A stretch of 64,000 nucleotides of DNA from Myxococcus landrumus (GTDB taxonomy: Bacteria > Myxococcota > Myxococcia > Myxococcales > Myxococcaceae), in the NCBI RefSeq assembly GCF_017301635.1, contig NZ_CP071091.1, positions 10,222,501 to 10,286,500 of the forward strand, written 5' to 3'. Shown here piece by piece: positions 1-64,000 of this stretch. The position numbers were made by a program, and so were the translations under genes. How positions within the stretch are numbered: the first letter of the stretch is position 1; every line of letters begins with the position of its first letter. A model generated the notes under the pieces. The model was given only the letters and a program-made list of their open reading frames with translations, did no database searches and was not told the DNA's origin.

Positions 1-13
1 GTCCTTCAGTGGC

Positions 14-1027
14 GTGCCGTCGCTCTCCGCGCGCATGGCGCGTCAGGCGCTGCGCATCGCGAGCAAGCTGGGGTTGCCGGTGGAGGTGTTGCTCCAGCGC
101 GCCTCGGGGCTGCGCTTGTCGGACCTGGATGACCCCGAGCTGCGCATCCCCTACGCCGTCCTCGACGACCTGCTGGAGCAGATGGTGGAGCTGTCCGGCG
201 ACGCGAACCTGGGGCTGCACGTGGCCCGCGTGGAGGTGGTGGACCTGGACGACCCGGCGACCTTCGTGGTCCTCACCAGCGCCACGTTGCGGGATTCGAT
301 GGAGCGCGGTTGCCGGTATCAGCGCGTCTGGGGCGATGGCGAGCGCTTCCAGATGGAGGACACCGGGGTGGGAGTGCGGATGCGCTTCACGCCCGTGGGG
401 ACGTGGCGCCCGGCGCACCGGCACCTCGTGGAGGCGGCGCTGAGCCAGTTCGCCACGGGCGTGCGAGCCTTCACGGGAGAGGACGTGCTCCCGCTGCGCG
501 TCCGCTTCACGCATGAGGCCCCAGCGGACCTGCGTGAGCACGAGGAGCTGTTCCGGTGTCCCCTGGTGTTCGGCGCGCCTTTCAACGACATCGAGTTCTC
601 ACAGGAGGACGCGCGGCGCCCCTTCGTCCATGCGGACGCGCTGCTGCACCGCATGTTCGAGCGCCTGGCGCAGCGGGAGTTGGAGCGGCTCCCCGAGGTG
701 CTGACCACCGCGGACCGGGTGCGCGAGCAGGTCCGACAGGCGCTCTCGGGCGGAGATGCGTCGTTCGGGGCCGTGGCGCGGGCGCTGCGAGTCCCGACTC
801 GGACCCTCCAGCGCCGGCTCGCGGAAGAGGGGCAGTCCTATGCGGCCATCGTGGAGGCCCTTCGCCGTGAGCTCTCCGGCATCTACCTGCGACGGAGGAT
901 GTCCATCGCGGAGGTCTCCTTCCTGCTGGGCTATGCCGAGCCGGCCGCCTTCCACCGCGCCTTCAAGCGGTGGTGGGGCATGAGTCCGGAGCGCTACCGC
1001 CGCGAGAACATGCCGGCTTCGCCGTGA
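14..1027 (+). CDS. AraC-family transcriptional regulator (possibly 5'-truncated by window edge)
   Basis: Probable cytoplasmic DNA-binding regulator. The N-terminal about 200 residues resemble the arabinose-binding-like domain of OruR/ArgR-type AraC proteins (for example the IPYAVLDDLLEQM stretch). The C-terminal about 90 residues hold the double helix-turn-helix: the first around TRTLQRRLAEEG, the second around MSIAEVSFLLGYAEPAAF, followed by the family hallmark FKRWWGMSPERYR. The frame is open to base 2, so the GTG at 14 is only one option; ATG at 35 or a start outside the window are equally possible. Effector and target genes cannot be told from the sequence. The next gene converges on it with a 12-base gap, so it is not in an operon within the window. 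Confidence 0.85.
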   Translation: MPSLSARMARQALRIASKLGLPVEVLLQRASGLRLSDLDDPELRIPYAVLDDLLEQMVELSGDANLGLHVARVEVVDLDDPATFVVLTSATLRDSMERGCRYQRVWGDGERFQMEDTGVGVRMRFTPVGTWRPAHRHLVEAALSQFATGVRAFTGEDVLPLRVRFTHEAPADLREHEELFRCPLVFGAPFNDIEFSQEDARRPFVHADALLHRMFERLAQRELERLPEVLTTADRVREQVRQALSGGDASFGAVARALRVPTRTLQRRLAEEGQSYAAIVEALRRELSGIYLRRRMSIAEVSFLLGYAEPAAFHRAFKRWWGMSPERYRRENMPASP

Positions 1028-1039
1028 GCGGCGGAGCCC

Positions 1040-2581
1040 TCAGAAGTCTCGAATCGAGTCCATCACGGAGGCCAGCGCGTCGCGATTCACGGGGTCCGCC
1101 GACGCACCCCTCACGGACTTGAGCCGCTCATCCACCGCGTCGAGGATGCCCATCAGCGCGACGTAGATGTGCTCGCGCTCCTCGGTGTAGATGAAGGTGT
1201 TTCGTGCATCCAGCTTGTTGAAGCCCTGGGTGTAGGTCGTCACCACGGGCGTGAGCGCGGTCACGAGCTCCGGGGGGGAGCCCTTGTGCTCGGACGCCGC
1301 CTCCAGTGCCGCCGACCGGGCCTGCCGGTACAGCGTCGCGGCCTTCTTCGCCTGGGCCGGAGTGATGTTCTCCGCCCCGTCCCAGATGCGGAAGGGGTTG
1401 TCCAGGTTCTCCGCCAGCCACTCCGCCTTTCTCGGCTGCCGCACGGACAGGTCCAGCCCGTCACGGGCCGCGGCCTTGTAGTCCTTCTTCACGGATGCGG
1501 CGAGGTCCGCGGGGATGCTGGTCAGCCAGAGCCTTCCGAGGTTGGGGAGGCGGTCGGGGCCAGGGAACTCGTCGGGGGCCATGCCAAACATGTCGCTCAA
1601 GGTCAGCATCTGGAGCGAGGGAAGCGCGGCCAGTTCGGCGGTGTTCCTCAAATATCCAGGAGCCCCCCAGACCCGCAGCTCGGTCAGGTTCGGGAAGCGC
1701 CGCGTGATGACCGACACATCCACCTCCTTGGCTGGATTCAGATTCAGGCCGTCCAGGGCCGTCAGCCCGGACCAGGCCGTGGTCAGCTGACGCGTGAACA
1801 GCGTCAGATAGCGTCCATCGGCCTCGGCGTGAATCGTCAGCTCGGGGCTGACCGTGCCGGACAGGGTCAGGTTCTCCAGTCCGTCGTTCAAATAGAGCTC
1901 GTGGACCCCCGTGACATCCAATCCCAGCCGGCTCAGTTGTGCCCCGCGCAAATCCACGATGCGCTCACCGTGCTTCGCGATGACCGATTCATAGACGAAC
2001 GGCCGTCCACGGATGAATTCGAACAGGCCCGGGATGGGGGCATCGCTGTTGACGGACGTCAGGAGGGGCAGGACGTCGAACACCGACAACTGGGGCGCTG
2101 CCTGGAGCTCCTCCGTATCGAGCCGCTGCTTCGAGCGGTGCAGCTCTCTCTCTCCCAGCTTGAGCACCACCTGTTTGTCGCGATTGGCGGCCAGCGCCTT
2201 GAAGACGTCTCGCTTCTCCTTCGGGATGGCCTCCCACTGCCGCTGACGGTAGAGATTGTCACCCGAAGGCCAGCCGCCGTAGCTCTTCGTGTCCTCGACG
2301 ACGAGCGGAGGCCGGTTCCCCACGAGGGTGAAGCCGCGAGGAACCTCCGCGGATACCCAGAGATGGACGCAGTGCGCATTCCAGAAGAAGAAGTCGAAGA
2401 TGGCGGGAGTCATCGCCGCCACGGCCGCCGCGTCGGGCAACGTGTCGCCCACCCAGTTCAAGGCCAGCACCGCCGCCAGCTCGCTCTTGCCCTCGAGCTT
2501 CAAGGTGGTCACCTGGACCGCGGTGTAGGCATTGATTCGCGGTGTAAAGACAGCGAAGACGTCTCCCGGTGTGGGCTTCAT
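1040..2581 (-). CDS. Leucine-rich-repeat-like hypothetical protein
   Basis: Unknown function, 513 residues, no signal peptide or membrane segment, so probably cytoplasmic. The N-terminus (MKPTPGDVFAVFTPRINAY, then two predicted beta-rich segments) looks like the small barrel-type domains seen in some immunity-like proteins; this is only a resemblance. Residues about 200-380 contain irregular leucine-rich units (GVHELYLNDGLENLTL, FPNLTELRVWG, LPSLQMLTLSDM, LPNLGRLWLTS). The C-terminal about 120 residues are predicted helical. The ATG at 2581 was preferred over upstream in-frame codons because the fold-like sequence begins there, although no strong ribosome binding site is visible. It converges with the AraC gene. 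Confidence 0.6.
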   Translation of the reverse strand: MKPTPGDVFAVFTPRINAYTAVQVTTLKLEGKSELAAVLALNWVGDTLPDAAAVAAMTPAIFDFFFWNAHCVHLWVSAEVPRGFTLVGNRPPLVVEDTKSYGGWPSGDNLYRQRQWEAIPKEKRDVFKALAANRDKQVVLKLGERELHRSKQRLDTEELQAAPQLSVFDVLPLLTSVNSDAPIPGLFEFIRGRPFVYESVIAKHGERIVDLRGAQLSRLGLDVTGVHELYLNDGLENLTLSGTVSPELTIHAEADGRYLTLFTRQLTTAWSGLTALDGLNLNPAKEVDVSVITRRFPNLTELRVWGAPGYLRNTAELAALPSLQMLTLSDMFGMAPDEFPGPDRLPNLGRLWLTSIPADLAASVKKDYKAAARDGLDLSVRQPRKAEWLAENLDNPFRIWDGAENITPAQAKKAATLYRQARSAALEAASEHKGSPPELVTALTPVVTTYTQGFNKLDARNTFIYTEEREHIYVALMGILDAVDERLKSVRGASADPVNRDALASVMDSIRDF

Positions 2582-2873
2582 GTCTGGGTCAATCCGTGAG
2601 CGAGTGAGGGAATGCTGGGAAGCCGGTATCGAGTCATCCAGGCCCGCTGGCTTTCGCCGAGGAGACACAGATGCGCGGAAGCGTGATGTGACTTCGAGGA
2701 CAGGTGGCGAGGGTGTTTCGTGTGGCCCTGCGTCGGCGAAGAGCCTGTTCGCCTGTGTCGACTCGGAGCGCTACCATCAGGACCTGGAATGTATCACGGG
2801 GGCTCGGCCTCCGGATTCGGCTCATGGGCCGCGAGTCCAGGACGTCCACTGCCGGGAACGGTCAGGGGGACCC
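2582..2873. other. 292-base gap with no supported gene
   Basis: The stretch lies between two minus-strand genes. Short open frames here have no ribosome binding site and no protein-like composition. It should contain the promoter of the leucine-rich-repeat-like gene, but no convincing -35/-10 pair was found. Confidence 0.4.
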
Positions 2874-3206
2874 TCAGTCGAACCCGACGTTGAAGACATA
2901 CGGCCCCATCGTGAAGGGGCGGTCGTCGACGCGCAGGGTGTCTCCACCTCGATAGGTGTCGCCTCGACTGGAGGTCACCACGGCGTCTTCGTCGAGGACC
3001 CAGACGAAGATGTGACGTCCCCCGGTGTACCACCGTGCATGGTGCGCAGTGATACCCGGGCCAGACACCCGGATGTCACAGTCCTCCGCGGAGCCGATGA
3101 CAACACCTTGCTCGCGTTTCCAGTGACGCTCGTTGATCTCCAACCGCCGAGTCTCAACCGCACCGGACCGGGTGTCCGCGATGGCGAAGAGGGCGCACTT
3201 GTACAT
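2874..3206 (-). CDS. Small FHA-like domain protein
   Basis: 110 residues. The central part (GVVIGSAEDCDIRVSGPGI, then TAHHARWYTGGRHIFVWVLD) has the GR/GS-x-x-x-C/N-D-I-x-x-x...S/T-x-x-H-A layout of a forkhead-associated phosphothreonine-binding domain, including the H-A-R-W turn. The end (TLRVDDRPFTMGPYVFNVGFD) supplies the last strands. The start at MYKCALFAIA was chosen because the sequence before it has the composition of a shadow frame and overlaps the upstream lipoprotein. It lies 25 bases after the 651-residue PPC lipoprotein on the same strand and is probably co-transcribed with it. No effector domain is present, so it would act as a binding module only. Confidence 0.65.
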   Translation of the reverse strand: MYKCALFAIADTRSGAVETRRLEINERHWKREQGVVIGSAEDCDIRVSGPGITAHHARWYTGGRHIFVWVLDEDAVVTSSRGDTYRGGDTLRVDDRPFTMGPYVFNVGFD

Positions 3207-3231
3207 GCGCCCCATCGTAGCTGCTTGCGTG

Positions 3232-5187
3232 CTACTCGCCCTCTTCGACGGTGAGCTGGTACGAGTCCTGGAAGTTGGCCTCGCGGTTCTTCGCGTCGCG
3301 CACCTCGAAGATGTAGACGCCGGGCTCCGCGCTGTAGCGGATGCTCTCCGGCTGGTCACCCTTGGCGCGGTCCGCCGTCTGCACCAGCGAGAGCTTCCCA
3401 TCCGGCTGCACGCGATGCAGGTACAGGCCCACGTCGACCTTAAGGATGCCCAGGAGCGTCGCCTTCAGCGGCGTGCGCACTGGCCGGTCCGACAGGTCGA
3501 GCCGGTAGTAGTCCGTGTCCTTCACCGGGAACACCGTGCCGCGCACCGCCTTGCCGGGCGTCAGCTCCTGCGCCCGGTCCACGGTGTTGTTCGGCTCGCG
3601 CTCCTCGCCGCCGTTGTCCGGCACCGTGGTGATGCTGATGCGGTAGGGCTTCTCCGCGTTCTCGAAGTCCTTCACCCACTTGCCATCCACCTTGCGCGAC
3701 GCACCCTCCACTCGGAACCAGCAGCTCCCGTTGCACGCGACGTTGTTGAGCCGCTCGGGCTCCTTCAGCGCGCCGTCGTTGGCACGCAGCAACACCGTCT
3801 CCTGCTTGCCGTCACCCTGGGGGGGCTCGACCATGGACAGCACCAGGTCCAACCGCTCCACACCCGTCAGCTCCACCTTCGCCAGCACCGGCTCCGTCGT
3901 GCGCAGCACGAAGTGGTCCACATCTCCCTTGGGCGAGATGAAGCCCTCGCGATAGCTCCCCGCCGTCAGCGACGTGGCCTTGTGGAGCTCGTCGTTGGGC
4001 TCCAGCTCCGCGTTCGCCCCGGCCTCCTCCTGCGTCACCGTGAGCGTGTACGGCGCGCTCGAGTTGAACGTGCGGCGAGCCTCCTTGCCCGTCCCCGTCC
4101 AGCCGCCCTTCACCACCACGAAGACCGTCCGGTCCGTGGCGCGCACGCCGATGTTGCGCAGCGACAGGGCCTCGCCCTCCTTGCCACGCAGCGAGAACAG
4201 CGGAGCCTCCGCCGCCGACAGCACCGAGACCTCCGGCCGCACTCCCTCCACCCCCGACAGCTCAATCTTCAGCGCCACGGACGGAGGCTCCGGAGGCACC
4301 ACCGTCCCAGAGTCCGGCGTCATCGCGACCGTCCCCGAGCCCGCGGGAGGCGGCTCGCCCCCAGCAAAGGTGCCCGTGGGCGAGGGAGGCGCCGTGCCTT
4401 CCTCGGCGGTCCCCGTCGCCGCGCCGTTCTCGGGGGCAGGGGAGGGGCTCGGGGGCGGTGTGCCCTGCGCGGGTGCTTCACCGGGCGCGGCGGCCCCCTC
4501 GGTCCCCGGAGCGGGCGCGCTGCCTTCGCCACCTTCCGGTGTCACGGCGGCGTCCGGCGCCGCGGTGTCCGGCGTGGGCGTGACGGGCTCGGGCAGCTCC
4601 ACCCGGTACCAGTCCTCGTCGCCCGCGTGGCCCAGGAAGGCCGTCACGGTCTGCCCCAGGGGGAGCGACACCGCGTCCACGGCGCGGTCATTGGGCTCGT
4701 GCTCCTCGCCGTCGTTCGCGGCGCGCATCGTCACGGTGAGGGTGTAGGCCCCACCCACGCCCTTGCGCGCGGGGGCCACGCGCAGCCAGCGCTCCGTCTC
4801 CACGTAGAGGTTGGGGAAGCGCTCGGGCTTGCCTTCGCCCTCGCTGTTGATGGAAGCCAGCCGGTTGCGGTCCCGGTCATGGACCTCCAGGGTGATGTCT
4901 CCGCCAGGCAACCCCGACACGGTGACGTCCACCATCCGAGGCGACGCCGGCGCGAGCCGATACCAGTCCTCGTCCACCTTGTTCGGCTGCGCGGACAGGT
5001 CCGCCGTCACCGTGCTGTCCCGAGTGAGCGTCAGCGCCTGCTCGGGCCGCTCGTTGGGCTCCTGCTCGGTCAGCGCCTGCGGCCCCGTCTCCACGGGCCC
5101 CGCGTCGGGGACCTCGGCGGGCTTGTCCTCCTTGCAGGCGACCAGCGTCGCGGCCAACACACAGACCCACCCCCAGCGTCGCTTCAC
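3232..5187 (-). CDS. Lipoprotein with four PPC-type domains
   Basis: 651 residues, predicted lipoprotein: basic start KRRWGWV, hydrophobic core and a lipobox LVAC ending at Cys18. Four copies of a bacterial pre-peptidase C-terminal (PPC)-type beta domain are marked by EPNE, EPND, EPND and EPNN headers, each preceding a DxDWYR- or DxDYYR-like strand (EDWYRL, EDWYRV, VDHFVL, TDYYRL). A long Pro/Ala/Glu/Gly-rich low-complexity linker separates the second and third copies. Such domains usually accompany secreted proteases; here they stand alone, suggesting an envelope scaffold or binding protein. I chose GTG at 5187 because GGAG lies 7 bases upstream; ATG at 5202 is the alternative. It probably shares an operon with the FHA-like gene. 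Confidence 0.75.
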   Translation of the reverse strand: MKRRWGWVCVLAATLVACKEDKPAEVPDAGPVETGPQALTEQEPNERPEQALTLTRDSTVTADLSAQPNKVDEDWYRLAPASPRMVDVTVSGLPGGDITLEVHDRDRNRLASINSEGEGKPERFPNLYVETERWLRVAPARKGVGGAYTLTVTMRAANDGEEHEPNDRAVDAVSLPLGQTVTAFLGHAGDEDWYRVELPEPVTPTPDTAAPDAAVTPEGGEGSAPAPGTEGAAAPGEAPAQGTPPPSPSPAPENGAATGTAEEGTAPPSPTGTFAGGEPPPAGSGTVAMTPDSGTVVPPEPPSVALKIELSGVEGVRPEVSVLSAAEAPLFSLRGKEGEALSLRNIGVRATDRTVFVVVKGGWTGTGKEARRTFNSSAPYTLTVTQEEAGANAELEPNDELHKATSLTAGSYREGFISPKGDVDHFVLRTTEPVLAKVELTGVERLDLVLSMVEPPQGDGKQETVLLRANDGALKEPERLNNVACNGSCWFRVEGASRKVDGKWVKDFENAEKPYRISITTVPDNGGEEREPNNTVDRAQELTPGKAVRGTVFPVKDTDYYRLDLSDRPVRTPLKATLLGILKVDVGLYLHRVQPDGKLSLVQTADRAKGDQPESIRYSAEPGVYIFEVRDAKNREANFQDSYQLTVEEGE

Positions 5188-5210
5188 GTTGTCTCTCCGC
5201 ATCGGGCCGC

Positions 5211-5239
5211 ATCACTTCCTTGCGGCGTCCGGGTGTCAA
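5211..5239 (-). promoter_or_regulatory. Candidate sigma-70-type promoter for the PPC lipoprotein
   Basis: On the minus strand TTGACA (5239-5234) is followed 17 bases later by AGTGAT (5216-5211). The -35 is perfect and the -10 is poor. It would give a short leader before the GTG at 5187. Confidence 0.3.
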
Positions 5240-5353
5240 GCGCCCCAACACCCCGACGGGCGCTTTCATCCGTCCCCATTCCCGTCACGCCGCGGTCCGC
5301 CTTGACGGGCCGGGGACTGGAGCCCCCCGCGCGGAGCGATCCAAGATGGGCCC

Positions 5354-6193
5354 ATGGTCCGCATCCCCCTCGTCCTGTCGCTGCTGGCGACCGCCGCCGT
5401 TGCCGCGTCCAACGCTCCACCCGGCTACGCCCAGGCCTCCGACTATCTGGAGCGCGAGCGCCAACCCGAGCGCTACTCACCCCTCCATCTGCTCGATGGC
5501 CGCGACACCACCGCCTGGTGCGCCACGGGCGAGTCCCCCGCTCCCGTCACCATCGGCTTCAAGGACGTCGTCTCCATCGACGAGGTGCGCGTCTACACGG
5601 GGGATGGAACGGACCGGGCTTCGTACAAGGCCCATGCGCGCGCCAAGAAGCTCACCCTCGCCAGCGTGAGCTCCGCGAAGAGCCTCAAGGTCGAGGACAA
5701 GCGTGGCCTCCAGGTGGTCCCCATCAGTCCGGCCCTCACCGGAAACCGCTTCACGCTGGAGGTGGTGGAGCGCTTCGCCGGCGCGCGAGAGGGCGCCCCC
5801 GTGTGTGTCACGGACCTGGTCTTCTACTCGGGAGGCAAGGCGCTCAACGGCACCTGGCTCGCGCCGCGGCTGCGCTACGACGCCCGCCTGGCGCCCCTGC
5901 TGGGGACCTGGTTCGGTGGACTGGAGGGAGCCCCGGACCGCTTCCTGTCCCTCTTCGTCGATGGGACGTTCCGCTTCGCGTACGAGCCCCTGGAGGGCGG
6001 TGAGCCCAGCTCCACGACGGGCAGCTACACACTGTCCGGTACTCGACTCACGCTGGAGGTCCCCAACAAGGGACGCGTGACGGCACGCCTCCAGCGAGCC
6101 GCCCCTGAAGGGAGCAGCCCGGCTGGAGCCACGCTGGAACTGGAGGGGGCGGTGGCCGAGGAGTGGGGCCGCGTATTCCGCGGCCAACCCTGA
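5354..6193 (+). CDS. Secreted discoidin-like (F5/8-type / NADase-type glycan-binding) protein
   Basis: 279 residues with a Sec signal peptide (hydrophobic stretch ending AAVAAS). Residues about 25-165 look like a discoidin/NADase-type glycan-binding beta-sandwich: HLLDGRDTTAWCATG, then VTIGFKDVVSIDEVRVYTGD, a Lys-rich strand, and PVCVTDLVFYSGG near the end of the fold. The last about 110 residues form a separate beta-rich region (LLGTWFGGLEGAPDRFLSLF) resembling lipocalin-like stress or binding domains. Extracytoplasmic carbohydrate or surface binding is an inference. It is divergent from the PPC lipoprotein across a 166-base gap and convergent with the zinc-ribbon gene. Confidence 0.7.
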   Translation: MVRIPLVLSLLATAAVAASNAPPGYAQASDYLERERQPERYSPLHLLDGRDTTAWCATGESPAPVTIGFKDVVSIDEVRVYTGDGTDRASYKAHARAKKLTLASVSSAKSLKVEDKRGLQVVPISPALTGNRFTLEVVERFAGAREGAPVCVTDLVFYSGGKALNGTWLAPRLRYDARLAPLLGTWFGGLEGAPDRFLSLFVDGTFRFAYEPLEGGEPSSTTGSYTLSGTRLTLEVPNKGRVTARLQRAAPEGSSPAGATLELEGAVAEEWGRVFRGQP

Positions 6194-6214
6194 GCGCCGA
6201 AGCGCCGACGCCCG

Positions 6215-6236
6215 GCCGCCCGACTCAGAGGGCGGC
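6215..6236 (+). terminator. Hairpin terminator candidate downstream of the discoidin-like gene
   Basis: GCCGCCC, an 8-base loop, then GGGCGGC, followed by TTGCTTCCGCTT. The stem is perfect over 7 bp but the T-tract is broken. It overlaps the last codons of the convergent zinc-ribbon gene. Confidence 0.4.
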
Positions 6237-6614
6237 TTGCTTCCGCTTGCCGCTGAAGTGGCGGAAGAAGTCGATGATTTCCTTCGTGGCGACGTCGACG
6301 TTCGTCGCGTCCTGGAACTCCGACTCCAGGAAGATGCCGCCACAGGACTCGCAGGTGTCGTAGTGGAGCGGGTGCTGCCGGTCTCCACCGTCGACGCGTA
6401 CCAGGTCGACCTTGCAGTCCGGGCATTGGCCAGTCAAAGCCGCCGCGTCGACCTTGCCGCCCTGGCTCTCCAGCCCGGGGAGGTTGTTGTGGAGGAGGAG
6501 CCGGTTCAGGTCCGCAGCGTCCGTCCAGAGCCCGCCGCACTCTCCACACTTTCGCAACGTCTGTTCTTCCCCCGCGAGATCGGTCATCTCGACGTTGCAG
6601 CTGGGGCAATCCAT
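6225..6614 (-). CDS. Zinc-ribbon (TFIIB-type) protein
   Basis: 129 residues, cytoplasmic. Two zinc ribbons are visible: MDCPSC with CGECGGLW at the start, and CPDCKVDL with CESCGGIFLESEF in the second half. The CxxCxGxWLD-like pattern is that of the zf-TFIIB family of small bacterial proteins of unknown function. The second ribbon sits about 65 residues after the first, so this is a tandem version. Two starts are possible (6614 or 6626); 6614 matches the family habit of beginning directly at the first CxxC, although the AGGAG sits awkwardly for both. Probably monocistronic, downstream of murA on the same strand with a 140-base gap. Confidence 0.7.
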   Translation of the reverse strand: MDCPSCNVEMTDLAGEEQTLRKCGECGGLWTDAADLNRLLLHNNLPGLESQGGKVDAAALTGQCPDCKVDLVRVDGGDRQHPLHYDTCESCGGIFLESEFQDATNVDVATKEIIDFFRHFSGKRKQAAL

Positions 6615-6754
6615 GGCGCTGTTCATTCTCCTGCAGTGGGGGAGCAATGTCCCCAGTGGTCCGAGAATGATAGGTCGCGCGAAATTTCGGATGCAACCCA
6701 CGTTGCCGCTTCTGTTCGCAACGCGCCGTCCGGGGTCGTCAGGCCCCGTGCCCC

Positions 6755-8026
6755 TCAGGCCTTCGCCTTGACGCGCCGGATGTCCGCACCCAGGGCACGC
6801 AGCTTGCGCTCCAGTCGCTCGTAGCCACGGTCCAGGTGGTAGACGCGGCTGACGTCCGTGCGCCCCTCGGCGCGCAGGCCCGCCAGGATGAGCGAAGCGC
6901 TTGCCCGCAGGTCCGTGGCCATGACAGGCGCGCCGCTCAGCGCCTTCACGCCCTTCACCACCGCGGTGTGTCCCTGGATGGTGATGTCCGCACCCAGACG
7001 GTGCAGCTCGGGAACATGCATGAAGCGGTTCTCGAAGATGTTCTCGCTGATGACAGATGTTCCCTGGCTCACACACATGAGGGCCATGAGCTGGGCCTGC
7101 ATGTCGGTGGGGAAGCCCGGGTGCTCGGTGGTGGTGATGTTCACCGCGGTGAGCGTCTTGGGCGCCTTGCAGCGGATGCCCCCGGCCTCCGCGGTCAGCG
7201 TGCACCCAGCCTCGCGCAGCTTGTCCATGACGGCGTCCAGGTGCTCGGGCACCGCGTGCTTCACCAGCACGTTGCCGCCGGAGATGGCCGCCGCCACGAG
7301 CAGCGTGCCCGCCTCGATGCGGTCCGGGAGGATGGCGTGCTCGACGGGGGTGAGGCCCTCCACGCCCTCGATGGTGATGATGGACGTGCCGGCGCCCTCG
7401 ATGCGCGCCCCCATCTTGTTGAGGACCTTGGCCAGTTCCTCGATTTCGGGCTCGCGGGCGCAGTTCTCCATCACGGTGCGGCCCTTGGCCAGCACGGCCG
7501 CCATCAGCACGTTCTCCGTGCCCGTGACGGTGATGACGTCGAAGTTGACGGTGCCGCCCTTGAGCTGCTTGGCGCGGGCCTCCACGTAGCCCTCCGTCAG
7601 GTGGATCTCCGCGCCCAGCGCCTTGAGGCCCTTGAGGTGCTGGTCGATGGGGCGCGCGCCAATGGCGCACCCGCCCGGCATGGACACCCGGGCCCGCCCG
7701 AAGCGCGCGACGAGCGGCCCCAGCACGAGCACGCTGGCGCGCATCGTCTTGACCAGGTCGTACGGCGCCTCCGGGGTGATGTGGCCGTTGACGCCCACCT
7801 CGCAGACGTCCTTCTTGCGGCCCTCCAGCCGCTCCGCGCCACAGCCCATGGTGCGCAGCACCTTGAGCATGGTGGCGACGTCGGCCAGGTCCGGCACGTT
7901 GCGGAACGTGGATGTGCCATCGGCCAGCAGCGCGGAGGCCAGGATGGGCAGCGCCGCGTTCTTCGCGCCCGACACGGGAACCTCGCCGTGCAGCTCGGCG
8001 CCGCCCTTCATCACAATCTTGTCCAT
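6755..8026 (-). CDS. murA: UDP-N-acetylglucosamine 1-carboxyvinyltransferase
   Basis: MurA, 423 residues, the usual length. It transfers enolpyruvate from phosphoenolpyruvate to UDP-GlcNAc, the first committed step of peptidoglycan synthesis in the cytoplasm. The N-terminus [14 protein letters not shown] and the active-site loop [17 protein letters not shown] are diagnostic; the loop keeps the Cys that is alkylated by fosfomycin in the family. The C-terminal [19 protein letters not shown] also matches. The ATG at 8026 gives MDKIVMKGG, the normal MurA start. It is last in a prfA-prmC-murA run, 14 bases after prmC, so the three are likely one transcript. Confidence 0.96.
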
Positions 8027-8040
8027 GATTCTTCCGGCCC

Positions 8041-8922
8041 TCAGCCCTGTGGCCCGCTGGCCGCGGGCTGTGTCCCAAATGCCATGCGCTCCCGCCGCTC
8101 CAGGTCCTTCTCCACGCGCGCGTCCTCGTAACCGGCCGCACGCAGGAGCTCCAGGACCGCGGGTCCCTGCGTCTCCCCCATCTCCAATGCAAGGAGGCCG
8201 CCAGGCTCCAACCACTTCCGGGCCTCGGTCACCACCCGCTTGAGGGCGACCAGTCCGTCCGGCCCTCCGTCCAGCGCCAGCTTGGGCTCGCGCCGCACCT
8301 CCGCCGACAGCTCCGCGATTTCATGCGTGGCGATGTAGGGCGGATTGGAGACGATGACGTGGAAGCGAGCGTCCGGGGGCAGGGGAGAGAACAGGTCTCC
8401 CTGGAGCACCGTCACCCGGTCCGCCACCTTGAGCGTCTCCGCGTTCTCCCGCGCCAGGGCGCAGGCATCCGGGGACAGGTCCGTGGCTGTCACGGACAAC
8501 TGAGGCCGCTCGGCCGCGAGGCTGATGGCGATGCAGCCCGAGCCCGTGCACACGTCCAGCGCCCGCGCGGGGGCGTCCTTGGGCAGCACGCGCAGGGCGG
8601 CCTCGACGAGCAGCTCCGTCTCCGGCCGGGGGATGAGGACGCGGGCGTCCACCTTGAAGGCGCGGTTGTAGAACTCACGGGTGCCCGTGAGGTACTGCGT
8701 CGGCTCGCCCGACAGGCGCCGCTCGATGAGGGCGCGGAAGGCGGACAGCTCCTCCTTGGAGAGCGGGCGGTCCAGGTCCACGTACAGTCGGACGCGGCCC
8801 GTCTTGAGCACATGCGACAGGAGGATTTCCGCCGTGAGGCGGGGGGCATCCACCTGACGCTTCTCGAAGTGCTGCGTCGTCCAGGTGAGGACCCTGCGGA
8901 TGGTCCAGGTTTCGCTGCTCAT
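8041..8922 (-). CDS. prmC: Release factor glutamine methyltransferase
   Basis: PrmC/HemK, 293 residues. It methylates the glutamine of the GGQ motif in release factors using S-adenosylmethionine. The N-terminal helical domain binds the release factor. The Rossmann domain has the SAM motif [16 protein letters not shown] and the substrate-gripping VSNPPYIA (NPPY). PrmC and its substrate PrfA are encoded together: the prmC start overlaps the prfA stop by 4 bases (ATGA), implying translational coupling. The last residues are Gly/Ser/Pro-rich and unconserved. Confidence 0.95.
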
Positions 8923-10013
8923 GCTTCCGGCTGGGGCCTCGGTCCGCCGCCCGTCTGCGCCTTGAGGGCTTCGGCCTGGTAGAAGGTGCGGCAGGCGGTG
9001 ATGATGTCCTCGATGTCACCCGTCATCACGGCCGGCAGGTTGTGCACCGTCAGGCCGATGCGGTGGTCCGTCAGCCGGTCCTGCGGGAAGTTGTAGGTGC
9101 GAATCTTCTCGCTGCGGTCGCCGGTGCCCACTTGCGAGCGGCGCGTGGAGTCGCGCTCGGAGCGGATGCGCTCCTGCTCGATTTCGTAGATTTTCGCGCG
9201 GAGCATGCGAAGCGCCATGTTGTAGTTCTTGAGCTGGCTCTTCTCCTGCTGGCACTTCACGACGATGCCCGTGGGCCGGTGTGTCAGGCGCACCGCGGAG
9301 TCCGTCGTGTTGACGCTCTGTCCGCCGGAGCCCGTGGAGCGCATCGCCTGGCGGTCGATGTCCGCCTCGTTGATCTTCACGTCCACCTCTTCCGCCTCCG
9401 GCATGACGGCCACGGTGATGGTGGAGGTGTGGATGCGGCCCTGCGTCTCCGTGGCGGGCACGCGCTGCACCCGGTGCACGCCGGATTCGTACTTGAGGTT
9501 GCTGAAGACGGCGTCGCCCGACAGCGTGACGGTGGCGTCCTTCACCCCGCCGGCGTTGCCCGGGCTCATGTCGATGATGTCCGACTTCCAGCCCCGCGTG
9601 TCCGCGTACCGGAGGTACATCTGCATGACCTCCTCGGCGAACAGCGCGGCCTCGTCGCCGCCCGCGCCGGCGCGAATCTCCAGGATGACGTTCTTGTCGT
9701 CATTGGGGTCCTTGGGCAGCAGCAGGACCTTGAGCTGGGCCTCCAGCGTGTCGCGCTGCTCCTTCAGTCCGGGCAGGGCCTCGCGGGCGTAGCTCTTCTC
9801 ATCCGCTCCGCCGCTCTCGAGCCAGGCCTCCACTTCCTTGAGGTCGGCGAGCACCTGGCGGTACGTGCGGAACGTCTCCACCAGCTTCTCGATGCCCGCG
9901 CGTTCCTTGGAGACCTTCTGGAGCCTCGCCGAGTCGGCGAGTACGTCGGGGTTCGACAGGTCCGCGGTGAGGCGCTCGAACCGGCGTTCGACGTCTTCGA
10001 GTTTGTCAATCAT
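8919..10013 (-). CDS. prfA: Peptide chain release factor 1
   Basis: RF1, 364 residues, recognises UAA and UAG stop codons. The anticodon-like VPATET (PAT form of PxT, typical of RF1 and distinct from SPF in RF2) and the catalytic [18 protein letters not shown] are both present. An N-terminal helical domain and a C-terminal region with [14 protein letters not shown] complete the family pattern. It is first in the prfA-prmC-murA run. A small stem AAGGGG/CCCCTT lies about 10 bases upstream of its start in the leader (10023-10039), which could affect translation; that is only a suggestion. Confidence 0.97.
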
Positions 10014-10180
10014 CGTCGTTCCAAGGGGTATTGCCCCTTTGTCCGGCTGCTGGCAAGGGCGGACGGAGTCAAGAAATTCCTTGGCCGCTCGGGCGGTAGC
10101 ATGAAAGAAGGGCCGCCCTCACCGCCGAAGCCATGTGTTCCAGGCGGTCGGTCTCACATCACCACACGGAGTCCTTCCAC

Positions 10181-10303
10181 ATGCCCGCCCAGAAGGGAAA
10201 TCGTTCCAAGAAGAAGGTCGCCAACCGCGCCAAGGGTCGGAAGGCCCAGCTCAAGCGCCGTCGTACCCGCGCCAAGCGGGGCCAGTCCAACAACAAGGTC
10301 TGA
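10181..10303 (+). CDS. Very basic 40-residue protein
   Basis: ATG at 10181 is preceded by GGAG with a 9-base gap. The frame ends at TGA 10303. The product begins MPAQKGNRSKKKVANRAKG and consists mostly of Lys, Arg, Ala, Gln and Asn, with a net charge near +17 and no hydrophobic core. The composition suggests an RNA- or ribosome-binding peptide or a small nucleic-acid-associated protein, but it does not match L34, L36 or bTHX. It is monocistronic, divergent from prfA and convergent with the CapA-like gene. Reality as a gene rests on the ribosome binding site and the strongly biased, non-random sequence. Confidence 0.6.
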   Translation: MPAQKGNRSKKKVANRAKGRKAQLKRRRTRAKRGQSNNKV

Positions 10304-10311
10304 CGCGCCGC

Positions 10312-11526
10312 TTACTCCCTCCCTCCAGTCGTGGGGGAGGGAGCCGGCCGGGCCCACGGCTCCAGCTCGGGGAGCAGTCGCTCCATCGTCGCGGAGCTGT
10401 TGACCAGCAATCGAAACACCTCCTCGGCCGCCTCCCCGGTGACGGGCACGGGCTGGAAGGGGAGCTCCGGAAAACGGTCCGTGCGCAGCGGGAACACCTC
10501 ACTGGAGAGGTAACCCCCCGGACCGAAGCGGCCCTTCCACAGGGCCCCCCGTTTGTCGCGCGGGTTCCAGTTCCCCCCGAAGACGAAGTTGCCCAGGGAG
10601 TACACGACCGGCGCGCCTCGGTGCAGCTCCATCGCCTGGAGCACGTGGGGATGGCTGCCGAGCACCCCGGCGGCGCCCGCGTCGATGGCGGCATGGGCCA
10701 GCCGGACTTGATAGGGCTCCGGGACGTAGGTGCCCTCGCGTCCCCAGTGGAAGAAGGGCAACACCACGTCCGCCTGGTGCTTCGCGGCGAGGATGTCCTC
10801 GCGCAGCATCCGCTCCATGACGTCCACGTCGGAGAAGTGGCCGGCGACCCCGGGCGTCGTCTCCGTGGCGTAGACCTCTGGCGGCTCGATGTTCCGCTCG
10901 CCCAGGAAGAAGTACCCCAGGAGCGCCACGCGCACGCCGCCCACGGTGATGACGGCGGGCTTGCGTGCCTCGGCGAGGTTCCGGCCGGCCCCGAAGTAGG
11001 GGATTCGCGCGGCCTCCAGCGTCACCAGGGTGTCCACCAGCCCCTGGGCGCCGTAGTCCATGAGGTGATTGTTGGCCAGGCTCACCGCGTCCACCCCGCC
11101 GGCCAGGAGCGCTCCCACCAGCTCCGGCCTCGCGCGGAAGTTGAAGTTCTTGGCCAGCTTCTCGCCGCCCTCGGTGAAGGGGCACTCCAGGTTGACGACG
11201 AAGAGGTCGGAGGCGTCGCCCAGCGCCCGCACCTCCTTGAAGCCGTAGGCGAGCAGCTCCTCCCGGGAGCGGCCCTTGGCCACCTGCTCGTCGAACCACT
11301 TCTGGTGGTTGTGGCCCAGCGTCACGTCGCCGCCCACCAGGAGGGTGATGGGGCGGACGGGGGCGCCGGCGTCCTCGGGGCTGGCGAGGGGGCCGGGGGT
11401 GGGCGTGCCAGCGTCCTCGGGGGCCTGGATTGGCGCCGAGGGGGTGGGGGAAGGGGCGTCCGTCACCGTGGCGGGGCGAGGATGACAGGCGGAGAACAGC
11501 AACAGCAGGAAGGCGGCGTGGCGCAT
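10312..11526 (-). CDS. CapA-family (PGA_cap) metallophosphatase-like lipoprotein
   Basis: 404 residues. The start MRHAAFLLLLFSAC is a lipoprotein signal with a Cys at 14, followed by a Pro/Ala-rich linker to about residue 55. The rest is a CapA/PGA_cap fold of the calcineurin-like superfamily: LLVGGDVTLGHN, a VVNLECP strand, SLANNHLMDYGAQGLVDTL, FFHWGREG and the metal-site GSHPHVLQ. In Bacillus the family member CapA takes part in poly-gamma-glutamate capsule export, but many homologues occur without capsule genes and none are next to it here. Likely an outer- or inner-membrane-anchored enzyme of unknown substrate. Confidence 0.8.
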   Translation of the reverse strand: MRHAAFLLLLFSACHPRPATVTDAPSPTPSAPIQAPEDAGTPTPGPLASPEDAGAPVRPITLLVGGDVTLGHNHQKWFDEQVAKGRSREELLAYGFKEVRALGDASDLFVVNLECPFTEGGEKLAKNFNFRARPELVGALLAGGVDAVSLANNHLMDYGAQGLVDTLVTLEAARIPYFGAGRNLAEARKPAVITVGGVRVALLGYFFLGERNIEPPEVYATETTPGVAGHFSDVDVMERMLREDILAAKHQADVVLPFFHWGREGTYVPEPYQVRLAHAAIDAGAAGVLGSHPHVLQAMELHRGAPVVYSLGNFVFGGNWNPRDKRGALWKGRFGPGGYLSSEVFPLRTDRFPELPFQPVPVTGEAAEEVFRLLVNSSATMERLLPELEPWARPAPSPTTGGRE

Positions 11527-11589
11527 GGGCGGAGGGAAACTCTACCTTGCACCTGTGTTTGCGCGGCGCGTAGATTGCCCGGCGCTCTC

Positions 11590-12405
11590 ATGGCCCGGGA
11601 AAAGGACAACATCGCGCTCTCCGACGAGCACAACACTCGTGGAATCGAGCTGGCGGACCGGGGTTGGCTGGATGAGGCCATCAAGGAGTTCAAGAAGGCC
11701 ATCGACCTGGACCCAAGCTCGGCCCACGCGCACGACAACCTGGCCACTGTCTACGCGGAGAAGAAGCTCTTCCGCGAGGCGCTCGGCGAGTACCTCACCG
11801 CCTTGAAGCTGGAGCCGGAGAGCGCCACGGCGCACTACAACCTGGCCTGCTTCCTCTCCACCCACGCGGGGGAGATGGCGGTGGAGGAGTACAAGGAAGC
11901 CATCGAGTTGGATCCGGAGTATCCGGACGCGCACCTCAACCTTGGCCTCACCTACGCGGACCAGGGGCGGGTGGAAGAGGCCATGCGCGAGCTGCAGGCA
12001 GCCATCGAGTTGGATCCTCAGGACGCGTTCCCCCGGCACGAGCTGGCGGCGCTGATGATGGACGAGGGCGACTACCGCTCCGCCATCACGCTGCTCAAGG
12101 AAGTGGTGCGGCTGGAGGCGGAGAACTTCGAGGCACAGCTGGATTTGGGCATCTGCTACGCGCAGAAGGGCTTCTACGCGGAGGCCGAGCGGGCCTATGA
12201 GCGCGCCCGCGCCCTCAACGCCGAAGACCTGTTGCTCAACTACAACCTGTCCGCGTTGTACGCCCTGTGGGGCCGACCGAAGGACGCGGTGCAGTACCTG
12301 AAGGCGGCGCTCACGGCGGACCGTCAGAAGGTGATGGGGTGGCTGTCGACGGACCCCATGTTCGACGCCCTCAAGGGCGACGCCGACTTCGAAGCGTTGT
12401 TCTGA
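11590..12405 (+). CDS. TPR-repeat protein
   Basis: 271 residues, no signal peptide, so cytoplasmic. About seven 34-residue tetratricopeptide units run from end to end; typical cores are GWLDEAIKEFKKAIDLDP, AHDNLATVYAEKKLF, AHLNLGLTYADQGRVEEAM and LLNYNLSALYALWGRPKDA. It ends with WLSTDPMFDALKGDADFEALF, a tail often seen in bacterial TPR proteins. The job is presumably protein-protein scaffolding. It is 3 bases upstream of the CNNM-type gene and almost certainly co-transcribed with it. Confidence 0.85.
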   Translation: MAREKDNIALSDEHNTRGIELADRGWLDEAIKEFKKAIDLDPSSAHAHDNLATVYAEKKLFREALGEYLTALKLEPESATAHYNLACFLSTHAGEMAVEEYKEAIELDPEYPDAHLNLGLTYADQGRVEEAMRELQAAIELDPQDAFPRHELAALMMDEGDYRSAITLLKEVVRLEAENFEAQLDLGICYAQKGFYAEAERAYERARALNAEDLLLNYNLSALYALWGRPKDAVQYLKAALTADRQKVMGWLSTDPMFDALKGDADFEALF

Positions 12406-12408
12406 GCC

Positions 12409-13845
12409 ATGGGAATGGAATGGGTGTTCCTGGGGCTGGCGATCCTCCTGGTCTTCGCCAACGGGTTCTTCGTGGCGACCGAGTTCGCCATCGTGAAGAT
12501 TCGCGCCACGCGCCTCCAGTCGCTGGTGGACGAAGGCCAGCCGGGCGCGGCCCAGGCGTTGCGCATGGTGGAGAAGCTGGATGCGTACCTCTCCGCCACG
12601 CAGTTCGGAATCACGCTGGCCTCGCTGGGGCTGGGCTGGCTGGGTGAGCCCGCCTTCGCCAAGCTCCTGGAGCCGGTGCTGACGAAGCTGGTGCCCGAGG
12701 GCGGCAGCACGACGCTGGCCCACACCGCGTCGGTCGTCATCGGCTTCAGCATCATCACCTTCCTGCACATCGTGCTGGGAGAGCTGGCGCCCAAGAGCCT
12801 GGCGATTCAGCGCGCCGAGGCGACGACGCTCGCGGTGGCGCTGCCGATGCGGGCGTTCTACTTCCTCTTCTACCCGGCCATCGTCCTGCTCAACGGGCTG
12901 GCGGCGTGGGTGCTGCGCGTCTTCGGCCTCCAGTCAGTGGGCGAGGCCCACGAGGCGCATAGCGAGGACGAGCTGCGCGTCATCCTCCACAGCTCCGCGC
13001 AGGCCGGAGCCATCACCACGGCGCGCGCGGAGCTCCTGGAGCGCGCGCTGGAGATGGCTCAGAAGACGGCGCGTCAGGTGATGGTGCCTCGAAACCAGGT
13101 GAAGTTCTTGGACGTGGAGGAGCCGCTGGAGAAGTGCATCGCGGACGCGCGAGCGGCGGGCCACACGTGGCTTCCGGTGTGCCGGGGCAACCTGGACGAG
13201 GTCGAAGGCGTGGTGAACGCCAAGGACCTCTTCTTCCTTTTGTCCCGAGGCGAGCTGCGCAGCCTGGCGCAGGTGCAGCGGCCGGTGCTCTTCATCCCGG
13301 AGAACGCGACGCTGGAGCAACTGCTCGCGGAGTTCCGCCGCCGCCGCCGGCAGACGGCGCTCGTGGTGGACGAGCACGGTGGCACGTCGGGGCTGGTCAC
13401 CATCGCGGACGTGGTGGCGGAAGTCGTCGGCGACGTGGCGGAGCTGGGGCGTCGGGTGGAGGAGGTTCGCTCGCTGCCCGGTGGACGCTTCGAGCTTCCC
13501 GGCACCGCGCAGCTGGATGACCTGGAGGAGCGGCTCGACGTCAACTTCGACCTCGATGAGGACGAAGAGGGCGAGGTGACGACGATTGCCGGCTACCTGA
13601 TGACGCGGCTGGGGCGTGTTCCCGAGAAGGGGGACTCGCTGAAGCTCGACATGTGGCGCATCCAGGTGGAGGAGGTCGATGGGCCCCGCGTCGTGCGGGT
13701 GACAGTGGAGCCCCAGTCCCGCGCGGCGCCGCGCTCACCCACGGAGGCGCCCTCGGCGTCGCCCGGAGAGCCTGGCCAGGGCGCGGCGGGGGCAGGGGAC
13801 GTACCGCCTGCTTCCTCCTCTAGCGGCGAGTCCTCCGGAGCCTGA
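12409..13845 (+). CDS. CNNM/CorC-type membrane protein (DUF21-CBS-CorC_HlyC)
   Basis: 478 residues. The N-terminal DUF21/CNNM domain has a first membrane helix at residues 1-22, the VATEFAIVKIRATRL signature, then two or three further helices (TASVVIGFSIITFLHIVLGELAPKS; FYFLFYPAIVLLNGLAAWVL). A CBS pair follows (MVPRNQVKFLDVEEPLE; ADVVAEVVGDV at the end of the second). The C-terminal CorC_HlyC domain contains FELPGTAQLDDLEERLDVNF. The last about 40 residues are low-complexity Ala/Pro/Ser. Family members are linked to magnesium or cobalt efflux and the old hemolysin name is historical. Inner-membrane location. Confidence 0.88.
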   Translation: MGMEWVFLGLAILLVFANGFFVATEFAIVKIRATRLQSLVDEGQPGAAQALRMVEKLDAYLSATQFGITLASLGLGWLGEPAFAKLLEPVLTKLVPEGGSTTLAHTASVVIGFSIITFLHIVLGELAPKSLAIQRAEATTLAVALPMRAFYFLFYPAIVLLNGLAAWVLRVFGLQSVGEAHEAHSEDELRVILHSSAQAGAITTARAELLERALEMAQKTARQVMVPRNQVKFLDVEEPLEKCIADARAAGHTWLPVCRGNLDEVEGVVNAKDLFFLLSRGELRSLAQVQRPVLFIPENATLEQLLAEFRRRRRQTALVVDEHGGTSGLVTIADVVAEVVGDVAELGRRVEEVRSLPGGRFELPGTAQLDDLEERLDVNFDLDEDEEGEVTTIAGYLMTRLGRVPEKGDSLKLDMWRIQVEEVDGPRVVRVTVEPQSRAAPRSPTEAPSASPGEPGQGAAGAGDVPPASSSSGESSGA

Positions 13846-13859
13846 GCCCGCCCGCGCGC

Positions 13860-14663
13860 TCACGGCTCGGCGGGTGCCTTCTTGTCAGCCGCGGCGGCCT
13901 TCTTCACGGGACGCCTGGCCTTCGTGCTGGCCTTGGCCTGTGCGGGGCGCGGACGCTCCACCTGGAGCAGCTCCAGGCCCGTGCTGTCGGCTGTCGTCAG
14001 CTTCACGATTCCCACGCCGGGCGCGAGCCAGACGGTGGTCTCCATGGAGCGGCCCTCGGCGCCTGGACGCGTGGCCCTGGCGGTGACGATGTTGCGCACC
14101 TTCAGCACCTTGAAGGTGCCCGCGGGCACGGTGATTTCCTCCTCGCCCTCGACGGTGGCCGCCTTGTCGAACGTGGTGGCGATGGTGGGCCGGAGTCCGC
14201 CCGTCTTGCTCGCCGGAGGCCGCAGCTTGACGGAGAGGCTGTTCTTCCAGGTGCCGCCGGGCACCAGGCTCGCCGGTGCGGGCACCGCCACGCCCTCGGA
14301 GCTCACCACCTGCACTTCCATGCCGGACGCGGACAGGAGCGCGCCTTCCAGGCCGCCCAGGCCCAGGCTGATGCCTTCGGTGCTACAGGTTGCTTCAGTC
14401 TCGCCCTGCCGGTCCTTGAGCTTCACCAGCAGCTTGCCGCGCAGCCCCTCCGGCGTCGGCGTCACCCCGTGGGTGCTCATCACGAACGTGGATGACGTGC
14501 CCGCCCGGTAGGTCAGCGTCAGCCCCTCCTCGAGGGGAAAGTAGGGGTTGGGACAGGCCGCCGGCGCCTCCACCGCCTGCGTGTCAGACCGGGGTGCTAC
14601 CTCCGGCGTAGGGGACGCTCCCACGAGGAGCATCACGGCAAGAAAGGGCTGGAACGTAGGCAA
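13860..14663 (-). CDS. Secreted hypothetical protein
   Basis: 267 residues with a Sec signal (MPTFQPFLAVMLLVGASPTP). The body is beta-rich: PYFPLEEGLTLTYRAGTSST resembles the start of DUF3108-like periplasmic proteins, and GTFKVLKVRNIVTARATRPG with TTVWLAPGVGIVKLTTAD resembles their second half. A Lys/Ala-rich tail (KARRPVKKAAAADKKAPAEP) closes it. Function unknown, probably periplasmic or lipid-binding by fold analogy only. It is convergent with the CNNM-type gene and divergent from smc. Confidence 0.65.
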   Translation of the reverse strand: MPTFQPFLAVMLLVGASPTPEVAPRSDTQAVEAPAACPNPYFPLEEGLTLTYRAGTSSTFVMSTHGVTPTPEGLRGKLLVKLKDRQGETEATCSTEGISLGLGGLEGALLSASGMEVQVVSSEGVAVPAPASLVPGGTWKNSLSVKLRPPASKTGGLRPTIATTFDKAATVEGEEEITVPAGTFKVLKVRNIVTARATRPGAEGRSMETTVWLAPGVGIVKLTTADSTGLELLQVERPRPAQAKASTKARRPVKKAAAADKKAPAEP

Positions 14664-14839
14664 CCTCCGGAAAAGTCAATGGGAAGGTAGGGTGGGGTGG
14701 CCAGGGTGCAAGTCCGGGAGCGGACCTTCCTTGGTTGGCCAGGCCCGCCAAAAGGGCAAGCAGCCGAACGTATGGCCACGCGAGGCATGGTCACGCTTGA
14801 TCGCCTGGGAACCGGCTGGTAGTCCTCCAGAAATCGTTC

Positions 14840-14861
14840 CGAGGCCGATTTTTCGGCCTCG
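14840..14861. repeat. Perfect inverted repeat in the smc leader region
   Basis: CGAGGCCGA, loop TTTT, TCGGCCTCG: a 9-bp stem ending 48 bases before the smc ATG. It could act as an upstream terminator, a leader hairpin or a protein site. The rest of the 246-base gap (14664-14909) should hold the divergent promoters, but none stood out. Confidence 0.5.
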
Positions 14862-14909
14862 CGCTCACTTTTCACTCGTACCTCGCGCGTCCCCCAGGAG
14901 CCCGCTGGC

Positions 14910-17900
14910 ATGCGTATCAAGCGGTTGGACATCACAGGCTTCAAGTCCTTCATGGAGCGGAGCGTCTTCACCTTCGATGAAGGGGTGACAGGCATCGTCG
15001 GCCCGAACGGTTGTGGCAAGTCCAACGTGGTGGACGCCATCCGCTGGGTGATGGGCGAGCAGAGCGCGAAGAACCTCCGTGGCCGTGGCATGGAGGACGT
15101 CATCTTCAACGGCTCGGAGAACAAGCCGCCCCTGTCCATGGCGGAGGTGTCGCTCACCTTCCTCGTGGATGACACGGACCAACTGGCGCCGCAGTACCAG
15201 GGCTTCGCTGAAATCACCGTGACGCGGCGCCTGTTCCGCAACGGCGACTCCGAGTACCTCATCAACAAGACGCTGTGCCGCCTGCTCGACATCACCGAGC
15301 TGTTCCTTGGCACGGGCGTGGGCACCAAGGCCTACTCCATCATCGAGCAGGGCCGCGTGGGCCTCATCGTCTCCAGCAAGCCGGAGGACCGGCGCCACCT
15401 GCTGGAGGAAGCCGCGGGCGTCACCAAGTACAAGGCGCGCCGCAAGGCCGCTGAGCGGAAGATGGAGGCCACCGAGGCCAACCTCCTGCGCGTCACGGAC
15501 ATCACCACCGAGCTGGAGAAGCGGCTCGACGCGCTGTCGCGCCAGGCGAAGAAGGCGGAGAAGTACAAGAAGCTCAAGGCGCGCATGCGGGACATCGACC
15601 TGCACGCGGCCAGTCACCGCCACCTGGAGCTCCTCGCGGAGAAGCAGGTCCTCCAGTCGCGCCTGGCCAACCTGGGCACGGAGGAGCGCGACAGCCTGGA
15701 CCGCGTGAAGGAGCTGGAGGAGGGGATTACGCGGCGCCGCGCGGAGCTGGACGCGGAGGCCGCCGCCCTCCAGACGCTGGCCGCGGAGGTCCACGCGAAG
15801 GAGAGCGCGCTGCAGCGCGACTCGCAGGACCTGGCCTATGGCCGCCGCGACCATGATGAGACGAACGCCCGCGTGACGCAGGCCCGGACGGACCTGGACG
15901 GCCTCCTGGCGAAGCAGGCGGAGATGTCCGACGCCATGGCCGCGCGCGAGGCGGAGCTGTCTGGCATCGCCGGCTCGTGGAAGGAAGACGAGGTGTCGAT
16001 GCAGGTGGCGCAGGAGGAGCTGCGCCGCGTCACCCAGCTTCAAACGGAGGTGGCCCTGCGGCTGGAGCAGGAGCGCGCGGGCCTGGTGGCCGTCGCCGCG
16101 CGTCTGGCCAACCACGAGAGCAACCTCGTCAACCTGGCCCGTCAGCGCGCGGACCTGGAGGCACGCCGCGCCAAGCTCCAGGCGGAGCTGGAGACGCTGC
16201 GCGCGCAGGAGACGCAGCTGGAGTCGGTGCGTGGCGACGTGGCCCGGCGGGTGGAGGACACCCGGCACCTGGCCGCCGAGCTCGCCGAGCGCAAGGGGCA
16301 GGAGGAGGACGCTCTCTCCCGGACCCGCGCGGCCTTCACGGAGAACGAAATCCAGGTCATCGCGCTGCGGGAGGAGCTGAGCGACAAGCGCAGCCGCCTC
16401 TCGTCGCTCGAGGACATCCAGAAGAACTACGACGGGTTCGACCGCGGCGTGCGTGCCGTCATGGTGCGCGCGGGCACGGTGGCCCGGGAGCAGGGCATCT
16501 TCGGCCTCGTGGCGGATGTGCTCACCGTCACGCCGCGCTACGAGCGCGCCGTGGAGGCGGCCCTGGGCGAGCGGCTCCAGCACGTCATCGTGGAGAGCCG
16601 TGACAAGGGCCTGGAGCTGGTCGACTACCTCAAGGGCCACGCGGAAGGCCGCGGCAGCTTCCTGCCCGTGCCCTCGCTGGAGATGCTGCCTCCGGTGCTG
16701 GAGCCCGACTTCGAGCGCCCGGGCGTGCTGGCCCACGCGCTGCGCGAGGTGACGCACGAGGAGGCCCTGGCGCCGGTGGTGCGCCTGCTGCTGGGCGACG
16801 TCATCATCGTCCAGGACGTGGCGGCGGCGCGGGCGTACGCGGAAGCCGGTGGCCCGGTGTGCACGCTCGTCACGCAGGACGGCGAGGTGTTCCGCGCGGA
16901 CGGGACGATTGTCGGCGGTGAGCGCGAGGGCGCGGCCGTGGGCGCGCTGCAGAAGAAGCGCGAAATCGCGGAGCTGGCGACCGAGGTCGCCCGGGTGGAG
17001 GAGCGCTACAACGAAATCCTCACCCGGCACTACACGCTGCAGAAGCAGATGGGCCACACGGAGGGCGTCCTCAAGGGGCTGGCGAAGAACCAGCACACCG
17101 AGGAGGTGAACCTCGCCAGCCAGGAGAAGGACCTGCACAAGGCGGGTGAGGACCTGGCGCGAGTGCGCGAGCGCCTGCGCGCCCAGGAGCAGGAAGAGGC
17201 CCAGCTGGCGCAGAGCCAGACGGCGCTGGCCCACGAGGAAGAGGCGAGCCGCGGCGAGGTGGCCCACGGCCAGACGGACCGCGAGGGCCGCGAGGAGCGC
17301 GTCAAGCAGCTCGCCTCCGAGCAGGAGTCCCTGCGCCAGCGCGCGGAGATGGCCAACGCGGACCTGACGGGCCTGCGCATCAAGGTCGCCGCCGGCAGCG
17401 AGCGCGGCGAGTCCGCGCGCAAGGAGCTGGACAGCCTCGTCACGCAGCGCCGGGACATGGAGACGCGCGTGGCGCGCCTCCAGGCGACGCTGGCCGAGGG
17501 TGGCACGCGCACGGAGGAGCTGGCGAAGCGCATCGCGGAGACGGAGGCCGGGCTCGCCGAGCGTGTGGAGGAGCACCGCGTCGCGGTGGAGGGCCTGGAG
17601 GCCCGTCGCTCGGCGCACACCGTCGCCACGGTCGAGGTGCGTGAGCAGGACACCCAGTTCCGCGAGCTGCGCGGCCGGGTGGAGGAGCTGATGCAGGGCC
17701 TGTCGCAGATTTCGCTGCGCGAGCGCGAGATTGCCCTGGAGCTGGAGCACCTGTCGGCGGGCATCCGCGAGCGGCACCAGGTGGACCTGGCGCTGGAGCT
17801 GCACCGTTACCATCTGCTCCCGTCGCTGACGCCAGAGACGGAGGCGGAGCTGAAGGACCTGCGCGGTCAGGTGGAGAAGATGGGGGAGATCAACCTCACC

Positions 17901-18509
17901 GCCATCGACGAGCACGCGGAGCTGGCCAAGCGCTTCGACTTCCTCACCGCGCAGAAGACGGACCTGCTGTCCTCCATGGAGCAGCTCAAGGAGGCCATCC
18001 AGCGCATCGACGCCACCAGCCGCGAGCGCTTCAAGCAGACCTTCGACGTGGTCAACGAGAAGTTCCAGGCCATCTTCCCCCGCCTGTTCGGCGGAGGTCG
18101 CGCCAGCCTCGTGCTCACCAGTGACGGCCCCAACGGCGAGCCGGGCGTGGAAATCGTCGCCCAGCCGCCGGGCAAGAAGCTCCAGAGCGTCAACCTGCTC
18201 TCCGGTGGCGAGAAGGCCCTCACCGCCGTGGGCCTCATCTTCGGCATCTTCCTCATCAAGCCCACGCCCTTCTGCCTCCTGGACGAGGTCGACGCGCCGC
18301 TGGATGAGGGCAACGTGGGTCGCTACAACGACATGGTGAAGGAGATGAGCCGCCAGTCGCAGTTCATCCTCATCACCCACAACAAGCGGACCATGGAGGT
18401 CTCCAACACCCTCTACGGCGTCACCATGGAGGAGCCGGGTATCTCCAAGCTCGTCAGCGTGCGCATCCGCGAGGCCACCGCGGCCAACGACGACAAGATG
18501 TCCGCGTAG
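14910..18509 (+). CDS. smc: Chromosome segregation protein SMC
   Basis: Full-length SMC, 1199 residues. It forms the ATPase arms of the condensin that organises and segregates the chromosome. Head: Walker A GPNGCGKSNVVDAIRWVMGE near residue 31, and at the C-terminus the ABC signature LLSGGEKALTA near 1096 followed by Walker B FCLLDEVDAPLDEGN. Two long coiled-coil arms flank a hinge at about residues 500-660 (GIFGLVADVLTV, then RADGTIVGGERE). The kleisin partners ScpA and ScpB are not in this window. AGGAG lies 9 bases before the ATG. Transcription ends at the strong hairpin at 18594-18632. Confidence 0.97.
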   Translation: MRIKRLDITGFKSFMERSVFTFDEGVTGIVGPNGCGKSNVVDAIRWVMGEQSAKNLRGRGMEDVIFNGSENKPPLSMAEVSLTFLVDDTDQLAPQYQGFAEITVTRRLFRNGDSEYLINKTLCRLLDITELFLGTGVGTKAYSIIEQGRVGLIVSSKPEDRRHLLEEAAGVTKYKARRKAAERKMEATEANLLRVTDITTELEKRLDALSRQAKKAEKYKKLKARMRDIDLHAASHRHLELLAEKQVLQSRLANLGTEERDSLDRVKELEEGITRRRAELDAEAAALQTLAAEVHAKESALQRDSQDLAYGRRDHDETNARVTQARTDLDGLLAKQAEMSDAMAAREAELSGIAGSWKEDEVSMQVAQEELRRVTQLQTEVALRLEQERAGLVAVAARLANHESNLVNLARQRADLEARRAKLQAELETLRAQETQLESVRGDVARRVEDTRHLAAELAERKGQEEDALSRTRAAFTENEIQVIALREELSDKRSRLSSLEDIQKNYDGFDRGVRAVMVRAGTVAREQGIFGLVADVLTVTPRYERAVEAALGERLQHVIVESRDKGLELVDYLKGHAEGRGSFLPVPSLEMLPPVLEPDFERPGVLAHALREVTHEEALAPVVRLLLGDVIIVQDVAAARAYAEAGGPVCTLVTQDGEVFRADGTIVGGEREGAAVGALQKKREIAELATEVARVEERYNEILTRHYTLQKQMGHTEGVLKGLAKNQHTEEVNLASQEKDLHKAGEDLARVRERLRAQEQEEAQLAQSQTALAHEEEASRGEVAHGQTDREGREERVKQLASEQESLRQRAEMANADLTGLRIKVAAGSERGESARKELDSLVTQRRDMETRVARLQATLAEGGTRTEELAKRIAETEAGLAERVEEHRVAVEGLEARRSAHTVATVEVREQDTQFRELRGRVEELMQGLSQISLREREIALELEHLSAGIRERHQVDLALELHRYHLLPSLTPETEAELKDLRGQVEKMGEINLTAIDEHAELAKRFDFLTAQKTDLLSSMEQLKEAIQRIDATSRERFKQTFDVVNEKFQAIFPRLFGGGRASLVLTSDGPNGEPGVEIVAQPPGKKLQSVNLLSGGEKALTAVGLIFGIFLIKPTPFCLLDEVDAPLDEGNVGRYNDMVKEMSRQSQFILITHNKRTMEVSNTLYGVTMEEPGISKLVSVRIREATAANDDKMSA

Positions 18510-18593
18510 TCGCTTCCGGGCGCTTCCCGGGACGCCTCGGCCGTACAGGGCGCCCCGGGACTCGCGTCGGGAGACACAGAGGCTGGAAACACA

Positions 18594-18632
18594 GAAGGCG
18601 CGGGCCCCGGACTTCCGGGCTCCCGCGCCTTC
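18594..18632. terminator. Strong bidirectional hairpin between smc and the convergent lipoprotein gene
   Basis: GAAGGCGCGGG, a 17-base loop, and CCCGCGCCTTC: an 11-bp perfect stem in a convergent intergenic gap, with GTGCGTTT after it on the plus strand and TGTGTTT on the minus strand. Confidence 0.75.
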
Positions 18633-18662
18633 GTGCGTTTCACGCCGGGGGCGTGGAGACGG

Positions 18663-19874
18663 CTACTTCTTCTTCTTCGGGCCGTAGTTGACCTTCGGGC
18701 AGATGCCGGGGGCCGCCTGGGCCTCGGCGTTCGCCTTGGTCAGCTCCTGCTGGGTGATGTCCAGCGACGCCTTGCTGGCGGTCTCCACCGGGGTCCAACC
18801 CTCGGCGTCGGTGGCCTTCAGCTCCTGCACCAGCGTCAGGGACGCCTGGTCCACGGACTGCTGCGCCTCCAGCGCCTTCACCACGCCCTGCGAGGCGTCG
18901 ACGTAGGCCTTGCACTTGGTGACCATCTCATCGAGCAGGCCGGAGTTCTTCGTCGAGTTGAACTTCTTCACGATGTTGTCGTACGCGAGCGCGGTGTCCA
19001 TGCGGGTGCCCAGGGCGATGGCCGCGGCGGCGGCGCGCTGGTTGCGGACGAGCTCGAGCTGGAAGAAGCGCAGGTTGGGGGGCAGCGTGGTGGACGTCTC
19101 GCTGCCGGCGGAGTTGAAGTGCACGAAGCGGTGCGGGTAGGTCAGCTTGTCGGACGTGGCGTTCGCCGGCACGGCGGCGAGCTTCGTCTTGAGGCACGCG
19201 GCGACCTGGTCACCCTCGGTGCTGCCGGAAGGGTCGAAGGTCACCTCGGAGACGGGGTTGCCTTTCATCAGCGTCACGCGCGCGGTCAGCACCGGCGGCG
19301 TGGAGTCCTTGAAGTTGGCGTAGCAGTCGCACCAGCCCGGCTGTGCCAGGCGGATGGCGCCGGAGTAGTCGGAGCCCTCGTTCATGCCGAACTTGACCGT
19401 CGCGCTGCTGGCGGTCTCGTGCTCGAACGTGGAGGTGGACTCCACGGGCTGGGCGCCCTTGCTCAGCGGCTGCGGCTTGACCAGCTTGTCCACCGCGGCC
19501 TGGATGCACGCCTGCCCGGAGGCGGTGAGGTTCTCACCCGAGACGACGTGCGCGGCGCTCGCGTCCGTCACGGTGGTCTTCACCGTCACCACCGTCTTCT
19601 CGGCGGCGCCACGGCTCTTGGGGTCCACCAGGCACTCCATGACCTCCGGACGCGTGGTGAGCATGGCGCCCACCAGCACCGCCTGGTTGGCCGGGGGCAG
19701 GGTGAGGTCGCGAGGGAAGCAGGTGGTCACGTCGAAGGCGGGCTGGTTGCCAATGCGCACGCGCTCCTCGGTGGTCTGCGGCTTGCCGTTCGGCGCGGCG
19801 GTCTCAGCGGGCTTCTGCTGACCGGCGCAGGCGGCGGTGAAGACGACGGAGGCTACGGCGAGACGACGCAACAT
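18663..19874 (-). CDS. Lipoprotein with tandem AgmX/PglI-like C-terminal-type domains
   Basis: 403 residues. Lipoprotein signal MLRRLAVASVVFTAAC; AGGGAG lies 9 bases before this ATG, which fixes the start. Two regions resemble the TonB-like domain found at the C-terminus of AgmX/PglI proteins: one with PEVMECLVDP and ACIQAAVDKL, one with VTLMKGNPVSEVTFDPSG, AACLKTKLAAVP and PHRFVHF. The C-terminal third is helical and ends in a short lysine run (GPKKKK). Likely outer-membrane lipoprotein of unknown function. It lies 38 bases downstream of the FHA-AAA+ regulator gene on the same strand, so the two are probably co-transcribed. Confidence 0.7.
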   Translation of the reverse strand: MLRRLAVASVVFTAACAGQQKPAETAAPNGKPQTTEERVRIGNQPAFDVTTCFPRDLTLPPANQAVLVGAMLTTRPEVMECLVDPKSRGAAEKTVVTVKTTVTDASAAHVVSGENLTASGQACIQAAVDKLVKPQPLSKGAQPVESTSTFEHETASSATVKFGMNEGSDYSGAIRLAQPGWCDCYANFKDSTPPVLTARVTLMKGNPVSEVTFDPSGSTEGDQVAACLKTKLAAVPANATSDKLTYPHRFVHFNSAGSETSTTLPPNLRFFQLELVRNQRAAAAAIALGTRMDTALAYDNIVKKFNSTKNSGLLDEMVTKCKAYVDASQGVVKALEAQQSVDQASLTLVQELKATDAEGWTPVETASKASLDITQQELTKANAEAQAAPGICPKVNYGPKKKK

Positions 19875-19912
19875 GCGGTTGTTCTCCCTGGGGTAAAACT
19901 GCGAGGGGGCAC

Positions 19913-21301
<1,389 letters not shown>

Positions 21302-21669
21302 GGGTCCTCTTTAGGTGCGAGGAGACCGGGCGGGCAAGCCCGTCGCACCGTCTGCGCGTGCCCCGCCGTCAGGGCAACATGCGTGGAAGAATCTTCCCAG
21401 AAGGCTGTTGCACGGGCGCCCTCTGTGGAAACGACGCCCCGAGCGGGAAGGCTCGAGACTGGGGGTGGGGAAGGGCGAGCAGGCGTGACCCCTGGAACAC
21501 CAGAAAGGCGTGTTCCCAAGGGACTTTCCACTGTCCACCACCACACGGTGGCCGCCGCGCGAACCAAGGCCGCGCCGGGCCCGGGTGGAGGCCGTCCAAC
21601 GTGCCGTGCGGAGCTGGTGGAAGTGGGAAGGGCCGCTCGTGACTCACGGCCCGGCATCCAAGACGAACA
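21302..21669. other. Intergenic region upstream of the FHA-AAA+ regulator
   Basis: About 370 bases without a supported gene. It should contain the promoter of the minus-strand regulator gene. I found no clear sigma-70 or sigma-54 (GG-N10-GC) element. Confidence 0.4.
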
Positions 21670-21699
21670 CCCCGCGCGAATCCAGTGTCACGCGCGGGG
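21670..21699 (-). terminator. Hairpin terminator downstream of the 127-residue protein gene
   Basis: CCCCGCGCG, a 12-base loop, CGCGCGGGG. Read on the minus strand it is followed by TGTTCGTCTT. It begins 7 bases after the stop codon of the minus-strand gene at 21706. TTT also follows it on the plus strand. Confidence 0.65.
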
Positions 21700-21705
21700 T
21701 TTGCG

Positions 21706-22089
21706 TCAATACGTGGCGGGAGCGTCGCTGGCCGGGAAGGACTCCTTGGACCTTTCGTCGACCCCGTCGTCCGACGGGCTGCCACCGGACTTCACGCCCA
21801 TGTTGGCGAAGGACCGCTCCGCGGCGGCCTTTCCCGAGCGCCTGCGCGCGCCCACCGGCGTGCCCATGGCGGCCAGGCGCGTGCCGAGCAGGTTCTTCGC
21901 CCGCTCCGCCAGGTGGCGCTGCTCCTCGCTCCAGTCGCGGAAGAACTGCGCCAGCTCCGGGTCTCCCGCGGCCTCCGCTTCCTGGATGAACCGCTCCGCC
22001 GCCGAGGCACCCTTGAGCAGGTGGTAGAGCGCGCTGATGACGCTCTGGTGGACGTCCCGGCGCTCCGCCTGCCTCGCTTCACCTGCCAT
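21706..22089 (-). CDS. Small helical protein with a SFPASD tail motif
   Basis: 127 residues, no signal peptide. Residues 10-70 look like a helical hairpin of ferritin-like/DUF2383-type proteins (VISALYHLLKGASAAERFIQEAE, LAQFFRDWSEEQRHLAERAK). The C-terminus reads ERSKESFPASDAPATY, close to the recurring E/D-x-S-F-P-A-S-D-P-P ending found on several unrelated small bacterial proteins; its role is not known to me. GGGAGG lies 5 bases before the ATG at 22089. It lies 98 bases after the glutaredoxin gene and may be co-transcribed with it. Confidence 0.65.
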   Translation of the reverse strand: MAGEARQAERRDVHQSVISALYHLLKGASAAERFIQEAEAAGDPELAQFFRDWSEEQRHLAERAKNLLGTRLAAMGTPVGARRRSGKAAAERSFANMGVKSGGSPSDDGVDERSKESFPASDAPATY

Positions 22090-22187
22090 TGCCGCCTCCC
22101 GAGAAAGGGTGGTGCTCCATGGGGTGAAGCTATGCACCGCGGAGGCGGGCGGCCCCGGCCTGGCGTCCGCCCGCCTGCTCGCGAACG

Positions 22188-22445
22188 TCAGGCTTGCAGC
22201 ATGGCGTCCAGCTTGCCGTCCTTGTCCAACTGGGCGAGGTCCGAGTAGCCGCCTACGTGCGTGTCGCCGATGAAGATTTGCGGCACGGTGCGCTGGCCTC
22301 CGCTCATCTCCACCAGCTTGGTTCGGGTGTCGTCGTCACCAGTGACGTCCAGCTCCTGGAAGTCCACGCCCTTGCGCTTGAGCAGGTCCTTCGCACGGAC
22401 ACAGAAACCACAGTAGGTCGTGGTGTAGATCTTCACGGGCTTCAC
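22188..22445 (-). CDS. Glutaredoxin (GrxC-type)
   Basis: 85 residues, the normal length for a class-1 glutaredoxin. It catalyses glutathione-dependent disulfide and mixed-disulfide reduction in the cytoplasm. The active site is TTTYCGFCVRAK (a C-G-F-C variant of CPYC). The glutathione-binding TVPQIFIGDTHVGGYSDL with its cis-proline is intact. GTG at 22445 was chosen because GGAGG sits 7 bases upstream; the longer upstream frame has no homologous sequence. Confidence 0.9.
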   Translation of the reverse strand: MKPVKIYTTTYCGFCVRAKDLLKRKGVDFQELDVTGDDDTRTKLVEMSGGQRTVPQIFIGDTHVGGYSDLAQLDKDGKLDAMLQA

Positions 22446-22517
22446 GTTGATGCCTCCTTCATTCCCAACGTAAGGGCGTGGCCTTGCGCGCGCCACCAGG
22501 GGCCATGAAAGCACGAC

Positions 22518-22549
22518 GGCCCCCGGTTCCCTGACAGGAACCGGAGGCC
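22518..22549 (-). terminator. groESL operon terminator
   Basis: GGCC-C-CCGGTTCC, loop CTGACA, GGAACCGG-A-GGCC: a 12-bp stem with one mismatch, 42 bases downstream of the groEL stop on the minus strand, followed there by GTCGTGCTTTC. Confidence 0.7.
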
Positions 22550-22591
22550 GCGTGTGGAGCAGTCACCCCGGAGGACCCGGGGTGGGGGCGA

Positions 22592-24247
<1,656 letters not shown>

Positions 24248-24268
24248 TTAGAAAGGGGTGGGAGCGGA

Positions 24269-24559
24269 TTACTTGTCGAGGATGCCGAGCACATCCTCTT
24301 CACGGAGGATGAGGTGCTCTTCGCCGTCGAGCTTGATCTCGGTCCCGGCGTACTTGCTGAAGAGGATGGTGTCGCCGGCCTTGATGTCCATCGGGCGCAC
24401 GGAGCCGTTCTCCAGCACCTTGCCATTGCCGACGGCAACGACCTTGCCCTCGAGGGGCTTCTCCTTCGCCGTGTCCGGGATGAAGAGGCCGCCCTTGGTC
24501 TTGTTCTCCTCGGCGACCCGCTTGACGATGAGCCGATCCTGCAGGGGACGAATCTTCAT
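24269..24559 (-). CDS. groES: Co-chaperonin GroES
   Basis: 96 residues. [15 protein letters not shown] start, the mobile loop [19 protein letters not shown] that docks onto GroEL, and the roof and base strands ending [13 protein letters not shown]. First gene of the groES-groEL operon. The promoter and CIRCE operator lie 94-164 bases upstream. Confidence 0.98.
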
Positions 24560-24652
24560 GGTCTGCTCCTTGATGGGCGCCCACCGTCCGGGAACTCCGG
24601 CCGGCGCCATGGCGCCTCTGGGGTTGAAGATGGGCCGTGACGGCCCGCGGCA

Positions 24653-24679
24653 TTAGCACTCGTACCTCACGAGTGCTAA
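24653..24679. promoter_or_regulatory. CIRCE operator (HrcA site) of groESL
   Basis: TTAGCACTC, 9 bases, GAGTGCTAA: an exact match to the CIRCE consensus. It lies about 16 bases downstream of the groESL -10 box, that is in the 5' leader, where HrcA binding would repress transcription until heat shock. Confidence 0.95.
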
Positions 24680-24695
24680 CGCCCAGTCGCGGCGG

Positions 24696-24723
24696 ATAAT
24701 AACCAGCGAAGTCGACCCGTCAA
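24696..24723 (-). promoter_or_regulatory. groESL promoter (sigma-70 type)
   Basis: On the minus strand TTGACG (24723-24718), a 16-base spacer, and TATTAT (24701-24696). The CIRCE element follows directly downstream. Confidence 0.75.
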
Positions 24724-24836
24724 GCCACGCGGGACGGGCGCAATCCGAGCTGCCAACTGCCCGGCATTGCTGTCCTTTTTCACTCCAAGCACCGCCGTGA
24801 CGCGTCTGACGCCGGCGCGTGCCCTGGGCCTGGAAA

Positions 24837-24863
24837 TTGGCACTCGCAAGGCACGAGTGCTAG
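24837..24863. promoter_or_regulatory. Second CIRCE-like operator
   Basis: TTGGCACTC, 9 bases, GAGTGCTAG: both arms match CIRCE except one position each (TTGG for TTAG, and CTAG for CTAA), with the correct 9-base spacer. It is 174 bases further from groES than the first site and ends 112 bases upstream of the divergent gene at 24976, so it may place that gene under HrcA or act jointly with the first site. Confidence 0.75.
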
Positions 24864-24975
24864 CGCAAGTGCCCGGAATCATTGGAGGGCTGTTTTGCGA
24901 CGCTCCGGACAGATTGCTACCGTTCCTTCATCCCCGAAGGCCGAGGGATGGCCGGGTGGGTGGACGGGAGTGTCG

Positions 24976-25578
24976 ATGAGTCAACTGGTGGCGTCCCTGT
25001 CTCTGAAGGAGTTCTTCAAGTCGCTCCTCGACGAAGTCACGGCGCGTCAGAGGGTTCGGCTGGAAGAGGTGACGGAGTTCTACCTGGTGAACCTGCTGGC
25101 GGAGTTCGCGAGCACGGACACCTTGTTCGACCGCCAGGAGGATGGGCGCCGTGCCCACGAGCCGCTGGCGGTGCTGTACCACCAGGCGCTGCAGCAGGAG
25201 CGCGAGGCCCGCATCCGCACGCTGCGACGGCTGGGAGACGTCTCGCTCTACACCGTCGGCTTCTTCTCCGGCGCGCTGGAGGGCGGGGTGGTGGGGCCCG
25301 ACTACTACATCCAGATGGGGGGAACCGCGTACGGCCAGGTGGCGGAGCTGACTCCCCGGGCGGGCTTCGCGGGCATGTACCGGGAGCTGCACGACAAGTT
25401 CCGCGCGGTGGTGGAGGTGCTGGAGGAGATTGCGGCGCGGGGCATGGTGAGCGCCGGGCCCAGCGGGGCGCTGAAGGTCTACGAGACGTGGGCGCGCACG
25501 GGCAGCGACCGGCTGGAGCGCGTGCTGGTGGACGCGGGAATGATGCCGCGGACCTCCAAGGGGCAGCTCCCCAACTGA
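24976..25578 (+). CDS. Hypothetical protein, possible HrcA/CIRCE target
   Basis: 200 residues, no signal peptide. I do not recognise the family. The N-terminal half is helical and acidic (LKEFFKSLLDEVTARQRVRL, VTEFYLVNLLAEFAS), then a Gly-rich turn region (YTVGFFSGALEGGVVGPDYY), and a helical end (MYRELHDKFRAVVEVLEEIA). GGGAG lies 5 bases before the ATG. It is divergent from groESL and has the second CIRCE-like site upstream. The following unknown gene starts 16 bases after its stop, so the two form an operon. Confidence 0.65.
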   Translation: MSQLVASLSLKEFFKSLLDEVTARQRVRLEEVTEFYLVNLLAEFASTDTLFDRQEDGRRAHEPLAVLYHQALQQEREARIRTLRRLGDVSLYTVGFFSGALEGGVVGPDYYIQMGGTAYGQVAELTPRAGFAGMYRELHDKFRAVVEVLEEIAARGMVSAGPSGALKVYETWARTGSDRLERVLVDAGMMPRTSKGQLPN

Positions 25579-25594
25579 GTGGGACGGAGGCGTG

Positions 25595-26236
25595 ATGATT
25601 GGCCGCGTTCAGGACCACCTGGAGGCCATCTACGGCTTCACCTGCGAGGCGCGGGCGGAGGTCTTCGTGGTGGACACGGAGGCCGCCGTCCGGCTGGGCG
25701 CCACGGGCCGGAGCGACGAGGAGCTGCTGGTCCACGAGTCCGAGGACGCGCTGGAGCTGGCGCTGTACCTGTCTCCCGCGCTGTTGGACAGGCTCAGGCC
25801 CTACGAGTCCGGCCCACTGGGGCCCCTGCTGGACGGGGAGCTCGCCGGCTACTGCCAGGTGGCGGAGGGCGTCAGCCACTTCCTCTACATGGCCCACACC
25901 GCGGCGCATGGGCGGACGGTGTCCCTGCTGGAGCTGGAGGCCCAGGCGGAGGTGGACAAGTTCGCGGTGTGCCTGCTGCACCGGTGGGGCGAGGGGGTGG
26001 GCGCGTGGGCCCCCGTCCTGTTCACCCGGCTGTTCGAGCGGGTGTCCTACCGGGCGCGGCTCTCGTCCCAGGAGCACTGGCGGTACCAGGAGGCCAACCG
26101 GCTCTCCCAGCGGTTCTGCTCGCGGCTGATGGGGCATGTCGCGAAGCGGCGGTTGGACCGGCTGCTCACGGACCTCCGGTATGCCTACCGGCTGGGGGCG
26201 GAGGCGAAGCTTCGGCACTTCGCCCACGGTGGTTGA
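25595..26236 (+). CDS. Hypothetical protein
   Basis: 213 residues, no signal peptide, family not recognised. It opens with RVQDHLEAIYGFTCEARAEVFV and has helical segments rich in Leu, Arg and aromatic residues, for example VSHFLYMAHTAAHGRTVSLLELEAQAEVD; the two close histidines with nearby acidic residues could be a metal site, but this is speculative. GGAGG lies 4 bases before ATG 25595 (and only 1 base before the GTG at 25592), favouring the ATG. Co-transcribed with the preceding unknown gene, and 39 bases upstream of the Nudix gene. Confidence 0.6.
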   Translation: MIGRVQDHLEAIYGFTCEARAEVFVVDTEAAVRLGATGRSDEELLVHESEDALELALYLSPALLDRLRPYESGPLGPLLDGELAGYCQVAEGVSHFLYMAHTAAHGRTVSLLELEAQAEVDKFAVCLLHRWGEGVGAWAPVLFTRLFERVSYRARLSSQEHWRYQEANRLSQRFCSRLMGHVAKRRLDRLLTDLRYAYRLGAEAKLRHFAHGG

Positions 26237-26275
26237 GTCCCCGCGGCGCCTCGCTATCGGTTAGGGTAGGTGGGC

Positions 26276-26755
26276 ATGCCACGCGAGGCGTCCGCAGGCG
26301 GGATTGTCATCCGGGAGAGTGACGGCACCTGGGAGGTGGTCGTCATCCGTCCCCATGGCCGTCCTCTGTGGGCGCTGCCCAAGGGGCACGTGGACCCGGG
26401 CGAGACGCCGGAGCAGACGGCGAGCCGGGAGGTTCGCGAGGAGACGGGACTCACCGCCGCGCTCATCGCGCCGCTGGGGGAGATTCGCTACGTCTACCAG
26501 TTCCGGGGGCAGCGCATCTTCAAGCGCGTCCACTTCTTCCTCTTCCGCTACCAGGACGGAGTGCTGGGGCCTCTGCCGGGGCCGCGCGTGGAAGTGGATG
26601 AGGTGCGCTGGGTGCCGGTGGGACAGCTGGTGCCCCTGCTCGGCTACAAGGGAGAGAAGGCCGTGGCCGCGCGCGCCGTGAGGTGGATGCGTGCACAGGG
26701 CCTGCTTCCGGAGGCCCCTTCCCCGGCCGTGGGGCCCGAGGGGAAGGGAACCTAG
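26276..26755 (+). CDS. Nudix hydrolase
   Basis: 159 residues. The Nudix box GHVDPGETPEQTASREVREE followed by TGL fits G-x5-E-x7-REUxEExGU exactly, so it should hydrolyse a nucleoside diphosphate linked to another moiety with Mg2+. The N-terminus SAGGIVIRESDGTWEVVVIR and the later FFLFRYQDG and EVDEVRWVP segments resemble the diadenosine tetraphosphate/NTP pyrophosphohydrolase subgroup. Substrate unknown. The tail is low complexity. Follows the two unknown genes on the same strand. Confidence 0.9.
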   Translation: MPREASAGGIVIRESDGTWEVVVIRPHGRPLWALPKGHVDPGETPEQTASREVREETGLTAALIAPLGEIRYVYQFRGQRIFKRVHFFLFRYQDGVLGPLPGPRVEVDEVRWVPVGQLVPLLGYKGEKAVAARAVRWMRAQGLLPEAPSPAVGPEGKGT

Positions 26756-26770
26756 GAACTTCGGTACAGC

Positions 26771-27010
26771 CTACTTGCGGGGCTCCTCGCCGGCGTACTT
26801 GCCGGAGAGCGCCTCGCGCACGTCGCGATCAAACTTCACGCGGCCGGTCGCCACCTCGCGCAGCGAGAGGACGGGGGGCTTGTTCTTGGACTGCTCGATG
26901 ATGGGGCGGGCGCCGGCCATCAGCTGACGCGCGCGCTTCGCACCGAGCAGCACCAGCGCGAACCGGTTGTCGACGAGGGGGAGGCAGTCTTCGACTGTGA
27001 CGCGAGCCAT
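26771..27010 (-). CDS. rpoZ: DNA-directed RNA polymerase subunit omega
   Basis: 79 residues. [20 protein letters not shown] and the conserved RARQL and [15 protein letters not shown] segments identify omega, which helps assemble the beta' subunit and binds ppGpp in proteobacteria. Usually rpoZ neighbours gmk or spoT; here it stands alone at the end of the minus-strand run, 122 bases after the DoxX-like gene. Confidence 0.93.
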
Positions 27011-27132
27011 GGAACGTCCTTGGATTTCGGTGGGCTACGGAAACGGTGAAACCTAAAGAGCGCCCCAGGGGGAGTCAAGGAAGGACGCACATGCGGGGTA
27101 GCGGGCGGACAGGCGCCGTCCCCTCGGGGCAC

Positions 27133-27498
27133 TCAGGTGCCCGCCGCCTGGGTGTACCACCAGGCCCAGAGGATGAGGACGCCCTGGAGGGGCAGCCGCG
27201 CCCAGAGCAGGGGCCGGGGAATCTTCCGGAAGCGCTCCGGCTGGAGCGCCATCTGGAGGTTGGCGGGGAAGATGGCGACGAACAGGGCGATGAGCCCCCA
27301 GGCCGACACCGTCCGGGTCCCCGGCACCAGCAGCCCCACGCCCAGCAGCACTTCGGCCACGCCGCTCCAGAAGACCAGGGGCCCATGCCAGGGCAGGTAC
27401 GGCGGCATCATCCGCACGTAGACGCGCGGATTCACGAAGTGGTTGATGCCGCCGGCCACCATGAAGAGGCCGAGCACGTACATGAGGACGTGTTTCAT
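27133..27498 (-). CDS. DoxX-like membrane protein
   Basis: 121 residues with four predicted membrane helices ([75 protein letters not shown]). The GxxHF and GxxE spacing resembles the DoxX/MauE-like family. Its ATG overlaps the pgm stop by 4 bases (ATGA), so it is translationally coupled to pgm. Function in this context unknown. Confidence 0.75.
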
Positions 27499-29132
27499 GC
27501 GCCCTGGAAGGCCGTGTCGACGATGGCGCGGGCCTCTTGGAGGATGGCCTTCAAGTGCGCGTCGTCGCGGAAGCTCTCCGCGTAGATTTTGTAGACGTCC
27601 TCGGTGCCCGATGGCCGCGCCGCGAACCATCCGTTCTCCGCGACGACCTTGAGTCCGCCGATGTCGGCGCCGTTGCCAGGCGCACGCGTGAGGCGCTGGA
27701 GGATGGGCTCACCCGCGAGGCTCGTGGCCTTCACCGACTCGGGCGAGAGTTTCTTCAGGATGGACTTCTGCGCGGGCGTGGCCGCCTGGTCGATGCGCGT
27801 GTAGTACGGCGTGCCCAGCCGCCCCGAGAGCTCCCGGTAGTGCTCCCCCGGGTCCTTGCCCGTGCGAGCCAGGATTTCGACCGCGAGCAGGTCCAGCAGC
27901 ATCCCGTCCTTGTCGGTCGTCCACACGCTCCCGTCACGACGGAGGAAGGACGCACCCGCGCTCTCCTCGCCGCCGAAGCCCAGCGAGCCCTCCAGCAGGC
28001 CGTCCACGAACCACTTGAAGCCCACCGGGACTTCGACGACGCGCAGGTCCAGGCTCTTCGCCACGCGGTCGATGAGGCCGCTGCTCACCAGCGTCTTGCC
28101 CACGGCGGTGCCCGGCTTCCAGTCCGGCCGGTTCTGGAAGAGGTAGTGGATGGCCACCGCGAGATAGTGATTGGGATTCATCAACCCCATCGAGCGCGTG
28201 ACGATGCCGTGCCGGTCCGAGTCCGCGTCGTTGCCGAAGGCGATGTCGTACTGGTCCTTGAGCTTGACGAGGTTCGCCATCGCGTAGGGCGATGAGCAAT
28301 CCATGCGAATCTTCCCGTCGTGGTCCACCGGCATGAAGCGGAACGTTGGGTCCACCGTGGGATTCACCACGCGCAGGTTCAAGCCATAGCGCGCGGCGAT
28401 GGGCTCCCAGTATGCGACGTTGGAGCCGCCGAGCGGGTCCGCGCCAATCTTCAGCTTCCCACCGCGCAGCGCCTCCATGTCCACCACGGAGGCCAGGTCC
28501 TCGACATACGGCGTGATGAAGTCGTGCAGCTTCACCGTGGAGGCCGTGCGAGCCTTCTCGTAGGGCGTGCGCTTCACCCCGAAGACACCGTCCGCGAGCA
28601 GCGCGTTGGCGCGGCGCTCGATGCCCGCGGTGACATTCGTGTCCGCCGGGCCACCGTTGGGCGGGTTGTACTTGATGCCACCATCCTCGGGCGGGTTGTG
28701 GGACGGCGTGATGACGATGCCGTCCGCGAGCCCCGTCGTCCTGCCGCGATTGAACGTGAGGATGGCGTGGGAGATGACCGGCGTGGGCGTGGCGCCGTCG
28801 GTGAAGCGCACCTGGACACCGTTGGCGGCCAGCACCTCCAGCGCCGTGCGCTGCGCGGGGGCGGACAGGGCGTGGGTGTCCATGCCCAGGAACAGCGGCC
28901 CGTCGATGCCCTGCTGGTGCCGGTACTCACAGATGGCCTGCGTCACCGCGATGATGTGCGCCTCGTTGAAGCTGGTGCGCTCCGAGGAGCCGCGATGCCC
29001 GGACGTGCCGAAGGCGACGCGCTGCTCGGGCACTGCCACGTCGGGGCGCTCCGAGTAGTAGCGCGCGCGCAGCTTCTCGGGGTCGATGAGGAGGTCTTCC
29101 GGCGGGAGCTTTCCAGCGAGAGGATGGGCCAT
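27495..29132 (-). CDS. pgm: Phosphoglucomutase (alpha-D-glucose specific)
   Basis: 545 residues, the length of E. coli Pgm. Interconverts glucose 1-phosphate and glucose 6-phosphate, supplying sugar nucleotides and storage polysaccharide. The phosphoserine loop [10 protein letters not shown], the metal-binding [13 protein letters not shown], the sugar-binding [14 protein letters not shown] and the C-terminal phosphate-binding [16 protein letters not shown] are all present. Start [14 protein letters not shown] at 29132 matches the family. Coupled to the DoxX-like gene downstream. Confidence 0.95.
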
Positions 29133-29224
29133 GACGGGCCCACCATAGGCGCACGGCACGCGGAAAGAACACCCGTTGTCCGCGCGCTGTCCTCGGGTGG
29201 ACCGAGACCCTCCTGCCCTGGGTC

Positions 29225-30853
29225 CTACGTGCCCGTGGCGCCCGAGGGCGTCGGCGGAGCTTCCTCGTCGGGCAGATAGAAGGCCCCCGAGCGCGCGGCG
29301 AGCACCGCCGCGGTGAGCAGGCCCACCGTCAAGCCGAACACGGCGATGCTGGCCAGCGTCACCCAGTCGGTGACCCCCGTGGGCTGGAACAGCGCGGCGA
29401 AGGGCGTGGCGAAGTCGAAGCCCGCCTCAGGTGTCTTGCGCAGGTTCTGGACCGCCGTGAGCAACGCGGTGAGCGCCGCGCCCACGCCCATGCCCACCAC
29501 CGCGGAGACGGCCGCGCTGCCCATGAGCACGGAGCGGCTCACCGCGCGAGCGACGGGGCGGCTCTGCACGTCGAAGTTGGGGTCCCTCACGCCCAGCGGC
29601 ACGAAGCGCGCGAGCAGCAGCAGGCCCGGGATTCCGCCCACCATGGTGAACCAGAAGAAGGGCTCCCAGCCGATGGAGTACACGAGGAAGCCCGCGATGG
29701 GGCCGGCCACGACGCGCGGGATGGAGAAGAGGCTGGAGAGCAGCGCGAACTGGGTGGCGGAGAAGCGCTTCTGCGTCAGTCGCATCAGCAGCACCGAGAA
29801 GGCGCCGGTGCCCAGGCCCTGCGTCACCTGCTCGAAGCCGATGGCGCAGTACATGAGCATCACGTTGGGCTCACCCGCGCGCGCCACCAGGACGTAGCCG
29901 ATGTTGGACACAATCTGGATGACACCGAACACCCACAGCGCGCGGCCCAGGCCCAGCACCGTCGTCCACGCGCCACCGATGAGCGTGCCCGCGATGGTGC
30001 CGAACAGGCCGATGGTGCCCAGCGCCACGCCTCGGTGGATGTCGCTGTAGCCCATGTCCACCAGGAAGGGCCGCAGCAGCGTTCCCCCGAGGTTGTCGGC
30101 CAGCTTGTAGAGGAACACGAACGCCAGGATTTCGAGCGCCCGGTGCCGCGCGAGGAAGCCCACGAAGGGATACCAGACGGCGTCCCGGAGGGACTTCGGC
30201 GGAGTGAAGTGCTCCTCGGGCTCCGGCGCGAAGCGGGTGATGAAGAGCATGGGGATGTACATCGCCGCCAGCCCGATGACGACCCACTTCCAGGACACCC
30301 TGCCCGCGAGCGTGATGGAGGCCGAGCCCGCGATGAACATGGCCGCGCGGTACAGCGCCACGCGTGCGCCCACCGCCACGCCTTGCTCGTCCTTGCGCAG
30401 CACCTCCACCGCGTAGGCGTCGATGGCGATGTCCTGCGTCGCGGAGGCGAAGGCCACCGCCATGGCCAGCGCGCCCACCACCCACGCGGCCTCGGGATGA
30501 TTGCCCACGCCCGCGAGCGCCAGCGTCGTGGCGAAGAGCGCCACCTGCGCCACCGCCATCCACCCCCGGCGCCGTCCCCAGAAGGGCGGCACGTAGCGGT
30601 CCATGAGCGGGGACCAGAGGAACTTGAAGGACCACGGGGCCTGCGCCAGCGTGATGAGGCCGACGACGCGGATGTCCACGCCGATGCTGCGCAGCCAGTC
30701 GGGGATGGCAATCCACACCAGGCCAAGAGGCAGACCCGACGAGAACGAGAGCAACGTGACGGAGGCCGTCCGCCAGGAGGCCATGGCCCGCGCGAGACTG
30801 GCCCAGGTCCCCGGCCGCGCCGCCTTTTCCCCGCTCTTGTCCTGCTCGCTCAT
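29225..30853 (-). CDS. AmpG-like major facilitator permease
   Basis: 542 residues, inner membrane, 12 or more predicted helices. The first loop ([48 protein letters not shown]) matches the AmpG/SLC33-type permeases that import GlcNAc-anhydromuramyl peptides released from the wall. [19 protein letters not shown] in the middle is also characteristic of the family. A wall-recycling role is inferred from the family; no ampD or nagZ lies nearby. The gene is 73 bases downstream of the caspase-associated lipoprotein and 92 bases upstream of pgm. Confidence 0.82.
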
Positions 30854-30926
30854 GGCGGCGGACTCTATACCAGCCGGGTAGTCAGCCCAGGGGCTCCCGC
30901 GCGCTGCCGCTCGAAGGGTCGCCCGG

Positions 30927-31886
30927 TCACCGCTCCAGCGCCGTCATGTCCGGGCAGGTCGAGCGCACGCCCTCGGTCGGGTTGATGAAGTCCCAGCTCC
31001 GGGAGATGAACGTCACCCGTCCCCGGTTGTCCCAGCACTCGGTGTACTGAGCGCCCTGGATGTCCCCCTTGAGAATCCGCAGGGAGCCGGAGCCCCGGCC
31101 ATCCGGAGCCCACCGAGTGGTGAGCGCCACGTCCTCGGGCAGTCCCCCCGCCACGAAGTCGGTGCCCTGAATCTCGAAGGTCATCTCCGCCACTCGGCCC
31201 TCGCCCTGTCGGTAGGTGTACTTGGAGGGGAGGAGCAGGGGCTGCATGCTCACGAAGACGACCGACACACTCGTGGGAAGCGTCCGCGTCTGGTAGTGAA
31301 TCTCCTCGCGCTCCAGCAGGTCGAGCCCCAGGATGAAGCCCTTCTCGCGCGCCCGTCGCAGCTCCAGGATGAGGCTGCCCTCCCCCTTGCGGATGCCTCC
31401 GTTGGCCTGGAACGAGCCGGTGATGAAGCTCCACCAGGCCTCCTCGCCCTCGCCGACGCGGCGGTACTGGAGCTGATAGTCGAAGCGCTCGCCCTCGCGA
31501 GTCATCACGAACCGCGCCTCGAACCGCCGCTCCCTCCGGTCGGGGTAGGGCCCCCACACACGACGGTCGGGCTCGCGCTCGGTGGGGGGCGCGGAGCGGA
31601 TGGTCTCCAGCGACGCCAGCATCGAGTCGACCACCTCGTTGAAGCGCCGTCCCGTCTCGTCCGTGTCGACGATGATGCCCGACGGCAACCCCAGTCGTCC
31701 CACCCCCAGCGCCGTCTTGCCTGTGATGCGTGCGCTCCAGCCGGCTTCCTTGTCCTGGCCGGGGACCGTCGCCGCCAGGTCCTCGCGCTGGGGCAGGGCG
31801 TTGAGGAACTCCAGGTCGTCGTTGGAGAAGTCGCCGCCGCATGCGGCCAGGGCCAGACAGAGAAAGACAGGCACCAGGTATCGCAT
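30927..31886 (-). CDS. Lipoprotein B of the caspase module
   Basis: 319 residues. Lipoprotein signal MRYLVPVFLCLALAAC; AAGGAG lies 6 bases before this ATG, fixing the start. The body is beta-rich. Its C-terminal half aligns by eye with the 326-residue lipoprotein at 34828: shared TRW/SRW, KGD/GGD, then ECWD and a final Cys near the end. The start is 11 bases after the caspase gene stop, so it is co-transcribed with it. Function unknown; as a surface or periplasmic lipoprotein it could be a substrate, a partner or a receptor for the protease. Confidence 0.75.
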   Translation of the reverse strand: MRYLVPVFLCLALAACGGDFSNDDLEFLNALPQREDLAATVPGQDKEAGWSARITGKTALGVGRLGLPSGIIVDTDETGRRFNEVVDSMLASLETIRSAPPTEREPDRRVWGPYPDRRERRFEARFVMTREGERFDYQLQYRRVGEGEEAWWSFITGSFQANGGIRKGEGSLILELRRAREKGFILGLDLLEREEIHYQTRTLPTSVSVVFVSMQPLLLPSKYTYRQGEGRVAEMTFEIQGTDFVAGGLPEDVALTTRWAPDGRGSGSLRILKGDIQGAQYTECWDNRGRVTFISRSWDFINPTEGVRSTCPDMTALER

Positions 31887-31897
31887 CGAACGCTCCT

Positions 31898-33496
31898 TCA
31901 AGGCTGATACGTGACGAGCGCGCCCAGCTCCCAGAAGCCCAGCGAGCGTTGCTCATCCACGGTGTAGAGCAGGTAGTGGAGTCGGGCACGTCCCGTCACG
32001 TGCAGGCGACGCAGGGGCTGCCAGCGCAAGCCCGTCTCCAACCCTGGGGAGAACATGGCGTACTTCTGGTCGGGATAGGCCGCATCCGCGAAGTCACGCC
32101 GCATCACGAGGTACGCCATGCGCACGCCGACGAAGGGCGCGATGCTTCCTCTCGGCCACTCGGACTTGAGCGTCGTGCCCAGGCTCATCACCGAGTACTT
32201 GTAGGCGGGCCCGCTCAACGTGGGCAGCGCGAGCAGCGCCTGCTTCCCACCCAGCGCCACGTCCACGCCCCAGACCCAGTCCCGGCGGAAGTAGTCGTGG
32301 AGCTGCGCCTCCGCGCCCAACAGTCCCACCGACAGGAACAGCGACTCGCGCGTGGGGGCATCGAAGAAGGACTGCACACCGCCGGAGAGGCCCACTGTCC
32401 ACCAGGCACCTTCCACGGAGGCCACGCCCTTCACCGGGTCGTCGGAGAAGGGCGCATCCCTCAGCCGCGCCTCCTCCAGCACCACCTGTCGGCCGCGCGC
32501 TACCTCCACTTCGCCGATGCGCAGCCGGTCCGAGAGCCGTCGCTTCACGCGGTACGTCCCAGGAGCCAGCGCCACGCGGCGCTCCAGGTCGGGCGCCTTG
32601 TCCAGCTCCGCGACCACCATCCCCGCCGAGTCCACGAAGTAGTACGTACCCGACGGCGCAAGGCCCGGCACCACCAGGCCATCCCCCGCCGCGCGCAGGT
32701 CCGTCAGCACCAGGTCGCCGTTGCCCGCAAGGTCGTAGCTGAACGTCGGATGCTGCGCGCCGCCGCTGCTCGCCGCGGTGTCCGCCACCGTGCGGGCGTA
32801 CGCATGCGAGTACGCCTCGAACAACGTCACCCGACCATCGCCGCTGCGGTCCGCGTCGCCGAGCAGCCCGCTGGCGAGGTGATGGGAGAAGTAGCTGCCA
32901 CCGAGCGCATCCGATTCCTGCGAGTCCTCATCCGCCGAGCTCGACGTGAGAATGACGAGGCCGCGGGAGTCACGCTCCGCGCCGGATTCGATTTGGAAGG
33001 CTGGCGCCTTGCGAGCGCCCTTGGTGCGTGTCAGCGCGCCGGAGCGGCATGAGTCGAGAATCGCGATGCGGATGTCCGCGGACGTCTCCGACAGACGCTT
33101 CTTGAGGTCCTCGAAGCCCACGCGGGAGTTGCCGAGCCGCAGCGTGCCGTCCTTCGCGTGGCCCGAATAGTAGACGAGCAGCGCGGTGCGCTCGCCCCGG
33201 GCGCGGGCCTCCTTCGCGCGCGCTTCCAGGTCCGTCAGCGCGGCGAGGAAGTCCTTCGAGGACTCGTTGAGCAAGAGCTTCGCATCGCCGGGAGCCACGC
33301 CTCCCAGCCGCGCGAGCAGCCCGTGCATCTTCCTCGCATCATCCCGCGCGAAGCGCAGGGGCCGTGTGTCGTCGCCTCCTTCGTCATTGCCGACGATGAG
33401 CGCGAAGCGGCGCAGGCCCTCCGCCCTCGCGCCCGAGGCCATGAGCACCAGGATGGCGGCCACCGCGCGCCAGAACGAGAGCAGGGGAGGGCTCAT
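31898..33496 (-). CDS. Secreted caspase-family protease with beta-barrel-like C-terminus
   Basis: 532 residues. Signal peptide (VAAILVLMASGARA), then a peptidase C14/caspase p20-type domain: RFALIVGNDEG, LRFARDDARKMHGLL, catalytic His113 in LLVYYSGHAKDG and catalytic Cys150 in RIAILDSCRSGALT, then GLVILTSSSADEDSQES. After about residue 265 a small beta domain (VALAPGTYRVKRR) precedes about 190 residues of alternating strands with aromatic girdle residues (LFLSVGLLGAEAQLHDYF, SIAPFVGVRMAYLV, RLHYLLYT, LGALVTYQP) that look like an outer-membrane barrel. Cleavage after basic residues would be expected from the family. Its ATG overlaps the anti-sigma stop (ATGA). Confidence 0.82.
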   Translation of the reverse strand: MSPPLLSFWRAVAAILVLMASGARAEGLRRFALIVGNDEGGDDTRPLRFARDDARKMHGLLARLGGVAPGDAKLLLNESSKDFLAALTDLEARAKEARARGERTALLVYYSGHAKDGTLRLGNSRVGFEDLKKRLSETSADIRIAILDSCRSGALTRTKGARKAPAFQIESGAERDSRGLVILTSSSADEDSQESDALGGSYFSHHLASGLLGDADRSGDGRVTLFEAYSHAYARTVADTAASSGGAQHPTFSYDLAGNGDLVLTDLRAAGDGLVVPGLAPSGTYYFVDSAGMVVAELDKAPDLERRVALAPGTYRVKRRLSDRLRIGEVEVARGRQVVLEEARLRDAPFSDDPVKGVASVEGAWWTVGLSGGVQSFFDAPTRESLFLSVGLLGAEAQLHDYFRRDWVWGVDVALGGKQALLALPTLSGPAYKYSVMSLGTTLKSEWPRGSIAPFVGVRMAYLVMRRDFADAAYPDQKYAMFSPGLETGLRWQPLRRLHVTGRARLHYLLYTVDEQRSLGFWELGALVTYQP

Positions 33497-34263
33497 GGCT
33501 TGAGCAGCATCCAGTGCGTCTGCTCGCCGGGCACCGGGAGCGACGTCATCCGCTCCACGTCGCCATCGGCAGAGGTGAAGGCGCGCCGGGCCGCGTCCAC
33601 GAGCGACTCCACCGTGAAGGGCTCATCGCTCATCACCAGCACCACGCGCTCCACCCCCGAGCCCGTGAGCTCCCAACTGCCTTGCAGCCATTGCAGCTCC
33701 GAGCCCGCTTCCACCGATGCGCTGGTGCCGGACTCCGGATGAAGCGGCGTCACCTCGCCAATGGCATCCACCGACACCGCGGCCATGTAGCGGCGCGCGC
33801 TGACCTTGTAGCCCAGCATCACCCGCTCTCCGGGCTCCAGGGCTTCGGGGGAGTCGGGCCGGGCCTCGCGTTGAGGACCGGGTCCTCCACCGATGCGCAG
33901 CTCCGCCACGTTCCCATGTCCCTTGCTCCGGTCCCAACCGTGGCCTTGCGGCAACAGCGGGCGGGCCAGCACCACCACGAGCACCGACGCGGCCAGCGCC
34001 ACCGTGGTGCCCACCCAGCGCCGAGGCGCCGGCTTCACCGCGTCCTGTCGCTGCTGCCGCTCCAGGGCCCGGGCCACTCCCGCCTCGAAGCGGTCGTAGG
34101 GATGCTCCTGCTCGAAACGCGTCTGATTCGATTCGATGCCACGCAGCACACTCCCACACGTGGTGCAGCTCGCCGCGTGGGCTCGGACGCGAGCGGCCTC
34201 GGTCAAGACCAGCTCACCGGCATGCAGGCGTCGCAGTGTCCATTCCGACTCGTGCGCGCTCAT
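33493..34263 (-). CDS. Zinc-finger anti-sigma factor with DUF4384-like periplasmic domain
   Basis: 256 residues. The cytoplasmic N-terminus has the ZAS zinc motif HxxxCxxC (His29, Cys33, Cys36 in HAASCTTC) known from anti-sigma factors that hold ECF sigma factors inactive. One membrane helix at about residues 84-103 (WVGTTVALAASVLVVVLA). The periplasmic part contains GERVMLGYKVSARRYMAAVS and ELQWLQGSWELTG, resembling DUF4384, a domain often linked with caspase-like proteins. It overlaps by ATGA with both the sigma factor gene upstream and the caspase gene downstream, so all three are translationally coupled. Confidence 0.8.
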   Translation of the reverse strand: MSAHESEWTLRRLHAGELVLTEAARVRAHAASCTTCGSVLRGIESNQTRFEQEHPYDRFEAGVARALERQQRQDAVKPAPRRWVGTTVALAASVLVVVLARPLLPQGHGWDRSKGHGNVAELRIGGGPGPQREARPDSPEALEPGERVMLGYKVSARRYMAAVSVDAIGEVTPLHPESGTSASVEAGSELQWLQGSWELTGSGVERVVLVMSDEPFTVESLVDAARRAFTSADGDVERMTSLPVPGEQTHWMLLKP

Positions 34264-34802
34264 CGAACCCTCAGCTCCTCTCCGCCGAGCTCGGCGAAGT
34301 GCTCCAGCCGCTTGCGGATGGTGGGCACCGAACGCCCCAGCAACGCGGCCACCTCTTCCAAGGTCATCCCATCCACGTGGTAGTGAATCACCGCCGCCTG
34401 GGTCTCTGCATCCACTCGCGACAGCAGCCTGCGAACCAGGTCCCGGGTCTCCATCTCACCGGGACCTCCATGCGCCTCCGGGCGCGCGGCCTCGTCCCTC
34501 TCGAACCACCGCCGCCATCCCGCGCGCTCCGAGCGGAGCTGGTTCAGGCAGTGGTGCGTGGCGATCTTCATCAACCACGTCAGGGGAGACGCATCCGCGC
34601 GGAACTCATCCACGTGGGAGAGGGCGCGCGCGAAGACGTCATGCATCGCATCCTCCGCTCGCGCCTCGTCCTTCAACAGATAGCGGCAGCGCCCCAGGAC
34701 GCTGCCGCCATGTCGTGTGTACAGCTCCCGTAGGAGGTCGCGCCGGTCCGGAAGTGGACCGCCTTGGATGACCCTGAGGGCTGGCTGCCGCGTCGCTGTC
34801 AC
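34260..34802 (-). CDS. ECF RNA polymerase sigma factor
   Basis: 180 residues. Region 2 at about 22-90 (LLRELYTRHGGSVLGRCRYL, AEDAMHDVFARAL, SPLTWLMKIATHHCLNQLR) and region 4 at about 120-172 (VIHYHVDGMTLEEVAALLG, SVPTIRKRLEHF), no region 3: an ECF-type sigma-70 factor. The start is GTG at 34802 without a strong ribosome binding site. It is coupled to the anti-sigma gene. The upstream lipoprotein ends 25 bases before it, so the operon may start at that lipoprotein. ECF genes usually autoregulate, but I could not find a repeated promoter motif. Confidence 0.88.
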   Translation of the reverse strand: MTATRQPALRVIQGGPLPDRRDLLRELYTRHGGSVLGRCRYLLKDEARAEDAMHDVFARALSHVDEFRADASPLTWLMKIATHHCLNQLRSERAGWRRWFERDEAARPEAHGGPGEMETRDLVRRLLSRVDAETQAAVIHYHVDGMTLEEVAALLGRSVPTIRKRLEHFAELGGEELRVR

Positions 34803-34827
34803 ACGAGAGAGACTACCGCGAGCCGCG

Positions 34828-35808
34828 CTACAGCGTGGAGTAGACCGCCGTGGGGAAGGCTCCGCAGGCGTTCACCGTGCCATGGCCGACATCCGGGCGG
34901 AAGCTCACCGCGAAGTAGACACTGAGGAAGCGGCCATCCCAACACTCGTTGACAGTCGCCTCGCCGAAGAGGTCTCCGCCTGACACCTTGATGTCCGAGC
35001 GACCCGCCCCCGTGCGCTCCCACCGGCTCTTGATGGCCAGTCGCTCCAGCTTCGAACGCGTCGGGTCCACATCCATGTTCTGCTTCACCACGTAGTCCAG
35101 CTCACCCCCGGCGCCCGGCGTCTGGGCGAAGCGGTAGTTCGCGCTCGCCTGCTCACCCGAGCTCGTGGACCGCGAGAAGTCCGCCTCCACCGTGGCCACC
35201 GCATCCGGCGCCTTGCGCGAGTAGCGGACCTCCAGAGTCGCGATGCCCTCCGGGCCGCCATTGTTGCCCGGCAGCGCGTTGCTCCGCTCCCAGTCGATGA
35301 GGAACTGCCCGGAGCCGTAGCCGGAGAGCCGCTCGCCATTCGCATCCTCGGCCGCCGTGTGCGAGCCGGAGAGCACTGCCTTGAAGGCGGTGTCGGGCTC
35401 GAGCTTGGCCTTGGCCTCCAGCACCCACGAATACGTGTCGCCTTGCGTGTGGGTGACGGTCAGCTTCCACGCGATGAGGCTCAGGGGCTGCGAGTGCGGA
35501 CCCCACACGGCGACGTCGCCATTGATGGAGGTGGGCGGGTGCTTGACGATCTCCTCGATGAGGTTGAGCACCCCCAGCGTCCCGCCGTTGATGGTCGCCG
35601 CCGCCGCGACGGTGAGGATGTAGTACTCGGACGTCTGCCCGGCGCCGGCGTACTCGGTCGTCAGTCCCTGGCCCTTCGGAGCGGGCGAGTTCACCTCCAC
35701 CATCTGCTTGGAGGGAACGCCCCCACGGAACGACGCCTCGTCCTGCTTCGAGTCAGGGTCACATCCCGCGAGCATCAACGCGGCACACAGCAGGCTCTTG
35801 CGCAGCAT
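34828..35808 (-). CDS. Lipoprotein A, paralogue of lipoprotein B
   Basis: 326 residues. Lipoprotein signal MLRKSLLCAALMLAGC. Beta-rich throughout. Shares with the 319-residue lipoprotein at 30927 the order EVRYSR/EIHYQT, then LAIKSRW/VALTTRW, GGDLFGE/KGDIQGA, NECWD/TECWD and a closing Cys. The two paralogues therefore bracket the sigma/anti-sigma/caspase genes. It is the first gene of the run, with a 211-base gap upstream to the divergent nucleotidyltransferase-like gene. Function unknown. Confidence 0.72.
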   Translation of the reverse strand: MLRKSLLCAALMLAGCDPDSKQDEASFRGGVPSKQMVEVNSPAPKGQGLTTEYAGAGQTSEYYILTVAAAATINGGTLGVLNLIEEIVKHPPTSINGDVAVWGPHSQPLSLIAWKLTVTHTQGDTYSWVLEAKAKLEPDTAFKAVLSGSHTAAEDANGERLSGYGSGQFLIDWERSNALPGNNGGPEGIATLEVRYSRKAPDAVATVEADFSRSTSSGEQASANYRFAQTPGAGGELDYVVKQNMDVDPTRSKLERLAIKSRWERTGAGRSDIKVSGGDLFGEATVNECWDGRFLSVYFAVSFRPDVGHGTVNACGAFPTAVYSTL

Positions 35809-36019
35809 GGTCCATCTTCCTTTCGGGCGGCCCCCGGCGGGCGGCCGAGCGGCAACGTGTTCGCCCCTATGGACACAGCCCCGCCGAAAAACAGAAAGCG
35901 CACCGGCTCGATGCTGAAACCCGTTGGAATTTCAGAGGGTTGGAGGTCGGTCGGCTGCTGGGCGGACGACTTCACCCGGCCGTCGGACGCTGGAAATCCA
36001 TCGTCCCTACCTTTCGCGC

Positions 36020-36877
36020 ATGGAAAAGCGACACCCCAATCATCCCGGGGAGATGGGCACGGACGCGGGGCTCGCCGAGCGCGAGCGCACCGCGGATGAA
36101 ATCAATGCCCGCGCGCGGGCGGTGGGGTTGTTGTGTGACGCGGGTGTTCCGTTCGTCGTCGGCGGCGCCTACGCGTACGCCACCTATACGGGCATCTACC
36201 GGGACACGAAGGACCTGGACCTGTTTCCTCGCAAGGCGGACGCGCTGCGTGCGCTCCAGGTCCTGGAGAAGGATGGGTGGCGCACCGAGCGCACCGACGA
36301 GGTGTGGCTCTACAAGGCCTTCAAGGGGGACTACTTCGTCGACTTCATCTTCTCGTCCGGCAACGGCGTGGCGGTGGTGGACGACGAGTGGTTCGAGCAC
36401 GCCAATCGCGCCACCGTCTTCGGCCACTCGTGTCTGGTGGCGCCCGCGGAGGAGATGATCTGGTCCAAGGCGTTCGTCGCGGAGCGCGAGCGCTACGACG
36501 GCGCGGACGTCAACCACCTCATCCTCAAGGCGGGGCAGCGCATGGACTGGGGGCGGCTGATGCGCCGCTTCGACCGCTACTGGGAGGTGCTGCTCAGCCA
36601 CGTGATGATGTTCCGCTTCTCCTATCCCTCCGAGCGCGATGTCATCCCGGACTGGGTGATGGCGGAGCTGATGCGGCGGACGATGGACAGCATTCTCGAG
36701 GGCCGCTGGGACGCGCGGCTGTGCCGGGGCAACCTCGTCTCGAAGGTGAACTACCACGTGGACATCCACCACTGGGGGTTCGGCGACGGACGGGCCTGGG
36801 ACGAGAACGAACGACAGCAGGGGGGCGAGCGTGTCGCGGGACCCGAGCTCGAAAATTCGGTTGGCGGCAGTCGGTGA
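36020..36877 (+). CDS. Nucleotidyltransferase-fold protein
   Basis: 285 residues, cytoplasmic. The core VPFVVGGAYAYATYTGIYR followed by TKDLDLFPRK is the G-G...D-x-D signature of the MNT/AbiEii-type nucleotidyltransferase fold, and DYFVDFIFSS gives the third acidic strand. A helical C-terminal region follows. Could be a sugar- or protein-modifying transferase; the substrate is not evident. ATG 36020 was preferred; ATG 36053 sits directly after GGGGAG with no spacing. It overlaps the metallophosphoesterase gene by 47 bases, so the two are co-expressed. Confidence 0.7.
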   Translation: MEKRHPNHPGEMGTDAGLAERERTADEINARARAVGLLCDAGVPFVVGGAYAYATYTGIYRDTKDLDLFPRKADALRALQVLEKDGWRTERTDEVWLYKAFKGDYFVDFIFSSGNGVAVVDDEWFEHANRATVFGHSCLVAPAEEMIWSKAFVAERERYDGADVNHLILKAGQRMDWGRLMRRFDRYWEVLLSHVMMFRFSYPSERDVIPDWVMAELMRRTMDSILEGRWDARLCRGNLVSKVNYHVDIHHWGFGDGRAWDENERQQGGERVAGPELENSVGGSR

Positions 36878-37565
36878 CTTGCACTGCCGGGAGGACCAGC
36901 ACGGACGCTTCCGTCATCTCGTCAAGCAGGTCAACGCCACGGCGGACCTGCTGGTGTTGTGCGGGGACCTGACGGACCGCGGCCTCCTGGAGGAAGGCAA
37001 GGTGCTCGCCGAGGACCTGTCCGCGCTGCGCGTGCCGTGCGCGGCCGTGCTGGGCAATCACGACTACGAGCACGGACAGGTGAAGGAGATCTGCGCCGAG
37101 CTGGCCAAGGTGGGCGTGCACATCCTCGATGGGGACCACTTCATCTTCGAGAAGGTGCTGGGCGTCGCGGGCGTGAAGGGCTTCGGCGGCGGCTACGGCA
37201 ATGCGACGCTGCAAGCCTTCGGCGAACCGCAGACGAAGGCCTTCGTGCAGGAGGCGGTGACGGAGTCGCTCAAGCTGGAGGCCGCGCTGAGCCACCTGGA
37301 TACCCCCAGGAAGGTCATCATCATGCACTACGCCCCCATCCCGGAGACGTTGGAGGGGGAGAACATCGAGATTCGCCCCTTCCTCGGCACCAGCCGCCTG
37401 GCCATGCCCATTGACCACTACGGCGCGGAGGCGGTGTTCCACGGGCATGCACACCATGGCTCGCTCCGGGGGCAGACCAAGAGCGGCATCCCGGTCTACA
37501 ACGTCGCGATGCCGCTGCTCGCGCGCCACACGCCGGACCAGCGCTACGTCCTGCTGGAGGTCTAG
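36831..37565 (+). CDS. Calcineurin-like metallophosphoesterase
   Basis: 244 residues. All metal-binding motifs are present: VGDLHCRED (D-x-H), CGDLTDRG (GDxxDRG), LGNHDYEHG (GNHD/E), IMHYAPIP and GHAHHG. A cytoplasmic phosphatase or phosphodiesterase of unknown substrate. The start is GTG at 36831 behind a purine-rich GGGGGCGAG, inside the 3' end of the nucleotidyltransferase-like gene. Pairing of a nucleotide-transfer enzyme with a phosphodiesterase suggests addition and removal of the same group, which is an inference. Confidence 0.85.
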   Translation: MSRDPSSKIRLAAVGDLHCREDQHGRFRHLVKQVNATADLLVLCGDLTDRGLLEEGKVLAEDLSALRVPCAAVLGNHDYEHGQVKEICAELAKVGVHILDGDHFIFEKVLGVAGVKGFGGGYGNATLQAFGEPQTKAFVQEAVTESLKLEAALSHLDTPRKVIIMHYAPIPETLEGENIEIRPFLGTSRLAMPIDHYGAEAVFHGHAHHGSLRGQTKSGIPVYNVAMPLLARHTPDQRYVLLEV

Positions 37566-37719
37566 TGGCGGTTCCATGCAATCGCCGCGGTGACCGCTCG
37601 TTCTTGACGAAGTGACCTCTGCTGGGAGTTCGCCCGTGCGACTTGGCGTGCTCGCGGCGGAGGTCTATCGTTTCTCGTGTTGCAAGTACAAGACAGGTAC
37701 GAGAGGACGGAGCAAGGAC

Positions 37720-38436
<717 letters not shown>

Positions 38437-38466
38437 GTGAAGCCGCGAAGCCCCCTCCCGGCATGC

Positions 38467-38835
38467 TCAGGCGGTGATGACCATCCCGCCTTCGACCTTC
38501 ACGGGCCAGGACGTCAGCGAGGCGCCCTGGCACGGGCCTCCCACGCACCTGCCGTCCTCCAACTGGAAGAGGGCCCCGTGCCACGAGCAGTGGATGAGCT
38601 GCTTGTCGGGAGTCAGGTACTGGTCCAGCACTCGCGCCAGGGGAAGGCCCGCGTGGGGACACCGGTCCACGTAGCCGTGGACCTGGTCACCCTTGCGCAC
38701 GAGGAAGCCGTGGAAGAAGGCCTCCTCGATTTGCATCACGATGTTGCGCGCGCCCGGGTCCTGCAAGGCGTCCACCGGGCAGAGCGTGACGTCGGGAGGC
38801 GTCGTGTAGACGCGCTGCCGGGTTGGAAGGCTCAA
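38467..38835 (-). CDS. Rieske [2Fe-2S] ferredoxin-like protein
   Basis: 122 residues. The Rieske cluster ligands CPHAG (C-x-H) and CSWHG (C-x-x-H) are separated by about 18 residues, and the family opening [13 protein letters not shown] is present. A soluble electron carrier or a stand-alone Rieske domain. The most likely start is TTG at 38835, overlapping the hmgA stop as TTGA; no ATG or GTG precedes the conserved start. It would therefore be translated by coupling to hmgA, the last gene of the hppD-hmgA-Rieske operon. Confidence 0.75.
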
Positions 38836-40169
38836 GGCAGGCGGGCCTTCTCGAAGCCATCCCAGCAGTGGTCGTAGTCCAACTGCATCGCGGGCGTCTC
38901 CATCGCGAAGCGCGTGGGGCGGAAGACCCAGCGGGACTCGAACATGAACGCCAGCGTGTCCTGAATCTTGTGCGGCTTCAGGTCCACCTTCACCGCCTGC
39001 TCGTAGCTGGCGCGGTCCGGCCCATGGCCACTCATGCAGTTGTGCAGCGACGCGCCGCCCGGAGCAAAGCCGCCGGCCTTCGCGTCGTACGCACCATGCA
39101 CCAGCCCCATGAACTCGCTCATCACGTTGCGATGGAAGTAGGGCGGCCGGAAGGTGTTCTCCGCCACCATCCACCGGGGCGGGAAGATGACGAAGTCGCA
39201 GTTGGCCGTACCCGGCACTTCGCTGGGCGACGTCAGCACCGTGAAGATGGACGGGTCCGGATGGTCGTAGCTCACCGTACCGATGGTGTTGAACCGCGCC
39301 AGGTCGTACTTGTACGGCGCCAGGTTGCCGTGCCACGCCACCACGTCGAGCGGCGAGTGGTCGAACTGCGAGGACCACAGCCGGCCCTGGAACTTCTGGA
39401 TGACGAGCGTCGGGCGGTCCACGTCCTCGAACGCGGCCACGGGCGTCAGGAAGTCCCGCGCGTTGGCGAGGCCATTGGCGCCGATGGGCCCCAGGTCCGG
39501 CAGGCGGAAGAGGGCGCCGTGGTTCTCACAGATGTAACCGGCGACGGGCCCCTCGGGCAGCTCCGCGCGGAAGCGCACGCCGCGAGGCACCACGCCGACC
39601 TCACCGGGCCGCAGGTCCAGCACGCCCATCTCCGTCACGAGCGTGAGCTTCCCAGCCTGCGGGACGATGAGCAGCTCACCGTCCGCGTCGAAGAACACCT
39701 TGTCCGTCATGGACCGGTTGGCGCGGTACAGATGAACGGCGAGGCCCGCTCCGACCCCCGGGTCTCCGTTGCCCGCGTAGGTGACCCAGCCCTCGATGAA
39801 GTCCGTGGGCTCGGTGGGCGCGGGCAGGGGGCTCCACCGCAGCCGGTTGGGCGTGGGGGGAACCTCGTCGAACGGCCCGCCGCGCAGGAGCCCCTGCGGG
39901 TGGACCTTGAAGGACGCGTGGTTGGCGCTGGGCCGCAGTCGGTACAGCCAGGAGCGCCGGTTGTCTCGGCGCGCCGCCGTGAAGGCCGTGCCGGAGAGCT
40001 GCTCCGCGTAGAGCCCGAAGGGGGCTCGCTGCGGAGAGTTCTGTCCTACGGGGAGCGCGCCCGCGACGGCCTCTGTCGCGAACTCGTTTCCGAATCCGGA
40101 GAGGTAGTCGCCGGGCGCCTTTCGCAGCCCGCTCTTCGGAGTTACCGCGCTTCGATTATCGAGGGTCAC
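38832..40169 (-). CDS. hmgA: Homogentisate 1,2-dioxygenase
   Basis: 445 residues, the usual length. Non-haem iron enzyme that opens the homogentisate ring to maleylacetoacetate in tyrosine/phenylalanine breakdown. Family marks: [13 protein letters not shown] at the start, [34 protein letters not shown] with iron-ligand His, [14 protein letters not shown] and [16 protein letters not shown] start at 40169 with GGAG 7 bases before it. It follows hppD by 30 bases. No maleylacetoacetate isomerase or fumarylacetoacetase is in the window. Confidence 0.96.
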
Positions 40170-40199
40170 AGTATGGCTCCGCAGATGTCGGGCTGACGG

Positions 40200-41270
40200 C
40201 TACCGCTTGTCGACCTTGATGACGCCGCGGCGAATCTGGTCCAGCTCGATGGACTCGAAGAGCGCCTGGAAGTTGCCGTTGCCGAAGCCCTCGTTGCCCT
40301 TGCGCTGGATGATTTCGAAGAAGATGGGGCCGAAGAGGTTCTCGGTGAAGATCTGGAGGAGCAGGCCCTCCTGCTCGTTGCCGTCGATGAGGATGCGGTT
40401 CTTCTTCATCCGCGCCAGGTCCTCGCCGTGGTTCGGCACGCGCTTGTCGACCAGGTCGTAGTACGTGTCGAGCGTGTCCTGGAGCAGCACGCCGCGGGCG
40501 CGCAGCTTCTCGACGGTGCCGTAGATGTCCTGGGTGGACAGGGCCAGGTGCTGGATGCCCTCGCCCTTGTACAGGCGGATGAACTCTTCAATCTGGGACT
40601 TGTCGTCCTGGCTCTCGTTGAGCGGAATCCGGATGTTGCGGTCCGGCGCAATCATCGCCTGGCTGAACAGGCCCGTGGCCTGGCCCTTGATGTCGAAGTA
40701 CTTCTGCTCGGTGAAGCCGAAGATGCGGTTGTAGAACGTCGACCAGGTCCGCATCTGGCCCCGGCGCACGTTGTGCGTCAGGTGGTCCAGCGACTCCAGG
40801 CCCACGCTGTTGCGAGCCTCGGCCTCGGCGGCGCCGGGAATCTGCTCCCAGGAGTCGTAGATGCTGCCGCTCGGCCCGTGCCGGTCGATGAGATACAGCA
40901 GGCTGCCACCGATGCCCTGGATGACATAGTAGCCCTCGCCCAGGGAGCTGACCGTCGGGTCCGCCGCGATGGCGCCGCGCTCCAGCGCCAGCTCATAGGA
41001 CGTGCGGGCATTGCCCACGCGGAACGCCATGGCGTTGGCGGAAGGACCATGGTCGGCCCGGAAGTCGGCGGCCTGGCCCGAGGGCTCACGGCTGATGAGC
41101 AGGTTGATGTCGCCCTGCTTGTAGCGGACCAGCTCCTTGGTCGGATGCTTGGAGTAGGCGGTGAAGCCCAGCGCCTCCACCAGCTTGATCATCGCCTCGG
41201 GTGCGGGGCTCGTGAACTCCACGAACTCAAAGCCGTTCAGCCCAAGGGGATTTTCCGCAGCGCTGACCAT
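40200..41270 (-). CDS. hppD: 4-hydroxyphenylpyruvate dioxygenase
   Basis: 356 residues. Converts 4-hydroxyphenylpyruvate to homogentisate. Two vicinal-oxygen-chelate halves: the N-terminal GFEFVEFTSP and the catalytic C-terminal with LDHLTHNVRRGQM (first iron His), HLALSTQDIYGTV (second His) and FFEIIQRKGNEGFGNGNF with the iron Glu. GGAGG lies 7 bases before ATG 41270. First gene of the tyrosine catabolic operon. Confidence 0.95.
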   Translation of the reverse strand: MVSAAENPLGLNGFEFVEFTSPAPEAMIKLVEALGFTAYSKHPTKELVRYKQGDINLLISREPSGQAADFRADHGPSANAMAFRVGNARTSYELALERGAIAADPTVSSLGEGYYVIQGIGGSLLYLIDRHGPSGSIYDSWEQIPGAAEAEARNSVGLESLDHLTHNVRRGQMRTWSTFYNRIFGFTEQKYFDIKGQATGLFSQAMIAPDRNIRIPLNESQDDKSQIEEFIRLYKGEGIQHLALSTQDIYGTVEKLRARGVLLQDTLDTYYDLVDKRVPNHGEDLARMKKNRILIDGNEQEGLLLQIFTENLFGPIFFEIIQRKGNEGFGNGNFQALFESIELDQIRRGVIKVDKR

Positions 41271-41412
41271 GAGAGTGCCTCCGCACATCGTCTACGAGTG
41301 TGACCAAAAGGTAGGCAGGTGCCACCGAGGAGGAAAGCACAAAGAACTGCCAGAGATTGTCAGTCTTCTCCACAGTCTCCAGGGCGAAGCCGTGCGTGAA
41401 TGCGCACGGGTC

Positions 41413-41442
41413 CCGCGTCAAACGGGCAGTGCGCCGCGTCAA
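41413..41442. repeat. Two direct repeats 21 bases apart upstream of hppD
   Basis: CCGCGTCAA at 41413-41421 and again at 41434-41442 (TTGACGCGG on the minus strand). The 21-base period is two helical turns, as in tandem operator half-sites. They lie about 145-170 bases upstream of the hppD start within a 216-base gap that has no gene. Confidence 0.5.
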
Positions 41443-41486
41443 CACGGGACATCTTGGATTGAGAGGCTTACGGGGTTACCGCAACA

Positions 41487-42998
41487 TCAAGGGGTGGCGG
41501 CTTCCTCTGGCGCGGGGGCGGGGAGGGCGTCGGTGAGGTCCTCGGCCCGTCGAGGCAGCTCGAGCCCCTCGATGCTGACCTCCAGCACCTCGGGACCGGA
41601 GCCGCGCGCGTAGCTCAAGTCGGCGGAGTCCGGGACGGGGGTGCCCAGCCACAGCCGTGCGAGCTCGAGTCCTTCTTGATTGAGCAACCGCACGCCGGCG
41701 GAGCTCTCGCTGATGCCGTACTTCGCCCAGCTTCGGGGCTTCGCCTCGCCGAAGGCCGTCGCCTTGAGCGAGCCCAGCGCACGCAGCAGGGACACCACCC
41801 GGAAGTGCTGGGCCTTGCCCGGCGTCGGCGACTCCACGTGCCACGCTTCGGTGCCGCCATCACCCGGGGACAGATTGGCCACGGTGATGGGGGACGCGCC
41901 GCCACCGGGATGGAACACCACGCGCCGCACTTCCTCGCGGCGGAAGCTCAGCACGTGCTGGTCCTTCAGCTCCCGCACGTCCACATCCAGCACGGTGAGA
42001 GCGCTCTCGGGGACTTCGCCCAGAACCGCGTGCGCACCTTGCTCCCGCAGCGCGTGGACGCGCACCGTTCCCTCTTCCATCACCTGCGCCAGGCGGATGC
42101 GGACCGGCTCGCCCGAGCGAAGGGTGAAGCGTGCGTCGATGAGTGGCGCCTCCAGGCCCAGCTTCTTCCGCAAGGGAGTGGAGTCCTCCGGGAACGAGAG
42201 CGCCCGCTGCTCCTTCAGCGACTTCAACAAGGCGGAGACTCGAGCTTCATCCGCGCGCTCGGCCACGGGCTTCGTCAGCCGCCATCGCGGCGTGCCCACG
42301 TCGTGCTCCAGGAGGTAGCCGCGGCCTTGCGTCCGCACGTCGATGCTCACGAGGGATGCGGTCTCCAGCTCACCGAGAATCTCCTTCGACCGCAGCGCGA
42401 ATGTGTCCTTGTCCAGGCTCCACCGCACGGAGCCTTGCGCCGCGTACACCTTGAGGTCTCCCTCGCGGCGCACGTACACCGAGCCGTCGAACGTGTTCTC
42501 GACACCCCCGTGGAGCGTCACGGTGTGCAGGCGGCTCGGGTCGTCGGCACCGCCGCCGCTGGCGTCCGGGAGATAGGCCCGGGCCGTGACGGTGAAGACG
42601 GGCGCGCGCAGGCCGTACTTCTCCAGGTCCGCGTCGGTGGGGGCTTCGTTCACGACCGGGCTGGCCGTCGAGCTGCCCAGCGTTTCGAGCAGGGCCTCCA
42701 CGGCGGCGGCCTCCGCGCGAGTCTTCACGGGCGCCACCAGTCGCCACTCGCCCTTGGGCTTGCGAGTCAGCTCGGTGGTGGTTCCCTGGGCCCGCACGGT
42801 GATGTGCGTGAAGACCGGTGAGGGCGCCTTCGTGCCCTGGGTGTCTTGTGCGCGCGGGGCGAAGAGTTGTTCGGACGCGACGTGCTGTTCGCGGGCCTTC
42901 GGTGCCGAGGGCTTCCGGGAGGAGTTCCACGCGTAGAGACCCAGGCCTCCAGCGCCCAGGATCAGCAACGCGACCAGGCTCTTCCCCGGGGCGCTCAC
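41487..42998 (-). CDS. DUF4340-type envelope protein of the Gld-like ABC system
   Basis: 503 residues. One N-terminal membrane helix (SLVALLILGAGGLGLYAWN) and a long periplasmic part of repeated beta units: WRLVAPVKTRAEAAAVEALL, WRLTKPVAERADEARVSALL and WHVESPTPGKAQHFRVVSLL each precede a helix, which is the repeat pattern of DUF4340. Its ATG overlaps the stop of the GldG-like gene (ATGA). DUF4340 proteins are commonly encoded with GldA/GldF/GldG-type ABC genes. Confidence 0.82.
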   Translation of the reverse strand: MSAPGKSLVALLILGAGGLGLYAWNSSRKPSAPKAREQHVASEQLFAPRAQDTQGTKAPSPVFTHITVRAQGTTTELTRKPKGEWRLVAPVKTRAEAAAVEALLETLGSSTASPVVNEAPTDADLEKYGLRAPVFTVTARAYLPDASGGGADDPSRLHTVTLHGGVENTFDGSVYVRREGDLKVYAAQGSVRWSLDKDTFALRSKEILGELETASLVSIDVRTQGRGYLLEHDVGTPRWRLTKPVAERADEARVSALLKSLKEQRALSFPEDSTPLRKKLGLEAPLIDARFTLRSGEPVRIRLAQVMEEGTVRVHALREQGAHAVLGEVPESALTVLDVDVRELKDQHVLSFRREEVRRVVFHPGGGASPITVANLSPGDGGTEAWHVESPTPGKAQHFRVVSLLRALGSLKATAFGEAKPRSWAKYGISESSAGVRLLNQEGLELARLWLGTPVPDSADLSYARGSGPEVLEVSIEGLELPRRAEDLTDALPAPAPEEAATP

Positions 42999-44566
42999 TT
43001 GTGCCGCCGCGCCAGCCAGATGGCGATGCCCAGGCCCATCAGGGTGAGAGGGAACAGGTCGGTGGCGATGAAGCGCATGCGCTTCACGGCGGACAGGTCC
43101 AGCTCCAACGTGGACACCTCCCGGTCCGGAGGACGCACGGTGATTCTGGCCACCTGGTGGGAAGCCCAGCCCAGCGCGTTCATCACCAGGTTGCGGTTGG
43201 CCTCGTGTCCCCAGTTGGAGTCGAGGAGCAGGTCCGCGTCACCCAGCACCACGAGCCGGGCCTCGCCGAAACGCTTGTCGGGCGTGTCGCTCGTGTCGCG
43301 GGTGATGGCGGCGGCCAGCGTGAGTTGGCCTGCCTTCTCTCCATCGGAGGGCACGGCGTTCTGGGTGGGCGTGGTCTCCACCCAGCCGTTCTGCGAGGTG
43401 TGAACCATCGGCTCCACGCGCACGCCAGGCGCCAGTCCTTCACGCAGCAGTCCGAGACTGCGCGCCATGGGCAGTTGCACGTTCAGGTTGCGCTGCAGCA
43501 GGGGCTGGACGATGGCGTGGTTGCTGTAGAACTTGGAGACCAGCACGTAGGGGTTGCCGCTGTTGAACTGCGAGTCCGCGGCGATGCCTTCGTCCAGTTG
43601 GATTCCGTATTCGGCCAGCAGCGGCCCGAGTCCGTCCTCCAGTCCGACGTCCGCGAAGTAGAGCATGCGTCCACCGCCCGCCAGGTACTTGCGCAGCACC
43701 TCCACCTCCGGCTGCGTGTACGGCACTCGTGCTCCCGCGATGATGACGAGCGAGGCGTCGCGCGGGATATCCGTCGTGCCCACGAGGTACATGGCGTCGG
43801 CGGCGTAGCCCTCGTGCAGCAGCTGCCGGCGCAGCTCGGACAGGGTCGCGCCGGGGTCGGAGGGATTGGCCTGGTCCTTCTCCAGCGGCCACTCTCCATG
43901 GCCCGTGATGAAGTACACCCGCTGCGTGCCCACCGACGTCAGCCGGATGAGCGCGTTGGTCAGGTCCTGCTCGGAGACGCTGGCGGCGGTGGTGTGCGAG
44001 GCATTGGGTCCCTCGCCTCGGACCAGCACGACGCTGGCCTGACCCGCCCGGAGGTTGAACCGCGCGGCCAGCTCCGGGTTGTTGTTCGGGTCGAGGAGCT
44101 GGTACTCGAAACGCTCCGGCACCTGCTCGTGGTAGCGCTGGAACAGCGACTCCAGCAGGGCGTTGGCTTCATGCGTGGGCGGCAGGAAGCCGATGGCGAC
44201 GACCTTCTCCGGCAGCGACTCCAGCGCGGTGACGGTCTGCGGAGAGAGCGAGTGGATCCTCCCTTGCGTCAGGTCCCACCGCGCGCCCTTCGTGGCGGCC
44301 ACGTAGTTGAGCGCCACCAGCCCGCACAGCACCGCGAGCACGACGAGCCCGGAGCGCAGCAAGGCGACACTCGCCTGACTCGTGGCGAACTGGCGGAAGG
44401 ACGTGAGGTTGGTGGCCAGGAACACACCGACCAGCACCAGCCCGAGGCCCGCCTTGACGCCCGCGGCGAGGAGGCTGCCGGACGTGATGAAGAGCGTGAC
44501 GGGACTGGACAGGAGCAGCATGAGCCCGAGGGCGCCCAGGTACTGTCCGAGGTGGGTCGCTTTCAT
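42995..44566 (-). CDS. GldG-like ABC transporter accessory protein
   Basis: 523 residues. Three N-terminal membrane helices (ALGLMLLLSSPVTLFI, LGLVLVGVFLATNLT, LVVLAVLCGLVALNYVA), then a large periplasmic domain of the ABC_transp_aux/GldG type beginning WDLTQGRIHSLSPQTVTALE with YFITGHGEWPL and MLYFADVGLEDGLGPLLAE, and a final membrane helix before ARRHK. In Bacteroidetes GldG works with GldA and GldF and is needed for gliding; in other phyla the role is undefined. It sits between the permease gene and the DUF4340 gene. Confidence 0.85.
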   Translation of the reverse strand: MKATHLGQYLGALGLMLLLSSPVTLFITSGSLLAAGVKAGLGLVLVGVFLATNLTSFRQFATSQASVALLRSGLVVLAVLCGLVALNYVAATKGARWDLTQGRIHSLSPQTVTALESLPEKVVAIGFLPPTHEANALLESLFQRYHEQVPERFEYQLLDPNNNPELAARFNLRAGQASVVLVRGEGPNASHTTAASVSEQDLTNALIRLTSVGTQRVYFITGHGEWPLEKDQANPSDPGATLSELRRQLLHEGYAADAMYLVGTTDIPRDASLVIIAGARVPYTQPEVEVLRKYLAGGGRMLYFADVGLEDGLGPLLAEYGIQLDEGIAADSQFNSGNPYVLVSKFYSNHAIVQPLLQRNLNVQLPMARSLGLLREGLAPGVRVEPMVHTSQNGWVETTPTQNAVPSDGEKAGQLTLAAAITRDTSDTPDKRFGEARLVVLGDADLLLDSNWGHEANRNLVMNALGWASHQVARITVRPPDREVSTLELDLSAVKRMRFIATDLFPLTLMGLGIAIWLARRHK

Positions 44567-44603
44567 GGGGTTGGGTTTCCCTTTCGCACGAGCATGGGCC
44601 GCT

Positions 44604-45407
44604 TCAGGCCCAACGCCGTGCCTCCACGGTGCGGTGCGTGAGCAGCAGCGAGAAGGCGATGACGGAAGCGAAGAACACGAGCGCCTTCACCTCGAGGACA
44701 CCCCGGGTCATCTCGTGGAGTTGGGCGTCGAAGGACAGGTGCAGCAGCACGGAGCGCAGGGGCTCCTCCGCTGATTGAGCGACGCCGGTCAGCATCATCC
44801 ACGGCAGCAGCACCGCGAAGGTGAGGAAGGCCGCGAGCATCTGGCTCTCCGTCAGCGCGGAGATGAACAGCCCCACCGCCATGCAGGTGGCCCCCCACAG
44901 CAGGACGCCACCGAAGCCCAGCAGCACGGTGGTCCAGTCCAGCGCGGTGCCGGACTCTGCGTGGCCATGAAAGGAGAGCACCAGCGGGAAGATGAGCGTG
45001 GTGCCTAGCGTCGCGGAGATGATGCCCAGGCCGCCCAGGTACTTGCCCAGGACGAGCTCGATGGACCGCACGGGCGCGGTCATGAGTAGCTCGAAGGTCT
45101 TGTTGCGCTTCTCCTCGGCGAACAGCCGCATCGAGAGGAACGGCGCGACGAACAGCGTGATGGCGATGACGATGCCCCACAGCGGGACGACCACCCCGTC
45201 GGTGAGGTTGCGGTACGCATGGAGGTTCGGGGACATCTGCTCCCACGAGCTGGCGCGTGCCTCGGCCTGTCTCAGTTGGAACTCCACGAGCAGGTTCACG
45301 AAGAGGAACGACGAGAGCGCCGCCATGGCCGTGAAGACGCCATAGGCCCATGGGGTGGTGAAGTAGATGGACAGTTCCTTGCGGGCGATGGCCAGGGCAG
45401 TGCGCAT
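44604..45407 (-). CDS. ABC transporter permease (GldF/ABC-2 type)
   Basis: 267 residues with six predicted membrane helices. ALAIARKELSIYFTTPWAY at the start, IVIAITLFVAPFLSMRLFAEEKR and TFELLMTAPVRSIELVLGKYLG are the ABC-2/GldF signatures. It is the membrane channel for the ATPase at 45445, 37 bases upstream. Confidence 0.88.
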   Translation of the reverse strand: MRTALAIARKELSIYFTTPWAYGVFTAMAALSSFLFVNLLVEFQLRQAEARASSWEQMSPNLHAYRNLTDGVVVPLWGIVIAITLFVAPFLSMRLFAEEKRNKTFELLMTAPVRSIELVLGKYLGGLGIISATLGTTLIFPLVLSFHGHAESGTALDWTTVLLGFGGVLLWGATCMAVGLFISALTESQMLAAFLTFAVLLPWMMLTGVAQSAEEPLRSVLLHLSFDAQLHEMTRGVLEVKALVFFASVIAFSLLLTHRTVEARRWA

Positions 45408-45444
45408 GAACCGGAGATTCCTTGAAGGGGAGGACGGGCCGTGT

Positions 45445-46173
45445 TCAGGCGGCGGTCAGCTTGATGAAGACCTCTTCCAGCGACGCGCTCTCGGCCGTGC
45501 CTTGTGTCCCGGCCAGCTTCCGCAAGTCGTCGTAGGCGGCGATGCGCCCCTGGTTGAGGATGAGGACCTTCTCGCACGTCATCGTCACTTCCGGGAGGAT
45601 GTGCGTGGAGAGGATGACGGTGTGCTTGCCCGCGAGGCCCTTGATGAGCGTGCGCACCTCCGCGCGCTGCGCGGGGTCCAATCCTTCCGTGGGCTCGTCG
45701 AGGATGATGACGGGCGGTGAGCCCAGGAGCGCCTGGGCGATGCCCACGCGCTGCTTGTAGCCCTTGGAGAGATTCTGGAGGAGGCGCTCCGCGACGTGGG
45801 TGACGCCGGTGAGGGCCGCCACGCGCTCCACCTCGTCGGAGAGCCCTCGAGGCGGCAGGCGCTTGAGCGACGCGACGAAGCGCAGATAGCCGCGCACCGT
45901 CATCTCCGGATAGAGCGGCGGAGTCTCCGGCAGGTAGCCGATGCGGCGCTTCACCTCGAGCGGGTGCTTGGAGACGTCAAAGCCTCCCACCCGGGCCACT
46001 CCCTCCGAGGGGGGAATGAAGCCGGTGAGAATCTTCATCGTGGTGGACTTGCCCGCGCCGTTCGGCCCGAGGAAGCCGAGAATCTCTCCCTCCTCGACGC
46101 TGAAGGTGAGGTTGTCGATGGCCACGCGGTCGCGGTACCGCTTGGTGAGGTGCTGCACCTCAATCATCGCCAT
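45445..46173 (-). CDS. ABC transporter ATP-binding protein (GldA-like)
   Basis: 242 residues. Walker A LGPNGAGKSTTMKIL, Q-loop region RIGYLPETPPLYPEM, signature LSKGYKQRVGIAQALLG (the LSKG variant is common in GldA-type ATPases), Walker B VIILDEPTEGLDP and the H-loop STHILPE. It energises the permease at 44604. GGAG lies 7 bases before ATG 46173. First gene of the four-gene Gld-like operon; divergent from lysC across a 222-base gap. Confidence 0.92.
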   Translation of the reverse strand: MAMIEVQHLTKRYRDRVAIDNLTFSVEEGEILGFLGPNGAGKSTTMKILTGFIPPSEGVARVGGFDVSKHPLEVKRRIGYLPETPPLYPEMTVRGYLRFVASLKRLPPRGLSDEVERVAALTGVTHVAERLLQNLSKGYKQRVGIAQALLGSPPVIILDEPTEGLDPAQRAEVRTLIKGLAGKHTVILSTHILPEVTMTCEKVLILNQGRIAAYDDLRKLAGTQGTAESASLEEVFIKLTAA

Positions 46174-46395
46174 GGGCAGGCTCCAGGGAAGACGCGCTCG
46201 AGCCTGGGCCGCGCCGGCCGTGGAGGAGTATCTCGGACGGCCCGGGCAGACCGCGCTCGACTATAGGGGGCGACCTTGGGGTGTCAAGGCGACGTCCGGT
46301 TCCTGGCCCGAGGGCTGCTCGTGCTGGCCGCGCTCCTGCAAGAGTCCCATCGGTGTGGTTCCCCGGACACACCCAACAAGGGTAGTGAGACGCTC

Positions 46396-47589
46396 ATGCC
46401 TATCGTGGTCCAGAAGTACGGCGGCTCGTCGGTCGCAGACGTGGAGAAGATTCGCAAGGTGGCGCGCAGGGTGAAGGACAAGCGCGACGCCGGGTACCAG
46501 GTGGTGGTGGTGGTGAGTGCCATGGGCGACACCACCGACGAGCTGCTCGCGCTGGCCAAGCAGGTATCTCCGGACCCCGCGCGGCGTGAGCTGGACATGC
46601 TGCTGACGTGTGGCGAGCGCATCTCGATGGCGCTGTTGTCCATGGCGCTCCAGGAGATGGAGGTGCCGGCCATCAGCTTCACGGGGAGCCAGAGCGGCAT
46701 CATCACGAATGACGCTCACGCGCAGGCGCGCATCGTCGAGGTGCGGCCGTACCGCATCCATGACGAGCTGGCGCGAGGCAAGGTGGTCATCGTCGCCGGC
46801 TACCAGGGCGTGTCCTACAAGAAGGAAGTGACGACGCTGGGGCGTGGCGGCTCGGACACGACGGCGGTGGCCCTGGCCGCGGCGCTGGAAGCGGAGGCGT
46901 GTGAAATCTACTCCGACGTCGACGGCATCTTCAGCGCGGACCCGCGCGTGGTCCCGGACGCGCGCAAGCTGGAGTCGCTGAGCTACGACGAGATGCAGGA
47001 GCTGGCGAGCGCGGGCGCGAAGGTGCTCAACGCGCAGGCGGTGGAGTGGGCGAAGTCACGAGGCATCGCCATCCTGGCCCGCACCGCGCATGCGCAGGGC
47101 AGCGGCACGCTGGTGCGTGAGCTGACCGCGCCTTCGGACACCCGCGTGAAGGGCGTCACGGCGGACGCGGAGATGACGGTGTTGGCCGCGGGGAAGGAGG
47201 TTCCGCTGCCGGAGCTGCTGGAGTTCCTGGACGCGCGAGGCGTGCGCGGCCGCTCCCTGGGGTTCGATGGATTGCCGGGAGGGGCGGGGCACGCGTATCT
47301 GCTCGTGCCACTCGCCGACATCCATGGCCCCGAGGCGCTGCGCAAGGAGCTGGCCACGCGCTTCAACGGCGCGGTGACATGGCGCGAGGAGCTGGGCACC
47401 GTCACGTGTGTGGGCGTGGGCCTCAACGCGGACTGGGCCCCGCTGCGTCAGGCGCTCGCGGCGGCGGAGGAGCTGGGGGCCCAGGTGCATGCGGCCCATA
47501 CCTCGCCACTCCAGCTCACGCTGCTGGTCGACAAGCCGCACCTCAAGCCGCTCACGGCACGGCTGCACCGCGAGCTGTTGGGCGGCTGA
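46396..47589 (+). CDS. lysC: Aspartate kinase
   Basis: 397 residues. Phosphorylates aspartate, the entry to lysine, threonine, methionine and diaminopimelate synthesis. [16 protein letters not shown] (KxGGSS) at the start, [18 protein letters not shown] and [13 protein letters not shown] in the kinase domain, then two C-terminal ACT domains ([25 protein letters not shown]) for feedback control. ATG 46396 fits the family; the longer upstream frame is not homologous. Monocistronic. Confidence 0.94.
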
Positions 47590-47616
47590 GCACGCGCTGT
47601 TCGGGCGGGGGGGAAA

Positions 47617-47651
47617 CCTCCGGCGGTTGGGAGCCGCGTGTCCGCCGGAGG
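47617..47651. terminator. Hairpin terminator between convergent lysC and beta-helix genes
   Basis: CCTCCGGCGG, a 15-base loop, CCGCCGGAGG: a 10-bp perfect stem. On the minus strand it is followed by TTTCCCCCC. Located in a 77-base convergent gap. Confidence 0.7.
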
Positions 47652-47666
47652 CCTCGGATGCTCACG

Positions 47667-49271
47667 TCACTCGGTGAGCGAGGCGGTCGCGGCCTGGGTG
47701 TTCTCGGGGCAGCCGGACTCCACCGCGCCGATGTCCGGGGCCGAGCCGCAGAAGGGCAGGCCCAGGTCCATGCCCTGGTCCACCGCACCGGCCCCAGGGG
47801 TGAAGCCCTTCGTGTCCGTCAGCGCGGTGGCGGACTCGTTGGAGCTCACGTCCAGGCTCCGCTCCTGCTTCCAGGTGGCGAGGGGCGTGCCCTTCCAGTC
47901 GTTGGCGGGTGCGAAGAAGTCGCCGAACGTGAAGTTCGCGCCGGGCTGGTAGCTGTTGGACTCCATCGTCAGGCCTGGGGCCAGGGGGCCCAGGTTGACG
48001 GCGTGGCGCGCGTTGAAGAGGTTGTTGCGCACGACGACGTTCGATGAGGCCCCCCCGGTGCCGTGACCGATGACGAGCGCGAAGCCACTCGTCCCCGTCA
48101 CGGTGTTGTGGAGCACGCGCACGTCGTTGCCGTTCTCGATGCGGAGGGCGGCGCCCTCGGCCGACTTCATGCCGTGGATGCGGTTGCGGCGCACGGAGAC
48201 ATTGGTCGGCGGCGCGCCCACCCGGTTGCCACCCACCGAGATACCCAACGTGGCGTTGGAGATGTCGTTGTCCTCGATGGTGACGTTCTTCGCGGAGTAG
48301 TGGACGACCACCGCCTCGCCTCGAGCCGTCGCGGTCCGGGCGAAGCCATGCATGACATTTCCGCGCACCGTGACGTTGTGGCACGTCTTGAGGTCCACGG
48401 CGTTCTCGCGGTTGTCATGCAGGCGGTTGTTCTCGATGAGGACGCCACTCGCGGGCGTGTCGTTGCTGAAGCCCTCGGGCCCCAGGCACTGCACGGAGTC
48501 ACCCGAGTTGTCGTGGATGTCATTGCCGCGCACGGTGATGTCCCGCGACGTGGGGGCGATGACGATGCCGTGGGAGTCGGTGGAGCCCTGGGCGAAGTGA
48601 TGGATGTGGTTGTTCTCCAGGGTGACGCCGCGCGCGCCGCCGTCGGTGCTGATGCCGCTGCCGAAGGTGCCGGAGTGCAGCTCGCTGTCGGCGAGCACCG
48701 TGCCCTGCGTGTCACCGGCGAACGTCACGGCGAGCTGCCGCTGGCCGCGCACGTCGAACTCGAAGCCCTCGATGCGCCAGTTGGGGCGTTGGACGAGCGC
48801 CATGTACCAGCCGTCGCCCGTGGGGACGAGCTTGGGCTTGCCTTCACCGCGCAGGGTGATGGGGGCCCTGGTGGTGCCGGCGCGCACGGTGGAGTCGAAC
48901 ACCAGCTTCTCGGCGTAGGTCCCCTTCTGGACGCGGATGATTTCACCGGGCCCCGCCTGGGTGATGGCCTTGGAGATGGTGCGCAGGGGCTTGTCCTGTG
49001 TGCCTGGCGCGGTGTCGTTGCCGGAGGGACTGACGAACCACTCGCGGGAGTACTGGACAGAGGAAGGTTGCTCGGCGGGAGTGCCGGGCTCGGGGATGGG
49101 AGTGACAGGGGGACGGGTGGGCTCGGGCGCGGGCCTCGTGGGAGGCACGGTGGGGCGAGTGGCATCGGGGATGGCGCCCACGGCGGAGGGGGGCTCCTTG
49201 TTTCCAGTGCATGCGGTGAGGCCGCCCACGGAAATGGCTCCGATGAGGCAAAGGCTGCGCAGTGTGGACAT
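47667..49271 (-). CDS. Right-handed parallel beta-helix lipoprotein
   Basis: 534 residues. Lipoprotein signal (SLCLIGAISVGGLTAC), a Pro/Thr-rich linker to about residue 70, then a DUF1565-like start (WFVSPSGNDTAPGTQDKPLR) and about 12 beta-helix coils marked by N-N/N-x-x-H units (ENNHIHHFAQGS, RGNDIHDNSGDS, ENNRLHDNRENA, EDNDISNATLG, RRNRIHGMKSA, RNNLFNARHAV). The fold is that of polysaccharide lyases and adhesins; catalytic residues cannot be assigned. Surface exposure and polysaccharide binding are inferred. Confidence 0.82.
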   Translation of the reverse strand: MSTLRSLCLIGAISVGGLTACTGNKEPPSAVGAIPDATRPTVPPTRPAPEPTRPPVTPIPEPGTPAEQPSSVQYSREWFVSPSGNDTAPGTQDKPLRTISKAITQAGPGEIIRVQKGTYAEKLVFDSTVRAGTTRAPITLRGEGKPKLVPTGDGWYMALVQRPNWRIEGFEFDVRGQRQLAVTFAGDTQGTVLADSELHSGTFGSGISTDGGARGVTLENNHIHHFAQGSTDSHGIVIAPTSRDITVRGNDIHDNSGDSVQCLGPEGFSNDTPASGVLIENNRLHDNRENAVDLKTCHNVTVRGNVMHGFARTATARGEAVVVHYSAKNVTIEDNDISNATLGISVGGNRVGAPPTNVSVRRNRIHGMKSAEGAALRIENGNDVRVLHNTVTGTSGFALVIGHGTGGASSNVVVRNNLFNARHAVNLGPLAPGLTMESNSYQPGANFTFGDFFAPANDWKGTPLATWKQERSLDVSSNESATALTDTKGFTPGAGAVDQGMDLGLPFCGSAPDIGAVESGCPENTQAATASLTE

Positions 49272-49537
49272 GGGGTCGACTCCTCTGGGGGTTTGAGCGA
49301 GCCGAGAACGTTCGTGGGGACGAGCGCTATTCTGCTCGCCGCTCCGTTCGTTCCCTCGTGCAGCAGGCGGCCTGTCTGCCTTCCCGCGCGAAAGCGCTGG
49401 TGAAGGGCTGCCGTGGCTCGGGTGCAGTGGCTAACACGTGGCCGCGTGCGAATGACGCGAGACTGTGATTGCACACCCACCGAGCCGCGAGGGTTCGCAC
49501 GCCTCGGGGGAGGGCAGTCGAGGGGCTGTCGCCGCGC

Positions 49538-49930
49538 TCAGGGGAGCAGGCCCGGGATGCTCCCTCCGGGCCTTGGCGCGATGTGGAAGCGGACGGCTCC
49601 CGGCGAGAGGACACAGGCGGGCGGCGCGGGCGAAAACCAGGCAGCGCCTCGGGTCGCGCTCGTGCAAAGGCCCAGCAGCGGGGCGTTCGAGTACGGCACC
49701 CACGGCAATCCGGTGCCCGCTTCCACCGAGGGATGGGGCTCGGGCGATTGATTCAAGGCCAGCGTGCGGATGGGCGGAGCCGCGGTGTCTGGAGTGAAGG
49801 CGAGGCCCTCGGGGATGGGCTCCTCGCTCTCAGCTCGGCCGATGATGGCCTCGATGCGCTGGCTGCCTTCATCACGGGTCTCGACGTGTCCCAGGGTGCA
49901 TGCGGCCAGCAGTGACGCGGCGAGCGTCAT
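49538..49930 (-). CDS. Small lipoprotein, unknown
   Basis: 130 residues. Short lipoprotein signal MTLAASLLAAC, then an acidic and Pro-rich sequence (IIGRAESEEPIPEGLAFTPD). AAGGA lies 5 bases before ATG 49930. No family recognised. The C-terminal half (from about residue 65) has an irregular composition, so the true end or reading frame could differ. Divergent from the Clp-type gene; 266 bases of gene-free DNA follow it before the beta-helix gene start. Confidence 0.5.
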   Translation of the reverse strand: MTLAASLLAACTLGHVETRDEGSQRIEAIIGRAESEEPIPEGLAFTPDTAAPPIRTLALNQSPEPHPSVEAGTGLPWVPYSNAPLLGLCTSATRGAAWFSPAPPACVLSPGAVRFHIAPRPGGSIPGLLP

Positions 49931-50154
49931 CCATTCCTTTTGATGTTGGCGAGAGCCAGGGAGTGGGCGCATGGGCAGGCAGCCATGTTCCCTCAGGGGC
50001 GTGTAGGGAGAGAAGGGCCTGGCCGGCGGGTGTCACCCCGGGGCGAGACGTGGGGGCCTCGGTGGCGTGCTCGCCGGGGGGCGGGCGACCTGCCGTGCTC
50101 CGTCCTCCGTGGCGTTCCTAGCTTGCCCGAAGTGGTGCGCGGAGGTCGTCGACC

Positions 50155-52827
50155 ATGCTGTGTCAGAACTGCCGGACTCGCCCAGCCGCGGTCATGCTCA
50201 AGAAGGTGATGAATGGGCAGGAGACCGCCCTCAACCTCTGCAACCACTGCGCGAGCGCGATGGGCGTGGGCCTGTCCAACACCAATGGGTTCGGCAGTCT
50301 GGAGAGCCTCGTCGAACAGATGATGGGGCCGCGTCCTCGAGGCCGGGAGAACCTGCTGGCGCAGCTCTCGGAGATGGCGCAACAGGTGCTCGAGCGCGCG
50401 GCGCGGATGACGCTGGACTCAGGCTACGAGCGGATGCGCATCGAGCATCTGCTGTTGTCGCTGGTGCACTCCGTCCCGGAGCTGCGCGAGGCGCTCAAGC
50501 AGGCGGGGGCGCCCGTGGACGCGTTCGAGGCGAGGCTGGATGCGGTGATGCCGCGTCGCGAGCCGCGCAAGGCGCAGGGTGTGGCGCTGTCCTCGGGCGT
50601 CAAGCGGGTGCTCCAGATTGCTCGGCTCCAAGCGCTCCAGATGGGACACAGCTTCATCGGGCCCGAGCACCTGTTGCTGGGCATCCTCATGGAAGGGGAG
50701 AGCTTCGCCGCGCAATTCCTCTCGGGCGTCGACGTCAACGAGCTGCGCAAGCGGCTGGCCGCGTCCGTGGGTGGGGCCAATGTTCCCTCGGCGGGAGGAG
50801 GGGGACGACAGGGGAGTGGGGGACTTCCTCCGAACCTCACGCGCTTCACGCGCGACTTGTCCGTGCTCGCGCGCGCGGGAGAGCTGGACCCGGTCATCGG
50901 ACGCGAGAAGGAAATCACCCGGGTCATTCGCATCCTGAGCCGCAAGACGAAGAACAACCCGGTGCTGATTGGCGAGCCGGGGGTGGGCAAGACGGCCATC
51001 GCGGAGGGGCTCGCGCAGCGGATTGTCACGGGCGATGTCCCCGAGGTGCTCAAGGGCAAGCGCGTCCTCTCCCTGGACATCGGGAGTGTGCTGGGCGGCA
51101 CGAAGTTCCGAGGCGAGTTCGAGGAGCGCTTCAAGGGCTTGATGGATGAGATTCGCGCCCTCAAGGGGCAGATCATCCTCTTCATCGACGAGGTCCACAC
51201 GGTGGTGGGCGCGGGCGGCGCCGAGGGCGCGGTGGATGCGTCCAACCTGCTCAAGCCCGCGCTCGCGCGAGGCGAGCTCCAGTGCCTGGGGGCCACGACG
51301 CTGGATGAGTACCGGAAGAACATCGAGAAGGACGCCGCGCTGGAGCGGCGCTTCCAGCCCGTCATGGTGGCCGAGCCCACGCCGGAGCAGGCCATCGAAA
51401 TCCTGCGTGGGCTGAGGGATGCGTACGAAGCGCACCATCGCGTGAAGATTCTCGATGCGTCGCTCACGGCGTCCGTCGAGCTGTCGGACAAGTACGTCAA
51501 TGACCGCTTCCTGCCGGACAAGGCCATCGACCTGCTCGATGAGGCCTCGGCGATGGTGAGGCTGGGGGCTCGCACCGCGCCGGACCGGTTGGGCGAAGTC
51601 GAGGCGATGCTGGCCCAGAAGGAGAAGGACAAGGGCGCGGCGGTGGCGGGGGAGCGCTACGACGAGGCGAGCCGGCTCAAGGCGGACATCGACACGCTGC
51701 GCACGGAGCTGGAAGGGCTGCGTACGCAGTGGCAGTTGAAGCGCGGGGTGACAGAGCCCGCCGTGACACCGGAGGACATCGCCACGGTGGTGAGCGAGTG
51801 GACGGGGATTCCCGCGCGCAAGCTGCGGCAGGAAGAGGGGCAGCGCCTGCTGGAGATGGAGGACGCGCTGAAGCAGCGGGTGGTGGGGCAGGAGGACGCG
51901 CTCCGAGCCATCTCGGAAGCCGTGCGTCGCGCCCGCGCGGGGCTGAAGGACCCCAATCGTCCCATCGGCTCGTTCCTGTTCCTGGGGCCCACGGGCGTGG
52001 GGAAGACGGAGACGGCGCGAGCGCTCGCTGACTACTTGTTCAACGACGAGGCGGCGATGATTCGCCTGGACATGTCCGAGTTCCAGGAGCGTCACACGGT
52101 GAGCCGGCTCATCGGCGCGCCACCGGGCTATGTGGGCTACGAGGAAGCAGGCCGGCTCACGGAGGCGGTGCGCCGCAGGCCGTACTCGGTGCTGCTCTTC
52201 GACGAGGTGGAGAAGGCCCACCCGGATGTCTTCAACCTGCTGTTGCAGATTCTCGACGATGGGCGGCTGACGGACTCACGGGGCCGCACGGTGGACTTCA
52301 AGAACGCGGTCATCATCATGACGTCGAACCTGGGCTCGGAGGCCATGGGCGCCGCGCGGGCGGCGATGGGCTTCCAGCGCTCGGCGGATGAGGAGCGCAC
52401 GGGGCGGGAGCGCGCTCGCGACGCGGTGATGAACGCGCTGCGCGGCCACTTCCGGCCCGAGTTCATCAACCGCATCGACGACATCATCGTGTTCCATCCG
52501 CTCAACGCGGAGCAGCTCCGGCGCATCGTGGACTCGCTGCTGGACGCCACGCGCCGCAAGCTGCATGGGCAGAACCTGAGCCTGGAGCTGACGGATGCGG
52601 CGCGCGACTCGTTGGCGGAGCGCGGCTTCGAGCCTCGCTATGGTGCGCGCCCCCTGCGGCGCGTCATCCAGCGCGAAGTGGAGACGGAGATCAGCCGGAT
52701 GCTGCTGCGCGGCGAGGTGAGCGAGGGCCAGCGCATCCTCATCGACTTCCAGGACGGGCACTTCGTCTTCAAGGCCGAGCCTGGGACTCGCGAGGAGGCC
52801 GTGTCCACCCCGGTGCCGCCCGTGTGA
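50155..52827 (+). CDS. ClpC-like AAA+ unfoldase with N-terminal McsA-type zinc finger
   Basis: 890 residues. Residues 1-33 ([13 protein letters not shown] and NLCNHCA) carry two CxxC pairs in the CxxCxxRPA...NG...LCxxCA pattern of McsA. Then a Clp_N repeat pair ([29 protein letters not shown]), AAA+ domain 1 (Walker [14 protein letters not shown] near 274, [16 protein letters not shown]), a middle segment with a UVR-like coil ([16 protein letters not shown]), AAA+ domain 2 ([16 protein letters not shown] near 611, [13 protein letters not shown]) and a ClpB D2-small domain. MGF in [19 protein letters not shown] is placed like the ClpP-docking IGF/VGF loop of ClpC. Probable protein unfoldase for ClpP. 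Confidence 0.85.
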
Positions 52828-52832
52828 CGGCG

Positions 52833-53159
52833 CTACGGTGAAGGACGCGTGCTCTCGAGAATCCACGCGAGGTAGGGCGCGTGGCCGTCGGCGACATCGA
52901 CGCGGAGCACCTCGGGGACCTGGTACGGGTGCAGCGCGACGATGCGCGAGCGCAGGGCGTCGAAGAGGGATGCGCGCGTCTTGAAGAGGATGAGCGCTTC
53001 CACGTCGTCCTGCACCTTGCCTTCCCATCGGTAGATGGAGCGCAGCCCTGGGAGGATGTTCCCGCAGGCCGCGAGCTGCTCCTCCACCACGGTGCGAGCC
53101 AGCTCAGCGGCCTTGTCGGCGGACGGCGCGGTGACGAGGACGAGGATGGCGTCGGACAT
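52833..53159 (-). CDS. cutA: CutA-like divalent-cation tolerance protein
   Basis: 108 residues, normal CutA length. VLVTAPSADKAAELARTVVE, LAACGNILPGLRSIYRWEGK, ILFKTRASLFDAL and HPYQVPEVLRVDVADG are the conserved strands and loops of the trimeric CutA fold. Role in copper tolerance in E. coli is indirect. It begins 4 bases after the DnaC-like gene stop, so it belongs to that operon. Confidence 0.92.
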   Translation of the reverse strand: MSDAILVLVTAPSADKAAELARTVVEEQLAACGNILPGLRSIYRWEGKVQDDVEALILFKTRASLFDALRSRIVALHPYQVPEVLRVDVADGHAPYLAWILESTRPSP

Positions 53160-53163
53160 CGCC

Positions 53164-54126
53164 TCAGCGCCCCATGCTGCGCATGCCCGTGGGCGGCGGG
53201 TGCAGCGAGTCCATCTCCTGTCGCGTGCGCCGGCGGTCCGGCGTGTCCTTCGGCAGCTCGACGAAGGTGCACATCTCGCAGAGCCGGCTGTAGATGCGCT
53301 CACCCACGCGCTCGCGGAGGAGCTCGGTGTCCTTCACCACGGCCTTGGCGTCCTCCGTCGTCCGGTATCCCGAGGGGCCGCCGGGCCGTGCCTTCCGCTC
53401 GGGCTCCAGCGAGTAGTTCGTCGCGAACAGCGTGGTGCGCCCCGCGTTGTAGCGGCGGGCGATGAGCTCATCGAGCGTCTCCATCTCGAACGGGCTGCCG
53501 CGTCCCTTGCCCAGCTCGTCGATGGCCAGCACTTCCACTTCCGACAGCGGTCCGATGATTTCGCCGCCGCTCTTGCCCTCCTGGAAGCCGCGCCGGATGG
53601 TGGCGTAGAGCAGCGAAATCTCCACGTAGCGCGCACGAACGCCCATCTCGATGACGAGGTGGCCCAGCGTGGCCGCGAGCAGGTGCGTCTTCCCCGTGCC
53701 CACCGGGCCGCTCAGGATGAAGCCCTTGGACGTGGCGCCCTTCACGAACTGGTGGCCGAAGTGCATCGCCACGCCGCGGCCCCGGTCCTGTGCTTCGTTG
53801 AAGGCCCGGTAGTTGTCGAACGACGCATGCGCCACCACGCCGGGCAGCCGCACCTCGTTGTAGAGCGCCACCCGACGGCGCCGCAGCGTGCACCCACACG
53901 GCTCCATCACTTCGTAGCGCCGGGGCCCCACCTTCTGGCTGAACGTGCCCTCGCGCTCCACCAGCACGTGACCGCGTCCACCGCAGATGGAGCAGTTCTC
54001 CGAGCAACCGCACACGCGCGCCAGGGCCTGATCTCCCTGCCGTTCGATGACATACGTCCGGCCGGCACAGACACGGCAGACGTCGCCGCTCGCCTTTGTT
54101 CCCACACCCATCTCGCGCATCGCCAT
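53164..54126 (-). CDS. Zinc-finger DnaC/IstB-like AAA+ ATPase
   Basis: 320 residues. The N-terminus has eight cysteines in CxxC, CxC, CxxC and CxC pairs (Cys17/20, 39/41, 45/48, 77/79), including a DnaJ-type CSICGGRGH, so it should bind two zincs. The AAA+ core has Walker A SGPVGTGKTHLLAA at 139-152, Walker B EVLAIDELGKGR and sensor 1 TTLFATNYSLEPE, matching DnaC/DnaI helicase loaders and IstB. No transposase is nearby, so a helicase-loader-like role is more likely than a transposition helper. It is 57 bases downstream of the 218-residue gene. Confidence 0.8.
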   Translation of the reverse strand: MAMREMGVGTKASGDVCRVCAGRTYVIERQGDQALARVCGCSENCSICGGRGHVLVEREGTFSQKVGPRRYEVMEPCGCTLRRRRVALYNEVRLPGVVAHASFDNYRAFNEAQDRGRGVAMHFGHQFVKGATSKGFILSGPVGTGKTHLLAATLGHLVIEMGVRARYVEISLLYATIRRGFQEGKSGGEIIGPLSEVEVLAIDELGKGRGSPFEMETLDELIARRYNAGRTTLFATNYSLEPERKARPGGPSGYRTTEDAKAVVKDTELLRERVGERIYSRLCEMCTFVELPKDTPDRRRTRQEMDSLHPPPTGMRSMGR

Positions 54127-54183
54127 AGCAGAGCCCTTCGCCGCCTCATCGCAAACTGAACGCGTGAGCAGTCCTCGCCCTCG

Positions 54184-54840
54184 TCAGACTTCCTTCACGC
54201 CCAGTCGCCGCCGCACCGCCGCCACCAGTCGGAATCTCCGGGATACCTTTCGTGCACGCACCGACATCACCTGCTGTTCAGTACCCACCGAAAGTGCGCC
54301 GCGCCACACCTCGCGTCGCTGCGGGAAGGGCAGGGCGCGCAGCAGCGCCAGGAAACTCAAGGCTTCCTGCGCATCCATCACCGCGGGCTCTTGTGGGATA
54401 CGCGCCAACACCGTGCTTCGCAGCCACGTCACCCGAGCCACGAGGGTGGGCTCACGCCCCGCCAGGTCCTCCAGCGCGTCGATGAGCCGGGCGTGCCGCG
54501 TCTCCTCCCACGACAGCGCCTTGCGACGCTTCGAGGAGGGTTCGGGCGGGGCGCTCGCACCCGCCGCCAGCGAGCGGTACTTCTTGATCTCCGCGTCCAC
54601 CTGCCTGCGGCACGCGCGAAGATTGCGCAGCACGGGCTCACCGGGGCGCGCATCCCACAGCGCCTTCTCCGCGGAGCGGGAGATGCCCCGAGCGACCACC
54701 TCGAAGGGAACGCCCTCTCGCGCCCACGCCGTCAACAGCTCCGAGTCGAGCGCCGACAGCATCAACCCCGCGCCGCGCACCGCGAGGAAGTAGTCCTGCA
54801 CCAGCTCTTCGAAACTGGCGCTCTCCGGCAACAGACTCAT
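54184..54840 (-). CDS. Hypothetical protein paired with the DnaC-like ATPase
   Basis: 218 residues, no signal peptide. The N-terminus reads SFEELVQDYFLAVRGAGLMLSAL, then DSELLTAWAREGVPFEVVARGI, a pattern I associate with a conserved deltaproteobacterial protein that accompanies helicase-loader-like genes. A charged linker (SSKRRKALSWEE) follows, and the C-terminus is basic (RARKVSRRFRLVAAVRRR). Could be a DnaD/primosome-like partner of the ATPase; that is an inference from gene order. Divergent from gltD across 286 bases. Confidence 0.6.
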   Translation of the reverse strand: MSLLPESASFEELVQDYFLAVRGAGLMLSALDSELLTAWAREGVPFEVVARGISRSAEKALWDARPGEPVLRNLRACRRQVDAEIKKYRSLAAGASAPPEPSSKRRKALSWEETRHARLIDALEDLAGREPTLVARVTWLRSTVLARIPQEPAVMDAQEALSFLALLRALPFPQRREVWRGALSVGTEQQVMSVRARKVSRRFRLVAAVRRRLGVKEV

Positions 54841-55002
54841 GATCCGACAACGCTCCGGGCTTGGTGGGCGACCGGACAGCCGGCCGACCGTCCCCCCATA
54901 CCCGGTGGGTCCGACAAGGCAACCCTCTTGACACTATTTTCACAGCATCTCTGAAAGTTTTTCGGCCTGCTTTCCACTTCCGGAGCAGCCAGCCAGTCAG
55001 GG

Positions 55003-55032
55003 TTGACCCGTCCCGAGGAAACCGCGCATAGT
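55003..55032 (+). promoter_or_regulatory. Candidate promoter of the glt operon
   Basis: TTGACC (55003-55008), 18-base spacer, CATAGT (55027-55032), about 95 bases upstream of gltD. A second TTGACA at 54928-54933 has no good -10 box. Confidence 0.4.
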
Positions 55033-55126
55033 GGTTCTCCCCGAATGGAAATTCCCGAAGATTCCCGGCCACTTGCCACTGTGAATGGCAACCGGGGACG
55101 CCGGTCCCCCTCGCTTTAGGAAGACC

Positions 55127-58100
55127 ATGCGCCGTTCGCTCCTCGTCTGCCTCGTGCTCCTGGCCTCGGCATCCGCCGCGCAGGAGAAGAAAACGCCGCG
55201 TGACGCTGACCTCGGCCGGAAGTCCGCCACACTGGTGGACAAGTCCCTGGCTGGCGACATCACCCGCGAGAAGAAGAAGGAAGAGGTTGCCCCCACGCTC
55301 CAATACGACCAGTTCCGGCTGGGCGTGGAGCTGCAGGTGGCCTCCAAGCGACGCGAGCAGATCGCCTCGCTCAAGAAGATCATCTCCCTCTCGCCCGACC
55401 CGAGAGAGGTCCCCAGCCTCCTGTTCCGGCTGGGTGAGTTCTATTGGGAGGAGTCGAAGTTCTACTTCTTCGAAGCGAACCGCCGGGATGACGACCTCAT
55501 CAAGGCGATGAACGCCAACGACACCGCGGGCCAGCAGCGCGCCAAGGCGGAGAAGGCGGAGCTCATCGGCAAGCAGAAGGAGTACGGCAAGCTCGCCGTC
55601 GAGCAGTACACCAAGATCGTCCAGGAGCACCCCAAGTTCGAGCGCACGGACGAGGTGCTCTTCTTCCTCGGTCAGTACCTGATGGAAGAGGGACAGGAGC
55701 GCAAGGCGCTGGTCGCCTTCAAGCGCCTGGTGGAGAAGCATCCACAGTCCAAGTTCATCCCGGACGCGTACCTGGCCTTCGGCGAGTACTACTTCAACAA
55801 CTCGAAGGGAAAGCGCCCGGAGCTGGAGAAGGCGCTCGTCGCCTACAAGAAGGCGGCGGAGTTCCCCGAGAGCCAGGTGTACGCCTTCGCGCTCTACAAG
55901 CAGGGTTGGTGTCACTTCAACCTGGGCGACTACGAGGCGGCGAAGGACCGCTTCAAGACGGTGGTGCTCTACGGCGAGCTGGCCGGCGCCAACGCGGTGG
56001 AGAAGGACGGCGGCAAGAGCGGCCGTGGCTCGCTGGTCCGTGAGGCGCGCACCGATTACGTGCGTGCGTACTCGCACCAGGGCGACGTGGCCCAGGCCCG
56101 CGCCGACTTCGGCAAGGTGGCCTCCAACCCGGACGACCGCTTCACGATGATGAAGCAGTTGGCCAACCTCTACTACGGCGACGGCAAGGACCGCGAAGCG
56201 GCCATCACCTTCAACTCCCTCATCAAGGAGAAGCCGCTGTCGCCCGAGGCGCCGGGCTTTCAGGGGAAGATCGTCGACTGCATCCTTCGCATGGGCAACA
56301 AGGAGCGCACCGTGGCCCAGGTGCGCCGGCTCGTGAAGATCATGAAGGAGGTCGAGAGCTCCGGCGTCATCAAGGACGACAAGGACAAGAAGCTGCTCGC
56401 GGAGGCGAAGGAGCTGTCCGAGCGCACCCTGTCGAACCTGGCCGTCACCTGGCACAACGAGGGCAAGAAGACGCGCAACGAGGAGACGTTCCGCTACGCG
56501 GACGCGGTGTACAGCGACTACCTCACGCTGTTCCCGGAGAACCCCAAGGCGTACGACCTGCGCTTCTTCTGGGCGGAGCTCCTCAACGACAACCTGCAGA
56601 ACTTCGAGAAGGCCGCCGCCAACTACACGCTCGTGGTGCTCCAGGACGCGAAGGTGCTGGAGGCCAAGGACGACAAGGGCAAGGCGAAGCCGGGCAAGCC
56701 GGGCAAGTGGCTGCCGAACGCCTCGTACAACGCCGTGCTGGCCTACGACGAAGTGGTGAAGGCCGCCGAGTCGCGGGGCGAGGCGAAGACCGAGGCGGTG
56801 AGCTCCGACATCACCAAGAAGGCCACCATCCCCACGCTGAAGAAGGCGCTGCTCGACGCGTGTGAGCGCTACCTCAAGTACGTGCCCAAGGGGGAGAAGC
56901 GGGTGGAGATCGCCTTCAAGGCGGCCAACATCTACTACCGCCACAACCACTTCGACGAGGCGGTGCTGCGCTTCAGCGAAATCGCGCTGGGCTACCCCGA
57001 GTACAAGTTCGAGGACGGCTCGCGCGCGGCGGAGATCAGCGCCAACCTCATCCTGGACTCGTACAACCTGCTGCAGGACTTCGCGAAGGTGAACGAGTGG
57101 GCGCGGCGCTTCTACTCCAACGACAAGCTGGCGACGGGCAAGTTCCGCGACGACCTGGCCAAGCTCATCGAGCAGTCGTCCTTCAAGCTGGTCAGCCAGT
57201 TGGAGGAGAAGAAGGAGTTCGCCAAGGCCGCCGAGGCGTACCTCAACTTCGTGCACGACTTCCCGCAGACGGAGATCGCCGACCTGGCGCTCTACAACGC
57301 GTCCGTCGACTACTACAAAGCGAAGATGCTGGATAAGACCATCGAGGTGCGTGCGCGCCTCTTTGCCCAGTATCCGCGCTCCAAATACGTGCCGGACTCC
57401 ATCTACGCCAACGCGGAAGCGCTGGAGGCCATCGGCGACTTCGAGCAGGCCGCGGGGACCTACGAGCTGTACGTCCGCGGCTACGAGCGCAGCGTGACGG
57501 AGAAGGGCGGCGGCAAGGCGAAGGGCAAGAAGAAGGACGCCGGTGACGACAAGCCCGCGGTGCCGCAGAAGTGGGACGAGTCCAAGGCGCAGGTGGCGCT
57601 GTTCAACGCCTCCACCTACCGCGAGGGTCTGGGCCAGACGAAGGCCGCGCTGAAGAACCGCGAGCGCTACCTGGAGCTGTGGCCGCGCGCGAAGGACGCG
57701 GACGACATCCGCCTGTCCATCATCGACCTGACCGGCAAGAGCGGCGCGGCGATGAAGGCCATCAAGATGCTGGAAGAGTACGAGCGCGACAACATGCGCT
57801 CGGCCAGCAAGTTCCTCGCGGCGGAGGGACGGATCATCGACCTCTACAAGAAGATGAACAAGACGCGCGACGTGACGCGCATGTACAAGCGCGTCGGCGA
57901 GCACTTCGACCAGCTGCCCCGCCGCGTGCAGACGACGCTGGAGAAGAACGCGCTGGCCACCGCCGCGCAGGCGCAGTTCCTGGGCGTGGACCTGGACTGG
58001 GCGGAGTACCGCCGCCTGAAGCTGTACTGGGGCGCGCCGCCGTCGCCGGACCGCTTCCGCGCCAGCATCCAGGACAAGAGCAAGGCGCTGCAGGTGGTGG

Positions 58101-58693
58101 AGAAGAAGTACGTGCAGACGGTGGCGCTGGGCGCTCCGGAGCCGTCGCTGTGCGCGCTCAACCGCATCGGCCTGGCGTATGACCACTTCGCCGACCGCGT
58201 CACCAACGCGCCCATGCCGCGAGGTCTGGACGAGGAGTCCCAGCAGGCGCTGCGCGACGAGTTCGCCAACCAGGCCCAGCCGCTCAAGGACAAGGCCACG
58301 GAGGCGTTCGCCGCCACGGTCGCCAAGAGCCGCGAGCTGGACGTGTTCAACGACTGCGCCGCGGAGAGCTTGAAGATGCTGCGCACCACCTACCAGCCGG
58401 AGCGCTACCCGCTCATGCCGGAGGAGAAGGTCGCGCTGAAGAGCCGCGAGCACATCATCGGTGGCGACGTGCTGGCCGCCATCCAGGACGTGCCGCCTCC
58501 CGCGCCCAAGGCCGTGGCCGAGGCGCAGAAGAACCAGAAGGCGACGCTGCAGGAGGACCTCACGGACCTCACCGCGCAGCTGCGCTCGCAGACAGAGACC
58601 CAGGTGGACACGAAGTCCACTTCCTCCACCTCGGATGGCACCAAGCCCGCGAAGACGGCGGGCGCGGATGAGGAGCCGGAGGACTTCCTCTAA
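55127..58693 (+). CDS. gltD: Gliding motility TPR protein GltD (AgmU-like)
   Basis: 1188 residues. Signal peptide (LLVCLVLLASASAAQ), so periplasmic or envelope. TPR-like helical hairpins throughout (for example LLFRLGEFYWEESKFYFFEA, VLFFLGQYLMEEGQERKA, VYAFALYKQGWCHFNLG, AVLRFSEIALGYPEYKF). Size, repeat content and the order that follows (lipoprotein TPR, small periplasmic protein, FHA-TonB protein, barrel) match the M. xanthus A-motility gene gltD/agmU, which belongs to the envelope-spanning focal-adhesion complex. ATG 55127 follows AGGA by 5 bases. Last codon overlaps the gltE start (TAATG). Confidence 0.85.
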   Translation: MRRSLLVCLVLLASASAAQEKKTPRDADLGRKSATLVDKSLAGDITREKKKEEVAPTLQYDQFRLGVELQVASKRREQIASLKKIISLSPDPREVPSLLFRLGEFYWEESKFYFFEANRRDDDLIKAMNANDTAGQQRAKAEKAELIGKQKEYGKLAVEQYTKIVQEHPKFERTDEVLFFLGQYLMEEGQERKALVAFKRLVEKHPQSKFIPDAYLAFGEYYFNNSKGKRPELEKALVAYKKAAEFPESQVYAFALYKQGWCHFNLGDYEAAKDRFKTVVLYGELAGANAVEKDGGKSGRGSLVREARTDYVRAYSHQGDVAQARADFGKVASNPDDRFTMMKQLANLYYGDGKDREAAITFNSLIKEKPLSPEAPGFQGKIVDCILRMGNKERTVAQVRRLVKIMKEVESSGVIKDDKDKKLLAEAKELSERTLSNLAVTWHNEGKKTRNEETFRYADAVYSDYLTLFPENPKAYDLRFFWAELLNDNLQNFEKAAANYTLVVLQDAKVLEAKDDKGKAKPGKPGKWLPNASYNAVLAYDEVVKAAESRGEAKTEAVSSDITKKATIPTLKKALLDACERYLKYVPKGEKRVEIAFKAANIYYRHNHFDEAVLRFSEIALGYPEYKFEDGSRAAEISANLILDSYNLLQDFAKVNEWARRFYSNDKLATGKFRDDLAKLIEQSSFKLVSQLEEKKEFAKAAEAYLNFVHDFPQTEIADLALYNASVDYYKAKMLDKTIEVRARLFAQYPRSKYVPDSIYANAEALEAIGDFEQAAGTYELYVRGYERSVTEKGGGKAKGKKKDAGDDKPAVPQKWDESKAQVALFNASTYREGLGQTKAALKNRERYLELWPRAKDADDIRLSIIDLTGKSGAAMKAIKMLEEYERDNMRSASKFLAAEGRIIDLYKKMNKTRDVTRMYKRVGEHFDQLPRRVQTTLEKNALATAAQAQFLGVDLDWAEYRRLKLYWGAPPSPDRFRASIQDKSKALQVVEKKYVQTVALGAPEPSLCALNRIGLAYDHFADRVTNAPMPRGLDEESQQALRDEFANQAQPLKDKATEAFAATVAKSRELDVFNDCAAESLKMLRTTYQPERYPLMPEEKVALKSREHIIGGDVLAAIQDVPPPAPKAVAEAQKNQKATLQEDLTDLTAQLRSQTETQVDTKSTSSTSDGTKPAKTAGADEEPEDFL

Positions 58694-60156
58694 TGAACTG
58701 GACGACCCGTACCATGCGCTTGTTCCCCCTCCTGGTGGCCACGTCGCTCGTGGCCGCTGGTTGCACGTCGTCCACGGCCGCAGGCCCGGCGGCGACGGCC
58801 AAGAGCCCCACCGCGCGGACCGTCAAGGAGGCCCCCGCGGCGCCCATCTCCAACACGGCCAAGGCGAAGTTCGAGGACGCGGTGAAGTCCTTCGACACGC
58901 AGAAGAAGGCCAAGGCGTTCGACTACCCGGCGCTGGAGCGCAAGTTCAAGTCGGCGCTGGAGTCGGACGCGAACCTCGCGGAGGCCGAGTACAACCTGGG
59001 CGTCATCGCCGAGCGCCAGGGCAACCTCACCGAGGCCAAGGCACGCTACAAGGCCGCGCTCACGAAGAAGCCCTCGCTGCGCCAGGCGTCGGAGAACCTG
59101 GCCGTCATCGAGCAGAACGCCGGCAATGTCGCCGGCTCGGTGGCCCTCTATCAGGAGGTCCTCCAGCGCTACCCGGATGATGCGCAGTCGCGCGCGCGGC
59201 TGGCGGAGATCTACCGGCAGCAGAACGACCACGACAAGGCGATGGAGCTGTCCCGGGGCGCGCTGATGCGAGACCCCGCGTCCACCACCGCGCTGAAGGT
59301 GATGATCCGCAGCTACCTGGACCGCAAGCAGCTCTCGATGGCGAAGCTGGTGGCCATGCGCGGCGTCAAGCTGGATGGCTCGGATCCGGAGCTCCACCAC
59401 CTGGTGGGCGTCATCCAGCTCCGTGAGGGGGATTCCGACAGTGCCCGCGTGTCCTTCAAGAAGGCGCTGGAGGCGCGCGACGACTACGTCCCGTCCCATG
59501 TCGCGCTGGCCCAGCTCTCGCTGGACGCGGAGGACTACCCTGGCGCCGAGGAGCACCTGCGCCGCATCCTGCAGGCGGATGGCAAGAACGCCGTCGCGCA
59601 CCTCAACCTGGGCCTCGCGTACAAGGGCCAGGGGCAGTACGACAAGGCCATGCAGGAGTATGACGAGGCGGAGAAGCTGGACGCGGAGCTCGCGGCCGTG
59701 AGCCTCAACCGCGCCATCATCCTCCACAAGGTGAAGGACGCTCCGGAGCGCGCCGTCGAGCTGTACAAGAAGTACATCGCCATGGCGGGCGGAGACGTGG
59801 CCCTGTCGGCGGAGTCGCCTGTCTTCGGATTGCTGCGCGAGGCGGAGGCCATCGTCGGCGCCAAGCGCGAGGCCTCCATGGCCGAGCAGCAGGCGAAGAA
59901 GATGGAGGAGCTCCAGAAGCAGCAGCAGGCCCAGATGCAGGCCGCGGAGAAGAAGCAGGCCCCGGCCCCGGCGCCCAACGGCGGCGCGGTGGCTCCCGCG
60001 GGTGGCACCGGCACGACTGCCCAGGCCACTCCCGCGGGCGGCTCCACGCCTCCCCAGGCTCCTCCTCCGGAGCCCGCACCCGCGCCTCGAGAGAAGAAGA
60101 GTGCAGGCACGGCGGATCCTTCCGAGCCGGGTGAGCCTGAAGACGACCTGCTGTGA
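58693..60156 (+). CDS. gltE: Outer-membrane TPR lipoprotein GltE (AglT-like)
   Basis: 487 residues. Lipoprotein signal with SLVAAGC. About nine TPR units (AEYNLGVIAERQGNLTEAKA, ALYQEVLQRYPDDAQSRA, AHLNLGLAYKGQGQYDKA). A Gln/Glu-rich coil (EQQAKKMEELQKQQQAQMQA) and a Pro/Ala-rich tail ending EPGEPEDDLL follow. Position and architecture fit the A-motility lipoprotein GltE/AglT. ATG 58693 overlaps the gltD stop; ATG 58714 would give a shorter signal peptide. Confidence 0.83.
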   Translation: MNWTTRTMRLFPLLVATSLVAAGCTSSTAAGPAATAKSPTARTVKEAPAAPISNTAKAKFEDAVKSFDTQKKAKAFDYPALERKFKSALESDANLAEAEYNLGVIAERQGNLTEAKARYKAALTKKPSLRQASENLAVIEQNAGNVAGSVALYQEVLQRYPDDAQSRARLAEIYRQQNDHDKAMELSRGALMRDPASTTALKVMIRSYLDRKQLSMAKLVAMRGVKLDGSDPELHHLVGVIQLREGDSDSARVSFKKALEARDDYVPSHVALAQLSLDAEDYPGAEEHLRRILQADGKNAVAHLNLGLAYKGQGQYDKAMQEYDEAEKLDAELAAVSLNRAIILHKVKDAPERAVELYKKYIAMAGGDVALSAESPVFGLLREAEAIVGAKREASMAEQQAKKMEELQKQQQAQMQAAEKKQAPAPAPNGGAVAPAGGTGTTAQATPAGGSTPPQAPPPEPAPAPREKKSAGTADPSEPGEPEDDLL

Positions 60157-60281
60157 AAGTTGGGATGTCCCCGGGTGCCTTCGATGTAGCGGGCCCCGGG
60201 GAGATGATGCGAACCTGTGCTGCCCCTGTCGTGGGCATGTGGCGTGGCACGGACCCGGCGGGGTCCTCGTGGGAGACAGTG

Positions 60282-60554
60282 ATGCGAAAGGCTCTGATGT
60301 TGTTCGCGGTGCTCGCGGTGGCTCCGGCGTTCGCGCAGGACGATGCCGCCAAGCCAGCAGGTGGGGGCGGGGATGGCAATGTGCGCTACTCCAAGACCAC
60401 CAACATCGACTTCGAGGATGACACCATCGAAGGCGACCTCACCAAGCCGGACGGCGAGTACATCGAGGCGCGCGACAAGGTGAAGCACTCGAACCTCATC
60501 CGCGTCCGCGAGGACTTCGAGGACAAGGTCATGCAGTCGGTGGGCGAGCTGTAG
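60282..60554 (+). CDS. gltF: Small periplasmic protein, probable GltF
   Basis: 90 residues. Signal peptide MRKALMLFAVLAVAPAFAQ, then a short acidic domain with NIDFEDDTIEGDLTKPDG and a C-terminal helix (NLIRVREDFEDKVMQSVGEL). GGGAG lies 6 bases before ATG 60282; the upstream part of the open frame is not translated. Assigned to gltF from its place between gltE and gltG. In the M. xanthus cluster this position is occupied by a small protein of the gliding complex. Confidence 0.65.
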   Translation: MRKALMLFAVLAVAPAFAQDDAAKPAGGGGDGNVRYSKTTNIDFEDDTIEGDLTKPDGEYIEARDKVKHSNLIRVREDFEDKVMQSVGEL

Positions 60555-60633
60555 TCATGCGTCCGGTCGCCGGTGGGAACCTGCCGGCGCGAGCGTTGTC
60601 CATAGCGAGCAACTACCCTACGCAGGAGCCCTC

Positions 60634-62568
60634 ATGGCCGTTCCCCTGACACTCAAGGTCTTCAAGGGCGACACGCTGGTCGCTTCCAAGGACTACGAGC
60701 GCGACATCATCAAGATTGGCCGTCTGTCCTCGGCGCACCTGTGCCTGGAGGACGAGAAGGTCAGCCGCATCCACTCCGTCATCGAGGTCGCCACCGACGG
60801 CTCCATGTCCATCATCGACATGGGCAGCGTCGAGGGGACGTACGTCAACAACAAGCGGGTCAACAAAGGCCAGCTCGCGTTTGGCGACGAGATTCGGGTG
60901 GGTGGCACCACCATCCGCCTGGAGAACCCCGCCGCCGTGGCCGCCGTGAATCTGGCGGCCGCCGCGAGCACGGACGAGACCACGGAGAAGAATCCGGTGG
61001 TGAGCGCCGCCGCGCCCGCTTCCGGCCTGGCCCAGGCAGCCGCCGTGGCCGCTCCCGCCGCTGTGGGCGCGCTGGATGCGTCCGTGGCCGCCACGCAGAA
61101 GAACGCGGTGGTCGCCCCGGAGCCCACGCCCGTGGCCCCCGAGGCTCCGGCCGCGCAGGTCGCCGAGGCCGCCGCCCCTCGCCCGCGCACGGCGCGCCGC
61201 TCCAAGTCGAGTGGCCCGCAGGGTGTGGCGCTGCGCTTCTCATGGGGTGACCAGCGGGTGGGTGAGTTCTTCGTGGCCCCGGGCTCCAAGCGCGCGGTCG
61301 CGGTGGGAAGCGCCGCCGGCGTCGACTTCGTCATGGGGGACGACAAGCTGGGTGCCCCCCGCTTCGAGGTGCTGCGCACCGACGGCCAGGCCTTCGTCGT
61401 GCGCTTCATGGGGAAGATGAAGGGCGGGCTCATCCGCAAGGGCGAGACGCTGGACCTCAAGGCCGTCCTCGAGGCGGGCAAGGCCTCGCACGAGGGCGAC
61501 GCGTACTCGCTCACGCTGGAGGCCGAGGACTTCTTCTGGGTGGACCTGGGCGGCGTGACGCTCGAGGCCTCGTTCCAGGCCGTCCCCAAGCGCGTCGTGG
61601 CGCCGCTGGGTGAATCGCTCGACTACACCGCGCTCAACATCTTCCTGTTGGTGTTCTTCGCGGCCACCGCGTTCGTCATCACCGCGATGAACCGCACGGG
61701 TGAGGGCGACGAGTACTCGGACGAGCTGTCGTCCAACACGGCACGCATCGCCAAGCTCATCATCAAGCCGCCCGAGGTGCAGAAGAACAAGTTCCTCGAG
61801 CGCCTCAATCAGCAGAAGGAGGCGAAGAAGAGCGGGGAGATGGCGGCCAAGAGCCGCGGTGACGAAGGTCAGATGGGCAAGAAGGATGCGCCCAAGACCA
61901 ACAACCGCACCGCGCCCAAGGGCGACCCGAACAAGAAGGACGAAGCCCGCGCGCTGACGGCCAAGATTTTCGGCGGCGGCAAGGGCGGCATCTCCACCGT
62001 CTTCGGCAGCAAGGGCCTGGGCGGCGACCTCAAGAGCGCCATGGGCAACATGTTCGGCGCCAAGGCGGGTGACTCGGGCGGCTTCGGCGGCCTGGGCCTG
62101 CGTGGCGGTGGCGGCGGCGGCGGCGGTACGGGTGACACCGTGGGCATCGGCGGCATCGGCACCAAGGGCCGTGGGGGTGGCACTGGCACCTACGGCACGG
62201 GTGTGGGTGTGCTGGGTGGCAAGTCGTCGGTCGACGTGAACATCGCCTCGTCCGAGGTGGAGGTCATGGGCTCGCTGGACAAGGAGCTCATCCGCAAGGT
62301 CATCCAGGCGAACCGCGGACAGATTCGTTACTGCTACGAGAGCCTGCTCAACCGCTTCCCGAAGCTGGGAGGCAAGGTGGCGGTGAAGTTCGTGATTACC
62401 GCCACGGGCTCGGTGGCGTCGTCCTCGGTGGCCCAGAGCACCGCGGGCAACGCGGAACTGGAGACGTGTGTGGCGGGCCGTGTGCGCACGTGGAAGTTCC
62501 CCGAGCCCAAGGGTGGTGGCGTGGTGGTCGTCACCTATCCGTTCATCTTCAAGCAGTCCGGCGAGTAG
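60634..62568 (+). CDS. gltG: Gliding motility protein GltG (FHA - TM - AgmX/PglI C-terminal domain)
   Basis: 644 residues. Cytoplasmic FHA-like domain at 15-95 (IIKIGRLSSAHLCLEDEKVS, then RIHSVIEV), an Ala/Pro linker, a second FHA-like or beta domain at about 195-325 (VALRFSWGDQRVGEFFV), one membrane helix at about 333-352 (IFLLVFFAATAFVITAM), a periplasmic Gly-rich spacer (GGFGGLGLRGGGGGGGGTG), and a TonB-like AgmX/PglI C-terminal domain (RKVIQANRGQIRYCYESLL, LETCVAGRVRTWKFPEPKGG, VVTYPFIFKQ) with its paired Cys. Inner-membrane part that could span the periplasm to outer-membrane Glt proteins. Confidence 0.85.
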   Translation: MAVPLTLKVFKGDTLVASKDYERDIIKIGRLSSAHLCLEDEKVSRIHSVIEVATDGSMSIIDMGSVEGTYVNNKRVNKGQLAFGDEIRVGGTTIRLENPAAVAAVNLAAAASTDETTEKNPVVSAAAPASGLAQAAAVAAPAAVGALDASVAATQKNAVVAPEPTPVAPEAPAAQVAEAAAPRPRTARRSKSSGPQGVALRFSWGDQRVGEFFVAPGSKRAVAVGSAAGVDFVMGDDKLGAPRFEVLRTDGQAFVVRFMGKMKGGLIRKGETLDLKAVLEAGKASHEGDAYSLTLEAEDFFWVDLGGVTLEASFQAVPKRVVAPLGESLDYTALNIFLLVFFAATAFVITAMNRTGEGDEYSDELSSNTARIAKLIIKPPEVQKNKFLERLNQQKEAKKSGEMAAKSRGDEGQMGKKDAPKTNNRTAPKGDPNKKDEARALTAKIFGGGKGGISTVFGSKGLGGDLKSAMGNMFGAKAGDSGGFGGLGLRGGGGGGGGTGDTVGIGGIGTKGRGGGTGTYGTGVGVLGGKSSVDVNIASSEVEVMGSLDKELIRKVIQANRGQIRYCYESLLNRFPKLGGKVAVKFVITATGSVASSSVAQSTAGNAELETCVAGRVRTWKFPEPKGGGVVVVTYPFIFKQSGE

Positions 62569-62671
62569 CACCGGCGCTCTTACCCGTTTCACGGGCGGCC
62601 CTCCTCGGGGCCGCCCGCGCTGTCACCCCGGCTCCCGTCCCCCGCTGGAGCCACGTCAACCTCAGGACCGC

Positions 62672-63304
62672 ATGAAAGCCCTCGCTCCCATTGCCCTGTG
62701 TGCCGTGTTCGTCCTCCCCGTGGCCGCGAGCGCTCAGCAACCACCCCCCACGGCGACAGGTGACCGGCCGGCCGTCACGTTCGATGAAATCGAGCGGGGC
62801 TTCTACTTCGCGCTGTATGGCGGCCCGCTCTTCATGACGAACCCGCCCGCGGCCGAGGGCACGCCCCGGCCTTTCTCCTCCGGGCCCATGGCCCAGGTGG
62901 AGATGGGGTACGACCTGAGTGAGCGGGTGTCGCTGGGGCTCTTCATCATGGGTTCCAGCATCCGGACCAGCGCCGAGTACGTCGGCGAGTCCGGGGGCAA
63001 GGTGTCCGGCGACTTCTCCACCCTCGTCCCGGGCGCGGTCTTGCGCGCGCGCCTGGTGGGCCTGGCTGACAGCCAGGAAGTGAAGCGCACCTGGTTCTAT
63101 CTCCGCGCCGGCGCGGGTTATGCGATGTTCTCCCCGAAGAGCCTCCTTCCGGATTCCGACATTCTTGTGTTTGCCGGGCCCGGAGTGGAGTACTACACAC
63201 GGTTGCGCCACTTTTCCGTGGGGGTCGAGGTCACGGGGAACTACCTCGTGTCCGGTGGCTCGTTCGGGTTCGCGGTGGCGCCGAACATTCGCTACGCGTT
63301 CTAG
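62672..63304 (+). CDS. gltH: Outer-membrane beta-barrel protein, probable GltH
   Basis: 210 residues. Signal peptide (MKALAPIALCAVFVLPVAASA). Eight or so amphipathic strands (GFYFALYGGPLFMTN, AQVEMGYDLSERVSLGLFI, TWFYLRAGAGYAMF, HFSVGVEVTGNYLV, FGFAVAPNIRYAF) and a C-terminal Phe, the BAM recognition signal. AGGA lies 4 bases before ATG 62672. Position after gltG supports gltH. Would be one of the outer-membrane proteins of the gliding complex. Confidence 0.75.
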   Translation: MKALAPIALCAVFVLPVAASAQQPPPTATGDRPAVTFDEIERGFYFALYGGPLFMTNPPAAEGTPRPFSSGPMAQVEMGYDLSERVSLGLFIMGSSIRTSAEYVGESGGKVSGDFSTLVPGAVLRARLVGLADSQEVKRTWFYLRAGAGYAMFSPKSLLPDSDILVFAGPGVEYYTRLRHFSVGVEVTGNYLVSGGSFGFAVAPNIRYAF

Positions 63305-63322
63305 TTCTAGCGGGAGAAAGAC

Positions 63323-64000
63323 GTGCCTCAGGAGAATGGAAGCGGTGGGCCACGGCAGGGTGGGCGTGGTCGTGACGCGGGTGCGCCGGGTCAGGGCCCG
63401 CGCCGTGATGGCCCTGGCGGTGGATTTGGAGGCCGAGGTGGCCCGGGAGGTCCCGGACGGGGCGAAGGCCGTGGGCGCGGTGAGGGCCGCGGTCGTGGCC
63501 GTGACGAAGGGCCCGTGGGCCCTGGGCAGCGCGTCATCTCCGAGCTGAGTGTCCTCGAGAAGGCGTTGTCCAAGACGGACTTCGGGGCCGAGAAGGGCCC
63601 GCTGCAGGCGATTGTCCGCTCGCTGCGGCCCATGCGCCTGAAGTCGCTGGAGGACCTGGACCTCAACACGCGAGGCCGGCTCATCACCACGATGCTGCGC
63701 GTGCAGCGTCAGCCCAAGCCCGCGGCACCGGAGGCTGCGGCCGCCGAGGCGAGCACGGCTCCGGTGGAGACTCCGGCCGAGGCTGCGGCTCCCGCCGAGG
63801 GCGCGGAGGCTGCTGCTCCCGCCGCGGAGGCTGCTGCTCCGGCCGAGGCCGCCGCTCCCGCGGTGGACCCCGCGAAGGAGAAGTTCGACGCGTGGACGGA
63901 CGTCATGTTCCTGGTGGGCCAGGTCTGGCGCGCCGCGGGCGACAAGGACCGCTCCGAGGCGGCCTTCACCGCCAGCGGCCGGCAGCCCGGTCCCGAGGTG
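63323..64000 (+). CDS. gltI: Probable GltI, 5' part (cut by window end)
   Basis: An open frame of 226 codons from GTG 63323 runs off the window end; no stop is reached. GGGAG lies 6 bases before the GTG. The product begins with about 70 residues rich in Gly, Arg and Pro (GRGRDAGAPGQGPRRDG, RGEGRGRGEGRGRGRDEG), followed by helix-rich VISELSVLEKALSKTD and LQAIVRSLRPMRLKSLEDL, an Ala/Glu/Pro linker, and a TPR-like start (WTDVMFLVGQVWRAAGDKDR). No signal peptide, so cytoplasmic. Its place after gltH and the TPR beginning fit GltI, a large cytoplasmic TPR protein as I recall the family. Confidence 0.65.
   Translation, partial: MPQENGSGGPRQGGRGRDAGAPGQGPRRDGPGGGFGGRGGPGGPGRGEGRGRGEGRGRGRDEGPVGPGQRVISELSVLEKALSKTDFGAEKGPLQAIVRSLRPMRLKSLEDLDLNTRGRLITTMLRVQRQPKPAAPEAAAAEASTAPVETPAEAAAPAEGAEAAAPAAEAAAPAEAAAPAVDPAKEKFDAWTDVMFLVGQVWRAAGDKDRSEAAFTASGRQPGPEV

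What the first reader, a model, noticed from the sequence alone, without database searches (positions are those of the whole stretch)
50155..50260. McsA-type zinc finger fused to a ClpC-like unfoldase
The first 33 residues have the CxxCxxRPA...NG...LCxxCA layout of McsA, the zinc-finger adaptor that works with McsB arginine kinase and ClpC in Firmicutes. Here it is part of the Clp ATPase itself. It suggests that a separate adaptor was absorbed into the unfoldase, or that zinc/redox state gates substrate choice. No mcsB is visible nearby.
Basis: partly seen in the sequence, partly recalled or inferred. Interest (0 to 1): 0.65.

Follow-up and report, generated by a model that had tools for sequence, protein, structure and literature searches.

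The report
Zinc-headed ClpC-type unfoldase in Myxococcus
A protein-unfolding machine of a soil bacterium carries at its front a small zinc-binding module that other bacteria use to grip damaged proteins, so it probably finds and destroys clumped proteins by itself; the principle is already known, but this particular combination of parts looks like a little-described variant.

Summary
Residues 1-33 of the 890-aa Clp ATPase at 50155-52827 form a C3-C6-C29-C32 module matching McsA (NCBIfam McsA, E 5e-11; solved McsA 8wtb, 2.7e-6). Start, ribosome site and cysteines are conserved. "McsA absorbed into an unfoldase" is the weaker reading: the same module heads ClpE and the disaggregases ClpG/ClpK, and its homology with McsA is in print (PMC10641755, PMC13125188). 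A profile of the module finds McsA, ClpE and ClpG N1 among solved structures. This protein combines zinc module, ClpE-like GFGSLESL tail, double Clp_N, ClpC-type motor and a ClpP-type MGF loop. It is ClpE-like at the front and ClpP end, ClpG-like in layout, and groups with neither. McsB was not found in this or five other fusion genomes. Most likely it works like ClpE-ClpP: adaptor-free recognition of misfolded or aggregated protein, then degradation (inferred). The architecture recurs in Myxococcota, Actinomycetota and Sericytochromatia-type bacteria. Of 27 Myxococcus genomes, 11 carry this form, 9 a relative without the ClpP loop, 7 neither, none both. New variant of a known kind.

The parts
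50141..50145 (+). ribosome-binding site GGAGG
   Evidence: sequence; conserved in 11 of 11 Myxococcus genomes with the gene, own included, and one more distant genome
50155..52827 (+). zinc-headed ClpC-type ATPase, 890 aa plus stop
   Evidence: ORF; Pfam Clp_N, AAA, AAA_lid_9, AAA_2, ClpB_D2-small; best solved relative ClpC/MecB 3j3t over residues 138-875
50155..50262 (+). zinc module, residues 1-36 (C3, C6, C29, C32), McsA/ClpE/ClpG-N1 type
   Evidence: NF053706 E 5e-11; 8wtb, 29hb, 8p66 found by the module profile; predicted beta-hairpin plus helix with 8p66 as first Foldseek match, prob 1.00 but E 0.039
50284..50328 (+). [15 protein letters not shown] tail, residues 44-58, counterpart of the ClpE F52/F54 stretch
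   Evidence: aligned with ClpE FGFGSLDDL; F52/F54 matter for aggregate recognition in ClpE (PMC13125188 section 8)
50368..50769 (+). double Clp_N (N2) domain, residues about 72-205 (limits estimated)
   Evidence: PF02861, 2 stretches; model of residues 1-216 matches ClpC N-domains (9din E 5e-9)
50839..51384 (+). AAA1 core (limits estimated), Walker A GEPGVGKT, Walker B LFIDEVH, pore loop GTKFRG
   Evidence: PF00004; motif positions
51568..51747 (+). ClpC-type middle domain, limits estimated by eye
   Evidence: position within AAA_lid_9 region and alignment to ClpC
51832..52485 (+). AAA2 core (start estimated), Walker A GPTGVGKT, Walker B LLFDEVEK, pore loop PPGYVG
   Evidence: PF07724 E 7e-70, residues 602-777
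52366..52374 (+). MGF tripeptide of the ClpP-docking type loop
   Evidence: in the place of LGF/VGF of ClpC and ClpE; [LM]GF in 11 of 11 Myxococcus orthologues, own included
52501..52740 (+). D2 small domain
   Evidence: PF10431 E 9e-26

Best explanation
The protein is a ClpC-type, ClpP-partnered unfoldase whose N-terminus carries the zinc module shared by ClpE, ClpG/ClpK (N1 domain) and McsA. Six modules on a hexamer would grip exposed hydrophobic stretches of misfolded or aggregated proteins through the first beta-strand (L15) and the GFGSLESL tail. The motor would then pull the polypeptide through both AAA rings and, by the MGF loop, feed it into ClpP. It would therefore be a self-targeting degrading disaggregase that needs no McsA/McsB or MecA, working like ClpE-ClpP. 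Zinc would hold the module folded; its loss under oxidation could unfold the module and remove it. Shown here: module, tail, Clp_N, motor motifs, ClpP-type loop, clpP genes in the genome, no McsB found. Inferred: zinc binding, aggregate binding, ClpP docking, redox sensitivity.
For: Module homology. Cysteine positions C3/C6/C29/C32 are the same as in E. faecalis ClpE, which binds zinc. The residue equivalent to ClpG V17 (aggregate binding) is L15: L, F or V in 22 of 22 aligned rows (window included), and hydrophobic or tyrosine in 32 of 32 zinc-bearing Clp rows in which the motif was found. The tail GFGSLESL matches ClpE FGFGSLDDL, whose F52/F54 matter for aggregate recognition. ClpP-type loop [LM]GF in 11 of 11 Myxococcus orthologues. 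Two full ClpP genes, plus a third, partial match over the cut-off in a 619-aa frame that was not examined; one clpP lies beside a clpX-like frame (motif only). McsB not found in 6 of 6 fusion genomes, found in 3 of 3 controls, one of which is the query's own record. ClpE-ClpP degrades aggregates without adaptors (PMC13125188) and fusing N1 to ClpB makes it a stand-alone disaggregase (PMC8024975 passages).
Against: No biochemistry, expression or proteomic data. The second ClpG contact, L21, is M19 here and varies (M/T/V/A/S/D). The first ClpE phenylalanine (F52) is not kept, and some orthologues lack the second (GLGSLESL, RLGSLESL). The module evolves faster than Clp_N in pairwise dN/dS (for example 0.114/0.143 against 0.045/0.628 for L021, only 36 codons), so it is less constrained than its neighbour. 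In ClpE the zinc part alone is not essential for aggregate degradation (2.6-fold effect). The gene was not found in 16 of 27 Myxococcus genomes, so it is dispensable in the genus. Neighbours (beta-helix protein, cutA, IstB-like ATPase) suggest no pathway.
Confidence: 0.68

Rival explanations
1. Captured adaptor: a free McsA-like protein was fused to a canonical ClpC and replaced the McsA/McsB adaptor pair.
For: Best sequence match of the module is McsA; motor body is ClpC-like; no McsB found.
Against: Only the N-terminal about 57 residues of McsA are matched and the score is far below the McsA cut-off (42.6 against 210 bits). The module also heads ClpE and ClpG/ClpK, and zinc-bearing rows form several deep lineages needing at least 3 changes. 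The six Actinomycetota and Sericytochromatia-type fusion genomes also keep a canonical ClpC without zinc module, so the fusion did not replace it there.
Confidence: 0.15
2. Redox or zinc switch: the module is mainly a sensor whose oxidation changes substrate choice or destroys the module, with substrate gripping done by Clp_N.
For: Four invariant cysteines; a truncated ClpE is reported on oxidative stress; review proposal that the ClpE N-domain could sense oxidative stress where McsA/McsB are lacking (PMC5506225 passages).
Against: ClpG N1 with bound zinc is a substrate-binding domain; the hydrophobic strand position and, mostly, the tail motif are kept as for binding. Not tested here.
Confidence: 0.12
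3. The module is a remnant with little function, kept because it lies at the start of the gene.
For: Higher dN/dS than the neighbouring domain; ClpE still degrades aggregates without its zinc part at 2.6-fold lower efficiency.
Against: Cysteines and RPA invariant from Myxococcus to Anaeromyxobacter and in the Sericytochromatia- and Rubrobacter-type rows.
Confidence: 0.05

Closest known systems
ClpE (Bacillota; E. faecalis ClpE-ClpP, PMC13125188, PDB 29hb)
   Same: N-terminal zinc module with C3/C6/C29/C32, following Phe/Leu tail (FGFGSLDDL), ClpC-like M-domain, VGF-type ClpP tripeptide, two AAA rings
   Different: the ClpE proteins seen (724 and 746 aa) have no Clp_N domain; the window protein has a double Clp_N and 890 aa, and its motor body does not group with ClpE
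ClpG / ClpK stand-alone disaggregases (PMC10641755, PMC8024975, PMC2976762)
   Same: N1 zinc module plus N2 (Clp_N) plus ClpC-like M-domain plus two AAA rings; V17-equivalent hydrophobic
   Different: ClpK lacks the ClpP tripeptide, as do the ClpK and ClpG-like rows here; characterised ClpG uses three Cys and one His for zinc; the window protein has MGF and four Cys and lies outside their clade
Canonical ClpC (ClpC/MecB)
   Same: Clp_N fold, motor, M-domain, ClpP-type loop
   Different: canonical ClpC has no zinc module and depends on MecA or McsA/McsB (PMC13125188); different clade
McsA (PDB 8wtb)
   Same: first about 57 residues
   Different: McsA is a separate protein (156-178 aa in the stand-alone hits) that works with McsB; here the module is the head of the ATPase and McsB was not found

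Membership tests
ClpE | N1-type zinc module at the N-terminus | tested here: met
   29hb E 2.4e-10 with the module profile; same cysteine positions; zinc itself not measured
ClpE | ClpP tripeptide (VGF type) in AAA2 | tested here: met
   MGF at residues 738-740; docking itself not tested
ClpE | no Clp_N between zinc module and AAA1 | tested here: not met
   double Clp_N, PF02861 E 2e-16
ClpE | groups with ClpE by motor body | tested here: not met
   13-row Myxococcota plus Sericytochromatia-type clade, 100/99, ClpE elsewhere
ClpG/ClpK | N1 zinc module followed by N2 | tested here: met
ClpG/ClpK | no ClpP tripeptide | tested here: not met
   MGF present
ClpG/ClpK | groups with ClpG/ClpK by motor body | tested here: not met
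   NCBIfam ClpG 844 bits against cut-off 1900
ClpC | double Clp_N, ClpC motor and ClpP-type loop | tested here: met
ClpC | begins with Clp_N, no zinc module; groups with canonical ClpC | tested here: not met
   zinc module present; the 12 canonical ClpC rows form another group
ClpC | adaptor-dependent activation | not testable with these tools
   needs biochemistry
McsA | stand-alone adaptor reaching the family score cut-off | tested here: not met
   42.6 bits against 210, model positions 1-57 of 182 only
McsA | McsB partner in the genome | tested here: not met
   0 of 6 fusion genomes; 3 of 3 controls, one being the query's own record

The most novel reading that the evidence does not exclude
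A separate Clp subfamily exists outside Bacillota: N1 zinc module plus N2 plus a ClpP-docking ClpC motor, that is, a one-protein degrading disaggregase that needs no adaptor. In Myxococcus it alternates between species with a related zinc-headed Clp that lacks the ClpP loop (11 against 9 of 27 genomes, none with both), so that species appear to choose between degrading and rescuing aggregated protein. The zinc module may be an ancestral part of the ClpC/ClpE/ClpG branch, from which McsA was later set free.
Probability: 0.3. Interest if true: 0.6.

Novelty: new variant of a known kind. Interest (0 to 1): 0.38.

Why it matters
The ClpE study itself says that the division of work between degrading and refolding disaggregases remains to be elucidated (PMC13125188 passage). 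Myxococcus offers species with either a ClpP-coupled or an uncoupled zinc-headed Clp in one genus, with two ClpPs studied in M. xanthus (PMC11423568 passages). The spread in Myxococcota, Actinomycetota and Sericytochromatia-type bacteria suggests that adaptor-free, zinc-headed Clp proteases are not a Bacillota speciality, which bears on whether McsA is a donor or a product of the Clp zinc module.

Tried and rejected
Pfam on the first 60 residues gave only sub-threshold hits (DUF7685 E 0.004, zf-C4pol 0.24); the McsA match rests on NCBIfam and PDB searches. Pfam PF00217 in the own genome was silent, but its 14 controls were silent too, so the McsB result rests. A plasmid search with the zinc region gave 18 records, all of Bacillota genera, annotated where annotated as Clp subunit, McsA or UvrB/UvrC-motif protein. 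Foldseek on the 216-aa model lists Clp N-domains (the 50 rows shown); the module alone gave 8p66 first but no match under E 0.001, and VIA-align gave 8p66 Z 3.8 with an unrelated Lsr2 chain at 3.9, so structure supports but does not prove the fold. McsA and ClpE chains were not among the 50 rows shown in either list. The retention of the glutamates aligned with the phosphoarginine-binding ones of ClpC (identified from recall; window RIEH and GPEH) was judged uninformative because I recall that Clp_N repeats keep them generally. Horizontal transfer from Sericytochromatia-type bacteria is suggested by nesting, but sampling is thin and direction unproven; in the Archangium, Anaeromyxobacter, Sericytochromatia and Rubrobacter-type loci the gene does not lie beside cutA within the flanks held. 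The loop-change count (5) is not used: two actinobacterial ClpC rows were scored loop-less because the pattern missed their sequence. The exclusion of the two types in Myxococcus (P 0.0024 if genomes were independent) is not independent evidence, since related genomes share a type and two or three events may explain it. Only the best 32-34 candidate stretches per genome were scored, so a weak second copy could be missed. A family check of the presumed ClpA frame failed for wrong coordinates and was not repeated.

Papers: passages of PMC10641755 and its section 6; outline with abstract, passages and sections 8 and 9 of PMC13125188; passages only of PMC2976762, PMC5506225, PMC8024975, PMC12634643, PMC11423568, PMC6617876; PMC180999 on L. 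lactis ClpE is not held. That the N1 + Clp_N + ClpP-loop architecture looks undescribed rests on listings of searches of one open-access library; subscription papers (for example an article on proteobacterial ClpC divergence, recalled, not seen) may cover it.

Full report
OBSERVATION. The ORF at 50155-52827 (+) encodes 890 aa. Its ATG stands nine bases after GGAGG, and this start region is conserved in 11 of 11 Myxococcus genomes with the gene (the window's own included) and in one genome of a related genus. Residues 1-33 read [33 protein letters not shown]. The McsA family model matches residues 1-56 (E 5.2e-11) and solved McsA 8wtb residues 1-52 (E 2.7e-6). A profile of 15 such modules finds, in the solved structures, McsA (3e-17), ClpE 29hb (2.4e-10) and the ClpG/ClpK N1 domain 8p66 (7e-4); the six further hits at E 0.18-0.77 look unrelated. 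AlphaFold models show a beta-hairpin (13-19, 22-28) and a helix (30-35 or 30-36) (block-mean pLDDT 82-85 for residues 1-30, 72-82). ClpG N1 is the first Foldseek match (prob 1.00, but E 0.039).

REST OF THE PROTEIN. Clp_N twice, two AAA modules, AAA_lid and D2-small. The N2 part is modelled like ClpC N-domains. Walker and pore-loop motifs are present. The AAA2 loop carries MGF where ClpC and ClpE carry LGF/VGF; ClpK, the ClpG-like plasmid protein and type B below do not. The best solved relative is ClpC/MecB (3j3t, residues 138-875).

GENOME. The genus is Myxococcus: the same-genus genome G115 and named locus L037 (Myxococcus eversor) give the same gene at the same contig coordinate, 802515. 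The 10.37-Mb genome holds six Clp_N matches in five proteins (L001 and L004 lie in one frame): the window protein, a ClpB (groups with ClpB), a 771-aa frame that I take for ClpA without a check, and two further long frames. It has three matches to the ClpP family over the cut-off, two full ones and a partial one in a 619-aa frame; one clpP lies beside a clpX-like frame (motif only). McsB, searched with a Paenibacillus McsB, was not found in this genome and five other fusion genomes, nor in a Lactobacillus genome with ClpE; it was found in 3 of 3 controls, one being the query's own record. The genes next to clp on both sides lie on the minus strand, so it probably stands alone; the neighbours are a beta-helix protein, cutA, an IstB-like ATPase and, further off, a TPR protein and an amino-acid kinase.

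DISTRIBUTION. In 195 Myxococcota genomes the window type is found in 24 and any such zinc module in 39. The named scan used two peptide patterns, so it is narrow; of 56 stretches that matched a pattern, 33 were confirmed. Eleven of the 33 are myxobacterial (one an Archangium fragment of 334 aa, one a MAG with runs of N), two come from one Sericytochromatia MAG, two are Rubrobacter-type, one is ClpE (724 aa) and 17 are stand-alone proteins of 156-178 aa, McsA-like. In 296 Actinomycetota genomes the module profile matches 78; 47 of 87 places lie in frames of 700 aa or more (40 genomes) and 40 in frames of 320 aa or less. Of 16 such long-frame regions fetched, 15 gave a Clp-like ORF under my filter and one (L121) did not; three of the 15 (L118-L120) are very divergent. 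In the phylum of the Sericytochromatia MAG, 6 of 194 match. All six Actinomycetota and Sericytochromatia-type fusion genomes also hold a canonical ClpC without the module; in the four Myxococcota genomes of that call the only matches at E 1e-150 were zinc-headed ones (G119 one, G036 two, G113 and G060 none).

TREE. With the motor bodies only (50 rows, N-terminal part left out), the window groups with five other Myxococcota and seven Sericytochromatia-type rows (13 rows, 100/99), apart from an Actinomycetota clade (10 rows, 96/93), a clade with ClpG/ClpK and type B (10 rows, 100/99, one row without module) and canonical ClpC with ClpE (14 rows, 90/87, not a strong branch). Module labels of four rows (L117, L125, L192, the E. 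coli plasmid protein) were set by the profile hit or by eye, not by the pattern. Fourteen rows of a first tree (48 rows) had been dropped as long-branched or redundant and 16 added; that first tree also put the window with the Sericytochromatia-type rows (17 rows, 98/91) but placed L116/L117 apart from the other Actinomycetota and ClpE with the long-branched ClpL and ClpA frames. Presence of the module needs at least three changes. This neither proves one origin nor supports a recent capture of McsA.

TWO TYPES IN ONE GENUS. Among 27 Myxococcus genomes 11 have the window type beside cutA; in the other 16 no clp was seen there (in one, L151, the contig ends 238 bases beyond cutA), and in nine of the 16 the beta-helix gene was seen beside cutA. 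Nine of the 16 carry, elsewhere, a second zinc-headed Clp of 884 aa (type B, four cysteines) without the ClpP tripeptide (9 of 9), whereas the window type has [LM]GF in 11 of 11; 7 genomes have neither and none has both. M. xanthus clpC (MXAN_4832) is said to affect development and sporulation (PMC11423568 passage); whether it is type B was not established here.

MECHANISM. ClpG N1 binds zinc by C6/C9/C31/H34 and aggregates by V17/L21. E. faecalis ClpE uses C3/C6/C29/C32 for zinc and F52/F54 in the following stretch for aggregates, carries the ClpP motif VGF and degrades aggregates without adaptors. The window protein has C3/C6/C29/C32, L15 at the V17 place (L, F or V in 22 of 22 aligned rows), M19 at the variable L21 place, and [15 protein letters not shown] aligned with FGFGSLDDL. 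The tail is not invariant: some orthologues have L for F. The inferred role is a self-targeting ClpP-coupled disaggregase with an extra N2 domain. Against a strict requirement for the zinc part stand the milder effect of its removal in ClpE and the faster evolution of the module here.

VERDICT. Observation confirmed; 'absorbed adaptor' is one of two directions and not the better supported; the kind (zinc-headed Clp ATPase) is known; the combination and its spread outside Bacillota, with the alternation inside Myxococcus, is the part that may be new.

Noticed in passing
L185, L223-L231 (nine Myxococcus genomes): A second zinc-headed Clp of 884 aa (type B) lacking the ClpP tripeptide; not seen together with the window type in 27 genomes.
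   Followed up: partly
L078, L192: ClpG-like proteins whose fourth zinc-ligand position reads aspartate (C-x2-C ... C-x2-D) instead of Cys or His.
   Followed up: no
L049 with L042 (G197); L130 with L122 (G518); L124 (G538): Sericytochromatia-type zinc-headed Clps inside the window's clade without the ClpP tripeptide; in G197 and G518 another copy of the same genome has it.
   Followed up: partly
L109/L110 (G300) and L111/L112 (G289): Actinomycetota genomes with two zinc-headed Clps, one with and one without the ClpP tripeptide.
   Followed up: partly
window 49000-55000; loci L139-L165: Presence or absence of the clp gene beside cutA across Myxococcus, a possible insertion or deletion site.
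   Followed up: partly
L128, L129 (own genome): Two further long Clp_N-bearing frames (891 and 883 aa); the first groups with ClpV on the first tree, the second is very divergent.
   Followed up: no
control genomes: The B. subtilis control did not ring for Clp_N, nor any control for the McsB family, although clpC and mcsB are known in B. subtilis (PMC5506225 passages); the held record may be incomplete or masked.
   Followed up: no
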